Positions 1-64,000 of a stretch of DNA of 64,000 nt are shown piece by piece. The notes beneath the pieces are model-generated. The model was not told where the DNA came from, did no database searches, and saw nothing but the letters and a program-made list of their open reading frames with translations. The first letter of the stretch is position 1; each line of letters opens with the position of its first letter. The position numbers were made by a program, and so were the translations under genes. This DNA comes from Salinispora tropica CNB-440. GTDB taxonomy: Bacteria; Actinomycetota; Actinomycetes; Mycobacteriales; Micromonosporaceae. The DNA lies in assembly GCF_000016425.1 (NCBI RefSeq), contig NC_009380.1, positions 1,554,144-1,618,143 on the forward strand, given 5' to 3'.

Positions 1-71
1 CTGCGGACGCGCCGGGCGGACGTACCCGAGAGCCATGGCACGAAAGCCTACGCAGGGTGGAGGAGGCGACG

Positions 72-1310
72 ATGGCGCAGGGTGCCAGGCGGACGGTCAG
101 ACAGGTGATCGGTGTGGCCGGGCTCGCCGTCGGGGTGGCCCTCTTCCTGTCCGTGGCGGCCATGCGGCATGGGTTTTTTGACCTCGGGGTCTACTACGGC
201 GCGATCCGTTACTGGGTGCACGACGGCGGAGAGATCTACGACTTCCTGCGCCCGTTCACCCAGTACGGCTTCACCTACCCGCCGTTCGCAGCCCTGGTCA
301 TGCTGCCGATGGCGTACGTCTCCTGGACGGTGGCGATCGTGCTGAGCGTCTCCGCGAGCGTGGCGGTCACCCTGGTGCTGTTCTGGTGGCTGCTTGACCC
401 GATCTCGCGCCGTGCCGGCTGGACCCGCTGGTTCGCCATCGCGGTAGCGCTCTGCCTCGCCGCGGCGTACGAGCCGATGCGGGAGACAGTGAACTTCGGC
501 CAGGTCAACATGCTGTTGCTGTTCCTGGTGGCGGTGGATCTGCTTCGGCTACTGCCGTCCGGCAGCCGATGGGCCGGCGCCACCATCGGCCTGGCCACCG
601 CGATCAAGCTGACCCCGGGGATCTTCATCGTCTACCTGCTGGTGACCGGGCGCTGGCGGGCGGCGGTAACCGCGATGGGCACCGCCGCCGGCGCCACCCT
701 GCTCGCCGCCGCCCTCTTCCCGAATGCCTCCCGGGAGTTCTGGACCGAGGCGCTGTGGAACACCAACCGCGTGGGTGAGCTCTCCTTCGTCTCCAACCAG
801 TCACTGCGTGGGGTGGTGGCCCGGCTGAACCCGGAGGATCCGAGCACCGTCGTCTGGCTGGTGCTGGTGGTGGCCGTACTGGCGCTCTGGACGTGGCGCG
901 CCCGGTCTGCGGTGGCGGCCGGTGACGAGGCGACCGGGCTGGCGTTGACCGGTGTGCTGATGTGTCTGATCAGCCCGATCACCTGGGTGCACCATCTGGT
1001 CTGGTTGCTGCCGGCGCTCATCCTGTTGGTGGACAACGCGATGGCCGCGCCCGCCGGTAGCCATCGGCGCCGTCGGCTGCTGGTTGTCGTGAGTGTCGCG
1101 TACGCGTTCCTGATCAGCCGGATCGTGTGGGCCTGGGAGCGGGACTTCACCGGGATTGACGGCTTCCTCGGCAGCAACGTGTACGTCTGGATCAGCCTGG
1201 CGCTGCTGGCGTTTCTCCCGATCCGGCCCGCGGTGGACCGGGCCGCGGTCGAGGTTGCCGGGCCGGACGAGGGCAGCCGGGCCCGGACCGGTGTCGTACC
1301 CGTGACCTAG
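72..1310 (+). CDS. GT87-family polyprenyl-phosphate-mannose-dependent mannosyltransferase (DUF2029)
   Basis: Predicted polytopic GT-C glycosyltransferase of the GT87 alpha-1,2-mannosyltransferase family, which adds mannose from a lipid-linked donor on the outer face of the membrane. About ten hydrophobic helices are visible. Family hallmarks are an acidic DLGVYY loop after the first helix, a YPP motif in the next loop, GQVNMLL and KLTPG. I chose ATG at 72 because GGAGGAGG lies five bases upstream; an in-frame GTG at 57 would overlap that ribosome binding site. The C terminus is a short hydrophilic tail. The acceptor (lipomannan, LAM or glycolipid) cannot be told from sequence. The first 71 bases of the window show no recognisable gene end. 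Confidence 0.8.
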   Translation: MAQGARRTVRQVIGVAGLAVGVALFLSVAAMRHGFFDLGVYYGAIRYWVHDGGEIYDFLRPFTQYGFTYPPFAALVMLPMAYVSWTVAIVLSVSASVAVTLVLFWWLLDPISRRAGWTRWFAIAVALCLAAAYEPMRETVNFGQVNMLLLFLVAVDLLRLLPSGSRWAGATIGLATAIKLTPGIFIVYLLVTGRWRAAVTAMGTAAGATLLAAALFPNASREFWTEALWNTNRVGELSFVSNQSLRGVVARLNPEDPSTVVWLVLVVAVLALWTWRARSAVAAGDEATGLALTGVLMCLISPITWVHHLVWLLPALILLVDNAMAAPAGSHRRRRLLVVVSVAYAFLISRIVWAWERDFTGIDGFLGSNVYVWISLALLAFLPIRPAVDRAAVEVAGPDEGSRARTGVVPVT

Positions 1311-1320
1311 TGTCCCCGTG

Positions 1321-2550
1321 ATGACCGCGCCGGAATCGCTTTCGCTCGCCCAAGCCCGACGGATCGCCCTGGCAGCCCAGGGCTTCACCGACCCGTCGCC
1401 GACCGGTGTACCCACCCGCCGGCATCTGCGCCGGGTGCTGGACCGGGTCGGCCTGATCCAGCTGGACTCGGTCAACGTGCTCCAGCGGGCACACTATGTG
1501 CCGCTCTACAGCCGCCTCGGCCCCTACCCGACGGCGCTGCTCGACGCGGCTGCGTACCGCCACCCCCGGGAACTCTTCGAGTACTGGGGACACGAGGCGT
1601 CGCTGGTGCCGGTCGCGTTGCAGCCGGCGCTGCGCTGGCGGATGGCGCGCGCCAAGAGCCAGGCCTGGGGCGGCATGCGCCGGGTCGCCGAGGAGAACCC
1701 GGACCTGGTGGCGTGGGTCCGGGACGAGGTAGCGGCCCGGGGCCCGATCACTGCCGCGGAGATCGAGCACGACGCTGACCGGGTGACCGGCAACTGGGGC
1801 TGGAACTGGTCCACGACGAAGCGGGCGGTGGAGTACCTGTTCTGGTCCGGCGAGGTGACGGCCGCGGAGCGCACGACGTCCTTCGCCCGCCGCTACGCCC
1901 TGCCGGAGCAGGTGCTGCCGGCGGCTGTCTTGGCGGCGCCCACCCCGAGCGACGCTGAGGCGTACCGGACGCTGGTGGCCGTGGCCGCCCGTGCCCTCGG
2001 GGTGGCGGCGGAGCCCGAGCTGCGGGACTACTTCCGGTTGCCGCTGGCTGAGGCTCGGGCGGCGATCGCCGAGCTGGCGGAGGCCGGTGAGCTGATCCCG
2101 GTGACCGTGTCGGGCTGGCGGCAGCCGGCCTGGCTGCACGCCGAGGCCCGGCTGCCCCGCTGGGTGCGGGGCAACCGGCTGGTCAGCCCCTTCGACCCGC
2201 TGGTCTGGGAGCGGGGCCGCACCCGGCGGTTGTTCGATTTCAGCTACCGCATCGAGATCTATGTCCCGGCACCGAAGCGGGTGCACGGCTACTACGTGTT
2301 GCCGTTTCTCCAGGGGGAGCGGTTCACCGCTCGGGTCGACCTGAAGGCCGACCGGAAGAGCGGTGTGCTTCTCGTGCCGGCAGCCTGGCAGGAGCCCGGC
2401 GTCGACCCGGGCGAGACGGCGTTCGCGCTCGCCGCCGAGCTGCACCGGTTCGCCGGCTGGCTGGGCCTGGACGCCGTGGCACCACCGGGGGCGGGTGACC
2501 TGGCGGTGCCGCTGGCCGCCGCCCTGAAGAGCGTGGCGGGTGTACCGTGA
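1321..2550 (+). CDS. Winged-helix YcaQ/AlkZ-family DNA glycosylase-like protein
   Basis: Member of the HTH_42 (COG3214) family. Escherichia coli YcaQ and Streptomyces AlkZ in this family unhook interstrand crosslinks or bulky alkyl adducts from DNA. The conserved segment QLDSVNVLQRAHY near residue 47 carries the QxD catalytic motif typical of YcaQ-type enzymes (AlkZ uses QxQ). Length of 409 aa fits the family. A GTG at 1318 is an alternative start one codon earlier. There is no clear Shine-Dalgarno; a TAGTGT box ends seven bases before ATG 1321, so the mRNA may be leaderless. The stop overlaps the next start by four bases (GTGA), so the next gene is probably translationally coupled. The exact lesion is unknown. 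Confidence 0.8.
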   Translation: MTAPESLSLAQARRIALAAQGFTDPSPTGVPTRRHLRRVLDRVGLIQLDSVNVLQRAHYVPLYSRLGPYPTALLDAAAYRHPRELFEYWGHEASLVPVALQPALRWRMARAKSQAWGGMRRVAEENPDLVAWVRDEVAARGPITAAEIEHDADRVTGNWGWNWSTTKRAVEYLFWSGEVTAAERTTSFARRYALPEQVLPAAVLAAPTPSDAEAYRTLVAVAARALGVAAEPELRDYFRLPLAEARAAIAELAEAGELIPVTVSGWRQPAWLHAEARLPRWVRGNRLVSPFDPLVWERGRTRRLFDFSYRIEIYVPAPKRVHGYYVLPFLQGERFTARVDLKADRKSGVLLVPAAWQEPGVDPGETAFALAAELHRFAGWLGLDAVAPPGAGDLAVPLAAALKSVAGVP

Positions 2551-3149
2551 TCGACGTGACGAGCGTTGACGGGCCGCAGAGCCGGGCCGCCGCGGCGACT
2601 GATGCCCCGGCCCATCCCGACGGTGTGGGCGGGCCGTCTGACGGCGCTGTCGCGCCCGACGGCTGGCCGGTGGGGGCGGTGCCGGCCTATCCGGTCCCGC
2701 AGCCGGACCGACTGACCCGATTCGTGCTCCGCCTCCAGGAGCGCTCGCCTCGCTGGGCAGTGCCGCTGGCCGCCCTGGGCTGTGTCGGCGCCGGCATCGG
2801 CTACACGCTGTTGTTCGATCCGACCCGGTCCGCGCCGGATGCGGCCCCCACCTGCCTGCTCAAGCTGACGACCGGGCTCGACTGTCCGGGCTGTGGCGGC
2901 ACCCGGGCCCTCTGGTACCTGCTGCATGCGGACCTGCCGGCAGCTGCCCGGCACCATGTCCTCCTCGTCTTCGCGCTGCCCTTCCTGGCGTACCTGTTCG
3001 TGACGTGGGCGGGCCGGCAGGCCTTCGGGTGGCGGTTGCCCGAGCTGCGGATCAGCAACAAGCTGATCGGGGTCTTCCTGGCCGCCTGGTTGGCTTTCTC
3101 GGTGGTGCGTAACCTGCCCTGGGCGCCGTTCACCGCGCTCTACGTCTGA
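2547..3149 (+). CDS. DUF2752 membrane protein
   Basis: A 200-aa protein with a hydrophilic, Pro/Asp-rich N terminus (about 70 residues) followed by about four hydrophobic segments. The DUF2752 signature CPGCGGTR lies at residues 113-120, directly after a conserved K-x-T-G-x-x-CP turn. The family's function is not established; the paired cysteines could bind metal or form a redox pair. It starts with GTG inside the stop of the glycosylase-like gene (GTGA overlap), so the two form a translationally coupled pair. Confidence 0.8.
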
Positions 3150-3340
3150 CTCCCTCTCCTTCGGGCTGCTCGCTGTCGTCCCGGTCGACCCTGCGTGGCG
3201 CTCACCACCCGCCCGCCGCCTGCTCTCGCGCCCCCGCCCGCCCGGCCCGGTCGGCGCGGCGTGTGCGCTGGCCGCGTCCGATCTGCTGCCGGCGGGGTCC
3301 GATTTCCGTCTGCGCCGGTCGCGCCACTACAGTCGCAGGA

Positions 3341-4093
3341 ATGCCGGACATGGTGCAGCCCCAGGTCAAGCTCATTGCGTGGACCCAATTCGCGGTCCCA
3401 GACGACGTTGAGTGGTCAACTGACGCCGACGGGGGACAGGCGCTCGCGGAGTTCGCTGGGCGGGCCTGTTACCAGAGTTGGAAGAAGCCGAACCCGGCGA
3501 CGGCGACCAACGCCGGCTACCTCGCCCACATTCTCGAGGTGGGCCACCTGAGCGTGCTGGAGCACGGCTCGGTGAGCTTCTACTTCACCGGGGTGTCGCG
3601 GTCGCTCACCCACGAGTTGATCCGGCACCGGCACTTCTCGTACTCGCAGCTGTCCCAGCGGTACGTGCCGGAGCGGGACGCCGCGATGGTCGAGCCGGCC
3701 GTGATCGCCGACGACCCGGAGCTGCACAAGCGGTTCGTGGAGGCCGCCGAGGCGAGCGTGCGGGCGTACACCGAATTGTTGGAGGGGCTGGAGCAGCGCT
3801 TCACCGACGAGCCCAACGCCACCCTGCGCCGTAAGCGTGCGCGGCAGGCGGCGCGGGCGGTGCTGCCGAACGCCACCGAGACCCGCATCGTGGTCACCGG
3901 TAACTACCGGGCGTGGCGGCACTTCATCGCCATGCGGGCGACCGAGCACGCCGACGTGGAGATCCGCGAGTTGGCCGTCGAGTGCCTCCGCCAGCTGCAG
4001 GGGGTGGCCCCGAACGTCTTCAACGACTTCGTGATCTCCTCCTTGCCCGACGGCTCCGAGGTGGCGGCCAGCCCGCACGCGGAGGTGTCCTGA
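3341..4093 (+). CDS. thyX: FAD-dependent thymidylate synthase ThyX
   Basis: Flavin-dependent thymidylate synthase, converting dUMP to dTMP with methylenetetrahydrofolate and NADPH. The diagnostic ThyX motif RHRxxSxxxxSxR is present as [13 protein letters not shown] at residues 95-107. The protein is 250 aa, normal for actinobacterial ThyX, and the C-terminal [19 protein letters not shown] segment is the other conserved block. I chose ATG 3341 over an upstream GTG because a TACAGT box ends seven bases before it, suggesting a leaderless transcript; ATG 3350 three codons later is possible. It lies directly upstream of dapA. Confidence 0.95.
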
Positions 4094-4139
4094 GCCCTTC
4101 CCCGTCGGGGGATCGGAAGCCGTCCGCTAGGTTGGACGC

Positions 4140-5066
4140 ATGACGAGTGACCTCCCTGACAGTCCCCTCCGGGTGGCCTCCCGGCCGTTCGGGCGGGTGC
4201 TCACGGCCATGGTGACGCCCTTCACCGCCGAGGGTGCGCTCGACCTGGACGGTGCGACGCGGTTGGCGAACTACCTGGTTGATGAGCAGGGCAACGACGC
4301 GCTGGTGGTCAACGGCACCACCGGCGAGTCGCCGACCACGACGGACGCGGAGAAGGAACGCCTGATTCAGACGGTCGTCGCGGCCGTCGGTGACCGAGCC
4401 AAGGTGGTGGCCGGGGTCGGGACCAACGACACCCGGCACACGATCGAGCTGGCCGCCGGCGCGGAGAAGGCCGGTGCACACGGTCTGCTGGTGGTGACGC
4501 CGTACTACAGCAAGCCGCCGCAGGAGGGCTTGGTGCGACACTTCACCGCGGTGGCCGATGCCGGTGGGCTGCCGGTGATGCTCTACGACATTCCACACCG
4601 TGCCGGGGTAGCGATCGAGACCGAGACGCTCGTGCGCCTGGCCGAGCACGGCCGGATCGTCGCGGTGAAGGACGCCAAGACCGACCTGACCGCCACCAGC
4701 TGGGTGACCAGCCGGACCGGTATGGCCTTCTACAGCGGCGAGGATTCACTCACCCTGCCCGCGCTGGCGGTCGGGGCGGTCGGAGTGGTTGGCACGTCAA
4801 CCCACTTCACCGGGGCGCGGACCCAGGAGATGATCCGGGCGTTCGACGCGGGGGACAACACCACGGCGCTCGCCCTGCACCGCCAGCTGCTGCCGCTGTA
4901 CACGGGCATTTTCCGGACTCAGGGCGTGATCCTGGTCAAGGCCGGCCTGGCGGCGAAGGGACTCCCCGCTGGCCCGGTCCGTTCCCCGCTGGTCGACGCG
5001 ACCGTCGACCAGCTTGCCCAGCTCCGCGTCGACTGCGCGGCGGCGGGCCTGGACCTCCCTGAATGA
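4140..5066 (+). CDS. dapA: 4-hydroxy-tetrahydrodipicolinate synthase DapA
   Basis: First committed enzyme of the diaminopimelate/lysine pathway, condensing pyruvate with aspartate semialdehyde; a cytoplasmic TIM-barrel aldolase. The family blocks VNGTTGESPTT, VVTPYYSKPPQEG, MLYDIPHRAG (catalytic Tyr149) and VAVKDAKTDL (Schiff-base Lys177) are all present, so it should be active. Length 308 aa is typical. There is no Shine-Dalgarno; a TAGGTT box (4128-4133) ends six bases before the ATG, consistent with leaderless transcription. It is followed after 52 bases by the RNase J gene, a dapA-rnj order common in actinobacteria. Confidence 0.95.
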   Translation: MTSDLPDSPLRVASRPFGRVLTAMVTPFTAEGALDLDGATRLANYLVDEQGNDALVVNGTTGESPTTTDAEKERLIQTVVAAVGDRAKVVAGVGTNDTRHTIELAAGAEKAGAHGLLVVTPYYSKPPQEGLVRHFTAVADAGGLPVMLYDIPHRAGVAIETETLVRLAEHGRIVAVKDAKTDLTATSWVTSRTGMAFYSGEDSLTLPALAVGAVGVVGTSTHFTGARTQEMIRAFDAGDNTTALALHRQLLPLYTGIFRTQGVILVKAGLAAKGLPAGPVRSPLVDATVDQLAQLRVDCAAAGLDLPE

Positions 5067-5118
5067 ACGAACGACACGACGGACGCCGGGTGACGGCGTC
5101 GCAGAATGAGGTGAACGC

Positions 5119-6807
5119 GTGACCGAGGCGCGGATCGAGACAGAACTGCCGCCACCGCTGCCCGAGGGCGGGCTGCGGATCATCCCGCTGGGCGGGCTCG
5201 GCGCCATCGGTCGGAACATGACCGTCTTCGAGTACAACGGGAAGTTGCTGGTCGTTGACTGCGGCGTGCTCTTCCCGGACGTGGAGCAGCCGGGCGTGGA
5301 CCTCATCCTGCCCGACTTCGCCCCGATCCTGGACCGTCTCGACGACGTGCAGGCGATCGTGCTCACCCACGGCCACGAGGACCACATCGGCGCGGTGCCG
5401 TACCTGCTCGCCCACAAGCCGGACATCCCGCTGGTCGGCTCGGAGTTCACCCTCGCCCTGGTTGAGGCGAAGCTCGCCGAGCGGCGGATCCAGCCGTACA
5501 CGCTGACGGTGCGGGAGGGCGGTCGGGAGCAGCTGGGCCCCTTCGAGTGCGAGTTCTTCGCGGTCAACCACTCGATCCCGGACGCGCTCGCCGTGGCCCT
5601 CCGTACCCCGGCCGGTCTGGTGTTGCACACCGGTGACTTCAAGATGGACCAGCTCCCGCTGGACGGCCGGATCACCGATCTGGCTGGCTTCGCGCGACTC
5701 GGCGCGGAGGGGGTGGACCTGCTCCTGTCCGACTCCACCAACGCCGAGATTCCTGGCTTCGTCACGCCGGAGCGGGAGATCGGCCCGGTGCTCGACTCGA
5801 TCTTCGCCAAGGCCCGGGGCCGGATCATCGTCGCGTCGTTCGCCTCGCACGTACACCGGGTCCAGCAGGTTTTCGACTCCGCTGTGGAGCATGGCCGCAA
5901 GGTGGCCCTGATCGGCCGATCGATGGTGCGCAACATGGGCATCGCCCGCGACCTCGGCCTGCTGAACATCCCACCCGGCCTGGTCGTCGGGCTCGACGAG
6001 GCCACCAGCATGCCGCCCGACCAGATCGTGCTGATGTCAACCGGCAGTCAGGGCGAGCCGATGAGCGCGCTGGGCCGGATGGCCAGTGGTGATCACCGGC
6101 ACATCACCATCGCCCCCGGCGACACCGTGGTGCTCGCCTCCTCGCTGGTGCCCGGCAACGAGACCTCGGTCTACCGGGTGATCAACCGGCTCGCCCGAGC
6201 GGGTGCCGTCGTTGTGCACAAGGACGTGGCCAAGGTGCACGTCTCCGGGCACGCCCCCGCTGGCGAGCTGCTCTACCTGCTCAACATCGTCCGGCCGAGC
6301 AACCTGATGCCGGTCCACGGGGAGTGGCGGCACCTGCGCGCCCACGCCCGGCTGGGCGTCGAGTCCGGCGTCGCCGCCGATCGGGTGGTGCTCTGTGAGG
6401 ACGGCGACGTGGTCGACCTGGTCGAGGGGCGGGCCAGCCTCGTCGGGCACGTCAAAAGCCGGTACGTCTACGTTGACGGCCTCGCTGTCGGGGACGTGTC
6501 GGAGTCGCTGCTCACCGAGCGACGGATCCTCGGCGACGGCGGGTTCATCGCGGCCACCGTCGTGGTCGACTCGGTCACCGGGAAGGTGGTTGGTGGGCCG
6601 ACCGTCTCCGCCAAGGGCTTTTCCGAGGATCCGGAGGCATTCAGCCCGGTAGTGCCGTTGATCACCGAGGCGCTCAACCGCGCGGCCTCCGACGGCATCA
6701 CCGACCCGCACCAGCTACAGCAGATCGTGCGCCGCACGGTGGGGCGGTGGGTCAACGACGCGTACCGCCGCCGGCCGATGATCGTGCCGAACGTGGTGGA
6801 GGTCTGA
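5119..6807 (+). CDS. rnj: Ribonuclease J
   Basis: Metallo-beta-lactamase/beta-CASP ribonuclease with combined endonuclease and 5'-3' exonuclease activity in mRNA decay and rRNA maturation. The zinc-binding motif HGHEDH is at residues 84-89, the later ligands occur in AVNHSIPDAL and HTGDFKMD, and the beta-CASP region with SGHAPAGEL plus a C-terminal domain follow. The 562-aa length matches actinobacterial RNase J. The GTG start is preceded by GAGGTGA four bases upstream. The same chromosome also encodes RNase Y at 50.2 kb, so both major Gram-positive-type mRNA nucleases are present. Confidence 0.94.
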   Translation: MTEARIETELPPPLPEGGLRIIPLGGLGAIGRNMTVFEYNGKLLVVDCGVLFPDVEQPGVDLILPDFAPILDRLDDVQAIVLTHGHEDHIGAVPYLLAHKPDIPLVGSEFTLALVEAKLAERRIQPYTLTVREGGREQLGPFECEFFAVNHSIPDALAVALRTPAGLVLHTGDFKMDQLPLDGRITDLAGFARLGAEGVDLLLSDSTNAEIPGFVTPEREIGPVLDSIFAKARGRIIVASFASHVHRVQQVFDSAVEHGRKVALIGRSMVRNMGIARDLGLLNIPPGLVVGLDEATSMPPDQIVLMSTGSQGEPMSALGRMASGDHRHITIAPGDTVVLASSLVPGNETSVYRVINRLARAGAVVVHKDVAKVHVSGHAPAGELLYLLNIVRPSNLMPVHGEWRHLRAHARLGVESGVAADRVVLCEDGDVVDLVEGRASLVGHVKSRYVYVDGLAVGDVSESLLTERRILGDGGFIAATVVVDSVTGKVVGGPTVSAKGFSEDPEAFSPVVPLITEALNRAASDGITDPHQLQQIVRRTVGRWVNDAYRRRPMIVPNVVEV

Positions 6808-6842
6808 GCCGAGGCGCGGCGACGTCGGGGAGCCGGCCTGGG

Positions 6843-8477
6843 TCAGGGCAGCTCCGCGACCGCGTCAGCGTACGCCGAGCCGGTGCGTACCGCGGCGGCC
6901 AGCAGCACATCCAGCTGGGTGGGCGCGACCCCGTGGGACAGGTCGGTGCTGACATCACCGGCCAGCACCAGTTCGGCACCGGAGTCGTGCACGTACGCCG
7001 TCGGTAGGAGTCGGTCCTGGTTCCAGGCGTTGCAGAACGCGTACGCCTCGGCGCGTCGGTCGGCCGACAGCCGGCGGCTGGCCACGGCACGCACGTGCAG
7101 GATCTCGCCGCGCTCGCCGGCCCGCCGTACCTGAATCAGCGCCTCGCCCCAGCGCCCCACGACAGTGTCGGTGGCGTCCAGGACGTACCGGTCGCCGCGT
7201 CGGTCCAGGGCGGTGGTGATCGCTGCCAGACTGAGCGGGACGGGATGGTCGTCCGGTTGGTCGTCCGGCTCGCGGTCGGGTTCGTCGTCGTCCGGGCTCT
7301 CGAACGGCAGGGCTACCGGGTTGGCCAGGGCTTGTTCGGCTGCGCCCCGCTCGTCCAGCCAGGACGCGACCCGCCCGGACTGGTGCCCGGTACCGTTGCG
7401 CGCGTCGAAGCTGCCGGCGAGCCCGGTCGCCAGGTCGGTCAGCGTGGTACCGAGAGCGGCGACGTCGAGGTCGGCTGCGGGCCGTTGCCCGTACGCGGGG
7501 CGGCGAACCTGCTGCTCGCCGAGGTCGGCGGCGACCGCGACCCCGCACACCAGCGCCCCGGCGGCGGCGAACTCCATCGCGGACAGCTCGTCGGGAGCCC
7601 GATCGAGCCGGGGGAGCTGCTCGGTGAGGAGGGCCAACCCGCGGACCGGGTTCCCGCTGAGCGCGCAGAAGCGCAGGTGCGCCGCGAGGTGCGCGAAGCC
7701 GGCCCGCTCACGTCGGTGCCGTTGGTACGCGTGCACGTGCGCCGCCGCAGCTGACTCCGTCGCGCCGACTCGGAGCCACGGCAGCATCCCCGCGGCGAGC
7801 CCCCGCTCGGGTGCTCCGGTGCAGTCGTCCGGGTCGACGCCGGCCAGGACGTCCAGCGCGGCGGACCACTCCTCCCAACCGGCGAGGAGCTCCGCCCGTC
7901 GGACGGCGGCGCAGCTGACGCAACCGTCGGCCGGGGTGGCGGGCGTCGCTGCCCAGCGGTCGTACCAGGACCGGGCGGTGGGCTCGTCGCCGAGGTGGTC
8001 GGCGATCCGGCAGTAGAGTTCGGCGACGCTAGCGGTGTCGGCGGTTCCGAGGTCGTCGAGGAGGGCGCGGGCCTGGTCCAGGCCACCACGCGGGCTGCCG
8101 AGCAGGGCTTCGACGGCGTACCGCCGGTAGCGGGCCAGGGTTTCATGGCCGTCGGGTGGCAGCAGGTCGGGCCGGCGGTCCAGGGCGGCGAGGCAGCGGC
8201 GGACCGGCTCGACCAGGCGCCACCGCCCTTCGTCGAGCAGGTAGGTCTCGATCAGCGCGAGCCGGGCGTCCAGTGCCGAATGGTCGTCGCCGGCGGCGTC
8301 GGCGCGCGCGGCGATCCGTTCCAGCTCGGCGCTGCGGGCCTCGCCGTCGGGGGAGTCCCGGGCGTCGGCCAACTCCTCGGCGAGGGGGCGGCCGTCCCGC
8401 CCGGGTCGTTGGCGGCGCGGTGGCCACCCCGGCCAGCCGAACTCCTCCAGCCCGCGGCCGCCGGGCTGCCCGATCAC
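6843..8477 (-). CDS. Large YbjN-domain protein with helical-repeat N terminus
   Basis: A 544-aa soluble protein. Residues 40-350 are Ala/Leu-rich helices reminiscent of TPR-like repeats, with a CxxC pair (DGCVSCA). An Asp/Pro-rich acidic linker at about residues 395-420 leads to a C-terminal YbjN-type domain (FCNAWNQDRLLP, then TDLSHGV and a repeat of hydrophobic strands). That C-terminal domain is clearly paralogous to the whole 158-aa protein encoded just upstream. Its ATG lies within the upstream gene's stop (ATGA overlap), so the two are translationally coupled. Convergent with the RNase J gene. YbjN domains resemble type III secretion chaperone folds; the function here is unknown. Confidence 0.7.
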   Translation of the reverse strand: MIGQPGGRGLEEFGWPGWPPRRQRPGRDGRPLAEELADARDSPDGEARSAELERIAARADAAGDDHSALDARLALIETYLLDEGRWRLVEPVRRCLAALDRRPDLLPPDGHETLARYRRYAVEALLGSPRGGLDQARALLDDLGTADTASVAELYCRIADHLGDEPTARSWYDRWAATPATPADGCVSCAAVRRAELLAGWEEWSAALDVLAGVDPDDCTGAPERGLAAGMLPWLRVGATESAAAAHVHAYQRHRRERAGFAHLAAHLRFCALSGNPVRGLALLTEQLPRLDRAPDELSAMEFAAAGALVCGVAVAADLGEQQVRRPAYGQRPAADLDVAALGTTLTDLATGLAGSFDARNGTGHQSGRVASWLDERGAAEQALANPVALPFESPDDDEPDREPDDQPDDHPVPLSLAAITTALDRRGDRYVLDATDTVVGRWGEALIQVRRAGERGEILHVRAVASRRLSADRRAEAYAFCNAWNQDRLLPTAYVHDSGAELVLAGDVSTDLSHGVAPTQLDVLLAAAVRTGSAYADAVAELP

Positions 8478-8950
8478 GACCGCACCCCGCCGGGCAGCCG
8501 GGCCACGTCGGCGGCGAGCTGGCAGCCGGTGGTGATGCCGCGGTCGAGGAGCCGGTCGAGTTGGTGCGGGGTCACGCCGCGTTCGAGGTCGGTGATGACC
8601 TCCCCGCAGACTCGCGCCCGACCGTCATCCTCGACGTGCACGAACGCCTTGGGCCAGAGCCGGTCGTGGTTCCAGGCGTTGCAGAAGGCGTGCAGCGCGG
8701 GCACGTACTCGATCGGGAACGTGGGTGCCACGACGGTGCGTACCTGGAGTAGCTCTCCGGCGGTCCCGGGCCGCAGGAACCAGATGAGGCTGTCGGCCCA
8801 GCGGCCGACCAGTTCCCCGGCTGGGTCGGTCTCCACCAGGTATCCCCGGTGGGTGAGCACGGTGGCGATCAGCTCACCGCTGAGCGGGCTTAGGGCGCCC
8901 GGGTAGCCGCCCAGGAGGCGGTCCGGAATGTCCCCGGTCGGCGACGCCAT
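8474..8950 (-). CDS. YbjN-domain protein
   Basis: A 158-aa single-domain YbjN-family protein, the first gene of a two-gene reverse-strand operon. Diagnostic segments are VGRWADSLIWFL, HAFCNAWNHDRLWPKAFV and TDLERGVTPHQLD; each has a counterpart in the C terminus of the downstream 544-aa protein. AGAAGGGA lies six bases before the ATG, supporting the start. It is divergent from ftsK across about 110 bases. No enzymatic motif is visible; such proteins are thought to act as regulators or chaperone-like factors. Confidence 0.75.
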   Translation of the reverse strand: MASPTGDIPDRLLGGYPGALSPLSGELIATVLTHRGYLVETDPAGELVGRWADSLIWFLRPGTAGELLQVRTVVAPTFPIEYVPALHAFCNAWNHDRLWPKAFVHVEDDGRARVCGEVITDLERGVTPHQLDRLLDRGITTGCQLAADVARLPGGVRS

Positions 8951-9062
8951 ACGGCATCCCTTCTGAGGCGAATATCACGACCGGCGGCGGATTCGCGTGC
9001 CGACGCGCGGACACGACCTGAAATAGCGGCGATCCGCCGGGTACCGCCGCTAGGTTGATGCT

Positions 9063-11528
9063 ATGGCGGGCCGTACCTCTCAGGCGAGTCGGCGGCGCGG
9101 CGCGTCGCCACGAGGCAGCACGAACAACCGTGCCCGGCAGCCGGCGAAGAAGCCCCGCGCTGCCGCCAAGCGTCGTCCGCCGGCCCGTACCAACCCGGCC
9201 GGCTCCGTGGGCCGGGCGCTCGGGGCACTGTGGATGGGCCTCGCGCACGGGGTGGGCTGGTCGGTTCGCGCTGCCGGCCGGCAGGCCGCCGCGGCCCGTG
9301 GGCTCGACCCCGAGCATCGGCGCGACGGCGCCGGGCTGTTGCTGCTCGGCCTCGCGCTGCTCAGCGCGGCCAGCATCTGGTTCGCCAAGGCCGGACCGGT
9401 CGGGGAGCGGCTGGCCGATTCCGTCCGGCTGTTTCTCGGTGCGATCGCCGTCGTGGTGCCGGTGCTGCTGATGATCGGTGCCTGGCGGCTGATGCGGGAG
9501 CCGACCACTCCCGAGCACCGTGGGCGGGGGCTGGTCGGCTGGGGGTCCATGCTGGTCGCTACGGCCGCGCTGTTGCACATCGGGCAGGAGCCGGCCTCAC
9601 AGGCGCAGCGGGACTTCGCGGGCGGCCTGGTCGGCGCGGGGGTGGGGAGCCTGCTGGAGCGGGCGGTGACGGCCTGGGTGGCCGTGCCGCTGCTGCTGCT
9701 GCTCCTGGTCTTCGGGCTGCTGGTGGTCACTGCGACCCCGATTAACAAGATTCCGGAGCGGCTCGGTCTGTTGGCCGGCGTGGTGGTGGGTACCCCGGCC
9801 GCCGAGGAGACGACCGAGGGGGACGCGGCGGAGACCGGCAAGCCGGTGCGCAGACGTGCGGCGAAACGGACGCCGCCACCACCGCCGGACCCGGAGGACT
9901 TCGCTGATGACCTGGCGGGCGCGGATCTACAGGAGACACTCGTCCTGCCCCGAAAGTCGTCGGCGAAGGTGCCGGCCAGCCGTAAGCCGGCGGAGCCGCC
10001 GGAGCACTCGCCGCTGCCAACCCGGGCCGAGCAGCTCGCGTTGACCGGGCTGGCGGGCGACTACGCGCTGCCGCCGGCGACCCTACTGGGCAGTGGTGCC
10101 GCCCCAAAGAAGCGCAGCCGGGCCAACGACGAGGTGATCGCCGCGTTGACCGGGGTGTTCGAGCAGTTCGACGTGGACGCCGCGGTCACCGGCTTTACTC
10201 GGGGGCCGACGGTGACCCGGTACGAGGTCGAGGTGGGCCCCGGTGTCAAGGTGGAGCGGATCACCCAGCTCTCCCGCAACATCGCGTACGCGGTGAAGTC
10301 GCCGGACGTGCGTATCCTCAGCCCGATCCCGGGCAAGAGCGCGATCGGCGTGGAGATCCCGAACACCGATCCGGAGAATGTCGCCCTCGGCGACGTGCTG
10401 CGCTCCCGGGCGGCCACCAGCGACCACCACCCGATGATGGTCGCGCTCGGTAAGGACATCGAGGGCGGCTACGTGGTGGCGAACCTCGCGAAGACGCCGC
10501 ACATCCTCATCGCGGGGGCCACCGGCGCGGGAAAGTCGAGCTGCCTGAACTCACTGCTGGTCTCCCTCCTGACCCGGGCCACCCCGGACGAGGTGCGGCT
10601 GCTGCTGATCGACCCGAAGCGGGTCGAGATGACCGGCTACGAGGGGATCCCGCACCTGGTCACGCCGATCGTGACGAACGCCAAGAAGGCGGCCGACTCG
10701 TTGGAGTGGGTCGTGCGCGAGATGGACATGCGCTACGACGATCTCGCCGCCAACGGGGTGCGGCACATCGACGACTTCAACCGCAAGGTCCGCAATGGTG
10801 AGATCACGGCCCCACCCGGCAGTGAACGGGAACTGCGGCCGTACCCGTACCTGCTGGTGATCGTCGACGAGCTGGCCGACCTGATGATGGTCGCCCCCCG
10901 TGACGTGGAGGACTCCATCGTCCGGATCACCCAGCTCGCCCGGGCCGCCGGCATCCACCTGGTGCTCGCCACGCAACGTCCGTCGGTGGACGTGGTGACC
11001 GGTCTGATCAAGGCCAACGTGCCGTCCCGGCTCGCCTTCGCCACCTCGTCGCTGGCGGATTCGCGGGTCATCCTGGACCAGCCGGGCGCGGAGAAGCTAC
11101 TCGGTCGCGGTGATGGTCTCTTCCTGCCGATGGGCGCCGCCAAGCCGCTGCGCATCCAGGGCGCCTGGGTGACCGAGCGGGAGATCGCCGATGTGGTGCG
11201 GTTCTGCAAGGAGCAGCGGGAGCCGGAGTTCCGGTCGGATGTGCTCACCGTGGCCCAGGAGGGTAAGAAGAAGATCGACGAGGACATCGGCGACGACCTC
11301 GACCTGCTGGTGCAGGCGGTTGAGCTGGTGGTGACCTCGCAGTTCGGCTCCACCTCGATGCTTCAGCGCAAGCTGCGGGTCGGTTTCGCGAAGGCGGGTC
11401 GGCTGATGGATCTGATGGAGAGCCGCGGTGTGGTCGGCCCTTCGGAGGGCTCCAAGGCCCGGGATGTGCTGGTGAAGCCGGACGAGCTGACGGAGGTTCT
11501 GGTCGGCCTGCGCGGCGGTGACGACTGA
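9063..11528 (+). CDS. ftsK: DNA translocase FtsK/SpoIIIE
   Basis: Membrane-anchored septal DNA pump that moves chromosome termini during division or sporulation. A basic N-terminal tail is followed by about four membrane helices (residues 75-230), a Pro/Lys-rich linker, an alpha/beta motor and a C-terminal winged-helix gamma domain (about residues 750-815, including SMLQRKLRVGFAKAGRLMD). Walker A is GATGAGKS at 485-492, and Walker B is in YLLVIVDELADLMM. The 821-aa length is normal for actinomycetes. There is no Shine-Dalgarno; TAGGTT (9051-9056) ends six bases before the ATG, the same arrangement as dapA. Confidence 0.95.
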   Translation: MAGRTSQASRRRGASPRGSTNNRARQPAKKPRAAAKRRPPARTNPAGSVGRALGALWMGLAHGVGWSVRAAGRQAAAARGLDPEHRRDGAGLLLLGLALLSAASIWFAKAGPVGERLADSVRLFLGAIAVVVPVLLMIGAWRLMREPTTPEHRGRGLVGWGSMLVATAALLHIGQEPASQAQRDFAGGLVGAGVGSLLERAVTAWVAVPLLLLLLVFGLLVVTATPINKIPERLGLLAGVVVGTPAAEETTEGDAAETGKPVRRRAAKRTPPPPPDPEDFADDLAGADLQETLVLPRKSSAKVPASRKPAEPPEHSPLPTRAEQLALTGLAGDYALPPATLLGSGAAPKKRSRANDEVIAALTGVFEQFDVDAAVTGFTRGPTVTRYEVEVGPGVKVERITQLSRNIAYAVKSPDVRILSPIPGKSAIGVEIPNTDPENVALGDVLRSRAATSDHHPMMVALGKDIEGGYVVANLAKTPHILIAGATGAGKSSCLNSLLVSLLTRATPDEVRLLLIDPKRVEMTGYEGIPHLVTPIVTNAKKAADSLEWVVREMDMRYDDLAANGVRHIDDFNRKVRNGEITAPPGSERELRPYPYLLVIVDELADLMMVAPRDVEDSIVRITQLARAAGIHLVLATQRPSVDVVTGLIKANVPSRLAFATSSLADSRVILDQPGAEKLLGRGDGLFLPMGAAKPLRIQGAWVTEREIADVVRFCKEQREPEFRSDVLTVAQEGKKKIDEDIGDDLDLLVQAVELVVTSQFGSTSMLQRKLRVGFAKAGRLMDLMESRGVVGPSEGSKARDVLVKPDELTEVLVGLRGGDD

Positions 11529-11577
11529 CCGCGACCGCCGTTGCGCCCGGCGGGCCGGTCTGGCTCTGGTCCGGCCG

Positions 11578-11892
11578 TCAGTGGTAGATCTTCAGGCCCA
11601 CCACGCCGGAGATCACCAACAGCAGGCAGATGATTCGGGGCAGGCTGGTCGACTCGTGGAGCGCCACCATCCCCACGATGGCGGTACCGACCGCGCCGAT
11701 GCCGACCCAGACCGCGTAGCCGGTGCCGACGGGAATCTCGCGGAGCGCGTAGGCGAGGCCGGTAATGCTCAGGGCGGCCGTGATTGCGAAGACGATCGTG
11801 GGCACGAGCCGGCTGAAGCCGGCGCTGCGGTCGAGGGCGATGGCCCATGCGGTTTCGAGGAGTCCGGAGATCACTAGCACGATCCAGGCCAT
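11578..11892 (-). CDS. sugE: SMR-family transporter, SugE/Gdx type
   Basis: Small multidrug-resistance protein with four membrane helices (104 aa). The conserved glutamate of helix 1 is in GLLETAWA, and helix 3 carries GTGYAVWVGIGAVG, the pattern of the SugE/Gdx subgroup that exports guanidinium in characterised members. I chose the internal ATG at 11892 because this family begins Met-Ala-Trp and because a reverse-strand TACGGT box (11899-11904) ends six bases upstream; an upstream start would add 13 residues unlike the family. No guanidine riboswitch is visible in the short shared upstream region, so the substrate is inferred only from subgroup motifs. Confidence 0.85.
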   Translation of the reverse strand: MAWIVLVISGLLETAWAIALDRSAGFSRLVPTIVFAITAALSITGLAYALREIPVGTGYAVWVGIGAVGTAIVGMVALHESTSLPRIICLLLVISGVVGLKIYH

Positions 11893-11974
11893 CGCGGGAC
11901 CGTAGCAGCTCGGCGAGGTGATATTCGCCACCAGGTATGGATCTCAACCTGACTTCACCTTGCAGTATCAGTCC

Positions 11975-12895
11975 ATGCCGCTGCTTCTCACCGACTCTGA
12001 GGTCGCCGCCGCGCTCGACGCCCCGACGACCATCGCCGCGATGCGGGACGCGCTGCGCGCTGCCCACGACGGTCGACTGGTCGCTCCGCCCCGAGCCACC
12101 GCGCCGTTGGACGGGGGCCGGATGGTGCTCACCGCCGGGCACCTCGTCGGTCAGTGGTACGGCTTCCGGTCCTACGACACGTTCGGGCTGCCGGAGGGCG
12201 AGCAGGTGGTGGTGCTGCACGACGCCCGCACCGGTGTCGTCCGGGCGGTCGCGGTCGGGGAGGAACTGGGCTCCCGCCGTACGGGTGGGTTGGGCGGGGT
12301 CGCCATCGACGCGCTGGCCCGCTCGGACGCGGCCACGCTCGGGGTGGTCGGCTCGGGCCGGCAGGCGTGGACGCAGGTCTGGGCCGCCGCGGCGGTCCGA
12401 CCGTTGCGGGAGGTGAGCGTGCACAGCCGCTCGGCGGCGCGGCGTACGGCGTTCGCCGACCGGATCCGTGCCGAACTGGGCGTCCCGGCCCGGGCTGTCG
12501 GTTCGGCCGCGGCGGCCGTCGCCGACCGGGACATCGTGGTGATCGCCACGACCAGTACCACCCCGGTGATGGACGCCGCGGACCTCGCGCCCGGCGCACA
12601 CGTCAACGCGGTGGGCTTCAAGCAGGTCGACCGGCACGAGTTCGGACCCGACCTGCTGGACCGGGCCGAGGTGCTGGTCACCGACTCACCAGCTCAGGCG
12701 GTCGGGTACACCCCGCCGATGCTCGCCGCCCTGCCTCCGTACGCGGGACGGCTGCGCGACCTGGGCGCGGTCCTGGCCGGGGCGGTGCCCGGTCGAACCA
12801 GCCCGGACCAGATCTCCGCCTTCTGCTCGACTGGCCTGGCCGGCACTGAGGTCTTCCTGCTCGATCGCATGGTCCGGGTCGCGGCGACGACCTGA
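11975..12895 (+). CDS. Ornithine cyclodeaminase/mu-crystallin family protein
   Basis: NAD(P)-binding protein of the OCD/mu-crystallin family, whose members include ornithine and alanine dehydrogenases and imine reductases. The Rossmann motif GVVGSGRQAWTQ, the preceding RRTGGLGGVAIDAL block and the later DIVVIATTSTTPV stretch are typical. Length 306 aa from ATG 11975 matches the family; the open frame extends 19 codons further upstream but would run into the promoter of the divergent sugE gene. Substrate cannot be assigned: there is no biosynthetic neighbour. Confidence 0.8.
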   Translation: MPLLLTDSEVAAALDAPTTIAAMRDALRAAHDGRLVAPPRATAPLDGGRMVLTAGHLVGQWYGFRSYDTFGLPEGEQVVVLHDARTGVVRAVAVGEELGSRRTGGLGGVAIDALARSDAATLGVVGSGRQAWTQVWAAAAVRPLREVSVHSRSAARRTAFADRIRAELGVPARAVGSAAAAVADRDIVVIATTSTTPVMDAADLAPGAHVNAVGFKQVDRHEFGPDLLDRAEVLVTDSPAQAVGYTPPMLAALPPYAGRLRDLGAVLAGAVPGRTSPDQISAFCSTGLAGTEVFLLDRMVRVAATT

Positions 12896-12994
12896 CCCGC
12901 CGGTGAGGTTCCGGCGGGCTGGCCCGGACGGGCGCCCGGTCGAGGCCGCCCGCTGGCGGTTGCCGGGGGGGAGACCCGCGCCCGGTACCCTCAG

Positions 12995-14518
12995 ATGGTG
13001 TCTGCCACCCCTCCCGCACCCGCCGACGGCCGCCGCGTCGCCCTGCTGACCCTGGGCTGCGCCCGCAACGAGGTCGATTCCGAGGAGCTGGCTGCCCGGC
13101 TGCACTCCGACGGCTGGCAGGTGACCACCGACGGTGAAGGCGCCGACGTGGTGGTCGTGAACACCTGCGGGTTCGTCGAGAAGGCCAAGCAGGATTCGAT
13201 CCAGACGCTACTGGCCGCCGCCGAAACGGGCGCGAAGGTGGTGGCGGCGGGGTGCATGGCCGAGCGGTACGGGCGGGAGCTCGCGGAGAGCCTGCCCGAG
13301 GCGCAGGCGGTGCTGAGCTTCGACGACTATCCGGATATCTCCGATCGACTCGGCGCGGTGCTCGCCGGAACCGCGATCGACGCGCACACCCCGCGGGACC
13401 GGCGGGAGCTCCTTCCGCTCACCCCGGTACGGCGTGGGGAGGCGGCGGTGTCGTTACCGGGCCACGGTACCCCGGCGGCCGTGGCGCAGCCCGGTGCGCG
13501 GTCCGCTCCGATCGAGGTCGACGAGCACACGCCGGCGCATCTTCGTCCGGTGCTGCGTCGCCGGCTCGACACCGGACCGGTCGCGTCGCTCAAGCTGGCC
13601 AGCGGCTGTGACCGACGGTGCGCCTTCTGTGCCATCCCCGCCTTCCGCGGCGCGTTCGTCTCTCGCCCGCCGGAGGCGCTGCTCGCCGAGGCGGAGTGGC
13701 TGGCCAGGACCGGGGTGCGTGAGCTGGTGCTGGTCAGTGAGAACTCCAGCTCCTACGGCAAGGACCTGGGCGACCCGCGGGCGCTGGAGAAGTTGCTGCC
13801 CCAGCTCGCCGCGGTGGACGGCATCGTCCGGGTGCGGGCGAGCTACCTCCAACCGGCCGAGACTCGCCCCGGTCTGGTCGAGGCGATCGCCACCACGCCG
13901 GGCGTCGCCCCGTACTTCGACCTGTCGTTCCAGCACTCCAGCGAGGCGGTGCTGCGGCGAATGCGTCGGTTCGGCTCCACCGACCGGTTCCTGGAGCTGC
14001 TGGGCAGCATCCGGGCACTGTCCCCGGAGGCCGGCGCGCGGAGCAACTTCATCGTCGGGTTCCCCGGCGAGACCCGGGCTGACGTCGCTGAGCTGGTCCG
14101 CTTCCTGGAGGAGGCGCGGCTGGACGCGATCGGGGTGTTCGACTACAGCGACGAGGACGGCACCGAGGCCGCCGGTCTGTCCGGCAAGGTCACCACCGCC
14201 ACCGTCAAGCGCCGCTACGACCGGCTCAGCGCGCTCGCCGACGAGCTCTGCGCGCAGCGGGCCGAGCAGCGGCTCGGCTCGACGGTGCAGGTGTTGGTCG
14301 ACTCCGTCGACGGCGGTGTCGTGGAAGGCCGTGCTGCGCACCAGGCTCCCGAGGTGGATGGCTCGACCACCCTGGTCGCGCCGGTCGGTGGCGGGGTGGA
14401 TCTGACTGCCCTGCGCCCCGGTGACCTGGTGGAATGCACGGTCACCGCCACGGAGGGTGTGGACCTGGTCGCCGTACCGGACGCGATGATCTCGGCGGCG
14501 CCTGGCGTGGCACGGTGA
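12995..14518 (+). CDS. rimO: Ribosomal protein S12 methylthiotransferase RimO
   Basis: Radical-SAM methylthiotransferase modifying the conserved aspartate of ribosomal protein S12. The N-terminal UPF0004 cysteines are in TLGCARN, VNTCGF and AGCMAER. The radical SAM cluster motif CDRRCAFC is at residues 205-212. The C-terminal ~65 residues form a TRAM RNA-binding domain. Length 507 aa fits actinobacterial RimO, which carries an insertion of about 50 residues before the radical SAM domain. A TACCCT box ends six bases before GTG 12998, so a leaderless start one codon later than the ATG is possible. pgsA starts inside its stop codon. Confidence 0.93.
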
Positions 14519-15084
14519 CGGCGGCTCCTCGGGTGCCGGTGCTCAACGCCGCCAACGCGTTGACGTTGCTGCGGCTGGTGCTGGTGCCGGTCTTCGCGGC
14601 CTCGGTGATCGCCTCCGAGATGACCCACGTCGGCTGGCGGATCGCGGCCTGCCTGATCTTCGTCGGGGCTGCCTTCACCGACCTGGCGGACGGGTGGATC
14701 GCTCGTCGCTTCGGGCTGGTCACCTCGGTGGGAAAGGTGGCCGATCCGATCGCGGACAAGGCGCTCACCGGCGTCGCGCTGCTGCTGCTTTCCTTCTACG
14801 ACCAGCTTCCGTGGTGGGTGACCGGAACGATCCTCCTTCGGGAGCTGGGCATCACCGCGCTGCGGTTTTGGGTGATCCGGCACGGCGTCATCGCCGCCAG
14901 TCGGGGCGGGAAGATCAAAACGGCCCTGCAGACTCTCGCGATCGTCTGGTATCTCTGGCCGATGCCGGCGCCGCTGGACCTGGTCGGACCATGGGTCATG
15001 GGTGCCGCGGTGGCGGTTACGGTGGTCAGTGGCGTCGACTACGTGGTGCGGGCGCTGCGCCTGCGGCGGCGGCACTCGCGCTGA
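14515..15084 (+). CDS. pgsA: CDP-diacylglycerol-glycerol-3-phosphate 3-phosphatidyltransferase
   Basis: Membrane CDP-alcohol phosphatidyltransferase making phosphatidylglycerophosphate. The family signature D-x2-D-G-x2-A-R-x8-G-x3-D-x3-D is complete: DLADG, WIAR, then G and the two aspartates of KVADPIAD. Five to six membrane helices follow. I chose GTG 14515, which overlaps the rimO stop (GTGA), giving 189 aa; the frame continues upstream inside rimO but would add non-homologous sequence. The rimO-pgsA-cinA order is typical of actinobacteria. Confidence 0.92.
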
Positions 15085-15111
15085 CCAGGGCCCGGCGAAG
15101 GGGGAGCGACC

Positions 15112-15639
15112 ATGGGGCTGGGAGCGGACGGCGAGCAGCCGGCCGAGGGCCCTGCCGCCCACGTCGTGCACGGTCTGGCGAAGCGGGGGGAGACGCTCGC
15201 CACCGTCGAATCGCTGACCGGCGGTCTGCTCGCTGCCACGATCGTGGAGGTCGCCGGGGTGAGCAGTGTCTTCCGCGGTGGGCTGGTGGTCTACGCGACC
15301 GAGTTGAAGTCCCGGCTGGCCGGAGTGTCGGCGGAGCTGCTCGCCGGGCGGGGTCCGGTTGACCCGGATGTTGCCGTGGCACTCGCGCAGGGGGGCCGGC
15401 GACGGTGCGCCGCCGACTGGGGCCTGGCCACCACCGGGGTCGCCGGGCCGGAGCCGCAGGGCGGCAAGCCGGTCGGCTTGGTATACGTGGCGGTGGCGGG
15501 CCCGAGCAGCAGCGCAGTCCGGCGGCTGGAGCTGGGCGGGGGGCGTGATCTCATCCGGTCCGCCACCGTGGTGCAGGCGCTTCGACTGCTGGCCGAGCAG
15601 CTGGCCAAGGTGCCCCGCGATGCCGCCGGTAGTGCGTAG
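15112..15639 (+). CDS. pncC: CinA C-terminal domain protein, nicotinamide-nucleotide amidohydrolase type
   Basis: A 175-aa protein comprising only the CinA C-terminal (PncC) domain, which deamidates nicotinamide mononucleotide in NAD salvage. Diagnostic segments are TVESLTGGLLA, SVFRGGLVVYATELK and TTGVAGPEPQGGKPVG. There is no N-terminal MoaB-like domain, as usual for actinobacteria. ATG 15112 has a GGGGGAG ribosome binding site. It lies between pgsA and clgR, a conserved order in this phylum. Confidence 0.88.
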   Translation: MGLGADGEQPAEGPAAHVVHGLAKRGETLATVESLTGGLLAATIVEVAGVSSVFRGGLVVYATELKSRLAGVSAELLAGRGPVDPDVAVALAQGGRRRCAADWGLATTGVAGPEPQGGKPVGLVYVAVAGPSSSAVRRLELGGGRDLIRSATVVQALRLLAEQLAKVPRDAAGSA

Positions 15640-15687
15640 CGACACCGACCGTGATACGGTCAGCACTCTTTGTAGAGGGCGTTGCCG

Positions 15688-15726
15688 TTCGGCAGGCTTG
15701 CCGGCCCGCAGCCTGATTCGGCAGGC
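15688..15726 (+). promoter_or_regulatory. Repeat-containing clgR upstream region
   Basis: A 10-base direct repeat, TTCGGCAGGC, occurs at 15688-15697 and 15717-15726. The first copy is also part of an inverted repeat, CGGCA-N4-TGCCG (15690-15703). These lie about 115-150 bases before the clgR start and could be operator sites, possibly for autoregulation. No perfect match to published ClgR boxes was found by eye. Confidence 0.35.
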
Positions 15727-15840
15727 GGGGCAGTATGTCGGCCAGGCCGGCACCGGGTACGGTTGCGGGAAGGTTCCGGTGGTCGGGGCCCGGATTCCCC
15801 GGGTCGTCGAGGCACGGAGTGTTCCTCCAGGGGAGGTGCG

Positions 15841-16293
15841 ATGGTCCTGCTACGCCGGCTGATCGGTGACGCGCTACGGACACGCCGGCAGGGGCAGCAC
15901 CGCACCCTGCGCGAGGTCTCCTCCGCCGCCAATGTCAGTCTCGGCTACCTTTCCGAGATCGAGCGTGGGCAAAAGGAGCCGTCGAGCGAGCTACTGGCCG
16001 CCATCTGTGACGCGCTCGGTGCCCGCCTCTCCGAGCTGTTGCGTGAGGTGAGCGACACGGTGGCGCTCGCCGAGCAGATGCCGGGGGTGCTGGTGCCGGT
16101 CCAGGATGAGCCGACCGGGCAGCAGTCCGCCTCGGTCCCGGCCTCCAGCCGCGGCAAGACCGCCGGCCGCGCGGTCCGCCAGGTCTCCTCGGACGGTTCG
16201 GTGTCGGTGCAGGTCCGCCAGGAATCGCCGCTCAAGGCAACCCTGCACACCCGGGTTCGCACAACGGACCGGGACGTGGTCTGCGCCGCCTGA
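15841..16293 (+). CDS. clgR: XRE-family stress regulator ClgR
   Basis: Helix-turn-helix activator of Clp protease and envelope-stress genes in actinobacteria. The HTH is at residues 22-65 ([20 protein letters not shown]). The 150-aa length is normal. I chose ATG 15841, preceded by GGGAGGTG; the open frame extends 53 codons further upstream through the repeat-containing promoter and is unlikely to be translated. The protein ends in Ala-Ala; C-terminal Ala-Ala has been linked to ClpP-dependent turnover of ClgR in streptomycetes. pspA and pspM follow, matching the clgR-pspA-Rv2743c order of mycobacteria. Confidence 0.9.
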
Positions 16294-16441
16294 GCGCGCG
16301 TAGGGTCGATCGTGGCACGGTGGCCCCGCTGCGTTGTCGGCGGCTGCCCAAACTGGCATCCGCCTGGGACGATGGAGCCACTGCCGTCGCGGCCGGCCAG
16401 GTCGCGGTCGGCCGCGACGCTAGTGAGGGGATACCGCGGAG

Positions 16442-17314
16442 ATGGCGAACCCGTTCGTCAAGGGTTGGAAATATCTGATGACGCTCTTCGGCACCAGGCT
16501 CGACGAGCGTGCCGACCCGAAGGTGCAGGTCCAGCAGGCGATCGAGGAGTCCCAGCGGCAGCACCAGCTGCTCGTCCAGCAGGCTGCCGCGGTGATCGGC
16601 AACCAGCGGCAGCTGGAGATGAAGCTGTCCCGGCAGATGTCCGAGGTCGAGCGGTTGCAGGGCAACGCCCGCCAGGCCCTGGTGCTGGCCGACCAGGCCC
16701 GCGCCCGGGGCAGCGCCGCCGAAGCCACCCGCTACGAGCAGTCCGCTCAGGCCCTCGCCACCCAGCTGGTCGCTGCCGAACAGGCCACCGAAGACCTCAA
16801 GACCCTGCACGACCAGGCGCTTGGCGCGGCTGCGCAGGCGCGTAAGGCGGTCGAGAACAACTCGATGATTCTTCAGCAGAAGCTCGCCGAGCGGGCGAAG
16901 CTGCTCAGCCAGCTTGAGCAGGCCAAGATGCAGGAGAACGTCGCCGCGTCGTTGGAGTCGATGTCCGCGATCACCGCCCCGGGTACCACCCCGACCCTGG
17001 ACGAGGTACGCGAGCGCATCGAGCGGCGCTACGCCAATGCGATGGGCCGAGCCGAGCTCGCCGGCAACTCCGTCGAGGGGCAGATGCTCGACATCCAGCA
17101 GGCAGCCCTCGACGCGGCCGGCTCCGCCCGACTCGATCAGATCCGTGCCGGCATGGCCGGGGAGCAGCTGCGCGGCGCGGCCGAGCGGCCCGCGGTCACC
17201 CCCGAGCAGCAGGGCGCCCCGGTTGTCGATCCGGCCGCCGCGGCCCGGCTCGACGAGATCCGCACCACTCTGGGCCGCGAACGCGGCACCGGGGACAGCA
17301 CCGCCGCCGGCTGA
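16442..17314 (+). CDS. pspA: Phage shock protein A, PspA/IM30 family
   Basis: Peripheral membrane protein of the phage-shock envelope response that assembles into ESCRT-III-like scaffolds and, in mycobacteria, binds ClgR. The start [17 protein letters not shown] matches the actinobacterial family, and residues 25-190 form a long Gln/Glu/Ala-rich coiled coil. A longer C-terminal tail (to residue 290) repeats an [12 protein letters not shown] element seen earlier as [11 protein letters not shown], suggesting internal duplication. It lies 148 bases after clgR and is followed after 23 bases by the PspM-like gene. Confidence 0.93.
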
Positions 17315-17337
17315 GCGGCGCGGGTTGGGGAGGCGAC

Positions 17338-18117
17338 GTGGCAGACGAGCGGACGCGGTACTTCCGGCGGCTGGGCCGGCGGCGGCGGTCTGCCCGCCGG
17401 TGGAGCGTGATCGCCGGTGGGCTCGGCGGCGCGGCGGCGGTGTTGACGCCGTACGCCGGTCTGGGGGTGCCCGACGCGGCCTGGGCCGCCGGTGCGGGCG
17501 GGGCGCTCGTGCTTGCCGCCTGGCGTTGGGCCGACCTGCGGGCGCTCGCCGCCCAGCCGGCGCCGCCGGCGGTGGACCCGGCTGAGGCGGCGGCCCATTC
17601 GCGGGCCCGGCTGGTCGCGGCGGTGGAGCGACTCCCGGTCGCCTCAGGCATGCTCGCGGAGGCCCGACGGGTGCGGTCCCGGGTCGCGCTGCGTGGCACC
17701 AGCGCCGCCGAGCCGTGGGGTCGGCTGGATCGGGCGAGGTCGACCTTCGCCGGTCTGCGGGATCGGTTGACCGGGCTGGCGGCGCCCGCGATCGCCGAGG
17801 CCACCGCGGCCGACCGCTCACTGCGGGACCTCGCCCTCCGGGTTGCGGGAGTCGAACGGGCCATTCGGCTCGCGCCGCCCGACACCCGACCCTCGCTTGA
17901 GCAGGCTCGGGAGACCCTCGCCGGCCAGCTGCACAGCGGTGTCGCAGCGTACGAGCGGCTGGTGGCGGCCGCCGCTGGCTATGTGGCCGAGAACGCGCGG
18001 TCTGACGTCCAGGAACCGGCGGTGGCCCGGCTCACCGAGGCAACCGATCTGCTGCACGGGGTGGCTTCGGCCCTGGCGGAGCTGCGGGCCAGCGACCCCA
18101 CCTTCCGTACTTCCTGA
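17338..18117 (+). CDS. pspM: PspM-like phage-shock membrane protein
   Basis: A 259-aa protein with a basic N terminus, two closely spaced membrane helices (about residues 22-60), and an Ala/Arg/Leu-rich helical cytoplasmic part. Topology, size and position directly after clgR-pspA correspond to Mycobacterium tuberculosis Rv2743c (PspM), the membrane partner of PspA; sequence identity in this family is low, so the assignment leans on synteny. GTG 17338 has a GGGGAGG ribosome binding site. Convergent with the next gene. Confidence 0.75.
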   Translation: MADERTRYFRRLGRRRRSARRWSVIAGGLGGAAAVLTPYAGLGVPDAAWAAGAGGALVLAAWRWADLRALAAQPAPPAVDPAEAAAHSRARLVAAVERLPVASGMLAEARRVRSRVALRGTSAAEPWGRLDRARSTFAGLRDRLTGLAAPAIAEATAADRSLRDLALRVAGVERAIRLAPPDTRPSLEQARETLAGQLHSGVAAYERLVAAAAGYVAENARSDVQEPAVARLTEATDLLHGVASALAELRASDPTFRTS

Positions 18118-18170
18118 GGCAACCGGGCTGACCCCACCACCGGAGGGCTGCGTGTCGTCGGGGCGGTGAC

Positions 18171-21100
18171 TCAACCCGGCGTCGTCACGGCGATCGGGGC
18201 GGTGAAGAGGGACATCCCGACGACGTTGAACGCGCGGATCCGATAGTGGTAGGTGGTGTGGCGGGCCAGGCCGGTGTTGGTAAACCCCCGTCCATTCACG
18301 GTGAAGGTGGCGACATCCTGGGTGAACGCGGGGTCCGCGGCCCGCTGCACGGTGAACCCGGCACCGGACCCGGCGGGTGCGCTCGCGGCCCAGCCGAGGA
18401 TGACCGTCGCGGTGTCCGGTGCGGACGTGGCGGTGGTGACGGTCACCGACTCCGGTACGCCCGGCCGGGGTGGGGTGATCACCTGCGCCACGGTGGACCA
18501 GGGTGAGGCCGCGCCCAGGTAGGTGGTGCGGACCCGGTAGTAGTAGCGGGTGTCCGGCGCCACGGCGGTGTCCAGATGGGTGTCGCCGACGCTGATGGCC
18601 GTGGTGCCGGGCCCGCTGGTGAAGGTGGGGTTGGTGGCGCGCTGTACGTCAACGCCGGTGGCGAAGGAGCGGTTGCGCCAGTGCAGCCCCACCCGTAGCG
18701 GTGCCGCCGGCGGCACCGCCGCGGCCAGGCCGGTGGGGGCGGTGAGCCGCACCGAGGCGGGCGCGTAGTTCGACCAGGCCGAGCAGCTGACCGCGTTCTC
18801 CGCTCGGATGCGGTAGTAGTAGGTCACCCCGGGCGTGATGGTCGCGTCGGTGTAGTGGGTGGCACTGGCGGCCACCGTGATCGTGGCGAGCCCGGCGGTG
18901 AATGCCGGATCGGTGGCCCGTTGGAGCTGGTGGCTGGTGGCGGCGGGGCGATTGCCGTTGCCGGTCCACGCGAGCAGGATCGCCGGCAGCGCGGTGGCCG
19001 ATCCGGGTCCTGGAGTCGCGGACAGCCCGGTCGGAGCCTGCGGGGCGACCCGCAGCACCAGCGGTCGGCTCAGGCCCTGGTCGCGGTAGCCGGCGAGCTG
19101 GCTGTGCCAGCGGTATTCCCAGCCCAGGTTGACCGGCTGATGGACCGCGGGCGCAGCTCGGCCGTCGCGCGGTGCTCCTCCGGGGTGGAACTGGGCCCGC
19201 CGGCCCGGCTCCAGTGGCCGTACACTGTCCGCGATCTTGAAGGGGAGGGGCGGCGCGACCGGGCGCAGCGCGACCACCACATCCTCATGTGGGTTGACCC
19301 GGACCACCTGTTTCCAGCCCACCTCGTTCGGTGCCGGTGGGCGGAGCGTGCCGTCCCACCCGGCTCGGTTGACCAGTTGCAGGTCGACACCGTCGAGACG
19401 TACCGGCTGGGTGTGCCGGCTGGCACCGCGCAGCCGCCACAGCTGCACACCGTCGTTGGCTGGTCCTCCCGGTACCGCCGTCCCGACGACTGGCACCACA
19501 TCGGTGGCCGGATCGGTCGGGCCGAGTGGCACCACGGCAGGGGCGGGTGGCCCTCCGGGCGACGGGCCGACACCGAAGCGACCGGCGAGTCGGCCGTACG
19601 TGGGCTCGAAGATCTGCTCGATGACCTTCACGGCGAGCGGCAGCAGGACGGGGGACACGTCTCCGGTCGGGGTGAATGAGACCGTGGTGGCATGCACCGG
19701 GACGGTGGTCTCCCGAGCCGTGTGGGTGCCGAAGGCTGCGTCGTAGGCGGGCTGCGGCACGATCGGCGGGCGCTGGCTGGCCGCGTACGCCCGGGGTAGC
19801 CGCTCCTGGAGTCGGGCCAGGTCGTAACGGGGCGCCGCGATACCGGCCACCCGGAACTGCAGCAGGGTGCGGGTGTTCGGCCCATACCCGGGACGGCTCG
19901 GTGGTGTCCCGCCCTCGGCGGTGTGGTCCGGGGCGTGGGTGTGGTGGTCGTAGCGGGGGTCGAGATCGGGGAGCGGGGCCGGGGCGTCGTTGTAGAGGAG
20001 CACGGTGCTGCCGGGGGCGACGGTGGCGAAGTCCACCAGCACATCGGCCTGTTCCCCGGGGGCGAGTAACAGCGTGTGCCGGTCAACGTTGAGGACGGTG
20101 GGGTCGCGTCGGTCGTACCGGTAGGTCACCGGCTGGTTGGGGAGTACCGCCGGGGCCGGTAGGAGGCCCCCGTCGTTGCCGATCTGTACCAGGTCGGGGC
20201 CGACGGCGACCGGATCCGGAACCCCGCCGTCCCGCCCGTCTGTCGGCCACCGGGCGGGCCGGCCGGGCAGCCGAGTCGCCGCCACCATCGGCACCTCGCC
20301 AGCGTCCGGGTCGGCCAGCCCGCCGTCGCTGTCCCACATCGGTCCGGCGGAGCGCGTCTGGTAGAGCTGGAGGTTCAGGCTGCGGTCCAGGCACGCGTTG
20401 AGGACGCGGAACCGGTAGACGCGTGGTTCGACCGCCAACCAGGGGTACGCGACGCCGTTGACCAGCACCGTGTCGCCGTACGCGGCCGGCACCGCCGACG
20501 GGTGGGGTATGCCGGGTGCCATCGGCGGTTCGTCCGAGGCGTCTCCGACGGGGTCGTGGTGTGGGTTCGGGACCGGCTCCGGTCCGACGCTGCTCGGTCC
20601 GGTGTCGTGTGGTCCGGTTGTGCCGTCGGTCCCGAGGCCGGTGGGGCTGGCGGTGCCGTCCGTCCCGAGCTCTTCGGCGGTTCGCGTCCACGGCCCGTAG
20701 TCCCAGCGTCCGGTCGGGTTGATGCCGTCGTCTCGGTACGGGTTCTGCCGGGGTTGGTAGATGTGTGGGTGCCAGAGGCTGCCCCGCGCGCCCCACCGGT
20801 CGCGGTCCCAGGTCGGGTCGGTGGCGGCCAGCTGGCTGTCGTCGGGCACGAAGGTTTTGTCCTCGAAGACCAGCGGGATCTGGTCGGCGGGCAGCACCCC
20901 GTCGGCGACCAGGTCATCCTCGGCTGGTTCGGTGATCAGGTAGACACCTACCTGTCCGGAGTAGCTGGTGAGTCGGGCCAGCCCGACGGTGTTGTCGTGG
21001 AACGCGAGCAGCCGCCCGCTCTGCTCGTTCGGGTAGTACAGCGTGGTGGCACCCTTGCCGGGCGGCGGCATGTCCGGCACGGCGGTCAGCCCGGGACCGG

Positions 21101-21917
21101 TCGGGTACGGGGTGATCTCCGCAGCTGGTGTGATCCAGTGCCAGGGGTTCCCGGCGCTGATCCAACCGGTCTGCGCGCCGGCGAGGTGCAGCACCGCCCG
21201 ATTCTGCGGGTACGGTGCGGGCCCGTCGAGTGGCCCGCGACCTGCGCCGTCGATGGTCGGGTCGACAGGTAGGAACAGCTCACCGGCTCGCCCGGCGGGA
21301 AGCTGGTTGATGAACTTGACCCGTACTGGTCGGCCGCGCCGCGCGACGATCACCGGGCCGAGGTGGACCGGGCGTTTCGGTGGTGCGACAGTGTTGTGCC
21401 CGGTCGAGTCGGTGCCGAGGTTCAGCTGCCGGTACCCCCGCAGCCGGGTCGCCGGAAGGTCCCGGTGCAGCCGTTGCGCGTACTCCTGGAGGCCGATCTC
21501 GTAATAGTCGCAGCCCGGGTAGGTGATGGTGTCGGGTACGGCCACGGGCAAGCGGCCGGGGTCGTTGGCTGAGCCGAGCGTGGGCAGCGGGTCGACGAAC
21601 TTTCGGATGCCGGTGCCGGGCACCACGTCGCCGTCGTCGTCCAGGGCGGGCAGGGGACTGTGCGCGTGGTTCGGCACCGGGCCGAAGTAGCGGGGCAGCG
21701 CCGCCGGGTCCAGCGTCGCTGCCGCGGAGTCCGGTGCTGGGGCCGGTGTCGCTGGTGCCGCCGGGCCCGGCGGCGCGGATGTTGGCGGTGCCGTCGCGGT
21801 GCCGTCCGCGCATCGGGCCGCCGGCACCAGCGGGTCGGACCCATCGGCGGTGCCGTGTGTCGGGCCCGTGGCGGGTCGCTCGGCCCAGGGGATCCGGAGT
21901 CTGCGGAACAGGTCCAT
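18171..21917 (-). CDS. Degenerate multicopper-oxidase-like protein with three FnIII domains
   Basis: A 1248-aa protein. Residues about 80-950 show the three-cupredoxin plan of CotA/bilirubin-oxidase-type enzymes, but the copper motifs are altered: HLA at 244 where HxH is expected, HDN at 307 for HxH, HTQPVR at 835 for HPxHxH, and HSQ at 938 for HCH. No cysteine or methionine ligand of a type 1 site is visible there. The last ~290 residues are three fibronectin type III domains with YYYRIR/YYYRVR/YHYRIR strands. I chose ATG 21917 (GGGAGA upstream), giving a Pro/Ala-rich N terminus without a signal peptide. Probably a non-enzymatic or metal-poor homologue. Confidence 0.7.
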   Translation of the reverse strand: MDLFRRLRIPWAERPATGPTHGTADGSDPLVPAARCADGTATAPPTSAPPGPAAPATPAPAPDSAAATLDPAALPRYFGPVPNHAHSPLPALDDDGDVVPGTGIRKFVDPLPTLGSANDPGRLPVAVPDTITYPGCDYYEIGLQEYAQRLHRDLPATRLRGYRQLNLGTDSTGHNTVAPPKRPVHLGPVIVARRGRPVRVKFINQLPAGRAGELFLPVDPTIDGAGRGPLDGPAPYPQNRAVLHLAGAQTGWISAGNPWHWITPAAEITPYPTGPGLTAVPDMPPPGKGATTLYYPNEQSGRLLAFHDNTVGLARLTSYSGQVGVYLITEPAEDDLVADGVLPADQIPLVFEDKTFVPDDSQLAATDPTWDRDRWGARGSLWHPHIYQPRQNPYRDDGINPTGRWDYGPWTRTAEELGTDGTASPTGLGTDGTTGPHDTGPSSVGPEPVPNPHHDPVGDASDEPPMAPGIPHPSAVPAAYGDTVLVNGVAYPWLAVEPRVYRFRVLNACLDRSLNLQLYQTRSAGPMWDSDGGLADPDAGEVPMVAATRLPGRPARWPTDGRDGGVPDPVAVGPDLVQIGNDGGLLPAPAVLPNQPVTYRYDRRDPTVLNVDRHTLLLAPGEQADVLVDFATVAPGSTVLLYNDAPAPLPDLDPRYDHHTHAPDHTAEGGTPPSRPGYGPNTRTLLQFRVAGIAAPRYDLARLQERLPRAYAASQRPPIVPQPAYDAAFGTHTARETTVPVHATTVSFTPTGDVSPVLLPLAVKVIEQIFEPTYGRLAGRFGVGPSPGGPPAPAVVPLGPTDPATDVVPVVGTAVPGGPANDGVQLWRLRGASRHTQPVRLDGVDLQLVNRAGWDGTLRPPAPNEVGWKQVVRVNPHEDVVVALRPVAPPLPFKIADSVRPLEPGRRAQFHPGGAPRDGRAAPAVHQPVNLGWEYRWHSQLAGYRDQGLSRPLVLRVAPQAPTGLSATPGPGSATALPAILLAWTGNGNRPAATSHQLQRATDPAFTAGLATITVAASATHYTDATITPGVTYYYRIRAENAVSCSAWSNYAPASVRLTAPTGLAAAVPPAAPLRVGLHWRNRSFATGVDVQRATNPTFTSGPGTTAISVGDTHLDTAVAPDTRYYYRVRTTYLGAASPWSTVAQVITPPRPGVPESVTVTTATSAPDTATVILGWAASAPAGSGAGFTVQRAADPAFTQDVATFTVNGRGFTNTGLARHTTYHYRIRAFNVVGMSLFTAPIAVTTPG

Positions 21918-22026
21918 GGGCTCTCCCGGCGTCGGGCGCGGTACCGACCACCTCGGCGTGGCGGTGCACGTGCAGAACAGACGGTGTGTGAGCACTCATG
22001 TGCAGCATGCGACCTGAAGGGTGGGA

Positions 22027-22875
22027 TTAGGAAGTGCCCAATCGTCCCTTTCTAGGCCAGCCCGCCACGTCGTCCCTGTCCAGGCCAGCGAGGAGGCGTA
22101 GCCCATCCGCACTGGGGCTGCCGGGAGAGGCGGACAGTACCAGCAGTTCCACACCGGAGTCGTCCGGTGGCACGAGGCTTTCCTGGTGCAGTTCCAGCAG
22201 CCCGACCAGCGGGTGCCGGTAGGACCGCCGTCCGTGGGGGCGGGCGCGTACGTCTGCACGTGCCCAGAGCCCGCGGAAGCGTTCGCTGCTCATTGCCAGT
22301 TCGCCGATGAGCGAGGTGAGGCGGGGCTCCGCGGGGTACTTGCCGGCAGCCAGGCGCAGGTGCCCGACCACGATGAGGGTGCACGCCTCCCAGTCGGCGT
22401 ACAGGCCGCGCTCTTTCTCCTCAAGGAAGACGTGCCGGGCGGTGTTCAAGCCCGGCATCGGCAGGCCGTAGAGGAGCCGGGCGAGGCGGTTGCCGGCGAG
22501 CACGTCCAGACGATGATTCATGATCAGTACGGGTGCGTCGGCCATCAGGTCGACGACGCGGAGCAACTCCGGCCGGACCCGCCCAGCCGGCATCCGCGCG
22601 CGGTGGCGGCGCTGCCGGGCGAGTCGGTGCAGGTGCCCGCGTTCGGTCTCGTCGAGGCCGAGGACGCGCGCGAGTGCGTCGAGGACCTGATCGGAGGGCT
22701 GGGTCGCGCGGCCCTGCTCCAAACGGACGTAGTAGTCGACGCTGACTCCGGACAGGTGCGCGACCTCCTCGCGGCGTAGCCCCTGGACCCGGCGATGCCG
22801 GTCGATGGGGATGCCGAAAGTCGCCGGATCGACCCGGGAACGCCGGGTCCGCAGGAAACCCGCGAGACTGTCCAC
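22027..22875 (-). CDS. XRE/MmyB-type transcriptional regulator
   Basis: A 282-aa regulator with an N-terminal HTH (EVAHLSGVSVDYYVRLEQG, residues about 33-52) and a C-terminal MmyB-like ligand-binding domain (APVLIMNHRLDVLAGNRLARLLYG). Such regulators usually repress a divergent oxidoreductase or exporter, which fits the NAD(P)H oxidoreductase starting at 23011. GTG 22875 is chosen because homologues begin just before the LAGFLRTRR segment and GGGAAG precedes it; the open frame extends further upstream through the intergenic region. Confidence 0.85.
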   Translation of the reverse strand: MDSLAGFLRTRRSRVDPATFGIPIDRHRRVQGLRREEVAHLSGVSVDYYVRLEQGRATQPSDQVLDALARVLGLDETERGHLHRLARQRRHRARMPAGRVRPELLRVVDLMADAPVLIMNHRLDVLAGNRLARLLYGLPMPGLNTARHVFLEEKERGLYADWEACTLIVVGHLRLAAGKYPAEPRLTSLIGELAMSSERFRGLWARADVRARPHGRRSYRHPLVGLLELHQESLVPPDDSGVELLVLSASPGSPSADGLRLLAGLDRDDVAGWPRKGRLGTS

Positions 22876-22879
22876 CTTC

Positions 22880-22892
22880 CCAGTATCACTGG
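22880..22892. promoter_or_regulatory. Inverted repeat next to regulator start
   Basis: CCAGT-ATC-ACTGG, five-base perfect arms, lies four bases upstream of the GTG of the MmyB-type regulator. Position suggests an operator for autoregulation; not tested. Confidence 0.4.
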
Positions 22893-22910
22893 ATTGTTGT
22901 CGGATGGGTG

Positions 22911-22929
22911 GTCCTGCCGTTACCAGGAC
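22911..22929. promoter_or_regulatory. Inverted repeat in divergent promoter region
   Basis: GTCCTG-N7-CAGGAC, perfect six-base arms, sits between the regulator and the divergent oxidoreductase gene. A dimeric HTH regulator could bind here. Confidence 0.4.
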
Positions 22930-23010
22930 ATCCGGTCCGAGGAAGCGGCGCCCCTGAATGTCGGGGTGCCGCGGGGCCCAGGATTGAGACCCATGATCCG
23001 AAGGAGCCCC

Positions 23011-23790
23011 ATGAACTCGCTGATCGTTTACGCCCACCCGGAGCCGAAGTCGCTCAACGGCTCCCTGAAGGACCTCGCCATCTCCACCTTGCGGACCGCC
23101 GGGCACGAGGTGCGGGTCAGCGACCTGTACGCGATGCGGTGGAAGGCGGTTGTGGACGCCACCGACTACGGCCCCGAGGCCTCCAATCCGCTCAGGGTCG
23201 CCCGGGACTCAGGCCGGGCCTTCGACGCCGGGACACTCACCCCGGATGTCCTCATCGAGCAGGAGAAGCTGCGATGGGCCGACGTGATTATCTTTCAGTT
23301 TCCGCTGTGGTGGTACACCATGCCCGCGATCCTCAAGGGCTGGGTGGATCGGGTGTTCAGCTCCCACTTCGCATACGGCGTCGGCGAGTACAGCGACACC
23401 AGGTTCGGTGACCGTTTCGGTGAAGGCACTCTTGCCGGCAGGAAGGCGCTGCTGTCGGTGACCGTCGGTGGATCGGAGTCGCACTACTGCGCTCGTGGGA
23501 TCAACGGCCCGATCGAGGACCTCCTGTTTCCGATCCAGCACGGCATCCTCTACCACCCCGGCATCGAGGTGCTGCCGCCGTTCGTGCTCTACAGCGCCGA
23601 CCGGTTGACCAGCGAAGACTACGCGGACGTCGCCAAAGCCTGGAAGCAACGCCTGCTCACCCTGGATTCGACTGAGCCGATCGCGTTCCGACAGCAGAAC
23701 TCCGGCGACTACGAGATCCCCTCGCTACGTCTGAAGGAGGGGGTGGAGCCCGCCGGCCGTACCGGCTTTGGGCTGCATCTGCGACACTGA
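23011..23790 (+). CDS. NAD(P)H dehydrogenase (quinone), flavodoxin-2 family
   Basis: A 259-aa FMN/FAD oxidoreductase of the NQO1/MdaB/KefF group. The N-terminal SLIVYAHPEPKSLN phosphate loop, the FQFPLWWYTMPAILKGWVDRVF block and the TVGGSESHY segment are diagnostic. It probably reduces quinones or other electrophiles by two electrons. ATG 23011 is strongly supported by GAAGGAG at 23000-23006. It is divergent from an MmyB-type regulator with inverted repeats in between, so it is likely that regulator's target. Confidence 0.88.
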   Translation: MNSLIVYAHPEPKSLNGSLKDLAISTLRTAGHEVRVSDLYAMRWKAVVDATDYGPEASNPLRVARDSGRAFDAGTLTPDVLIEQEKLRWADVIIFQFPLWWYTMPAILKGWVDRVFSSHFAYGVGEYSDTRFGDRFGEGTLAGRKALLSVTVGGSESHYCARGINGPIEDLLFPIQHGILYHPGIEVLPPFVLYSADRLTSEDYADVAKAWKQRLLTLDSTEPIAFRQQNSGDYEIPSLRLKEGVEPAGRTGFGLHLRH

Positions 23791-23808
23791 CCTCGATCGC
23801 GCCCGGCG

Positions 23809-24594
23809 TCAACCGGCGGTGACGCGCAGCCGGTCGCCCGGCGTCACCCCGAGCAGGTCGGCGGCCCGTCCACCGTTGACCGCGACCGCGACCTGGCCGG
23901 TCGAGTCGACGTGCACCAGGAGCTCGCCGGGAGCCACGTCACCGAAGGTGTGCACGCGTACCGCCGGCTGGCGCTCGACCCGGAGCGAGCGGGGTAGTGG
24001 TTCCAGCAGGCTCCCCGACGCCGCGAGCTGCACGTTGCCGAAGTGGTCCACGGTCAGGACCTCGGCGGTGAACCCGTCGGCCTCCGGCCGGACCAGCGGC
24101 ACCGGCAGCCGGACCAGGGTACTGGGCTCGACGGCCGGGCCGGCGTCGGCGAGCGGCGCGCCGAGCGCCAGCCGGGCCGCGACCGGCGCGAAGATGTCCC
24201 GACCATGGAAGGTGGCGGACACATCTGCTCCGAGCCAATCCCGGTTCGTCAGCTCCACCGCCGCGCGGACCCCGCCGAGCGCCGCCGCCGCGTCCAGCAG
24301 CAGCCCGTTGTCCGGGCCGACCAGCAGTCCGTCCCCGGCGGCGAGGGCGATCGCCCGACGAGCCGTGCCCACGCCCGGGTCGACCACGGCGAGATGGACG
24401 GCGGCGGGCAGGTACGGCACGGCCTGCGCCAGCACCGCGGCGCCCCGCCGTACGTCGCCGGGCGGGACCAGGTGGGTCACGTCAATCACCCGGGTGGTGG
24501 GCGTCAGCCGGGCCAGCACCCCGTGGCAGGCGGCCACGAAACCGTCGGCGAGGCCGTAGTCGGTGGTGAAGGAGATCCAGGGCGTCGGCGCCAT
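23809..24594 (-). CDS. S-adenosyl-L-methionine hydroxide adenosyltransferase (DUF62)
   Basis: A 261-aa member of the SAM_adeno_trans family, which uses water/hydroxide to cleave SAM to adenosine and methionine. The triad Asp72 (VVDPGVGTARR), Arg79 and His130 (ATFHGRDIF) has the spacing of the characterised archaeal hydroxide adenosyltransferase, so this is the housekeeping enzyme and not a chlorinase or fluorinase. No halometabolite genes are nearby. ATG 24594 is preceded by a reverse-strand TAGCCT box ending seven bases upstream and no Shine-Dalgarno. Confidence 0.85.
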   Translation of the reverse strand: MAPTPWISFTTDYGLADGFVAACHGVLARLTPTTRVIDVTHLVPPGDVRRGAAVLAQAVPYLPAAVHLAVVDPGVGTARRAIALAAGDGLLVGPDNGLLLDAAAALGGVRAAVELTNRDWLGADVSATFHGRDIFAPVAARLALGAPLADAGPAVEPSTLVRLPVPLVRPEADGFTAEVLTVDHFGNVQLAASGSLLEPLPRSLRVERQPAVRVHTFGDVAPGELLVHVDSTGQVAVAVNGGRAADLLGVTPGDRLRVTAG

Positions 24595-24671
24595 GGACGG
24601 AAGGCTAGCTGAGTCGACCGGTCACCCCGGTAGCCACGGGCAACCGGGACGGCCCGAGACCGGCTGACCGA

Positions 24672-29291
<4,620 letters not shown>

Positions 29292-29437
29292 GTCCCCATC
29301 GTGCCCCCAGGGTCCGACACGTACCCGAATAGCTGTAGCGTTCTGTCCGTCTAGACACTAAAAGTATTGAATGTAACTATGGATTGCTTAAGTCTTAGTT
29401 AACTGCTTGATTGTGACCCGCAACATAAAGTAGCTTC

Positions 29438-29455
29438 CTCGCGATGTAGCGCGAG
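29438..29455. promoter_or_regulatory. Short perfect inverted repeat before the 29466 gene
   Basis: CTCGCG-N6-CGCGAG lies immediately upstream of the ribosome binding site (GGAGGG) of the small gene at 29466. It could be an operator or a leader hairpin that masks the ribosome binding site. The surrounding ~100 bases are unusually AT-rich for this genome. Confidence 0.4.
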
Positions 29456-29465
29456 TGGAGGGCGG

Positions 29466-29858
29466 ATGGCGGTCGAGAAGGCGCCTGCGGCGGTGCCGAC
29501 GGCGGGTAGGTGGGCGGCCCGGGCTGGCACCGATGTGCTGATCCGGAAGGTCGACGGTCATCTCGCCGCCGTCCGCACCGGCCTGGCCGAGCCCGAGTTG
29601 GAACTCGCCGAGCGGCTGGCCCAGGTGCTGCGCGAGCTGGTCGTCTCCACGGCTCGGGCCAGTGCCGCGGACCGGGGTCGAGTGCGCGCGGCCGTGCACT
29701 ACTTCGTCCTGCGCCGGGAGAGTCGGGGGCGGTTGCTCTCGGTGCGCTCGCTGACCGCCGCCCAGCGGGTCGTCAACCGCGTCGTGCTCGACCTCGGGCG
29801 TCCTGACCTGCTGGTCGAGGCTCGTTGGGATTGTCGTCCCGGGAGTCCGCCACGCTGA
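29466..29858 (+). CDS. Small hypothetical protein
   Basis: A 130-aa basic, helix-rich soluble protein I do not recognise. It is Arg/Ala/Val-rich, without cysteines except one near the C terminus (WDCRPG), and lacks membrane segments or a signal peptide. The third codon positions are GC-rich and GGAGGGC precedes the ATG, so it is probably a real gene. Its segment VRAAVHYFVLRRESRGRLLSV suggests a compact alpha/beta fold. No operon partner: the aminopeptidase gene follows after 158 bases with its own ribosome binding site. Confidence 0.6.
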   Translation: MAVEKAPAAVPTAGRWAARAGTDVLIRKVDGHLAAVRTGLAEPELELAERLAQVLRELVVSTARASAADRGRVRAAVHYFVLRRESRGRLLSVRSLTAAQRVVNRVVLDLGRPDLLVEARWDCRPGSPPR

Positions 29859-29962
29859 CTGCTCCCGCGACCGCCACCCCGCTGGTTGCCTTCAGGTCGG
29901 TTCATGTCTTGCCGTACGGGGAGTGTCAGGGCACGCTGAGATAGCGAAAGCTGTCAATGTAA

Positions 29963-31573
<1,611 letters not shown>

Positions 31574-31577
31574 CCGT

Positions 31578-31616
31578 GTGCCGGAAGGGTCCGGGTCGCC
31601 GAGACCCTTCCGGCAC
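31578..31616 (+). terminator. Strong hairpin terminator after the aminopeptidase gene
   Basis: Perfect 14-base arms (GTGCCGGAAGGGTC and its complement) separated by 11 bases, starting four bases after the stop codon. There is no long T run, as usual for high-GC actinobacterial terminators. Confidence 0.8.
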
Positions 31617-31750
31617 CGTCAGCGGACTTTCAGGTCTTCCCGATAAAATAGGCGGATGATCGACTCGTCTGCCCAGGAGGGCAGCAGTAGCGAGCCGGGT
31701 AATGCCCGGCTATCCCTGGTCCCGAGGTCGACGGGAGCCCTGAAGCTCCC

Positions 31751-33109
31751 GTGTTGATCGTCGTTGGGCTCCTCTTCATCGTTGTCCTCACCGCGGCCAC
31801 CGGTTACTTCGTGGCCCAGGAGTTCGGCTACGTCGCCGTCGATCGGGGCAAGCTCAAGCAGCGTGCCGCCGAGGGCGACAAGGCCTCGTCCCGGGCCCTG
31901 GAGGTGACCGGGCGGCTGTCGTTCATGCTCTCCGGTGCCCAGCTCGGCATCACGGTCACCGCGCTGCTGGTCGGCTACGTCGCCGAACCGTATCTCGGCG
32001 CCGGCCTGGCCGACTTGCTCGGATTGTCCGGAATATCCGATACGGTCAGCCGGCCGCTGTCCATCGCGTTGGCCCTGCTCATCGCCACCATCGTGCAGAT
32101 GGTGCTCGGTGAACTGGCACCCAAGAACCTCGCTATCGCCCGCCCCGAGGCGCTCGCTCGGGCGCTCGCCGGTTCTACCCTGGTCTACCTCAAGGTCGCC
32201 GGCCCAGTGATCAAGCTCTTCGACCGGGCCGCCGTCCGGTTGCTGCGCCGGGCGGGGGTGGAGCCCGTCGAGGAGCTGCCCAGCGGGGCGACCCTGGAGG
32301 ATCTGGAGCAGATCATCGCCGAGTCCCGCGAGGGCGGGCATCTGACCGCGGAGATGTCCACCCTGCTCGACCGGGGGTTGGATTTCCGTCAGCTCACCGC
32401 CGGGGAAGCCATGGTGCCCCGGGTCGACGTGCACACCGTCCGCGCCCACGAGCCGGTCAGCCGCGTCGTCGAGCTACTCGAGACCGGCCGCTCCCGGTTT
32501 CCCGTCCAGGGGGCCGAGGGCGTCGACGACGTGATCGGTGTGACCGGCATCGCCGACGTGCTCGGCGTGCCGCTGGAGCGCCGAGCCACCACCCCGGTCG
32601 GCACGGTGGCCGTCCCCCCGCTGCTGGTGCCGGAGACCCTGCCGTTGCCGACGGTGCTGGACCGCCTGCGCTCCAGTCACCGGCAGCTCGCCTGCGTGGT
32701 TGACGAGTACGGCGGCTTCGCCGGCGTGATCACCCTGGAGGACATCGCCGAGGAACTGGTGGGGCCGATCCGGGACGAGGACGATCCGCCGGAGCGGATA
32801 CCGACCCGGCAGCGCGACGGCTCCTGGGTGGTGCCGGCCCGCTGGCGGATCGACGAGGTCGCCGACAGCACCGGTATCTCACTGCCGGTGGCCCCGGAGT
32901 ACGACACGCTCTCCGGCCTGGTCATGCGGGAGTTGGGCCGGGTACCCGAGGTCGGCGACCAGTTGGAGGTCACCCTGCCGGCAGACGGGGATGAGGCGGT
33001 TGCCGGCCCCCGGGCGCTGGTCGAGGTGCTCGTGGTCGACCGGCACGTCGCCGACTCGGTCCGGTTGCGCCTACAGGAGTCGGAAGGCCAGCCGGAGGTG
33101 CAGTCATGA
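31751..33109 (+). CDS. CNNM/CorC-type membrane protein (DUF21-CBS-CorC), first of pair
   Basis: A 452-aa member of the HlyC/CorC family linked to magnesium/cobalt export and membrane homeostasis. An N-terminal DUF21 region with three to four helices (residues 1-190, including FVAQEFGYVAVDRGKL) is followed by a CBS pair (about 210-335, ending VVDEYGGFAGVITLEDIAEELVG) and a CorC_HlyC domain (about 355-440). It overlaps the next gene by ATGA, forming a two-gene operon. The GTG start is followed by TTG; no strong Shine-Dalgarno is seen. Confidence 0.85.
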   Translation: MLIVVGLLFIVVLTAATGYFVAQEFGYVAVDRGKLKQRAAEGDKASSRALEVTGRLSFMLSGAQLGITVTALLVGYVAEPYLGAGLADLLGLSGISDTVSRPLSIALALLIATIVQMVLGELAPKNLAIARPEALARALAGSTLVYLKVAGPVIKLFDRAAVRLLRRAGVEPVEELPSGATLEDLEQIIAESREGGHLTAEMSTLLDRGLDFRQLTAGEAMVPRVDVHTVRAHEPVSRVVELLETGRSRFPVQGAEGVDDVIGVTGIADVLGVPLERRATTPVGTVAVPPLLVPETLPLPTVLDRLRSSHRQLACVVDEYGGFAGVITLEDIAEELVGPIRDEDDPPERIPTRQRDGSWVVPARWRIDEVADSTGISLPVAPEYDTLSGLVMRELGRVPEVGDQLEVTLPADGDEAVAGPRALVEVLVVDRHVADSVRLRLQESEGQPEVQS

Positions 33110-34170
33110 GCGTCGGTGTCGCCCTCGTGACCTCGGTGGTCCTGCTGGCGTTGAATGGGTTCTTCGTCGCCGCCGAGTTCGCCCTCGTGGCGAGCAAGAG
33201 CTACCGGCTGGAGCAGGCCGCCGCCGGTGGCGGCCGGGGTGCCCGAGCCGCGCTGGACGGTGTACGCGAACTCTCGCTGATGTTGGCCGGCGCGCAGCTG
33301 GGCATCACCCTCTGCACACTGGGCCTGGGCGCGCTGGCCGAACCGGCGATCGAGCAGCTGCTCAGCCCGCTGCTGCACGCGGTGGGCCTGCCCACCGCGG
33401 CGAGCCACGTGATCGCGTTGATCTTCGCGCTGAGCCTGGTGACCTTCCTGCACCTGGTGGTGGGGGAGATGGCGCCGAAGTCGTGGGCGATCACCGACGC
33501 TGAGCGGTCCGCGATTCTGTTGGCGTTGCCGTTCCGCGCGTTCGCCCGGGTTTCCCGGCCGGTGCTGTCGGCGTTGAACTCACTGGCGAACGGCATCCTG
33601 CGGCTGGTCAAGGTCCAGCCGCAGGATCAGCTCGCCCAGGTGCACGGCCCGGAGGAGTTGCGCCTCCTGCTGGAGCAGTCCCGCGAGCACGGGCTCCTCG
33701 GTGCCGAGCAGCACGAGTTGCTGACCAGCATGCTGGAGTTGCAGGGCACCACCGTGGCGCAGGTGATGGAGCCGTTCGACCGGATCGTCACCGTGCGACG
33801 GGATGCCGACGCCGGCCGGATCGAGCAGGTCAGCCGGGACAGCGGGCGGTCCCGCCTAGCGGTGCTCGACGAGGCCGGTGACGTCTGCGGGCTGGTGCAC
33901 GTACGGGAGGCGGTTCGGGCCGCGGCCAGCCGTCCGACGGCGACGGCCGGGGAGTTGATGACGACCGCGTTCACCCTGCCCTCGTCCGCCACGGTGACCG
34001 AGGCGGTGGCGGCGATGCGGGCCCGGCGCTCGCAGCTGGCGTTGGTCCGCAACGGTGGGGGGCCGACCCGTCCAGTCGGTTTCGTCGCGCTGGAGGACCT
34101 GCTGGAGGAGGTCATCGGCGAGTTCGACGACGAGACCGACCCGGTTCCTCGGGGACGGCGGTTGCGCTGA
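33106..34170 (+). CDS. CNNM/CorC-type membrane protein, second of pair
   Basis: A 354-aa paralogue of the preceding protein with the DUF21 domain (NGFFVAAEFALVASKSYRLE, then ALSLVTFLHLVVGEMAPKSWAI) and a CBS pair, but without the C-terminal CorC_HlyC domain. Its ATG overlaps the upstream stop by four bases, so the two are translationally coupled and probably form a hetero-oligomer. Function in divalent-cation handling is by family only. Confidence 0.85.
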   Translation: MSVGVALVTSVVLLALNGFFVAAEFALVASKSYRLEQAAAGGGRGARAALDGVRELSLMLAGAQLGITLCTLGLGALAEPAIEQLLSPLLHAVGLPTAASHVIALIFALSLVTFLHLVVGEMAPKSWAITDAERSAILLALPFRAFARVSRPVLSALNSLANGILRLVKVQPQDQLAQVHGPEELRLLLEQSREHGLLGAEQHELLTSMLELQGTTVAQVMEPFDRIVTVRRDADAGRIEQVSRDSGRSRLAVLDEAGDVCGLVHVREAVRAAASRPTATAGELMTTAFTLPSSATVTEAVAAMRARRSQLALVRNGGGPTRPVGFVALEDLLEEVIGEFDDETDPVPRGRRLR

Positions 34171-34193
34171 TCCGGTCTGGGTAACCGGGGCCG

Positions 34194-35132
34194 GTGCGGT
34201 TGACGGGGGTGTCGCCGGAGTCCGGTCGGACGGGGCTGACCGTCCAGACCGCGCTGGCCAACCCGAGCACCCGCCCCGGCCTGCGGCTGCCGGGGCGGGT
34301 GACCCTCCGTGCCGGCCGGGCTGACGTCCCGGTGCTGCATGTCCGGCTCGGCCTGGTCACGTCGGCCGAGCCGGACACCCCGGAGGCCCCTCGGCGGCTG
34401 GTGCAGTTCCATCAGGCGGAGATCGCCACCGGGTTCGTCCTGCGCGCCGGGCGGGCCCGCAGTATTCCGTTCTCGTTTCCGGTGCCCTGGGAGACCCCAG
34501 TAACGGTCGTCGGCGGAACGCCGCTGCTCAGCCTGCGGATGGGGCTGCGTACCGAGGTGGCGATCGAGCCAGGGCTGGACCAGGGTGCGATGGTGCCGCT
34601 CTTCGTGCACCCGTTGATCGCTCAGGCCCACATCCTCACCACCCTGGACATGCTGGGGTTTCGCCTGCGGCAGGCCGGCTCGGTCGCCGCCCGGTTGCCC
34701 GGCGTCGAGCAGCAGCTCTCGCTACACCAACGGCTGGGCTACTGGGTCGCGCCGCTGTATGCCGGGCCGATCACCGAGCTGGAGGTGATCTTCATCGCCA
34801 ACTCCGCCGGTCTCGAGGTGCTCCTCTGGTGCGACCGCCGCCTGGCACTGGCCGGAATCACCCACCAGAGCATCAGCCGGTTTCGGATCTGGCACGACGG
34901 TGCCGAGCGACAGGACTGGGTGGCGACCGTGGACGGGTGGCTGCGGATCGCGATCAACCGGCATGCGGCGATGGCGGCGCACGCCGACTGGTCGGCCCCC
35001 ATCACCGAGTCCGCCCATGTGAGCCGGCGCCCGGACGAACCGTTGCACCCCGGCCTCGGGCTGGGCGGCACGGCCGGGAGCGCGGGCGTCGGCGGCGGTG
35101 GCGGTGGCGGTGGCGGTGGTGATGGCACGTGA
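34194..35132 (+). CDS. Spo0M-like arrestin-fold protein
   Basis: A 312-aa soluble protein of the Spo0M (SpoOM) family, arrestin-like beta-sandwich proteins that influence sporulation or cell shape in bacilli; the role in actinomycetes is not established. Conserved elements are the LRAGRADVPVLHVRLGL and RARSIPFSFPVPWETPVT strands and GPITELEVIF near the middle. The C terminus ends in a run of ten glycines, probably a flexible tail. The GTG start lies 24 bases after the CNNM pair; the stop is only 13 bases from the convergent LysE-family gene. Confidence 0.75.
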   Translation: MRLTGVSPESGRTGLTVQTALANPSTRPGLRLPGRVTLRAGRADVPVLHVRLGLVTSAEPDTPEAPRRLVQFHQAEIATGFVLRAGRARSIPFSFPVPWETPVTVVGGTPLLSLRMGLRTEVAIEPGLDQGAMVPLFVHPLIAQAHILTTLDMLGFRLRQAGSVAARLPGVEQQLSLHQRLGYWVAPLYAGPITELEVIFIANSAGLEVLLWCDRRLALAGITHQSISRFRIWHDGAERQDWVATVDGWLRIAINRHAAMAAHADWSAPITESAHVSRRPDEPLHPGLGLGGTAGSAGVGGGGGGGGGGDGT

Positions 35133-35145
35133 CCCGCCGGCTGGG

Positions 35146-35814
35146 TCAGCTGCCGGCGGTGGCGAGTTTCAGGCTGAAGCCAAGGAAGAGCGCCCCCACC
35201 GTGGTCGTCGCCCCGGCGGCGAGGCGGCGGCGCTGGTGGAACTGGGCGGCCAGGAAAGTGCCCGCGAAGATTAGCGCGGTCAGGTAGAGCGCGCTGATCA
35301 TCTGCGCGACCAATCCGAGCAGCAAGAACGACAACGCCGGGTGCGCGTAGCTCGGATCCACGAACTGGATGAAGAACGAGACGAAGAAGAGGATCGCCTT
35401 CGGGTTGAGCAGGCTGATCACCAGTGCCCGGCGGAACGGGCCGGGCGTGTGGGCGGGGTCGTCGGCGTTGCTGGGCGGTGGCGTGGCGGGGTCGTGGCGG
35501 GTTCGCCAGCGCTGCCAGGCTCCGCGCAGCATTCCCAGGCCGAGGTAGCCCAGGTAGGCGGCACCAGCGTATTTGATCACCAGGAAGAGCGGCGGGTACG
35601 CCTGGAGCAACGACGCCACCCCGGCGGCCGAGAGGATCATCAGGACTCCGTCGCCCACGAACACCGCACTGGCCGCGCGGTAGCCGGCGCCCACGCCCCG
35701 GCGGGCGGCGGTGGATAGCACGAAGAGCGAGTTGGGCCCGGGCAGCATGATGATGGCCACGGTGCCCAGCACGTACGTCCAGATGTCGGTGATCCCCAGC
35801 ACGCCGGACATCAT
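35146..35814 (-). CDS. LysE/RhtB-family amino acid exporter
   Basis: A 222-aa inner-membrane protein with about six helices. The N-terminal IIMLPGPNSLFVLSTAARRGVGAGYRAA motif is diagnostic of the LysE/RhtB family, and the second conserved block is LVISLLNPKAILFFVSFF. In this family the substrate is an amino acid or derivative; LeuE-type members are the closest by motif. There is no linked regulator. It lies 136 bases downstream of the reverse-strand MFS gene, so the two may be co-transcribed. Confidence 0.85.
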   Translation of the reverse strand: MMSGVLGITDIWTYVLGTVAIIMLPGPNSLFVLSTAARRGVGAGYRAASAVFVGDGVLMILSAAGVASLLQAYPPLFLVIKYAGAAYLGYLGLGMLRGAWQRWRTRHDPATPPPSNADDPAHTPGPFRRALVISLLNPKAILFFVSFFIQFVDPSYAHPALSFLLLGLVAQMISALYLTALIFAGTFLAAQFHQRRRLAAGATTTVGALFLGFSLKLATAGS

Positions 35815-35950
35815 GCCGGTGCCGAGCCCACCGGGGCGAGCCCTTTCCTCGGCTCTGGCCTGTGCCGTTGGCCACTGCTCGGCCCGTGCGAAGGGGAGCG
35901 CGTACGTCGCCGTCCGACCATGATGGGCGCTCGCCCTCGCGGGGATGGGA

Positions 35951-37390
35951 TCAGGGCGCCGGTGCGGATGGCTGGCGGCGACTACCGATGATGTCGGCGA
36001 GGTTGGTGAGCAGCGCGGCGGTGACGATGCCGACCTCCACGCCGAGTGCGTATCGAAGGGCGGTTGACCAGCTTCCGTCGTTGGCCGCGACCGCGCCGAG
36101 CAGGGTTGCGGTGATCATCGCCAGCCCGACCGCGGATCCGACCTGCCGCATGGTGCGGTACATGCCGGCGGCGCTGCCGGCGTCCGGCTTGGGCACCTGC
36201 GAGAGGGTCAGGGTGTTGTTCGGTGTGATCACGAGGCCGCTGCCGACCCCGGCGAGGAGTAACGGGAACGCGTTCACGACGGAGAACGTGGTCCCGGCAA
36301 AGCTGGTGAGGGCGGTCATCACGGCGAGGCTCACCATGACGGTGACGAGCCCGATGCTGATCAGCGGGCGGCCGAGTCGTTCGACGTGTCGGCCGCCGAG
36401 CAGCGCGCCCAGCGCGGATCCCACCGCGAACGGCGCGATCGTGAGACCGGTGTGCAGCGGATCGCGGTGGAGACCGTACTGGAGGTGCAGGCTGAAGATC
36501 AGCGGTAGCGAGGTGAAGCCGGCGTAGTAGAAGAAGCCGAGCAACAGCCCCAGGCGGTACGTCCGATGGGTGAGCAGGCGAAAGTCGAAGACTGGCGGGT
36601 GCCGCCGCGCATCGGAGGTCTCCCAGGATCGGAAGGCGACGAGGACGCCGAATCCGATCGGCACCAACAGCCACGGCAGTAGCCCTTTCCACTGCTCCCG
36701 CTGCAGCACGGGCAGGATCACCAGCATGATTCCGGCGCCCAGCAGCAGCGTGCCGGTCAGGTCGGGTCGGTGATCTGTCCGGCCGCTCGGCGGCTTCGCC
36801 GGAAACCGCCGCCAGACGAGTAGCGCCGCGACGACTCCGATCGGGATGTTGCTGAGAAAGACCAGCCGCCAGCCGTTCTCCACTCCACCGAGAGCAAGGA
36901 TCAGCCCGCCGATCACCGGCCCGACGGCGGTGGCGACACTGGCCGTGGCGCCGAGAACCCCGAACGGGCGGCCCCGCTGCTCGGGCTGGAACAACTCCTC
37001 GACCAGGGCGGTGATCTGCGGAACGAGGACACCGGCCGCGGCGCCCTGCATGAGCCGGGCGACGACCAGCATGGTGCCGGAGCCAGCCGTTCCGGCCATC
37101 GTGCTGGCAGCGACGAACAACGCGAGGCCGAGGAGCAGTGCGTGCCGTCGCCCCTTGGCGTCGCCGAGTCGACCGGCGGGGACGAGAGCGAGCGCGAACA
37201 TCAGCGAGTAGCCCGAGACGACCCACTGGACAGCGCCGTTGCCGGCGCTGAGCGTGCGTTCGATCGAGGGCAGCATCACGTTGATGACACTCAGATCGAA
37301 GAAGCTCATGAAGGAGATGGCTGCCGCGACGGTGATGATCCGCCACCGTCGGGTGTGCCCGGCCTCGGCCGGGGCGTCTGACCGCGACAT
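35951..37390 (-). CDS. MFS drug exporter, DHA2 (14-helix) family
   Basis: A 479-aa major facilitator with about 14 helices, EmrB/QacA type. Motif A is GRLGDAKGRRHALLLG; the first helix carries FMSFFDLSVINVMLPSIE with the conserved acidic residue, and motif C-like residues occur in TAVGPVIGGLILALGG. Likely a proton-coupled exporter of hydrophobic drugs. The LysE-family gene lies downstream on the same strand. Upstream, about 450 bases lack an intact gene. Confidence 0.88.
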   Translation of the reverse strand: MSRSDAPAEAGHTRRWRIITVAAAISFMSFFDLSVINVMLPSIERTLSAGNGAVQWVVSGYSLMFALALVPAGRLGDAKGRRHALLLGLALFVAASTMAGTAGSGTMLVVARLMQGAAAGVLVPQITALVEELFQPEQRGRPFGVLGATASVATAVGPVIGGLILALGGVENGWRLVFLSNIPIGVVAALLVWRRFPAKPPSGRTDHRPDLTGTLLLGAGIMLVILPVLQREQWKGLLPWLLVPIGFGVLVAFRSWETSDARRHPPVFDFRLLTHRTYRLGLLLGFFYYAGFTSLPLIFSLHLQYGLHRDPLHTGLTIAPFAVGSALGALLGGRHVERLGRPLISIGLVTVMVSLAVMTALTSFAGTTFSVVNAFPLLLAGVGSGLVITPNNTLTLSQVPKPDAGSAAGMYRTMRQVGSAVGLAMITATLLGAVAANDGSWSTALRYALGVEVGIVTAALLTNLADIIGSRRQPSAPAP

Positions 37391-37847
37391 CCACCCCCGC
37401 CTGATCGTGAGCCGGCCGCTCCGTGCCAGTCGAAGGTAATGCGGGATGTCACCTGGATCCGTAGATGTGGCTAAAGATCTTGAAGGTCCGGTATCAGAAT
37501 GTCAGTACCTGTTTGCCGCGTTGTTGCCGCTGGGTCGCGCGTCTCGTGGTGGGAGACCGGCAGGATGTGACGTGGTTGCGCTGGCCTTGGTGCGGACCGC
37601 TGATCATTCTGTTGACTACCCGGGTAGCTGCTCGTGCCTGGAAAGTGGTGGAGTGGTGCACTGGTGTGGTGCACTGGCCGAGGAGAACGCCGCCGACATC
37701 GGCGGATTCACCGAACACCAGCCGGAGGCGTTTGGGTTGGTCTTCGACCGGCTCATCGAGCCGCAGATCCAGCCGGCGGTGGTGGCGGCGCTCCGCGAGA
37801 AGGCCCGGGTCTGGGTCAACATCCTGTGGTATGGCCTCGCCGCTGGC
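37391..37847. other. Intergenic region with a possible coding remnant
   Basis: The first ~260 bases have no coding character. From about 37666 to 37860 one plus-strand frame has GC-rich third positions and reads ADIGGFTEHQPEAF and later VNILWYGLAAGYTDE, but lacks a convincing start or stop. Its 5' edge coincides with a 13-base tandem duplication (GTGGTGCACTGG at 37653 and 37666), which shifts the frame. It is probably the tail of a decayed gene. I recognise no family. Confidence 0.4.
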
Positions 37848-38022
37848 TACACCGATGAGACGTCGTTGCGGTATTCAGCCAGGAGGGCGTGCCGGGCTGC
37901 CGGGCAGGGCCACTCCGCCTGGCACCTGCCACCCCCCCCCACAGCGGGCGCATCGGTAGGTGCGGCCGGTCGGCGGTCGGGTCGCCCGGATTCGATTGTG
38001 GGGGCCTCGGGCTGCTCGTCAT
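37848..38022 (-). pseudogene. Small Trp/Cys-motif protein interrupted at a G9 tract
   Basis: Reading from ATG 38022 (overlapping the upstream stop as ATGA) gives an N terminus ending MRPLW, then a run of nine Gs on the coding strand (37932-37940) throws the frame. With one G more, or two fewer, the frame continues RCQAEWPCPAARHALLAEY to a TAG at 37848-37850. With seven Gs the spacing would match the WxCxxCGxxWPC motif of small actinobacterial proteins often annotated as flavin reductases and found near DUF397 regulators; the first cysteine would still be replaced by Gly. Without correction the frame runs on to 37816. Could be decay, phase variation or sequencing error. Confidence 0.55.
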
Positions 38023-38270
38023 CGCAGCACCCGGAGCACGATGGCGGCCACGACGATCACCAGGATGAGCGCCGCGATCACCTGGTTCCGGGTGCTGACG
38101 GGTGGCGGGGGTGTGCTCGACGTGCTCGGTCGCACCCGGTCGCCGTCGGGCAGCGGCGGCGATCCGTGCGGGTCGCGCTGCGCGGGCCGGTCGGGGGACG
38201 CCAGCCGGTCGGGGCGCGCGGGCCGGTCGCGGTGCGCGGGCCGGTCGGCGGTCGGGTTGTCCTCGGCCAT
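38019..38270 (-). CDS. Small single-pass membrane protein
   Basis: An 83-aa protein with an Asp/Arg/Pro-rich N-terminal 55 residues, repeating a DRPA-type element several times, and one C-terminal membrane helix (QVIAALILVIVVAAIVLRVLR). GGAG lies six bases before ATG 38270. Its start overlaps the stop of the preceding reverse-strand frame (TGATG) and its stop overlaps the next start (ATGA), so it is the middle gene of a translationally coupled cassette. The tail-anchored topology suggests a membrane tether; function unknown. Confidence 0.6.
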   Translation of the reverse strand: MAEDNPTADRPAHRDRPARPDRLASPDRPAQRDPHGSPPLPDGDRVRPSTSSTPPPPVSTRNQVIAALILVIVVAAIVLRVLR

Positions 38271-38484
38271 CACAGTCTCCGCAGCCCCGCGAGTACCGCG
38301 GTGAGGATGTCGTCACCGGGAACGGTGTGGACGACGTGCGCCCGGCCGACCGCCCGCCGGAGAGCAGTCGCTCCAACTCCACGCCGGACACGGTGGCCGC
38401 GTGGTCGGGGTCGATCGCGTCGGCGAGCGCGGTGCGGCGTGTCCGTCGCGGTAGTGGTGGTGGCGCGGTGGTGGGCGTCGGCAC
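38270..38484 (-). pseudogene. First gene of the small cassette, apparently frameshifted
   Basis: From GTG 38484 (GGGAGG seven bases upstream) the frame reads a Pro/Thr-rich start and then ALADAIDPDHAATVSG and VELERLLSGGRSAG with strongly GC-rich third positions. Around 38341-38350 coding character jumps to another frame, AHVVHTVPGDDILTAVL, ending in a TGA that overlaps the next gene's ATG. One base appears to be missing. The product would be about 70 aa and is not recognised. Sequencing error, real decay or programmed frameshifting are all possible; no classic slippery heptamer is seen. Confidence 0.45.
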
Positions 38485-38530
38485 GGCCTCGCCTCCCGGG
38501 GGCGGTGGTTGCTGGTCGGTCGTTGTGGAT

Positions 38531-38570
38531 GGACCGCCCCACCACCTCCCTCCTGGTGGTGGGGCGGTCC
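38531..38570. promoter_or_regulatory. 40-base near-perfect palindrome in divergent region
   Basis: GGACCGCCCCACCACC, eight bases, then its exact complement (16-base perfect arms). It lies between the reverse-strand cassette (first start 38484) and the plus-strand DUF5753 regulator (38706), so it is upstream of both and not a terminator for either. A regulator binding site or cruciform element is likely; termination of readthrough is an alternative. Confidence 0.6.
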
Positions 38571-38705
38571 GACCGCGCCTCCGGCGGGTGTGGGCCCTCC
38601 ACCGGCTCACGCCGTCTTCGTGCAGTTTCCCGACAGTTGTGGGGCGAACGCACCGCGTAGCACTAGGTTTTTGGGACGTCTGGAACGTTCGAGGGAGGTT
38701 GGAGC

Positions 38706-39473
38706 ATGAACCACGCAGTCATCGCGGCGATGGCGGAGGCGGGTGAGACCGCCGACAGCCTCGCAGCTCAGATCGGGGTGGACCCGAAGACGGCGGCGAA
38801 GTGGGCGAGCCGTGGCCGGATTCCCCAGACCCGGCACCGCGCGAAGGTGGCCGCGATCCTCAAGCGGGAGGTGGAGGACCTGTGGCCGGATGCGGTGCGG
38901 CGCCGCGAACCGGCGTGGTTCCGCCCGTGGGCCGATATTGAACGCGAGGCGGTGTCGCTCCGCGCGTTTCAACTTGCGTGGGTGCCGGGCCTGCTGCAGA
39001 CCGCGGCGTACGCGCGGGCGACCCTCGCCGGTGAGGCGCTCAGCCCCGAGGCGGTCGAGGAGCTGGTTGACGTGCGGATCAAGCGGCAGGCGATCCTGCG
39101 CCGGGACCGGGCGCCGATGTTCATCGCGGTTCTCGACGAGCTGATCCTCCGCCGCTCCGCCTACGGCGACCGCGCGTTGATGCGGGAGCAGTGTGAGCAG
39201 TTGGCGGCCTCCGCGGAGTTACCGAACGTGTCGATTCACGTCGTGCCGCTCTCGGTCGGTATGCACCCCGGGCTCGGTGGTCCGTTCATCCTCGCCGAGT
39301 TGGAGAAGGGCACCGTAGTGGCTCATGTGGACAGCCAGGCCAAGGCGCAACTGGTCGATGGCGTCACGGATATTGCTACGCTGAGTCGACGGTGGGAACG
39401 CATCCGTGGGGAGGCTCTCTCCCGGGCGCAGTCCCGAGACCTGCTCAGGGAAGCGGCGAGTTCATGGACCTGA
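38706..39473 (+). CDS. HTH regulator with DUF5753 domain
   Basis: A 255-aa protein with an N-terminal helix-turn-helix (residues about 14-50, SLAAQIGVDPKTAAKWASRG) and a C-terminal DUF5753 domain (LAWVPGLLQTAAYARA, then NVSIHVVPLSVGMHPGLGGPF). This WhiJ-like architecture is abundant in actinomycetes and typically pairs with a small DUF397 protein, as here. GGGAGG precedes the ATG. The stop lies ten bases inside the DUF397 gene. It probably controls the divergent small cassette; a 40-base palindrome lies between them. Confidence 0.85.
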   Translation: MNHAVIAAMAEAGETADSLAAQIGVDPKTAAKWASRGRIPQTRHRAKVAAILKREVEDLWPDAVRRREPAWFRPWADIEREAVSLRAFQLAWVPGLLQTAAYARATLAGEALSPEAVEELVDVRIKRQAILRRDRAPMFIAVLDELILRRSAYGDRALMREQCEQLAASAELPNVSIHVVPLSVGMHPGLGGPFILAELEKGTVVAHVDSQAKAQLVDGVTDIATLSRRWERIRGEALSRAQSRDLLREAASSWT

Positions 39474-39655
39474 TCGGCGCGCAGTGGCGCAAGAGCAGCA
39501 AGAGCGGCAACAACGGCGGCGACTGCGTCGAGGTCGCCGGCAACCTTCCCGGCGTCGTGGGGGTCCGGGACTCCAAGGACCCGGCCGGGCCGGCGTTGGT
39601 CTTCGGCCCAGCGGCGTGGCGGGCGTTCGTCGCCCAACTCCCCGCGCAGCCCTGA
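39464..39655 (+). CDS. DUF397 protein
   Basis: A 63-aa DUF397 protein, starting at ATG 39464 and overlapping the regulator gene by ten bases. The family signature WRKSSKSGNNGGDCVEVA followed by VGVRDSKDP and WRAFVAQL is complete. DUF397 proteins act with their partner WhiJ-like regulators, probably as antagonists or co-regulators in development; the exact role here is inferred from that pairing. Confidence 0.88.
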   Translation: MDLIGAQWRKSSKSGNNGGDCVEVAGNLPGVVGVRDSKDPAGPALVFGPAAWRAFVAQLPAQP

Positions 39656-40014
39656 CCCCACCCACGGGCCGCCCCTACCAACCCCGTACGCACTGAAGCC
39701 CCGACCCGGCCCCCTCGCCGGGCGGGTCAGTCGATCTTACCGCTGTTCGACCGGTTTTGTCACAACGGTGCCGGTGGCGGTGTTCTGTTGACGCTTCCAC
39801 AGCTGCCGGCACGTGTCGGCAGCTTCCGCGACCCCATCACCAGCGACTACGTGCCCGTTGCGCCACCAACGCCGACCCCGAGGACGCTTCGACCCCATTC
39901 ACCCCACAATCGGTTTCGCGTCGTTACCGATGATCATCCCCCGTACCCGGGAGCGGAGCCCTTGGCCGATCTGTTTGTTGGCGTACCACATCAGGGTTCC
40001 ATCGGTCCGGACGA
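39656..40014. other. Convergent intergenic region with palindrome
   Basis: No coding signal. At 39801-39824 is a 24-base palindrome (12-base arms AGCTGCCGGCAC and its complement with one mismatch, centre CACGTG), placed between the DUF397 gene and the 3' end of the convergent kinase gene, so it may be a bidirectional terminator. Confidence 0.5.
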
Positions 40015-41427
40015 TCACGTGGTGGCTCTTGGCAGCCGTACGGTGACCGTCAGCCCCTGCCCCGGTGCCGAGTCCAGTGCCACGGTGCCGCCGTGCGCTT
40101 CGACGATGTCCCGGACGATGGCCAGGCCCAGTCCGGTGCCGCCGGGTGCGGCCCGCCCGGGGTCGGCCCGCCAGAACCGGTCGAAGGCGTGCGCCAGCCC
40201 CTGGGCGTCGAGCCCCGGCCCCTCGTCGTGAACGACGAGAACGACGTCCTCGTCGCCGTGGTGGACGCGAACCTCGATTGCGGTGCCGGGCGGGGTGTGC
40301 CGAACTGCGTTGCCGACCAGGTTCTGCGCCACCTGGTGGAGCGAGGTCTCATCGCCGGTGACAGTCACCGGTTCGTCCACAGCGAGGGCGAGCCGATGGT
40401 GGGCGGCGGTGACCCGGAGGCTGTCCAGTACGTCCGCACAGACGCGGCCGAGGTCGACCTCATCGCGCGCCAGCGGTTGGTGCGCGTCCAGCCGGGCCAG
40501 GGTGAGCAGCTGCTCGACGAGGGTGCCCATCCGGGTGGTCTCGGTGCGGATCCGGCGCATCGCTTCGTCCACGCCGTCCCAGTCGGTGATGCCGTCGTTG
40601 AGGTAGAGATCGGCCCATCCGTGTACCGCGCTCAGCGGCGTACGGAGCTCGTGTGAGGCGTCGGCGACGAACGTCCGGGTCAGCGCCTCGCTGCGTTCAC
40701 GCTGGTCGAATGCCTCGTTGAGCGCGGTGGCGACGCTCCCGATCTCGGTGCGCGGGTCGCCCACGGGTACGCGCCGGCGTAGGTCGCCGCGGCCGATATC
40801 CCGGGCGGTGTCCGCCACGGCGCGCAGCGGTCGTAGACCGTTGTTGAGTACCAGCCGGGCCAGCGCCACCCCCAGCACGACGATGAGCAGCCCGGCGACC
40901 ACCTGGATCAGGAGCAGCCGGCGTAGCGTCGCCGCGTTGTCCGCCAGGGTCACCCCGACCACCAGCCCGGTTACCGGGCGGACCTGCCCGTTGATCTCCA
41001 CTGGGAGGGCCTGTTCGGGGGGAAGCAACTCGCGTCGGACCCGCAGCGCCGTCTCCGGATCATCACCGATGGTCACCGGACGTTCCGGCAGCTCGTTGAT
41101 CGGCGGCACCACGGGCCGCCGTGCGTCACCGTGCTGCAGCGGCAGCCGGCCCAGCACCAGAGTGCCCTCGGCGTCGTAGAGGGCCAGGTAGGCGTTGGCG
41201 GGCACGAGCTGTTCCATCCCGGCGGTGGGCATGGCCGGCCCGGCGAGGCGGGCCCGCGCCAGGCCCCGGTCGAGGACCAGCTCGATGGTGTTGTCGACCC
41301 GTTCGTCGAGGAACCGACGCAACGCCAGGTAGGCGGTGACATCAGCCGCCAGCAGCCCGACCACCAGCAGCGCGACCGTGCCCACCAGCAGCCGGCCGCG
41401 GAGGCTTCGCACGGCCGGCCGTCTCAT
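40015..41427 (-). CDS. Sensor histidine kinase
   Basis: A 470-aa membrane kinase. Helix 1 spans residues 12-33 and helix 2 about 172-195, enclosing an extracytoplasmic sensor of ~135 residues. A HAMP domain follows, then the H box ADASHELRTPLSAVHGW with phospho-acceptor His259, N box QNLVGNAVRHTPPG, G1 DEGPG and G2 GGTGLGLAI. All catalytic motifs are intact. Its ATG overlaps the response-regulator stop (ATGA), so the pair is co-expressed. Signal unknown; the divergent DUF2993-MMPL genes point to an envelope role. Confidence 0.93.
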   Translation of the reverse strand: MRRPAVRSLRGRLLVGTVALLVVGLLAADVTAYLALRRFLDERVDNTIELVLDRGLARARLAGPAMPTAGMEQLVPANAYLALYDAEGTLVLGRLPLQHGDARRPVVPPINELPERPVTIGDDPETALRVRRELLPPEQALPVEINGQVRPVTGLVVGVTLADNAATLRRLLLIQVVAGLLIVVLGVALARLVLNNGLRPLRAVADTARDIGRGDLRRRVPVGDPRTEIGSVATALNEAFDQRERSEALTRTFVADASHELRTPLSAVHGWADLYLNDGITDWDGVDEAMRRIRTETTRMGTLVEQLLTLARLDAHQPLARDEVDLGRVCADVLDSLRVTAAHHRLALAVDEPVTVTGDETSLHQVAQNLVGNAVRHTPPGTAIEVRVHHGDEDVVLVVHDEGPGLDAQGLAHAFDRFWRADPGRAAPGGTGLGLAIVRDIVEAHGGTVALDSAPGQGLTVTVRLPRATT

Positions 41428-42179
41428 TCGGGCGGTTCCCGCAGGACGTAGCCGAAGCCCCGCACCGTGTGCAGCAACGGTGGATCCGAGATGTCGACCT
41501 TGCGACGGAGTTGGCTGACGAACTTCTCCACCACCCCCGGGTCGCCGGGGAAGTCGTACTGCCAGACCTGGGCGAGGATCTGCTGCTTGGACAGGACCCG
41601 GCCGGCGTTCTCCAACATATGTCGCAGTAACCGGAACTCGGTCGGCGACAGCTCGACCGGCGTGCCCGCCCGGGTGACGGTGTGTGCGTCCTCGTCGAGT
41701 TCCAGGTCGGCGACGGCGAGCCGGTTGGACGCGCTGGGCCGTCCGCCCAGGCGGCGTAGGACCGCGTTCACCCGGGCGACCACCTCCGCCACACTGAACG
41801 GCTTGGTGATGTAGTCGTCGCCGCCGAGGTTCAGCCCGGTGAGTCGGTCCTCCAGTGAGTCCTTCGCGGTCAGGAAGACCACCGCGAGCTCCGGGAGTCC
41901 GCGGCGCAGGTCGTGGACCAGGTCGAAGCCGGAGCCGTCGGGCAGCATCACGTCCACGATCGCCAACTCCGGAGCCAGTTCACCGGCGACCGTGAGCGCC
42001 TCGGCTCGGGAGCCGGCGGACCGGGCGTCGAACCCGGCGACCCGTAACGTGCGAAGCAGCAGCTCGGCCAGCGCCGGCTCGTCATCCACCACCAGCACCC
42101 GGGCCCGCCAGACCGAGCTGAGCTCGGCGCTCGCCCCCGGCCGCGGTTGCCGGGCGGAACGTCCTGTCGGTCCAGCCAT
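41424..42179 (-). CDS. OmpR-family response regulator
   Basis: A 251-aa regulator with an N-terminal receiver domain (acidic VDDE, phospho-acceptor Asp76 in IVDVMLPDGSG, Lys in ITKPFS) and a C-terminal winged helix (VELSPTEFRLLRHMLENAG, then KVDISDPPLLHTVRGFGYVL). I chose ATG 42179; the open frame extends 74 codons upstream, through the intergenic region. Translationally coupled to the kinase gene. Three TGCTGAA repeats occur in the upstream divergent promoter and may be its binding sites. Confidence 0.92.
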   Translation of the reverse strand: MAGPTGRSARQPRPGASAELSSVWRARVLVVDDEPALAELLLRTLRVAGFDARSAGSRAEALTVAGELAPELAIVDVMLPDGSGFDLVHDLRRGLPELAVVFLTAKDSLEDRLTGLNLGGDDYITKPFSVAEVVARVNAVLRRLGGRPSASNRLAVADLELDEDAHTVTRAGTPVELSPTEFRLLRHMLENAGRVLSKQQILAQVWQYDFPGDPGVVEKFVSQLRRKVDISDPPLLHTVRGFGYVLREPPE

Positions 42180-42225
42180 GGCGTCAGTATCTCCGGCGCG
42201 GGGACCGGGGAACCTGCCAACCGCC

Positions 42226-42274
42226 TGCTGAATGGCTGACGGTTTGCTGAAGCCCCGACAGGTCGCCTGCTGAA
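42226..42274. promoter_or_regulatory. Three TGCTGAA direct repeats
   Basis: Copies at 42226-42232, 42245-42251 and 42268-42274 (spacing 19 and 23 bases, near two helical turns). The middle copy as GTTTGCTGA also has an inverted match, TCAGCAAAC, at 42317-42325. They lie between the response-regulator gene and the divergent DUF2993 gene, so they could be operators for this two-component system. Confidence 0.45.
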
Positions 42275-42375
42275 CGCCGCGGGTGGGGGCCGGTCCGCGT
42301 CGCCCGATCCGGATCGTCAGCAAACGGGAAGGTACGCCGGAGGGGACCGGCAGGTCGGTGCGCTTGCCTTGGGGC

Positions 42376-43188
42376 ATGAGCCGGACTGATCTGCCGACCA
42401 AGGCCCGCCCACGGAGCCGGACCTCCGTCCGGAGCCGGACCGGATCCCGCCGTACCGACCGCTCGCTGGCCCGCCGGTTGCGGTTGCCGCTGGTGCTGGT
42501 CGTCGTCGCGCTGGTGCTGGCCTACGGCGCCGATCGGTTCCTCGCCGCCGCGGTCGAACGTCGGGTGTCCGCGATGGTCGGCTGTCGCCTCGACGGCGCC
42601 GAGCTGACCACCTCGCTGCCCGGCCCGTTCGTCACTCCGCGACTACTGACCGGGGACCTGGGCACCGTGACCGTGCAGGGCGCCGTCGACACTGCGGCCG
42701 GGCCCACCCACCTCCAGCTCTCCCTGCGCGACGTGCACGCCCGGCCGTTCTCGGACGAACCGGTCGACGTCGCCGGGGCCGAGGCGACGGTGACCATGCC
42801 GTACGACCAACTGCCCGGCACCGAAGCGGGCCAGCAGCGGTTTGAGAACGCCGGTGACCAACTCGCCGTGATCCGGCCGGGCGTGGTCTTGGGCGGCGAC
42901 CTTCGCGTGCTCATGGACCTTGCGTTGGCCGGCGAGGAGTTGGTGCTCACCCCGACCACGGTGGAGGTGGCCGGGCAGCAGCTGCCGGTGGACCTGGTCG
43001 CCCCGATTCTCGCCGGGCGTGATCCGGAACTCGCGGGGCAGCTGGAGCCGCGCCAGGTCGCCCTGCCGGGCCTGCCGAGCGGTCTGGTGCCTGACAACGT
43101 CGCCGCCGGCCCCGACGGCCTGACCCTGCACGCGAGCCTCGACACCAACGAGCTCGCCTCCGCCACCGCGGGCGACTGCCCCGCGTGA
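42376..43188 (+). CDS. DUF2993 (LmeA-like) protein
   Basis: A 270-aa protein with an Arg-rich N terminus, a signal-anchor helix (LPLVLVVVALVLAYGADRFL, about residues 37-56) and a DUF2993 domain. Mycobacterial LmeA of this family is a periplasmic phospholipid-binding protein needed for lipomannan elongation. Here the gene precedes an MMPL transporter by 51 bases, suggesting lipid handling in the envelope. ATG 42376 gives the expected length; the frame is open 31 codons further upstream without a better ribosome binding site. No strong Shine-Dalgarno is present. Confidence 0.78.
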   Translation: MSRTDLPTKARPRSRTSVRSRTGSRRTDRSLARRLRLPLVLVVVALVLAYGADRFLAAAVERRVSAMVGCRLDGAELTTSLPGPFVTPRLLTGDLGTVTVQGAVDTAAGPTHLQLSLRDVHARPFSDEPVDVAGAEATVTMPYDQLPGTEAGQQRFENAGDQLAVIRPGVVLGGDLRVLMDLALAGEELVLTPTTVEVAGQQLPVDLVAPILAGRDPELAGQLEPRQVALPGLPSGLVPDNVAAGPDGLTLHASLDTNELASATAGDCPA

Positions 43189-43239
43189 CGCCCCTCGATC
43201 CAGTAGCCCAGGCCCACCCCATCCCTTTCGGAGGTTTCC

Positions 43240-45471
43240 GTGCGTAACGCCCTGTACTCGTACGGCCGGCTGGCTGCCCGCCGGCCCTGGCAGCTGCTCA
43301 CCGCCTGGCTCCTGGTGGCCGCGGCCGTCGTGGGCGTGTGGGTGGCGGTGGGCACCAGCATCGACGATGCCATCACCATTCCGGGCAGCGACAGCAGCCG
43401 CGCGCAGGAGATCCAGAACGCGGTGTTCCCGGCCTCCGCGCTCGGCAACGGCACCCTGGTGTTCCACGACGCGGACTCCTCGGTCACCTCGCCCGAGGGA
43501 CGGGCGGCGATCGAGGCTTCGCTGCTGGCGGTGCGGGATGTGGATGGGGTGACGCAGGTGGTGCCCCCATTCCCGCAGGAGCCCGGCCAGCCCACGCCGC
43601 GGATCAGCGCCGACGGGCACACCGCGTACGCGCAGGTCTACTTCGACGTGCCGCCCGCGGCCCTCAGCGAGCAGGACGCCGACCGCGTGCTGGCCGCCGC
43701 CAGCCCGGCCACGGACGCCGGGCTGGAGGTGCTCCCCGGAGGCCAGCTCGCCCAGGCGGCCGCCGGTGATCCGGGACACCGCAGCGAGTTGATCGGTCTG
43801 GCCGTGGCTGCCGTCGTTTTGCTGGTGGCCCTCGGCGCGGCCGCGGCGATGGCCCTACCCCTGGTCTCCGCGCTGGTCGGCCTGGTGCTCGGACTCGCCG
43901 CCATCGGGCTGCTCAGCCAGGTAGGAGCGATCCCGGACATCGCGACGACGGTGGCGAGCATGATCTCGCTCGGTGTCGGCATCGACTACGCGCTCTTCAT
44001 CGTCGTGCGGTACCGCACGGCCCGGCAGGAGGGGCAACCGCACGAGCGGGCGTTGGGGGTCGCGGTGGCCACCGCGGGCGCGGCGGTGCTCTTCGCCGGC
44101 GCCACCGTCGCCGTCGGCCTGGGCGGCCTGCTGCTGGCCGGGCTGCCGCTGCTGACCTCGCTGGGGTGGACCGCCGCCGTAGCGGTCGGGCTGTCGGTGG
44201 TGGCCGCGGTCGGCGTGCTGCCGGCCGTCCTCGGGGTCGTCGGCTCGCGGCTCGACGCCGGTGCGCTGCCACGGCGTCGCTCGAAGAGGGCGTCGAAGGC
44301 GGGCTGGTGGCACCGGATCGGCGAGCGGACGGCCCGGCGGCCGTGGCTGGCAGTGGTCGGCTCGCTCCTGGTGCTGGCGGTCTTCATCGCGCCGGTGGCT
44401 GACCTGGAGCTCGGCCAGCAGGACGGCGGCCACGACCCGGTCGGTACGCCCACCCGGCAGAGCTACGACCTGCTGGAGTCGGCGTTCGGCCCGGGCGTGA
44501 ACGGGCCGCTGCTGGTCGTCGCCGACCTGGGCGACACCGCCCAGACCGACCCGGCCACGGTGCAGCGGCAGGCCGCCGCCCTCAGCTCCGCCCTGGCGGA
44601 CGTGCCCGGCGTGCAGTCCGTCCAGGGGCCGCGGGTCTCCACCGACGGCAGTGGCGCGCTCTGGCAGGTGGTGCCGACGACCGCGCCCAGCGACCCGGCC
44701 ACCGGTGACCTCGTCACCGAGCTGCGCGAGGAAATCCTGCCGCCGCTGGCAACCGACGGTACGCAGCTGCACGTCGGCGGTCAGACCGCCGCGAAGATTG
44801 ACTTCACCGACCAGGTGGCGGAGCGGCTGCCGCTGGTGCTGGCGGTGGTGATCGCGCTGAGCTTCCTGCTGTTGGTCGTCCTGTTCCGGTCCTTCGTGAT
44901 CCCGCTGACCGCCGCGCTGATGAACCTGCTCTCCGTCGGCGCCGCGTACGGCATCCTCACCTTCGCCTTCGCCGAGGGGCACCTCACGGGGCTGCTCGGG
45001 CTGGACGGTCCGGTGCCGATCGAGAGCTACATCCCGCTGATCCTTTTCGCCATCCTGTTCGGGCTGTCGATGGACTACGAGGTCTTCCTGGTCTCGTCGA
45101 TCGCCGAGCGGTGGCACGCTGTCCGGGACAACCGGCGTGCGGTGGTGACCGGGCTCGGCTCGGCAGGACGGGTCGTCACCGCGGCAGCATTGATCATGTT
45201 CAGCGTCTTCGTCAGCTTCGCCGGCCAGGACAACCCGTTGATCAAGATGTTCGGGGTGGGGCTTGGCGTGGCGGTGCTGCTCGACGCGGTGGTCGTCCGC
45301 GGCTTCCTGGTGCCGGGGATCATGGTGCTGCTCGGTCGCGCCAACTGGTGGTTCCCCCGCTGGTTGGACCGGCTGATGCCCCGGGTCGATCTGGAGGCGT
45401 CCCCCGCGGCCGACGAGACGCCCGACGGGCTCCCGCCGACCGACGGCCGGGTCGCCGTTCCGGCCCGGTGA
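43240..45471 (+). CDS. MMPL-family RND transporter
   Basis: A 743-aa membrane protein with the MmpL plan of two repeats: one N-terminal helix, an extracytoplasmic domain, then five or more helices, each repeated. Diagnostic segments are SLGVGIDYALFIVVRYR in the first half and LFGLSMDYEVFLVSSIAERW in the second, both carrying the conserved Asp-Tyr pair used for proton relay. Likely exports a lipid or hydrophobic metabolite. The GTG start has CGGAGG five bases upstream. Forms a pair with the DUF2993 gene, divergent from the two-component system. Confidence 0.9.
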   Translation: MRNALYSYGRLAARRPWQLLTAWLLVAAAVVGVWVAVGTSIDDAITIPGSDSSRAQEIQNAVFPASALGNGTLVFHDADSSVTSPEGRAAIEASLLAVRDVDGVTQVVPPFPQEPGQPTPRISADGHTAYAQVYFDVPPAALSEQDADRVLAAASPATDAGLEVLPGGQLAQAAAGDPGHRSELIGLAVAAVVLLVALGAAAAMALPLVSALVGLVLGLAAIGLLSQVGAIPDIATTVASMISLGVGIDYALFIVVRYRTARQEGQPHERALGVAVATAGAAVLFAGATVAVGLGGLLLAGLPLLTSLGWTAAVAVGLSVVAAVGVLPAVLGVVGSRLDAGALPRRRSKRASKAGWWHRIGERTARRPWLAVVGSLLVLAVFIAPVADLELGQQDGGHDPVGTPTRQSYDLLESAFGPGVNGPLLVVADLGDTAQTDPATVQRQAAALSSALADVPGVQSVQGPRVSTDGSGALWQVVPTTAPSDPATGDLVTELREEILPPLATDGTQLHVGGQTAAKIDFTDQVAERLPLVLAVVIALSFLLLVVLFRSFVIPLTAALMNLLSVGAAYGILTFAFAEGHLTGLLGLDGPVPIESYIPLILFAILFGLSMDYEVFLVSSIAERWHAVRDNRRAVVTGLGSAGRVVTAAALIMFSVFVSFAGQDNPLIKMFGVGLGVAVLLDAVVVRGFLVPGIMVLLGRANWWFPRWLDRLMPRVDLEASPAADETPDGLPPTDGRVAVPAR

Positions 45472-45554
45472 CTGCCCGGACCGGCGTGCGGTAGCGAGGT
45501 TGAGGGCGCCGGCGGTGCCGCTGCCCACTGATCGGCGGGCTCACCAATAGACCC

Positions 45555-45578
45555 GTACGACTTGTACGAGTTGTACGC
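45555..45578. promoter_or_regulatory. GTACG repeats, probable toxin-antitoxin operator
   Basis: GTACG occurs three times at a nine-base period (45555, 45564, 45573), forming overlapping imperfect palindromes just before the antitoxin start. A TACGCT box at 45574-45579 ends seven bases before TTG 45587. The arrangement suits an autoregulated antitoxin promoter. Confidence 0.5.
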
Positions 45579-45586
45579 TGGATCTG

Positions 45587-45856
45587 TTGAGTGAGCCCGC
45601 CGTCGAACTCCCGATCTCCGACGCCCGCGACACCCTGGCGGATGTGGTTTCCCGCGCCCACTAGGCCGGACGCATCACCTACGTCACCCGCCGTGGGCAG
45701 CGCCTCGCTGCCGTGGTCCCCGCCGAGGTAGCCGAAGCGATCGAACGAGCCGAGGACGCCGCGGACGTCACCGCTGCCCGTGAAGCCCTGGCCCGCATCG
45801 ACGCTGGCGAGACTCCGATTCCGCTGACCCAGCTGCGCGACGAGTTCGGTCGGTGA
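45587..45856 (+). pseudogene. Type II antitoxin (Phd/YefM-like) with internal stop
   Basis: From TTG 45587 the frame reads SEPAVELPISDARDTLADVVSRAH, then TAG (45662-45664), then AGRITYVTRRGQRLAAVVPAE and a helical C terminus ending LRDEFGR. Homologues of this Phd/YefM type usually have Tyr at the stop position, so a single TAC-to-TAG change would explain it. Codon usage on both sides is intact, so the loss looks recent. The stop overlaps the toxin start by GTGA. A restart after the TAG would remove the DNA-binding N terminus. Confidence 0.75.
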
Positions 45857-46124
45857 CCACCCCGGCCCACACGTCCAGGTCGAGCGGGTCGCCGCCAAAC
45901 TGCTGCGCAAGCTCGACCGTCGCGTACAGGCCCGGGTTGTCGCCGCTGTCGCCGGACTGGCCACCCAACCTTGTCCGGCCGGAGTCAAGGCACTCACCGG
46001 GCACCCCGGCCTGGTTCGAATCCGCGTCGGTGCCTACCGCATCGTCTACACGGTTCGCGACCAAGAGCTGATTGTTCTCGTGCTTCACCTGGGCCACCGT
46101 AGCGATGTCGACGACGCACTCTGA
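45853..46124 (+). pseudogene. RelE/ParE-superfamily toxin, frameshifted near its start
   Basis: GTG 45853 begins MTTPAH, but the RelE body (VQVERVAAKLLRKLDRR, then VKALTGHPGLVRIRVGAYRIVY and LVLHLGHRSDV) is in another frame; one base is missing near 45871. The RelE hallmarks, the KALTG segment, the RIRVGAYRIVY core and the final HRSDVY-like motif, are otherwise preserved. Coupled to a likewise broken antitoxin, so the pair is probably inactive unless the bases are errors. Confidence 0.75.
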
Positions 46125-46242
46125 ATTGGTTATCGGGGTTGGGGTGCCGGCGGTGTCGCTGCCGGCGTATCCCGGCGGTGCCGGGCGGGTCGGATGCGCA
46201 AGGATGGGTGTGCCGTTCACCCCTTACCCGTGGGAGTCGTTC

Positions 46243-47628
46243 GTGACCACCGACCTGACCGTGCCGGACCGGACCCGGTCGGACGTGACACCGATCCAAC
46301 GGCGAACCCTGGGTCTGCTGTTCGGCACCCAGATCATCGGTGGCATCGGCGTCACCATCGGGATCGCGGTCGGGGCGTTGCTCGCCGCTCGGATCGCCGG
46401 CACCGCGGTCGCCGGTCTGACCCAGAGCGCCGCCGTGGTGGGCGCCGCGCTGCTCGCCATCCCGATTACCCGGATCATGAACGGGCACGGGCGCCGCCCG
46501 GGGCTGGTCGTCGCCTACCTGGTCGGCGCGGTCGGCGCGGTGCTGGTGGTGCTCGCCGCGGTCACCCGGATCGTGCCGCTGCTCTTCCTCGGCAGTCTGC
46601 TCTTCGGCGGCGGCACCGCCGCGAACCTCCAGGCCCGGTACGCCGCGGTGGACCTCGCCGAGCCGGCGCGGCGGGGTCGGCAGCTCGCCCTGATCGTCTG
46701 GGCCACCACCATCGGCGCGGTGGCCGCGCCGAACTTCGCGGCGCTTGCCGACACGGTCACCGGCGGGTGGGGGCTGCCGCCGCTGGCCGGCCCGTTCGCC
46801 TTCAGCACCGCCGCCTTCGTGCTGGCCGCCGGGGTGCTCTTCGTACTGCTACGACCTGACCCCCTGCTCACCGCGCGCCGGCGGGCGGCGGGCGAGGCCG
46901 CGGTCGCCACGCCGCCCGTGGTCGATCCGGTCACCACCGGACCCTCGGCCGGCGGGCTCCCGGAGGTCGGGCCCGCGACCTCCCCGGGCCCGGTGGCTCG
47001 GCGCGGTGCGGGGATGCGGGTGGCCTGGCAGGTGGTACGCGACCGCCCGGCGGCCCGGCTCGGCGTCGCGGCGGTGGCAGTGGGGCACGCGGTGATGGTG
47101 GCGGTGATGTCGATGACCCCGGTGCATCTCGGCGAGTCGCACGGCGACGCGGATGTCCTGCGGGTGGTCGGCATCGTGCTGAGTCTGCACATCGCCGGCA
47201 TGTACGCGCTGGCCCCGCTGGTGGGCTGGCTCGCCGACCGGCTCGGCCGGCCGGCGGTCATCCTCGGCGGCGTCGGGCTGCTGCTCGCCGCGTGCGCCGT
47301 CGCCGGCACCGCCGGCCACCACACGCCGCTACTCTCGGTGGGGCTCGTCCTGCTCGGGCTGGGCTGGTCCGGCACGATGGTGGGCGGCTCCACGCTGCTG
47401 TCGGAGTCGGTGCCGGCGGCGGTGCGGCCGAGCGTGCAGGGGTTCTCCGACCTGACCATGGGGCTGGCTGGTGCCAGCGCCGCCGCGGTCAGCGGATTCG
47501 TCATGCGGGCGGCCGGCTATCCGGTACTCACCCTGCTGGCGGCGATCGTAGTGGTGCCGCTGGTGGCGCTAGCGTTACGTTGGGGTCCCGGCAGAGCACC
47601 CGACCGGGAGGATGACACGTGCGGTTGA
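46243..47628 (+). CDS. MFS transporter
   Basis: A 461-aa major facilitator with about 12 helices and a central Pro/Gly/Ala-rich loop (residues about 215-260). Motif A of the second half is GWLADRLGRPAVILGG; the first half has ITRIMNGHGRRPGLVVAY at the same place. I chose GTG 46243, preceded by GGGAG, giving MTTDLTVP; an upstream ATG at 46204 is possible. Substrate is unknown. Its stop lies ten bases inside the DUF3046 gene, so it may share a transcript with it. Confidence 0.82.
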   Translation: MTTDLTVPDRTRSDVTPIQRRTLGLLFGTQIIGGIGVTIGIAVGALLAARIAGTAVAGLTQSAAVVGAALLAIPITRIMNGHGRRPGLVVAYLVGAVGAVLVVLAAVTRIVPLLFLGSLLFGGGTAANLQARYAAVDLAEPARRGRQLALIVWATTIGAVAAPNFAALADTVTGGWGLPPLAGPFAFSTAAFVLAAGVLFVLLRPDPLLTARRRAAGEAAVATPPVVDPVTTGPSAGGLPEVGPATSPGPVARRGAGMRVAWQVVRDRPAARLGVAAVAVGHAVMVAVMSMTPVHLGESHGDADVLRVVGIVLSLHIAGMYALAPLVGWLADRLGRPAVILGGVGLLLAACAVAGTAGHHTPLLSVGLVLLGLGWSGTMVGGSTLLSESVPAAVRPSVQGFSDLTMGLAGASAAAVSGFVMRAAGYPVLTLLAAIVVVPLVALALRWGPGRAPDREDDTCG

Positions 47629-47819
47629 CGGATTTTTGGACGCGGCTTGAGGAGGCGTTCGGGCCGGGCTACGCGGCCAGTATCGCCAGCGACCAGGTCC
47701 TGACACAGCTCGATGGGCGGACGATCGAGCAGGCCCTCGCCGCGGGGGAGGAGACCCACGTGGTGTGGCGCGCGGTGGTTGCCGCGTACCCGGACAGAGT
47801 GCCGGCGCGGCTACGTTGA
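47619..47819 (+). CDS. DUF3046 protein
   Basis: A 66-aa protein with the DUF3046 signature LTDFWTRLEEAFGPGYAAS, then VLTQLDGRTIEQALAAGEE and VWRAV, ending PARLR. This small family is almost always encoded just upstream of recA in actinobacteria, as here. Function unknown. GTG 47619 has GGGAGG eight to ten bases upstream and overlaps the MFS stop. Confidence 0.9.
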   Translation: MRLTDFWTRLEEAFGPGYAASIASDQVLTQLDGRTIEQALAAGEETHVVWRAVVAAYPDRVPARLR

Positions 47820-47856
47820 GCAGTAATTTCGTTACGTTCGCGGGTCGCGCCCTCGC

Positions 47857-47872
47857 TCGTACACCTGTTCGG
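47857..47872 (+). promoter_or_regulatory. LexA/SOS box upstream of recA
   Basis: TCGTAC-N4-GTTCGG matches the actinobacterial SOS box TCGAAC-N4-GTTCGA at ten of twelve positions. It lies about 100-140 bases before the recA start, the usual place for LexA control. Confidence 0.7.
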
Positions 47873-47927
47873 CTATTGTCCACAGCGAGGTGCTCGTCCA
47901 CAGCTCACGGCATGGTCGCTGGTTTTC

Positions 47928-47949
47928 TGTCGGACCATGCGCCTAGCGT
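47928..47949 (+). promoter_or_regulatory. RecA-NDp-type promoter
   Basis: TGTCGG at 47928, then eight bases after position 47935, then TAGCGT at 47944-47949, following the mycobacterial RecA-NDp pattern TGTCRGTG-N8-TANNNT closely. That promoter class drives LexA-independent DNA-damage induction through PafBC or ClgR. The -10 ends six bases before GTG 47956. Confidence 0.6.
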
Positions 47950-48000
47950 GTCCGCGTGACGCGAAGCTCAGGGAAGTCGGCGAAGGCAGGGGTGGCGACG

Positions 48001-49047
48001 ATGGCGGCAGTGCCTGATCGGGAGAGGGCACTCGACCTTGCTCTCGCTCAGATCGACAAACAGTTCGGCAAGGGTTCGGTGATGCGGCTGGGGGAGCGCC
48101 CGGTCGTGGAGACCGCGGTGGTTCCGACCGGGTCCATTGCGCTGGATGTGGCCCTCGGTGTGGGTGGCCTGCCCCGGGGCCGGGTCATCGAGGTCTACGG
48201 CCCGGAGAGCAGCGGTAAGACGACGGTGGCGCTGCACGCGGTGGCCAACGCCCAGCGCTCCGGCGGCATCGCCGCCTTCGTCGACGCCGAGCACGCCCTC
48301 GACCCGGAATACGCCCGGGCCCTCGGCGTCGACACCGACGCCCTGTTGGTCTCCCAGCCGGACACCGGCGAGCAGGCACTGGAGATCGCGGACATGCTGG
48401 TCCGCTCCGGAGCGCTCGACATCATCGTCATCGACTCGGTGGCCGCGCTGGTGCCCCGCGCCGAGATCGAGGGGGAGATGGGCGACAGCCACGTCGGTCT
48501 CCAGGCCCGGCTGATGAGTCAGGCCCTGCGCAAGATGACCGGTGTGCTCAGCCACACCGGCACGACGGCGGTCTTCATCAACCAGCTCCGCGAGAAGATC
48601 GGCGTCATGTTCGGCAGCCCCGAGACCACCACCGGTGGGCGGGCGTTGAAGTTCTACGCCTCGGTTCGGCTGGACGTGCGCCGGATCGAGAGCCTCAAGG
48701 ACGGCACCGACGTGGTCGGTAACCGCACCCGGGTCAAGGTCGTGAAGAACAAGGTGGCCGCGCCGTTCAAGCAGGCCGAGTTCGACATCATGTACGGCAA
48801 GGGAATCTCCCGCGAGGGGTCGTTGATCGACGTGGGCGTCGAGCAGGCGATCATCCGGAAGTCCGGCGCGTGGTACACCTACGAGGGCGACCAACTCGGC
48901 CAGGGCAAGGAGAAAGCCCGCGAGTTCCTTCGGGAGAACCCGGACGTGGCCGCCGAGATCGAGAAGAAGATCCTGGAGAAGCTCGGCGTCGGTGCCGGCG
49001 CGGGTGACGCCGCTGGCGGTCCGGAGTTGCCGCCGGTCGACTTCTGA
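48001..49047 (+). CDS. recA: Recombinase RecA
   Basis: DNA strand-exchange ATPase and LexA co-protease. Walker A GPESSGKT is at residues 67-74; the conserved blocks [17 protein letters not shown] and [20 protein letters not shown] are intact, and the C terminus ends in an Ala/Gly-rich tail. I chose ATG 48001 ([15 protein letters not shown]), matching the family start and having AGGGGTG upstream. An in-frame GTG at 47956 lies six bases after a good -10 box and could start a leaderless form with 15 extra residues. No intein. recX follows after 10 bases. Confidence 0.96.
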
Positions 49048-49057
49048 GCACAGACCT

Positions 49058-49720
49058 GTGACGTCACGACGAGCCCGCGCGGGTCGGGGGTGGGACGCCA
49101 GCCCACCGCGTACGGGTGACGCGGCCACGGCGGCGGCTCCCCGTCGTGGTCGCCGTAACGCCGACGCCGCGACCAACTCGGCCTCGTCCACGGACGAGGC
49201 CGAGTTGGCCCGGGAGGTCTGTCTGCGGCAGCTCGCCGTGCGTCCGCGTACCCGGGCCGAGCTGGCTCGGGCGCTGACGCGGCGGGGTATCTCGGCGGAG
49301 GTCGCCACCGTGGTCCTCGACCGTTACGACGAGGTCGGGATGATCGACGACGCGGCTTTCGCGCGGGCCTGGGTCTCCAGCCGGCACGTCGGCCGTGGCC
49401 TCGCCCGCCGTGCCCTCGCCACCGAGCTGCGCCAGCGCGGCGTCGATGGTGACGTGGCGAAGTCCGCGCTCGGCGAACTGGACGACGAGACCGAGGCGGA
49501 GACGGCCCGTGCCCTGGCGGAGCGGAAGCTGCGCGTCACCCGGGGTGAGCCGGACGCGGTGTTTCGGCGATTGGTCGGCATGCTGGCCCGCAAGGGCTAC
49601 TCACCGGGGGTGGCGATTCGGGCGGTGAAAGAGGCCCTTGCGGCGCAGAGTGCCGAGGCGGCCGAGTTCGCGGAGCAGATCGACGCCGAGGCGCTCAGCG
49701 ACATCGAGGTCGATCCTTGA
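49058..49720 (+). CDS. recX: Regulatory protein RecX
   Basis: Inhibitor or modulator of RecA filaments. The 220-aa protein has a low-complexity Ala/Arg N terminus of about 50 residues, then three-helix RecX repeats: CLRQLAVRPRTRAELARAL, DAAFARAWVSSR, and RKLRVTRGEPDAVFRRLVGMLARKGY. GTG 49058 is chosen, ten bases after the recA stop; the open frame runs further upstream into recA. Co-transcription with recA is likely. Confidence 0.9.
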   Translation: MTSRRARAGRGWDASPPRTGDAATAAAPRRGRRNADAATNSASSTDEAELAREVCLRQLAVRPRTRAELARALTRRGISAEVATVVLDRYDEVGMIDDAAFARAWVSSRHVGRGLARRALATELRQRGVDGDVAKSALGELDDETEAETARALAERKLRVTRGEPDAVFRRLVGMLARKGYSPGVAIRAVKEALAAQSAEAAEFAEQIDAEALSDIEVDP

Positions 49721-50205
49721 CCGAGAGTTCATGTGACTGCATGGCCACGCCAGCCGCAGGCAATTGAGTCCCTTTTGTGGGCTTTTGACTGATCATTGAT
49801 CAGCGCTGTGTAACTCTGCAAATCCTCTCCGTTCGGATGTATTGATCATGGTTTCCTTGACCGGACCGGCGTCGGGGACCTAGCCTCGCCATAAGGCTCA
49901 CATTGCCCGACCAGCGCAGGCAAAGCGCACAACATAGATCGTGTAACAGAACCGCATCACTTTGGCCGATCCGTTGGCTCTGGTGTCGGCTCCGAACCCG
50001 ACCGGTCTCGGAGCCCATGCGACAACTGCAGCTCCCGTCGGCGGTGCCGTCCCGGCACCGCCGATGGGAGAGCTCCCCTTTCGGTCAGCCGCTCCGGTCG
50101 GGCGTCCAGAGCCGCGGGAGCGCGCCCACCGCACGTTGGCTGCGGCGCGACGGTCAAGGGGAGGCGCGCGATGGCGAGGCGGCAGGGGTCGACAGGAAGC
50201 TCACC
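49721..50205. other. rny upstream region with palindrome
   Basis: No convincing gene. A perfect 15-base palindrome, CTGATCA-T-TGATCAG, is at 49789-49803, and TGATCA recurs at 49843-49848. The second half holds a long hairpin described separately. Open frames here lack coding character. Confidence 0.5.
50032..50070 (+). promoter_or_regulatory. Long leader hairpin upstream of rny
   Basis: An 18-base arm (CTCCCGTCGGCGGTGCCG) pairs with its complement across a three-base loop, with a single G-U pair. It ends 135 bases before the rny start, so it is probably in the transcript leader. It could be an attenuator, an RNase processing site for autoregulation, or a stability element. Confidence 0.55.
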
Positions 50206-51972
50206 ATGAACGGGTTCGACGCGGTCCTCCTCGTGGCCGTGCTGCTGCTCACCGTCGTCGTGGTCGGCGCGGTGCTGGTGGGCGTCCGGGCCGTACGCGG
50301 CCTCGCCGGTACCTCACGGCCCGACGACCCGGCCTTCATCGCGGAGAAGGACCGCCAGGAACAGTCCCTCGCCGCGCTGCGGTCGGCCGCCGAGGAGGCC
50401 AACAGCACCATCGACGCGGCGAAGTCCGCCGCCGCCGCCGCCCGCACCGAAGCCGCCGCCGCCCGCGCCGAGGCCAAGGCCGCCCGTGCCGAAGCCCGGC
50501 GGGTGCTCGACGGCGCTCGCGCCGAGGCCGAAGCCATCCTGGAACGGGTACACAAGCAGGCCGAGACCGAAGCCGAACAGCTACGGACCGCTGCCCGGCG
50601 CAGCGGAGAACGGGAAGCCGCCGTCCTCGCCGTGACCACCCGGGACCAGGCGGCTGAGGTGGAGCGGCGGGCCGTCCGGATGGACGATCGGGAGCGGCTG
50701 CACACCGAGGAGGTCGAGCGGCTCGCCGAACGGGACCGGCAGCTCAGCGCCGCCAACGCGGCCCTGGAGGCTCGGGAGTCGGCGCTCGCCGAGCGGGACC
50801 GGGAGCTGGAGCAGGCCGAGCAGCGGCGACGCCGCGAGTTGGAGCGCGTCGCGGGGCTCACCGCGGAGGCGGCCCGCGGCGAGCTGGTCGAGGCGATCGA
50901 GGCGCAGGCCAAACGGGAGGCCGCGCTGCGCGTACGGGACATCGAGGCAGAGGCACGCAGCACGGGCGAGGAGCGGGCCCGGCACATCGTGGTTGACGCC
51001 ATCCAGCGGGTGGCCAGCGAGCAGACCGCGGAGAGCGTGGTCAGCGTGCTGCACCTGCCGGGCGACGAGATGAAGGGTCGGATCATCGGTCGGGAGGGGC
51101 GCAACATCCGCACCTTCGAATCGATCACCGGAGTCAACCTGATCATCGACGACACCCCGGAGGCAGTGCTGCTCTCCTGCTTCGACCCGGTACGTCGGGA
51201 AGTCGGGCGGCTCACCCTGGAGAAGCTCGTCCTGGACGGACGTATCCATCCGCACCGGATCGAGGAGGTGCACGACCTGGCCCGGCAGGAGGTGGCGCAG
51301 CTCTGCCAGCGTGCCGCCGAGGACGCCCTGGTCGAGGTCGGCATCACCGAGATCCACCCCGAGTTGGTTGGCCTGTTGGGCCGGCTGCGCTACCGCACCT
51401 CGTACGGGCAGAACGTGCTCAAGCACCTGGTCGAGAGCGCCCACATCGCCGGAATCATGGCCGCTGAACTGCGGCTGGACGTGCCGACGATCAAGCGGTG
51501 CGCGTTCCTGCACGACATCGGCAAGGCACTCACCCACGAGGTCGAGGGCAGCCACGCCATCGTTGGTGCCGACGTCGCCCGCAGGTACGGCGAGAGCGAG
51601 GACGTCGTGCACGCCATCGAGGCGCACCACAACGAGGTGCCGCCGCAGACCGTTGAGGCGGTGCTCACCCAGGCCTCGGATGCCTGCTCCGGTGGCCGTC
51701 CGGGGGCCCGGCGGGAGAGCCTGGAGGCGTACGTGCGGCGGCTGGAGCGGATCGAGGAGATCGCGGGGGGCAAGCTCGGCGTGGAGCGGGTCTTCGCGAT
51801 GCAGGCGGGCCGGGAGGTCCGGGTGATGGTCCGGCCGGACGACGTTGACGACCTCAGCGCCTCCATGCTGGCCCGGGACGTGGCCAAGCAGATCGAGGAG
51901 GAGCTGACCTATCCGGGGCAGATCCGGGTAACCGTGGTCCGCGAATCCCGGGTCACCGAGATCGCCCGCTGA
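50206..51972 (+). CDS. rny: Ribonuclease Y
   Basis: Membrane-anchored endoribonuclease that initiates mRNA decay. The 588-aa protein has one N-terminal helix (residues 6-28), a long Ala/Glu/Arg coiled coil (about 45-270), a KH domain with MKGRIIGREGRNIRTFE, and an HD domain with HDIGKALTHE (His436-Asp437) and EAHHNEVPP. I chose ATG 50206 with AGGAAG upstream; the frame extends 101 codons further but that part is non-homologous and contains the leader hairpin. Located between recX and the glu operon. Confidence 0.92.
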   Translation: MNGFDAVLLVAVLLLTVVVVGAVLVGVRAVRGLAGTSRPDDPAFIAEKDRQEQSLAALRSAAEEANSTIDAAKSAAAAARTEAAAARAEAKAARAEARRVLDGARAEAEAILERVHKQAETEAEQLRTAARRSGEREAAVLAVTTRDQAAEVERRAVRMDDRERLHTEEVERLAERDRQLSAANAALEARESALAERDRELEQAEQRRRRELERVAGLTAEAARGELVEAIEAQAKREAALRVRDIEAEARSTGEERARHIVVDAIQRVASEQTAESVVSVLHLPGDEMKGRIIGREGRNIRTFESITGVNLIIDDTPEAVLLSCFDPVRREVGRLTLEKLVLDGRIHPHRIEEVHDLARQEVAQLCQRAAEDALVEVGITEIHPELVGLLGRLRYRTSYGQNVLKHLVESAHIAGIMAAELRLDVPTIKRCAFLHDIGKALTHEVEGSHAIVGADVARRYGESEDVVHAIEAHHNEVPPQTVEAVLTQASDACSGGRPGARRESLEAYVRRLERIEEIAGGKLGVERVFAMQAGREVRVMVRPDDVDDLSASMLARDVAKQIEEELTYPGQIRVTVVRESRVTEIAR

Positions 51973-52126
51973 CTGCGGCGCCGGCCGCGCCAGTCTGTTC
52001 CGAGGTGCGTTACGGCGCGACTGGGGAAGCCGTCGCGGCTGGAGCTGGTGTGCGCCTACCGAGCCGGCCGGGAAAGCGCGACGGCCGGCCCGGAGTGGCA
52101 GGGCCGGCCGTCGCGCAGGGAATCGA

Positions 52127-53089
52127 TCAACCGCCGCCCTCGGCCTGCGAGGCGAGGGCCGTGGACGGCGGCTGTTGTGCTGGCGTGTCGGCGGTCCGCC
52201 GGCCGCGGGAGAGCCGCTGCTGGACGGCCTGGGCCAGCTTCGACAGCGAGTAGTTAACGGCGATGAACAGCACGGCGAGCACGGTGTAGACCTGGATGGG
52301 GTTGTCCAACACGCCGATGATCTGCTTGCCGATGTTCAGCGTCTCCTCATAGCTGATGATGAAGCCGAGCGAGGTGTCCTTCAGGACCACCACGAGCTGA
52401 CTGATCAACGCGGGAAGCATGATCCGGAATGCCTGGGGAAGTAGGATCATCCGGGTGGTCTGCAGCGGGGAGAGGCCGATCGCGGCGGCGGCCTCGGCCT
52501 GCCCGCCGGCGAGGCCCTGCATGCCGGAGCGGAGGATCTCGGCGATCACCACGGAGTTGTAGATGGTGAGGCCGATGACCAGATACCAGAGACTGTTGAA
52601 GGTGACTCCGAACTCGGGAAATCCACGCGCCACGAAGAAGATCGTGATGACGACGGGCAGACCTCGGAAGACCTCGACGCAGACCCGGGTCACGGCCGAC
52701 AGCGTGCGGTTCAGCCCGCGGAGCAGGTAGGCCAGGGGAGCGGCGAGCCCGGTGTAGCGGCGTTGGGCCAGGCTCTTGAGCTGGATCCGCAGCACCGCGA
52801 GCAGGGTGCCGACCACCAGCGAGGTGACGATGGCCAGCGCCGCCGCGGTGAGGGTGTTCTTGATTCCGACGCCGAGTCGCTCCCAGACCAGGGCGAAGTT
52901 CTCGTTCCCGGGGTCGATCAATGGACCCCACAGCTCCATCGAGAACTGGCCAGTCTCCTCCAACGGCCGGTAAATGAGGAAGTACGCGCCGACCAGCAGA
53001 CCAATGATGGCAGCGACGCTGCCCACCAGGGTGATCCGGCGCTGCCGGGGCCCGGGGACGTCGTAGAGGACACTGCTCTGCTGGGTCAT
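52127..53089 (-). CDS. gluD: Glutamate/amino-acid ABC transporter permease GluD
   Basis: A 320-aa inner-membrane permease of the polar amino acid family (PAAT), with an N-terminal helix, a short extracytoplasmic segment and the HisM-type core (FRGLPVVITIFF, EILRSGMQGLAGGQAEAAAAIGL, RIMLPALISQLVVVLKDTSL). ATG 53089 overlaps the gluC stop by ATGA. The C terminus has a hydrophilic tail of about 30 residues. Last gene of gluABCD. Confidence 0.9.
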   Translation of the reverse strand: MTQQSSVLYDVPGPRQRRITLVGSVAAIIGLLVGAYFLIYRPLEETGQFSMELWGPLIDPGNENFALVWERLGVGIKNTLTAAALAIVTSLVVGTLLAVLRIQLKSLAQRRYTGLAAPLAYLLRGLNRTLSAVTRVCVEVFRGLPVVITIFFVARGFPEFGVTFNSLWYLVIGLTIYNSVVIAEILRSGMQGLAGGQAEAAAAIGLSPLQTTRMILLPQAFRIMLPALISQLVVVLKDTSLGFIISYEETLNIGKQIIGVLDNPIQVYTVLAVLFIAVNYSLSKLAQAVQQRLSRGRRTADTPAQQPPSTALASQAEGGG

Positions 53090-53793
53090 CGAGCCACCGC
53101 CTGCCGCCGTTCGATCCGGTCGAGGAGCGCGCCCAGAGGTACAGTCATGATCAGATATCCGATCGAGATGCCGATGGCGACTGGGATGAAGGGTTCGCCC
53201 CCAGCAGAGGTGAGCTGGTCCGCGGTCTGGGACAGGTCGCCGATGACACCGAAGAAGCCGATCAGCGCCGAGTTTTTGATCATCGCGATGATCACGGACC
53301 CGAGTGGAACGACCGACGCCGTCCACGACTGCGGTAGCACCACGTGCCGCAGGTTCTGGATGAAGGTCAGCCCGAGTGAGCGGGCCGCCTCCGCCTGGCC
53401 GGCGGGCACCGCGTTCACGCCGGAGCGCAGCGCCTCGCAGACGAACGCCGAGGTGTAGAGCACCAGGGCGATCAGCGCGAAGCGGAAGTATGGCAGGTCG
53501 GTGCCGAGCCGGCTGAATACGAGGTCGAGCCCGGGGATGCGGAGGAAGTCCGCGTTGGAACCGAGCGCGGGGAGGCCGAAGGCGGCGAAGAACATGACGA
53601 TGGTCAATGGAAGGTTACGGAAGGTGTTGACGTAGGCGGTGCCGAGCGCCCGTAGTGGCGGCACCGGGGATATCCGCAGCACCGCCACGGCGGAGCCCAG
53701 GATCAGGGCACCGATCGCGGCGAGGAAGCAGATCTGGAGGGTGAGCCAGAATCCACCCGCGAAGACGTCGAACTTGTCGATGAGCACACTCAC
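53086..53793 (-). CDS. gluC: Glutamate/amino-acid ABC transporter permease GluC
   Basis: A 235-aa PAAT permease with five helices and the conserved cytoplasmic loop EALRSGVNAVPAGQAEAARSLGL that couples to the ATPase, plus NTFRNLPLTIVMFF. I chose GTG 53793 (MSVLIDKF); a GTG at 53811 would overlap its ribosome binding site. Third gene of the gluABCD operon, overlapping gluD. Confidence 0.9.
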   Translation of the reverse strand: MSVLIDKFDVFAGGFWLTLQICFLAAIGALILGSAVAVLRISPVPPLRALGTAYVNTFRNLPLTIVMFFAAFGLPALGSNADFLRIPGLDLVFSRLGTDLPYFRFALIALVLYTSAFVCEALRSGVNAVPAGQAEAARSLGLTFIQNLRHVVLPQSWTASVVPLGSVIIAMIKNSALIGFFGVIGDLSQTADQLTSAGGEPFIPVAIGISIGYLIMTVPLGALLDRIERRQAVAR

Positions 53794-53833
53794 GGTCGGT
53801 CTCTCTCCCACCCTCCAGATCAGTCAGGTCGAA

Positions 53834-54718
53834 TCAGTAGCGGACGATGGTCGGCGGCGTGCCCAGCTCGGCACCGAACGTGCCGGCGGTGTCGTCCCAG
53901 GCCGTCTGCCAGCTACCGTCGGTGAACGCCTCCTCCAGGATGTCGTTGATGAAGTCCCGGAACTCGGCGTCGTCCTTCTTCACCCCGATGCCGTAGGGCT
54001 CCTTGGTGAAGTTCTCGCCGGCCAGCTTGAAGGCGTCCTCGTCGTCGGCGATGTAGCCGAGCAGGATCACGTTGTCCGTGGTGACGGCGTCAACCTGGCC
54101 ACTCTGGAGCGCGTCCCGGCACTTGTCGTAGGTGTCGAACGGCACCAGCTGGGAGGGGATATCCTTGAGGTACTTCTTGATCTCCTCGATCGGCGTGGAG
54201 CCGGTCACCGAGCAGATCTTCTTCGAACCGTCCTGGAACGACTCAGGACCGGTGATCGAGGTGTCGTCCTTCTTCACCATGATGTTCTGGCCGGCCTCGT
54301 AGTACGGCCCGGCGAAGGAGACCCGCTCCTTGCGCTCGTCCTTGATCGTGTAGGTAGCGACGATCATGTCGACGCTGCCATCAGCGATCTTGTCCTCACG
54401 GACCTTCGAGGGAGTCTCCACCCACTCGATCTTGTCCTCGGGGATGCCGAGCTCCTTGGCGATGATCTTTGCGATCTCGACGTCGAAGCCTTCCGGCTCG
54501 CCCGACAGACCCTTGAGGCCGAAGCCCGGCTGGTCGAACTTGGTGCCGATCTTGATTGCCTGGGCCTCGTTGAGGCGCTCCATGGTGCTGCCGGCGGCGA
54601 AGGACTTGTCGCTACCACCGTTGCCGGTGTCCTCACCGGCGTCGTCGCCACCGCATGCGGTCAGGCCGAGCGCCAGTGCGGCGACCGCGGCGAGCACCGC
54701 CGTGCGCTTGGTACGCAT
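53834..54718 (-). CDS. gluB: Glutamate-binding lipoprotein GluB
   Basis: Extracellular solute-binding lipoprotein of the amino acid ABC transporter. A signal peptide ends in the lipobox LTAC with Cys22. An acidic Gly/Asp linker precedes an SBP_bac_3 domain, including FDQPGFGLKGLSGEPEGFDVEI and GSVDMIVATYTIKDERKERV. I chose ATG 54718, with AAGGAG seven bases upstream. Substrate as glutamate is inferred from operon structure and similarity to Corynebacterium GluB. Confidence 0.92.
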   Translation of the reverse strand: MRTKRTAVLAAVAALALGLTACGGDDAGEDTGNGGSDKSFAAGSTMERLNEAQAIKIGTKFDQPGFGLKGLSGEPEGFDVEIAKIIAKELGIPEDKIEWVETPSKVREDKIADGSVDMIVATYTIKDERKERVSFAGPYYEAGQNIMVKKDDTSITGPESFQDGSKKICSVTGSTPIEEIKKYLKDIPSQLVPFDTYDKCRDALQSGQVDAVTTDNVILLGYIADDEDAFKLAGENFTKEPYGIGVKKDDAEFRDFINDILEEAFTDGSWQTAWDDTAGTFGAELGTPPTIVRY

Positions 54719-54773
54719 ATCTTTCTCCTTTTCGACGGGGCGCGCCAGGAGTGGCACGCCCGCAACGGACGCA

Positions 54774-55520
54774 CTAGTGCGTGAGGATCTTGGACAGGAA
54801 GTCCTTGGCCCGCTCGCTGCGTGGGTTGGCGAAAAACTCCGTCGGAGGTGCGTCCTCGACGAGTTGCCCGTCGGCCATGAAGACCACCCGGTTGGCGGCG
54901 TGGCGGGCGAAGCCCATCTCGTGGGTGACCACGACCATCGTCATGCCCTCGCGAGCCAGGGAGGTCATCACATCCAGCACCTCCCCGACCATCTCCGGGT
55001 CGAGGGCGCTGGTCGGCTCGTCGAAGAGCATCGCCTTGGGCTGCATCGCCAACGCCCGAGCGATCGCGACCCGCTGCTGCTGACCACCGGAGAGCTGGGC
55101 CGGGAACTTGTCGGCCTGGTTGGCGATGCCGACCCGGTCCAGCAGGGCCAGGCCGCGTTCGCGGGCCGCCGCCGACTTCTCCCGGCGGACCTTGATCGGC
55201 CCGAGGGTCACGTTCTCCAGGATGGTCTTGTGCGCGAAGAGGTTGAACGACTGGAACACCATCCCGACCTCGCTGCGCAGCTTCGCCAGGGCGCGGCCCT
55301 CGGCTGGCAGTGGCTGACCGTCGAAGGTGATGCTGCCGGAGGTGATCGGCTCCAGTCGGTTGATGGTGCGGCAAAGCGTCGACTTGCCGGAGCCGGACGG
55401 CCCGATCACCACGACGACCTCGCCGCGCCCGACCGACAGCGAGACGTTGTCCAGTACGTGCAGCGGCCCGAACCACTTGTTGACCGATTCCAGCACGATG
55501 AGCGGTTCGCTCGTCGTCAC
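54774..55520 (-). CDS. gluA: Glutamate/amino-acid ABC transporter ATPase GluA
   Basis: A 248-aa ATP-binding subunit, first gene of gluABCD. Walker [10 protein letters not shown] starts at residue 40, the signature is LSGGQQQR, Walker [13 protein letters not shown], and the switch histidine is in VVTHEMGFA. Together with GluB, GluC and GluD it should import glutamate or another acidic/polar amino acid. Two GlnR-like boxes and a hairpin lie upstream, suggesting nitrogen control. Confidence 0.93.
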
Positions 55521-55616
55521 GTCGTCTCACCGTCCCTGTCGTCACGGATGGGAGGCCGAATGGCCTCCGGTTGGCAAACTCTAGGCGGGGAGTTGTGGCG
55601 TGGGGTGGTTCAGATG

Positions 55617-55632
55617 GTCACGGAGCAGTAAC
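55617..55632. promoter_or_regulatory. GlnR-like box 1 upstream of gluA
   Basis: GTCAC-N6-GTAAC on the plus strand (GTTAC-N6-GTGAC towards gluA), close to the GlnR a-b site pair gTnAc-N6-GaAAc. It lies within a 19-base sequence repeated at 55794 with three differences. Confidence 0.45.
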
Positions 55633-55796
55633 ACCCTCCGTGATGAGCGGCGAGGCCGCTTTCTGGCCGCTGGTTGAGGCACTCGCCGGGTCGGGTTGAC
55701 TCCGTGTCGTGCCGTGGAGCGCCGTCCTATACCCGATAAAGTGTCATCTTCCGGCTGGTTGCCGCATCATCACTCGAGGGAATTTTGCCCGGAATG

Positions 55797-55812
55797 GTCA
55801 CAGACCGGTAAC
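55797..55812. promoter_or_regulatory. GlnR-like box 2 upstream of gluA
   Basis: GTCAC-N6-GTAAC, with the same spacing as box 1, 180 bases away. Two such boxes suggest regulator cooperativity or control of both divergent genes. Confidence 0.45.
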
Positions 55813-55899
55813 TTGCCCCCGGCTGGGGTCAAATGCCCCCCACCATCGTCAGTAAGGCCCGGTCCGGGGCCGGTGAGACGATCGCAGCGAGGAGGCGGC

Positions 55900-56379
55900 A
55901 TGACCGAGCTGTGGAACTGGAGAATTGACCAGGTGCGGCCGGCGGAGGTCTGGCCGGCGCTGGCCGAGGCGCTTGGCCGGGTGGTGATGCCGCTGGCCGT
56001 CGCCAACCCGGCACGCCTGCCGAGATACGCCGTGGTCTGCGACATCTGGCAGGCACCGGGAGAGTTCGCCACAGTCGTCGACTGTTACGGCGTGCCGGAC
56101 ACCCTCGCCGAACTGCCGAGCATCGCGACCCTGGCCCGTCTGCTGGACCGCAACTGCGTGCTGCGCGACGACACCCTCGACGAGACCCGACACCTACTGG
56201 TGGCTCCGGACGGGACGATCCGCCCGGTGCACTTCGACGTCCGGGAGGCCGACGACGGTGAGGTGCTCAGCGGTCAACGGCTCTGCACCGAAGCCACCCC
56301 GGGCTGCCGGGGCTGGTCCCGGTGTCAGCGCTCCCGCTGGGCCCCCGACTCGGTGCTACCCGCCCTCGCTGCCGCTTGA
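55900..56379 (+). CDS. Hypothetical protein, Cys-rich C terminus
   Basis: A 159-aa soluble protein I do not recognise. ATG 55900 has GAGGAGG directly upstream, and codon usage fits the chromosome. It contains a conserved-looking middle (YAVVCDIWQAPGEFATVVDCYGVPD) and a C-terminal cluster of three cysteines (LCTEATPGCRGWSRCQRS) that might bind metal. No membrane helix. It is the first plus-strand gene before the type VII-like locus, but a link to it is only positional. Confidence 0.6.
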   Translation: MTELWNWRIDQVRPAEVWPALAEALGRVVMPLAVANPARLPRYAVVCDIWQAPGEFATVVDCYGVPDTLAELPSIATLARLLDRNCVLRDDTLDETRHLLVAPDGTIRPVHFDVREADDGEVLSGQRLCTEATPGCRGWSRCQRSRWAPDSVLPALAAA

Positions 56380-56463
56380 CCTGCGTGGAGTGCGAAATGT
56401 TCGGGAACCGTTAGGGCCGCCGACAATCGACGTACGGTAGCCGGCACCGTACGATCAGCGTCC

Positions 56464-58662
56464 ATGATCGAAATGTCGGCGCAGTGGGCTGGTCAGGTCT
56501 TGGTGGTCGGTGCCGAGGCGGAGGTCGCTCGGGTCGCCGCACACGTCCGCCACCCTCCCACCGAATCCGGCCAGAACACCGTGCTGGTTGTCGGCGACGA
56601 CCTACGTGACTGGGAACAGCTCGCCCCGACGCTTACCCCGCATCTGTGGAGGTTGGGCGCTTCGGTGCACCTGGTGTCGGCCCCAGCGACGAACCCGCCG
56701 CCGGTTGCGTCCGCGCGTCGGCTCGGCGAGGAGCTGGGCATCGAGGTGATCGCCCCCGACGGGCCGCTTCTACCGGCCCGTGACGGCACCACATTCGTAC
56801 TCGGCCCCGCCGCGTCCTGGTGGAGGATCGTGGTGGGAGCCGCGGCGCAGCCGATCGGGCCGTACCACCCCATCCCCTGGTGGGCCGAGCCGTCGCCAAC
56901 CGCCGGCACCGGTTGGGTCGCCCTTCCGGCCGGTGGCTGGCTGCCCGGCGGAGAGCAGCCGGAAGCCGCGGACCCCGACGACCTCGTCCTCGCGGTCCCG
57001 CGTCATGACTCGCTGTTCACGATGGTGGTCGGTACGCCCGGTCAGCCCCCGGTGGCTCGGGAGACGCTACTGGCCACCGTGGCTGCCCTGCCCGCACCCG
57101 TGCGGGAGCGGCTCCTCGTCGTGCCCTACGGCCCCGGGCAGGCAGACGCCGCCCCCGCGCTGGCCGACACGTTCGGCGTCTGCGTCTACGGCGCCGACGG
57201 ACTGCCCGGCTACGGCCCGGAGGGCGAGATCGCGGTTCGTGGCGTTGGTGCCGAGGGCGGGGTGGGGCCGCGTCGACTCGTTCGGACCTGGGCTCACCCG
57301 CCGAACGGGCACCCCCACGTGGCGCAGTGGGCCGGTCTGGCGGAGCTACCCGAGAGCGCGCCGGGCGTGGTGAGTCTGGCGGAGAAGATCTCGGTCGAGG
57401 CGGTGCGGGCCGGGCTCTGGGTGCGGGAGGCTGACAGCGCACCGGGCGAACACACCCCGCGTCACCTGCCACCGGAACCGGACAACCTCGTCGTGCTGGT
57501 CGGCACACACGCGGCACCGCCAACCTCCCCGATGTTCGCGGAGGTTGATCGGCTACTCGGGCTGCTCACCGCGGAGCACCGGGAGCATCTGCGGGTCGTC
57601 GTGCCGACCGGCACCGACGGCCTGGCCCTGGAGATCGCCCGCACGACGGCCGCGACGTGGACCAGCCGAAGCGCGCTACTACTCGATCCGGATGGCGTGC
57701 TTTCGTCGGTCGCCTCGGCCCCAGCCGCCGAAACAGCGGAGGAAGCGCCGGTGCCGCCCGAGCAACCACCCGCATTGCCTGACGAGCCACTGGCTTCGCC
57801 CGGCGATGTGCCCGCTTCATCCGAGGAGTGGCTGGCGGAGACGACCGTCGACCCGGCGGCGGAGGCGCCTTTGCCGCCGGCCCGAGTCTGGCCAGACCAG
57901 CGCAGCACCGCAGCGCAACGCCATCGGCTGCGTGCGGCACTCGGGACGTACTACGACCTACACGCCCGGGTGGTGGCGCGACTGCTGGCGCAGCATCCGG
58001 GTCTGCGCGTGCTTCCCGCCGGGGACGAACCCGATGCGCTGATGACTGACCTGATCGCGGTACGGGCATTCCTCATGGGCGACCGGTCGTCCGTGGCGGC
58101 GGCACTGCGCTCGACGTCGGATGTGGGCGATCTGGCCTTCCTCGCCTGCCTGGCGTCCGGGCTCAGGCGGCTGCCCAGCTATCGCGGGGTGGTGTATTCC
58201 TCCGTCCCGACGCAGTACGCATCGCACGTCTACCCGGAGGGCCGGTCCTTCTGGGAACCGACCTTCCTTGAGGCATCCACGACTCGGGTTGCCGCGGGTG
58301 CCGAGATGACGGACCTCGTCGTGTGGTCCAGCAACGGTCGGCATGTCGGCGGCGTCGTTGGTGGGGGGGATACACACCGGGTGGTGTTCCCGGCCTGGTC
58401 CCGCTTCGTCGTCCTCGGCCATCGGCCTGCGGGGAGTGACCGCTGCGCTGCGGTCTTCCTCCGTGATGCGCCGACCGAGTCGGGGCAGGTCGATGCGGCG
58501 AGAAACCAACGCCTTCGCGAGCGACTTGAGGCGTTGACTGCGGCCGGTGGAACCGCGAGCTGTCAGGCTGCGACCGACCCCGGCTGGGCGGAGAGCGGTG
58601 AGCTGCCGGGTTGTGACCAGACGGGGCGACCGTATCAGTCGGGGAAGCCGTTACGTGGTTGA
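56464..58662 (+). CDS. Large protein with Rossmann-like repeats and degenerate ADP-ribosyltransferase-like C terminus
   Basis: A 732-aa protein without signal or membrane segments. Three segments share a pattern of a buried VVG strand, a helix and a second hydrophobic strand (about residues 39-75, 183-245 and 343-410), suggesting repeated alpha/beta units. A Pro/Glu/Ala linker (about 418-475) leads to a C-terminal domain resembling mono-ADP-ribosyltransferases: YRGVVYSSVP (Arg574), FLEASTTR (605-607, STS-like) and VVFPAWSRFVVLG. Where active enzymes have ExE, this has THR (637-639), so catalysis is doubtful. A TACGAT box ends eight bases before the ATG. Related proteins occur near type VII loci in this family (recalled, not searched). 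Confidence 0.55.
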   Translation: MIEMSAQWAGQVLVVGAEAEVARVAAHVRHPPTESGQNTVLVVGDDLRDWEQLAPTLTPHLWRLGASVHLVSAPATNPPPVASARRLGEELGIEVIAPDGPLLPARDGTTFVLGPAASWWRIVVGAAAQPIGPYHPIPWWAEPSPTAGTGWVALPAGGWLPGGEQPEAADPDDLVLAVPRHDSLFTMVVGTPGQPPVARETLLATVAALPAPVRERLLVVPYGPGQADAAPALADTFGVCVYGADGLPGYGPEGEIAVRGVGAEGGVGPRRLVRTWAHPPNGHPHVAQWAGLAELPESAPGVVSLAEKISVEAVRAGLWVREADSAPGEHTPRHLPPEPDNLVVLVGTHAAPPTSPMFAEVDRLLGLLTAEHREHLRVVVPTGTDGLALEIARTTAATWTSRSALLLDPDGVLSSVASAPAAETAEEAPVPPEQPPALPDEPLASPGDVPASSEEWLAETTVDPAAEAPLPPARVWPDQRSTAAQRHRLRAALGTYYDLHARVVARLLAQHPGLRVLPAGDEPDALMTDLIAVRAFLMGDRSSVAAALRSTSDVGDLAFLACLASGLRRLPSYRGVVYSSVPTQYASHVYPEGRSFWEPTFLEASTTRVAAGAEMTDLVVWSSNGRHVGGVVGGGDTHRVVFPAWSRFVVLGHRPAGSDRCAAVFLRDAPTESGQVDAARNQRLRERLEALTAAGGTASCQAATDPGWAESGELPGCDQTGRPYQSGKPLRG

Positions 58663-59700
58663 CCAAGCAGGTCGTGCGGTGTGTTTCGGGCTTCCCCGGA
58701 ACGTTAGCGCTCGCCGTCTGCATGCCGAGCACGGCACGGTCGCCGCATCGTCATGGGCTGTCACGCCCCACGACAAAACGACGTGGTCAACCGGGACGTC
58801 ACGCCCCGGAGGTCGCCGAATCAGTTGTGGGTCGTAGGCATCACCGGGTCCTGAGCCGGGAGGGCAGGGGTGTGCGCAGTCGCGCCGGACGCTCTTTCCT
58901 GCCTGCTTGTCGGCTGGTCCATCGACGTCACACCGGCGGCCACGCTGGTGACCAATGGTTTAGCATGACCTTGGTGTAAGCGGATCCCTTCGGAATCTGC
59001 CGAGTCGAGCGAGTGGCCAAGGCCTTTCAACGGCCCGCTCCGTGACCGCTGCCGCAGATCGGGCAACCAGTCAGTACCGTCTCGGCCGCTGTGGCTGGTA
59101 CCCGGGGACAAACCCTGACCATCAGCCTCGCACGCCACATTCATGATCTTGAAGCTTCTGTGACCACCCTGAACGCGAGGTGACCGCGGGCTGAGCGCGG
59201 CACTGGAGCAAGCGAATTCATCGCAGGTTTATCAAGTTGTGTCCCGAGCGTGGTTCCCATGCTTGTCGTATTTCCCATATCTTACATGTGTCCTGAATGG
59301 AAGGGTTGGTTGGAGTTGGTTACGCTGCGATATGTGGCTACCCTTGCCGCCGTTTGCCGTCAGTCCTTATGGCGTTCGTGGTCGACTTGTCGATAGAAAT
59401 CTACGCGCCGCGCGCCAGTGTCGGACTTCGTCAAGTTTGGCGTTGGGGCGCATGCCTGTCTCACGCCGAGGTGTCACCTTTCGGTACCGCGGTGACACCC
59501 GTTGCTAGCGAACTATTCCGCTAACTGGGACCTCCGATGAATCCTGTTCTGGCTGGGCGGCGCAGAACTGCGGCACTGGGGAATAATTGATTGGAGCTTC
59601 GAGAAGCGTCGGGCAAAAGGGGGATCCCGGTTGTGATGCACTGGGTGGTCACGTGAAAGACGGGTAGTGAAAGGATCGTCGAACGGAGGTTGCGGGAGCT
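58663..59700. other. About 1 kb of gene-poor, AT-richer sequence
   Basis: No convincing gene; open frames of 75-107 codons lack coding character and ribosome binding sites. An inverted repeat, GGTGTCACC-N12-GGTGACACC, is at 59470-59499 and may be a terminator or operator. Base composition drops visibly here compared with the sequence to the left, suggesting an acquired segment. No transposase or tRNA was recognised. Confidence 0.55.
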
Positions 59701-60165
59701 ATGTCGTACTACTGGCCAGGAGGGCTGGGAGAGGGAGGTAGTAGGCCACCGAAGCCTAATCCCTATGACGGCGATGGTGGTGCGAGTTTCGACCCGAGGG
59801 AGGTGCCAGACCACGAAATCGGATGGGATAGGAAAAAATATGCAGGCGAGGACCCCCCAGAGGGAAAATTTGTGGTGCATACGCCTGCTTTAGAGCATTT
59901 CGCGGACCAGGTGGAAAGGCTCCGAAAGCCGCTCACGGAAGCATTTGACGAATTGAACGCGTGCCTTCCGTTGGCCGCAGGCCGTTTTAAGATTGCCGAT
60001 CAAATTAGTGATGATGGAAATAGCCTTCGAGAAACCTACTTGAGAGGTATCGCGACTATGCGAGACGGACTGCAAGATATTGAGGACAGAGTGAGAGAGG
60101 ATGCGGAAATCTTTAAGGAGCTCGAAGAGGCCAACACCGGTGTCGTGACGGATGAGGCTCCGTGA
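59701..60165 (+). CDS. Type VII-associated helical protein
   Basis: A 154-aa protein: a Gly/Pro/Asp-rich N terminus (residues 1-55), then a helical region starting VVHTPALEHFADQVERLRKPL and ending REDAEIFKELEEANTG. The helical part resembles EspC/DUF2580-type and WXG100-like secretion targets that begin with a residue pattern and form a helical hairpin, but there is no WXG motif. GGGAG precedes the ATG. Codon use is A/T-rich at third positions compared with the chromosome. Assignment rests mainly on context. Confidence 0.5.
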   Translation: MSYYWPGGLGEGGSRPPKPNPYDGDGGASFDPREVPDHEIGWDRKKYAGEDPPEGKFVVHTPALEHFADQVERLRKPLTEAFDELNACLPLAAGRFKIADQISDDGNSLRETYLRGIATMRDGLQDIEDRVREDAEIFKELEEANTGVVTDEAP

Positions 60166-60809
60166 TAGTACATTGGCCTGACATTTACTCCTAGAGGGCC
60201 GCCTGCTAACGAGTCCACAACAATTTCCTAAACCATCCGTATTGGATGTTAGAGAATGACAGCGGGTTGGATGCGTTGTCGTCCACATTCGCCTCGGGCC
60301 GGCCGGCAACCCTCGGCGATAGAGAGATGATGCAGGTGTACACGTGATTGTGGGGTTGGACCCGCGTGCGCACGCGTTCGGTTTCGTGTTGTGGACCCGT
60401 CAACTGATATGGGGCTTGATCGCGCGTCTGGCCGATGGTATGACGCGTCGGCATGGAACTGCTCGGGTCCACCGGTCGGATGCCGGTGCTGACCATGATG
60501 CCGAAGCCACCCCAGACGCGCCACGGACCACACGATCTCATCACCACCGTGACCGGAGCTACTCGATTACGGAATGGCTCTGGCCGCCAACGAACAGTAA
60601 ACGTCTCAACGTTGCAGCTTCCTGGAGTGGCTTTGTCGCAGCTTTTTGGGAGTGGCTATTGAACATTGTGCCGGAACATGGTCTGGTATGTAGGTGGTGA
60701 GGAGCAGGGAGGCGAAGCCCCCTGTCGCCGAGTGCTGAGCCAGGGACTTCGCGTTGTGGAGTGAAGGCTTGCCACTGTATTCACCAGTTTTGACTCGCAT
60801 GGAGGAGGT
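60166..60809. other. 644 bases without a recognisable gene
   Basis: Open frames on both strands are short and lack start signals or family similarity that I can see. A frame at 60344 begins VIVGLDPRAHAF, which faintly resembles IS110 transposase starts, but the rest does not continue the family. Probably decayed sequence or regulatory DNA. Confidence 0.5.
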
Positions 60810-61112
60810 ATGGTGAGCACCAAAATCCAGGTAGATACCGATGAGATGGCTCGTGCAGGCGACCGCTTCGACGATGCTGGGGATTTTCACTCGAGAGAAA
60901 ACAAGAACTTTGCCATTGTTTTTGAGAGGCTACGCGGGGCCTGGGCTGGGGAAGCGGGTGTTAGCTTTCAGGGGAACGCAGCACAGTGGCTCGCTAACTA
61001 TACAGATGTGATCGATGCTCTCTATCAGATGCGAGAAACCCTGGGTGGATCTGAAAAGAGCTATCGTGAAACCGAATTGACAAACAGCAGTGGTGGCCTG
61101 GATTTGAGCTAG
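60810..61112 (+). CDS. WXG100-family type VII secretion target
   Basis: A 100-aa EsxA/EsxB-like protein. The first helix (DEMARAGDRFDDAG) leads to a turn with the WXG motif as LRGAWAGEAG, followed by helix two (QGNAAQWLANYTDVIDALYQM). GGAGGTATGG places a Shine-Dalgarno just before the ATG. Such proteins form helical hairpin dimers and are exported by ESX systems. The C-terminal tail (ETELTNSSGGLDLS) is short and polar. A second WXG100 gene follows after 77 bases. Confidence 0.8.
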   Translation: MVSTKIQVDTDEMARAGDRFDDAGDFHSRENKNFAIVFERLRGAWAGEAGVSFQGNAAQWLANYTDVIDALYQMRETLGGSEKSYRETELTNSSGGLDLS

Positions 61113-61189
61113 CATAACCGGGATCGAGGAGTCCACTACAAGCAATAAAGTCGTGATTAGCAACTTCGGACGTACTATCTGGAGAGATG

Positions 61190-61471
61190 ATGGCATCGTT
61201 CTCGATTGACATATCGGTTGCTGTGGACATCGAAGACCAGTTGCGAACGGCGCAGCGTAGAATCGCAAATGACCTGAATGAGTTGGAGGGGATCAAAATG
61301 GATGGGTGGGACGGTGAAGCCAAGGCAAACTATCTCCAATGTCAGGCAAAGTGGAGAGATGCGGCAGACAAAATGACCGCGAACCTAGAGCTGATGGCGA
61401 TGGCGCTGGGACGTGCAACTGACAATTATTCCAACGCTGAAAAATCGGTAGCCAGAAGTTGGGGAGGATAG
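61190..61471 (+). CDS. WXG100-family type VII secretion target, second of pair
   Basis: A 93-aa helical hairpin protein with WDG (KMDGWDGEAKANY) as its WXG motif and a C-terminal helix ending AEKSVARSWGG. I chose ATG 61190, since GGAG then sits five bases upstream; ATG 61187 is adjacent. With the preceding gene it could form an EsxA/EsxB-like heterodimer. Codon use is A/T-rich relative to the chromosome. Confidence 0.8.
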   Translation: MASFSIDISVAVDIEDQLRTAQRRIANDLNELEGIKMDGWDGEAKANYLQCQAKWRDAADKMTANLELMAMALGRATDNYSNAEKSVARSWGG

Positions 61472-61854
61472 TAGCCAACAGTTTGGCGATCGCAGCCGTG
61501 GTAACTGGAGTCGTAGCATAAGTCAATTTGTTTTAGCGAATGCTCCGAAGCCATACTTGGGGGCCAGCGATCAACCACGCTGATCACGGCGATCCCTAGC
61601 ATCCGTAGCTGCGCTTCTAGTCCATGAGTCGTGCCTCCCGGTACTCGCCTCTAACTCCTGCCGAAGTCGGCGATGCAGAAACTGCTCGGAAGGTCCGGCT
61701 TCTTGCAGGGAGCCGCCACTAACGGGGTGAAAGTGTCCTGATCTGGAGGCCATGTTCTCTTCCATAGAAGCGAATTCAATCTCGTGGCCGGTGGGGCCAG
61801 TGGATGAACCCGTCGCTGGTCTCACCGACGTGGCGATGTGAATGGGAGTCAGAC
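61472..61854. other. Intergenic region before the repeat-rich gene
   Basis: About 380 bases with no gene that I can support. The frame of the next gene opens at ATG 61804, but the better start is GTG 61855. Confidence 0.5.
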
Positions 61855-63723
61855 GTGGTTAAGGCGAAAGATCTTTCTGGCGATGAAGACGCCTGGATTT
61901 GGAAAGAAATCAAGGCAGCAGTCAACGGTGGGTCTGAGATCGCAGCCGGCGACGAAGACGCCAGAGACACAGCTCAAGGTGTTAGCAACCCTAGTACATT
62001 CTATGACCTGGCATCTGCTCTTGCTAAGGTAAAAGCTACACTCGTATATTGCCGTGATGTCATTAGTTTCAGTGCGGACGACATTGCGGGGGAAGAAAGT
62101 CAGTGGTTTAAGGGGGAGGCTGCTGCGTATTTTCATGCGCACATGATGGCTGTCGTAGACAGTTTCGATTCGTATATTGTCGGCCTAGAAGAGGACCTGG
62201 ATGCGAGACCGGTGCGGCATGATGTCATTGCGGAACTAACTCACGCGGGCAATGAACTCGGCAGGGCGCGCTCGTGGCTACAGGAAATAGACCACCACTA
62301 CGCCAGCGAAGCAAAACGGCTAGGTGCGGAGGTGATGGACAATGGCCTCATCCGGGTGTCCGACCGTCCCGATGTCGTAGAGCTGTTGAACCAGGATATG
62401 CGAAGGGTGTTCAAGGGGCTTAAAGAAACGTATGGGCTTGCGGTTAATAGCATAGATTCTAGCGAAATTGCCCCCATGCCACCGCTTCCTCCGCCTGAGA
62501 AAGCGCCCATTAGAGACCCTGGTGTCAGCGTTGACACAGAGCCAGTTGACTTGGGCATTGGTGGCGATTCGGTGCGCCCGCACGCGGCACCTTGGGGCGG
62601 TTCGGGGTCTGGTGGTGAGCCGGTGGAGTTTCCTGGCGGGTTGGGGTCTGGTGGTGAGCCGGTGGAGTTTCCTGGCGGGTTGGGGTCTGGTGGTGAGCCG
62701 GTGGAGTTTCCTGGCGGGTTGGGGCCTGGTGGTGAGTCGGTGGAGCTTCCTCATGGTTCTGAGGGTGAGGGCTTTTCGGATTCGAAATTCTCCCCGAGCG
62801 ATGGCTTGGGAGGCTCTGATTTCGGCATCGCCCCGGGCACGAACCTGGCTGGCGCTGACACGCTTTCCCAACCAAGTCCGTTCCTGGGAAGCCAGACCGG
62901 GCCAGGAGCTCTTGGACCCAACAACGGCACACAAAACCTCACCACCCCTACCGCTTCTTTCGCCCCTCACTCTGGCGGTGTAGGTGGTGGGGGTCCTATG
63001 CCGTTTGTGCCTGGTGCGCCGGGGGGGTCTCCTCGGTCGGGGGGTGGTTCTCGGTCGTCTGGTTCTGTTGGTAGGTCGTCTCCTGCTTCGTTTGTGCCGG
63101 GTCGTGGTTCGGGTGGTGGTGATCCACAGAAGTTGAGGAGGGGGCCGGTTCTTGGTGGTGGGGGTCCTATGCCGTTTGTGCCTGGTGCGCCGGGGGGGTC
63201 TCCTCGGTCGGGGGGTGGTTCTCGGTCGTCTGGTTCTGTTGGTAGGTCGTCTCCTGCTTCGTTTGTGCCGGGTCGTGGTTCGGGTGGTGGTGATCCACAG
63301 AAGTTGAGGAGGGGGCCGGTTCTTGGTGGTGGGGGTCCTATGCCGTTTGTGCCTGGTGCGCCGGGGGGGTCTCCTCGGTCGGGGGGTGGTTCTCGGTCGT
63401 CTGGTTCTGTTGGTAGGTCGTCTCCTGCCTCGTTTGTGCCGGGTCGCGGTTCGGGTGGTGGTGATTCGTTGAGGAGGACTGGCGATACTGGCGGCCAGCG
63501 AAGCTACTCGGCCGGGCCCGGATCGGCTAGTAGAGCCGAGGGCCCCAGCAAGCTGCGCAAGGCCGCTGGCAACGGCGGAGTCCCTCTTGTGGGCTCCGGT
63601 GCTCCGCCGGCTGCCGGAAAGGATGCCAAGCGGGAGCGAAAGACGTGGCTTCTCGAGGAAGATGATGTTTGGGGTGCACATCCTGAATCTCCTGCTGGAC
63701 CAATTGGACGCAAGGACCGCTAG
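61855..63723 (+). CDS. Repeat-rich type VII secretion substrate-like protein
   Basis: A 622-aa protein. Residues 1-215 are helical (VKAKDLSGDEDAWIWKEI, IAGEESQWFKGEAAAYFHAH with a WXG-like W-x-x-G turn), like the N termini of long actinobacterial ESX substrates. A Pro/Gly/Ser-rich region follows with about four 13-residue repeats (GSGGEPVEFPGGL) and nearly three 57-residue repeats (GPMPFVPGAPGGSPRSGGGS...). The acidic C terminus KTWLLEEDDVWGAHP is shared by such substrates in Micromonosporaceae. I chose GTG 61855 (GGGAG six bases upstream); ATG 61804 would add 17 residues. Probably exported, EspB- or PPE-like in role. Confidence 0.65.
   Translation: MVKAKDLSGDEDAWIWKEIKAAVNGGSEIAAGDEDARDTAQGVSNPSTFYDLASALAKVKATLVYCRDVISFSADDIAGEESQWFKGEAAAYFHAHMMAVVDSFDSYIVGLEEDLDARPVRHDVIAELTHAGNELGRARSWLQEIDHHYASEAKRLGAEVMDNGLIRVSDRPDVVELLNQDMRRVFKGLKETYGLAVNSIDSSEIAPMPPLPPPEKAPIRDPGVSVDTEPVDLGIGGDSVRPHAAPWGGSGSGGEPVEFPGGLGSGGEPVEFPGGLGSGGEPVEFPGGLGPGGESVELPHGSEGEGFSDSKFSPSDGLGGSDFGIAPGTNLAGADTLSQPSPFLGSQTGPGALGPNNGTQNLTTPTASFAPHSGGVGGGGPMPFVPGAPGGSPRSGGGSRSSGSVGRSSPASFVPGRGSGGGDPQKLRRGPVLGGGGPMPFVPGAPGGSPRSGGGSRSSGSVGRSSPASFVPGRGSGGGDPQKLRRGPVLGGGGPMPFVPGAPGGSPRSGGGSRSSGSVGRSSPASFVPGRGSGGGDSLRRTGDTGGQRSYSAGPGSASRAEGPSKLRKAAGNGGVPLVGSGAPPAAGKDAKRERKTWLLEEDDVWGAHPESPAGPIGRKDR
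62604..62759 (+). repeat. 39-bp tandem repeat, about four copies
   Basis: Copies start at 62604, 62643, 62682 and 62721. The first three are almost identical; the fourth has diverged. In frame, each encodes a 13-residue unit with GGEPVEFPGG. Confidence 0.9.
62983..63465 (+). repeat. 171-bp tandem repeat, about 2.8 copies
   Basis: Copies begin at 62983, 63154 and 63325 with near-identical DNA, only a few silent differences in the third copy. In frame, each encodes 57 residues rich in Gly, Ser, Arg and Pro. The DNA identity implies recent duplication or gene conversion. Confidence 0.92.
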
Positions 63724-63772
63724 AATGTGCCGCATTCTACTTTTGGTCGGTAGATGTGCATGAGAGGGATCG

Positions 63773-64000
63773 ATGCTGACGCCTTATGATGCGGAGCTAA
63801 GTCAACTCAGGGCGCGATACCGTGCGCAGCGGACAGCATTGGGTGAGATGCAACGTGCGTTAGCCGAACTTTCGGCAACAGTAATCGGTGTACAGCGGTG
63901 TGTTCAGGTTACCGTCGATGCCTACGGACAGCTCGTTGAATTGGGATTTCCTACCGATGCATACCGGCAGATGGCGCCGCAAGAACTTGCCACTGCGGTT
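63773..64000 (+). CDS. YbaB/EbfC-family protein (truncated by window end)
   Basis: The first 76 codons of a protein starting MLTPYDAELSQLRARYRAQ, with an N-terminal helix, then VQVTVDAYGQLVELGFPTDAYRQMAP, the typical YbaB/EbfC strand-turn-helix. GAGAGG precedes the ATG. YbaB-like proteins (for example EspL) are regular members of ESX loci, where they help effector stability or regulation. The 3' end lies outside the window. Confidence 0.7.
   Translation, partial: MLTPYDAELSQLRARYRAQRTALGEMQRALAELSATVIGVQRCVQVTVDAYGQLVELGFPTDAYRQMAPQELATAV

What the first reader, a model, noticed from the sequence alone, without database searches (positions are those of the whole stretch)
55900..64000. Possible type VII (ESX-like) secretion substrate locus with unusual partners
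Within 8 kb on one strand lie two WXG100 genes, a further helical target-like gene, a repeat-rich 622-aa substrate-like protein, a YbaB-like gene and a 732-aa protein with an ART-like domain. No secretion machinery gene is in the window. The AT-richer, gene-sparse sequence after 58.7 kb suggests acquisition. The gene combination is uncommon and could be a self-contained effector system.
Basis: partly seen in the sequence, partly recalled or inferred. Interest (0 to 1): 0.75.

Follow-up and report, generated by a model that had tools for sequence, protein, structure and literature searches.

The report
Type VII secretion locus, swapped cargo
This stretch holds the cargo genes of a complete bacterial type VII secretion locus whose export machinery lies just past the edge of the window, and the cargo set, which runs on into a giant protein predicted to be exported, differs so sharply from its machinery that it was likely swapped in as one block.

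Summary
In detail: two WXG100 genes, a helical gene, a 622-aa repeat protein, a YbaB-like gene and a 732-aa protein with an ART fold lie on one strand. The "missing machinery" is a window-edge artefact: past the edge come an EspC-like gene, a 3,437-aa giant with a WXG100_2 head, then mycosin, EccC, EccD and EccB, 12-20 kb out, an ESX-4-type locus. Print already lists two ESX-4 clusters for Salinispora tropica CNB-440, most likely this genome. It is not a self-contained effector system. New here: (1) the cargo block (58.7-74.9 kb) is a distinct allele: most cargo is 31-42% identical to its relatives against 67-79% for machinery, GC3 0.53-0.63 against 0.76-0.84; cassette exchange is likely. (2) YbaB beside a WXG100_2 giant recurs in Micromonosporaceae (37 of 64 giants), suggesting a chaperone as proposed for EspH/EspL. 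(3) The ART-like domain lacks the catalytic Arg-plus-Glu pair in 20 of 20 family members compared; its nearest fold is XopAI, a peptide binder. (4) Five of six sister genomes keep scars at the site, so the locus was lost repeatedly rather than newly gained. Export and toxicity are inferred, not shown.

The parts
56464..58662 (+). 732-aa protein: N-terminal alpha/beta repeats plus C-terminal ART-fold domain (about 481-674) lacking the catalytic Arg-plus-Glu pair across the family; ESX-linked, predicted accessory/adaptor (function inferred)
   Evidence: GC3 0.80
59701..60165 (+). 154-aa cargo-block gene, no significant Pfam family; relatives (32-34% identity) in two related ESX loci, there placed after the WXG genes instead of before them
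60810..61112 (+). WXG100 protein A (WAG; C-terminal YRETE)
61187..61471 (+). WXG100 protein B (WDG; C-terminal YSNAE)
61855..63723 (+). 622-aa substrate-like protein: conserved N-terminal domain (about aa 1-200), Gly/Pro/Ser-rich repeats, conserved C-terminal tail; GTG start fits the alignment with relatives
62596..62751 (+). 39-bp tandem repeat, 4.0 copies, in the 622-aa gene
62983..63465 (+). 171-bp tandem repeat, 2.8 copies, 99% matches, in the 622-aa gene
63773..64000 (+). YbaB-like gene (164 aa; continues to window-equivalent 64267): predicted ESX chaperone. Beyond the window (window-equivalent coordinates): EspC/WXG-like 64236-64631; giant 3,437 aa 64628-74941 (WXG100_2 head, HExxHxxGxxD motif, 1.5-kaa body); u383 75047-76198; mycosin 76195-77472; EccC 77482-81426; EccD 81423-82841; EccB 82848-84251; VHL-domain gene 84273-85379 (-)

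Best explanation
This is the cargo half of a complete ESX-4-type type VII secretion locus, whose mycosin, EccC, EccD and EccB genes lie 12-20 kb past the window edge, and its cargo block was likely exchanged as one cassette beside a longer-resident machine. Shown: gene content, order, divergence and composition. Inferred: the WXG100 pair and the EspC-like/giant pair are exported as folded helical pairs; the YbaB-like protein acts as their dedicated chaperone (by analogy with mycobacterial EspH and EspL); EccC's third ATPase domain recognises the cargo; the 3,437-aa giant, with a WXG100_2 export head, low-complexity spacers, a metzincin-like protease motif and a 1.5-kaa lineage-specific body, acts outside the cell, probably against neighbours. 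The 732-aa protein, found beside many ESX loci, would serve as a peptide-binding adaptor through its inactive ART-fold domain rather than as an ADP-ribosylating toxin.
For: Machinery: mycosin TIGR03921 4.2e-109, EccC with three FtsK stretches, EccD 4.2e-85, EccB 1.7e-113. Giant head PF25547 1.4e-17. Nearly the same gene set and order at other chromosomal places in G126 (no WXG A found; 732-aa gene elsewhere) and, with breaks, in G251. Cassette: cargo identity own-G126/G251 31-42% for the helical gene, WXG A (G251 only), WXG B, 622-aa, EspC-like (G126 only) and giant body (YbaB 63%, giant head and protease domain 54-55%, G126 only), against 67-79% for u383 and machinery; the same helical, WXG-B, 622-aa and body genes are 68-91% identical between G126 and G251, where the helical gene also sits on the other side of the WXG genes. 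GC3: seven cargo genes 0.53-0.63, u383 and machinery 0.76-0.84; 53 background ORFs (cargo left out, machinery included) 0.86 +/- 0.06, lowest 0.65. EccC changes special to this genome peak at residues 1103-1202, in ATPase 3 (29 in 100 sites against a mean of 14.5; 17 of 2000 shuffles). Chaperone: YbaB within 1.5 kb of 37 of 64 giants; EspH/EspL passages. ART domain: 0 of 20 with both Arg and Glu; nearest fold XopAI, which is unsuited to bind NAD+ and captures an Arg peptide (PMC6829252 abstract).
Against: Nothing shows expression, export or toxicity. Cassette exchange is not separated from very fast divergence: YbaB (63%) and the giant head (55%) are only moderately more divergent than the machinery, and no donor was found (giant body: 3 of 160 genus genomes and 1 of 121 family genomes, this one included). 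The EccC signal weakens when sites that vary between G126 and G251 are the control (one-sided Fisher p 0.07 for the window, 0.02 for 1104 to the end; window chosen after the fact). The protease domain rests on one motif and weak matches, all below Pfam cut-offs (E 0.0009-0.012), and the paralogous giant has no HExxH. The giant ends in low-complexity sequence and no known toxin domain was found in it. The EspL paper looked for direct binding of EspL to EspE/F/H and did not detect it (passage), so the chaperone analogy is indirect. 32 of 63 ART732-like loci are not within 40 kb of EccB (14 of them on contigs without one), and 27 of 64 giants have no listed YbaB within 1.5 kb.
Confidence: 0.75

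Rival explanations
1. The cargo genes diverged fast in place (arms-race evolution) and drifted to lower GC; no cassette was exchanged.
For: YbaB 63% and giant head 55% are close to the machinery range; no donor found; cargo of secretion systems is generally fast-evolving (general knowledge).
Against: WXG-B is 91% identical between G126 and G251, more than EccB (80%), yet only 33-34% identical to this genome's copy while EccB is 71-72%; all seven cargo genes have GC3 0.53-0.63, below each of 53 background ORFs; the helical gene has changed sides relative to the WXG genes.
Confidence: 0.35
2. The entire locus, machinery included, is a recently inserted genomic island between the glutamate ABC transporter genes and miaB.
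For: Six sister genomes (miaB 98% identical) have no EccB match at E<=1e-75 and no locus at this site, and G126 lacks it at this site; the gluB-miaB gap is about 30.8 kb here and 2.8-2.9 kb in four sisters.
Against: Two sisters (G181, G142) keep an eccB 3'-end remnant at the junction (local scores 41 and 43 against shuffle maxima 22 and 26), three keep remnants of the 732-aa gene (G186, G157, G190) and G126 keeps a shortened 732-aa gene next to the VHL-domain gene: loss scars. One sister (G268) shows none. Machinery GC3 (0.76-0.84) is within the background range.
Confidence: 0.2
3. A self-contained effector system without its own secretion machinery.
For: None of the machinery is inside the 64-kb window.
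Against: Machinery directly downstream on the same strand; conserved with the cargo in G126 and G251.
Confidence: 0.02
4. The 732-aa protein is itself an exported, active ADP-ribosyltransferase toxin.
Against: The position of the catalytic Glu is Arg here; Arg at 574 in 6 of 20 and Glu at 639 in 3 of 20 family members, both in 0 of 20. No export signal was identified.
Confidence: 0.1
5. The giant is a structural or developmental surface protein (spacer-rich fibre) rather than a toxin.
For: Long low-complexity spacers, no recognised toxin domain, low-complexity C-terminus.
Against: The paralogous giant at 548 kb carries deaminase, glutamine-amidase and calpain-type domains; 7 of 11 database relatives of its head carry further Pfam domains, among them ART (PF03496, three) and glutamine deamidase (PF15644, three); metzincin motif conserved in G126 and G107.
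Confidence: 0.3

Closest known systems
ESX-4 gene clusters of non-mycolate actinobacteria (PMC4791881; passages read)
   Same: EccB, EccC, EccD, MycP and a WXG100 pair; the paper's table lists two ESX-4 clusters in Salinispora tropica CNB-440, and this genome has two EccB genes
   Different: The passages I read do not describe the cargo block, the giant, the YbaB gene or the 732-aa protein
YbaB-like chaperones EspH and EspL of mycobacterial ESX-1 (PMC6107294, PMC6319747; passages read)
   Same: YbaB-like protein encoded beside ESX substrates
   Different: Here it precedes an EspC-like gene and a WXG100_2 giant in an ESX-4-type locus; chaperone activity untested
WXG100_2 (PF25547) giant proteins and WXG polymorphic toxins (PMC3482391; passages read)
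   Same: N-terminal export-type domain on a very long multi-domain protein; the paralogue and several database relatives carry toxin domains
   Different: This giant has no recognised C-terminal toxin; among 160 genus genomes its 1.5-kaa body is found only here, in G126 and in G251
XopAI (PDB 6k94; PMC6829252 abstract read)
   Different: Type III plant effector; no ESX context; here fused to N-terminal alpha/beta repeats
Staphylococcus aureus ess locus with EssC variants (PMC5994694; passages read)
   Same: Cargo genes vary as a block beside constant machinery, and the C-terminal ATPase part of the motor varies with them
   Different: Firmicute T7SSb; EssC falls into distinct variants, while EccC here shows only a modest local excess of changes

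Membership tests
ESX-4-type T7SS | EccB, EccC (three ATPase domains), EccD and mycosin encoded together | tested here: met
ESX-4-type T7SS | Paired WXG100 genes in the locus | tested here: met
ESX-4-type T7SS | No EccA, EccE or EspG in the cluster | tested here: met
   no Pfam match to them among the locus genes scanned; u383 and the 154-aa gene match nothing significant; the rest of the genome was not searched for them
ESX-4-type T7SS | Export of the WXG pair that depends on EccC | not testable with these tools
   needs secretome of a deletion strain
WXG100 | About 100 aa, WxG in mid-protein, Pfam match over cut-off | tested here: met
   60810-61112 and 61187-61471
YbaB/EbfC (EspL/EspH-like chaperone) | YbaB-family domain over cut-off beside ESX substrates | tested here: met
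YbaB/EbfC (EspL/EspH-like chaperone) | Stabilises ESX substrates | not testable with these tools
   analogy only
Active R-S-E mono-ADP-ribosyltransferase | ART fold | tested here: met
Active R-S-E mono-ADP-ribosyltransferase | Catalytic Arg and Glu conserved | tested here: not met
   0 of 20 have both; this copy has Arg574 but Arg at the Glu position
Polymorphic toxin (T7SS giant) | N-terminal export-type domain | tested here: met
   PF25547 1.4e-17
Polymorphic toxin (T7SS giant) | Recognised toxin domain | tested here: inconclusive
   HExxHxxGxxD only, weak M6/M7 and PDB matches
Autoprocessing cysteine protease (CPD) fold, N-terminal part of the 732-aa protein | Fold match well above background | tested here: inconclusive
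Autoprocessing cysteine protease (CPD) fold, N-terminal part of the 732-aa protein | Conserved catalytic Cys and His | tested here: not met
   in residues 1-300 no column has Cys in more than 7 of 30 rows; no Pfam match at E<=1 for ten relatives

The most novel reading that the evidence does not exclude
Actinobacterial ESX-4 loci are modular launchers: a fixed machine with a swappable cargo cassette (WXG pair, 622-aa substrate, YbaB chaperone, EspC-like partner and a giant effector of thousands of residues), with the motor's third ATPase domain co-adapting to each cassette, and with a new family of pseudo-enzyme adaptors built from an NAD-incompetent, peptide-binding ART fold behind protease-like repeats that would hand the giant to the machine.
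Probability: 0.25. Interest if true: 0.75.

Novelty: new variant of a known kind. Interest (0 to 1): 0.5.

Why it matters
What ESX-4 exports outside mycobacteria is largely open; PMC4791881 (passage) says the function of ESX-4 has yet to be determined. Here is a complete locus, most likely in a cultivable marine actinomycete, with a defined cargo block, a candidate chaperone and partner for a giant effector, and natural cassette divergence against more constant machinery. That makes cargo-machine specificity in actinobacterial ESX testable, as EssC variants did for S. aureus. The pseudo-ART protein family, linked to ESX in many genomes of this bacterial family, would be an unrecognised accessory part.

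Tried and rejected
A tRNA-borne integration was looked for: the only tRNA in the window is at 42012-42091, far from the locus, and none lies in the next 30 kb downstream (L006, L007). A protein database search with the giant body gave nothing at E<=0.001 among the 2277 candidates scored, although G126 and G251 hold it, so that search may have been insensitive. Internal repeats in the giant body: only weak. PADLOC defence families for six locus proteins: none at E<=0.01. Fold of the N-terminal 415 residues of the 732-aa protein: no Foldseek match at E<=0.001; the CPD-like rows are a lead only. PDB sequence profile of the 622-aa N-terminal domain: only TolC entries at E 0.07 or worse. The EspC-like protein also matches Mce4_CUP1 (3.6e-5, below cut-off); taken as a helical look-alike. 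The gene upstream at about 55.9-56.38 kb is kept in the flanks of the six sisters, G126 and G251, so it is not part of the ESX block. Ten searches of the open-access library listed no paper that I recognised as describing this cargo block. Counts: searches used 29 genomes (this one, G126, G251 and 26 of the 43 with a 732-aa relative), not a random sample; the listing was cut off, 4 of the 64 giants are below the PF25547 cut-off, and for G126 and G251 only their one matching EccB was entered, so the proximity counts are lower bounds. One search used every row except this genome's own, and every EccB row except second fragments of split genes. In one search relatives at or under 30 bits, rows not covering the domain and duplicates were dropped, leaving 20 rows with this one. 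One of the 53 background ORFs is probably an antisense artefact (the lowest, GC3 0.65).
Full report
1. Observation. The window is positions 1554144-1618143 of a single 5,183,331-base contig. On the + strand lie a 732-aa ORF (56464-58662), a 154-aa ORF (59701-60165), two WXG100 genes (60810-61112, 61187-61471), a 622-aa repeat-rich ORF (61855-63723) and the start of a YbaB-like gene at 63773. GC falls to 0.54-0.63 in the 2-kb bins after 58 kb (finer).

2. Past the window edge. The YbaB gene (PF02575 3.9e-8) is followed by a 131-aa EspC/WXG-like protein (EspC 4.9e-4, WXG100 3e-4 and Mce4_CUP1 3.6e-5, all below cut-off), a 3,437-aa ORF with a WXG100_2 head (1.4e-17), a 383-aa protein without a family, a mycosin (4.2e-109), EccC, EccD (4.2e-85) and EccB (1.7e-113), and then housekeeping genes including miaB (these last identities by reading the translations). 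In window-equivalent numbers the machinery spans 76195-84251. The genome holds two EccB genes; the other ESX locus, at 537-559 kb, also has a YbaB gene, a small WG-motif gene (by reading) and a 3,754-aa giant with YwqJ-deaminase, glutamine-amidase and calpain domains. PMC4791881 tabulates two ESX-4 clusters for Salinispora tropica CNB-440 (passages), so the machinery itself is not new.

3. Distribution. Among 160 genomes of the genus, 14 including this one have an EccB match at E<=1e-75; apart from this genome only G126 and G251 reach 72-73%, the other 11 are at or below 44%. Both carry nearly the same gene set and order, elsewhere in the chromosome. Differences: in both the helical gene lies after the WXG genes rather than before them; in G126 no WXG A was found and the 732-aa gene is not at that locus; in G251 the cargo is interrupted by what look like transposase ORFs, and YbaB, the EspC-like gene and the giant's head and protease domain were not found there. 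In the family sample, 117 of 121 genomes have EccB and 44 of 121, this one included, a relative of the 732-aa protein. Since EccB is nearly universal, distance is the useful measure: in the 43 other genomes, 31 of 63 such loci (25 genomes) lie within 40 kb of an EccB; of the other 32, 14 are on contigs without one.

4. History at the site. The locus lies between what reads as a glutamate ABC transporter and miaB. In four sisters the gluB-miaB gap is 2.8-2.9 kb, here about 30.8 kb. Six sisters (miaB 98%) lack the locus there, but G181 and G142 keep an eccB 3'-end remnant at the junction (local scores 41 and 43 against maxima of 22 and 26 in 500 shuffles; the G142 remnant is as close to G126's eccB as to this one), G186 and G157 keep the 5' end of the 732-aa gene, G190 keeps both its ends plus the VHL-domain gene, and G268 shows none; G126 (miaB 95%) keeps a shortened version of the 732-aa gene next to the VHL-domain gene. 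Repeated loss of an older locus fits better than a fresh insertion.

5. Cargo and machinery differ. Between this genome and G126/G251 the machinery and u383 are 67-79% identical; the helical gene, WXG A, WXG B, 622-aa, EspC-like and giant body are 31-42%, YbaB 63%, giant head and protease domain 54-55% (WXG A compared with G251 only; YbaB, EspC-like, head and protease domain with G126 only). Between G126 and G251 machinery is 78-89% and the four comparable cargo pieces 68-91%. All seven cargo genes have GC3 0.53-0.63, u383 and machinery 0.76-0.84, the 732-aa gene 0.80; 53 background ORFs average 0.86 (sd 0.06, lowest 0.65). The simplest reading is that the block from about 58.7 to 74.9 kb was exchanged as a cassette. 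EccC residues changed only here peak at 1103-1202, in the third ATPase domain (P-loop at 1108): 29 in 100 sites, reached in 17 of 2000 shuffles. Against sites that vary between G126 and G251 the excess is p 0.07 (window) or 0.02 (1104 to end), with the window chosen after looking. In S. aureus the essC type co-varies with adjacent 3' cargo genes and determines substrate (PMC5994694, passages), so this is a lead and not proof.

6. How it likely works. In 29 genomes (26 of them picked because they hold a 732-aa relative) there are 64 WXG100_2 open frames of 2,000 codons or more, 4 of them below the family cut-off, the longest 14,755; 37 have YbaB within 1.5 kb, 45 an EccB within 40 kb, 32 both (lower bounds). 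In mycobacteria EspH is YbaB-like and proposed as a dedicated chaperone of ESX-1 substrates, and EspL, with a predicted YbaB-type domain, stabilises EspE/F/H, although direct binding to them was not detected (PMC6107294, PMC6319747, passages). I infer that the YbaB-like protein here is a chaperone for the EspC-like/giant pair, that the giant's head pairs with the EspC-like protein and is read by EccC, and that the WXG pair is exported alongside. The giant has one HExxHxxGxxD motif, conserved in G126 and G107, with weak matches to M6/M7 proteases, long low-complexity spacers, and a 1,551-aa body found in 3 of 160 genus genomes and in none of the 120 other family genomes sampled. That it harms neighbours is inference from its paralogue and from database relatives of its head (11 proteins, 7 with further Pfam domains, among them ART and glutamine deamidase).

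8. Verdict. A real and complete ESX-4-type locus, ordinary in its machinery and already counted in print, but with a divergent cargo block, a recurrent YbaB-giant arrangement and an ESX-linked pseudo-ART family that are worth testing.

Noticed in passing
G000:C1:537101-559299 (L008, L009, L122): Second ESX locus of the same genome with a 3,754-aa giant that carries YwqJ-deaminase, glutamine-amidase (two stretches) and calpain-type domains on one chain.
   Followed up: partly
G047:C1:1227910, G079:C1:5708061, G036:C1:1096535: WXG100_2 open frames of 14,755, 14,668 and 13,832 codons; two of the three lie within 15 kb of an EccB gene.
   Followed up: no
window-equivalent 84273-85379 (L007:10417-11523, minus strand): A 368-aa protein with a C-terminal VHL beta domain (PF01847, 4.7e-8) directly after eccB; its sequence lies next to the 732-aa gene or its remnant in G126 and G190.
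   Followed up: partly
window-equivalent 85453-85603: Sister genomes carry a monooxygenase-like gene (from reading the sequence) before miaB of which only the 3' part, from about 85453 on, still matches here.
   Followed up: no
L110-L112 (G251:C1:3963935-3991666): In G251 the cargo region is interrupted by repeated transposase-like ORFs (by reading); no WXG100_2 match was found in that genome and neither of its two YbaB genes is at the locus.
   Followed up: no
window 55906-56379: A 157-aa ORF upstream of the 732-aa gene, conserved in the flanks of six sisters, G126 and G251, without a significant Pfam family (CHAT at E 0.19).
   Followed up: no
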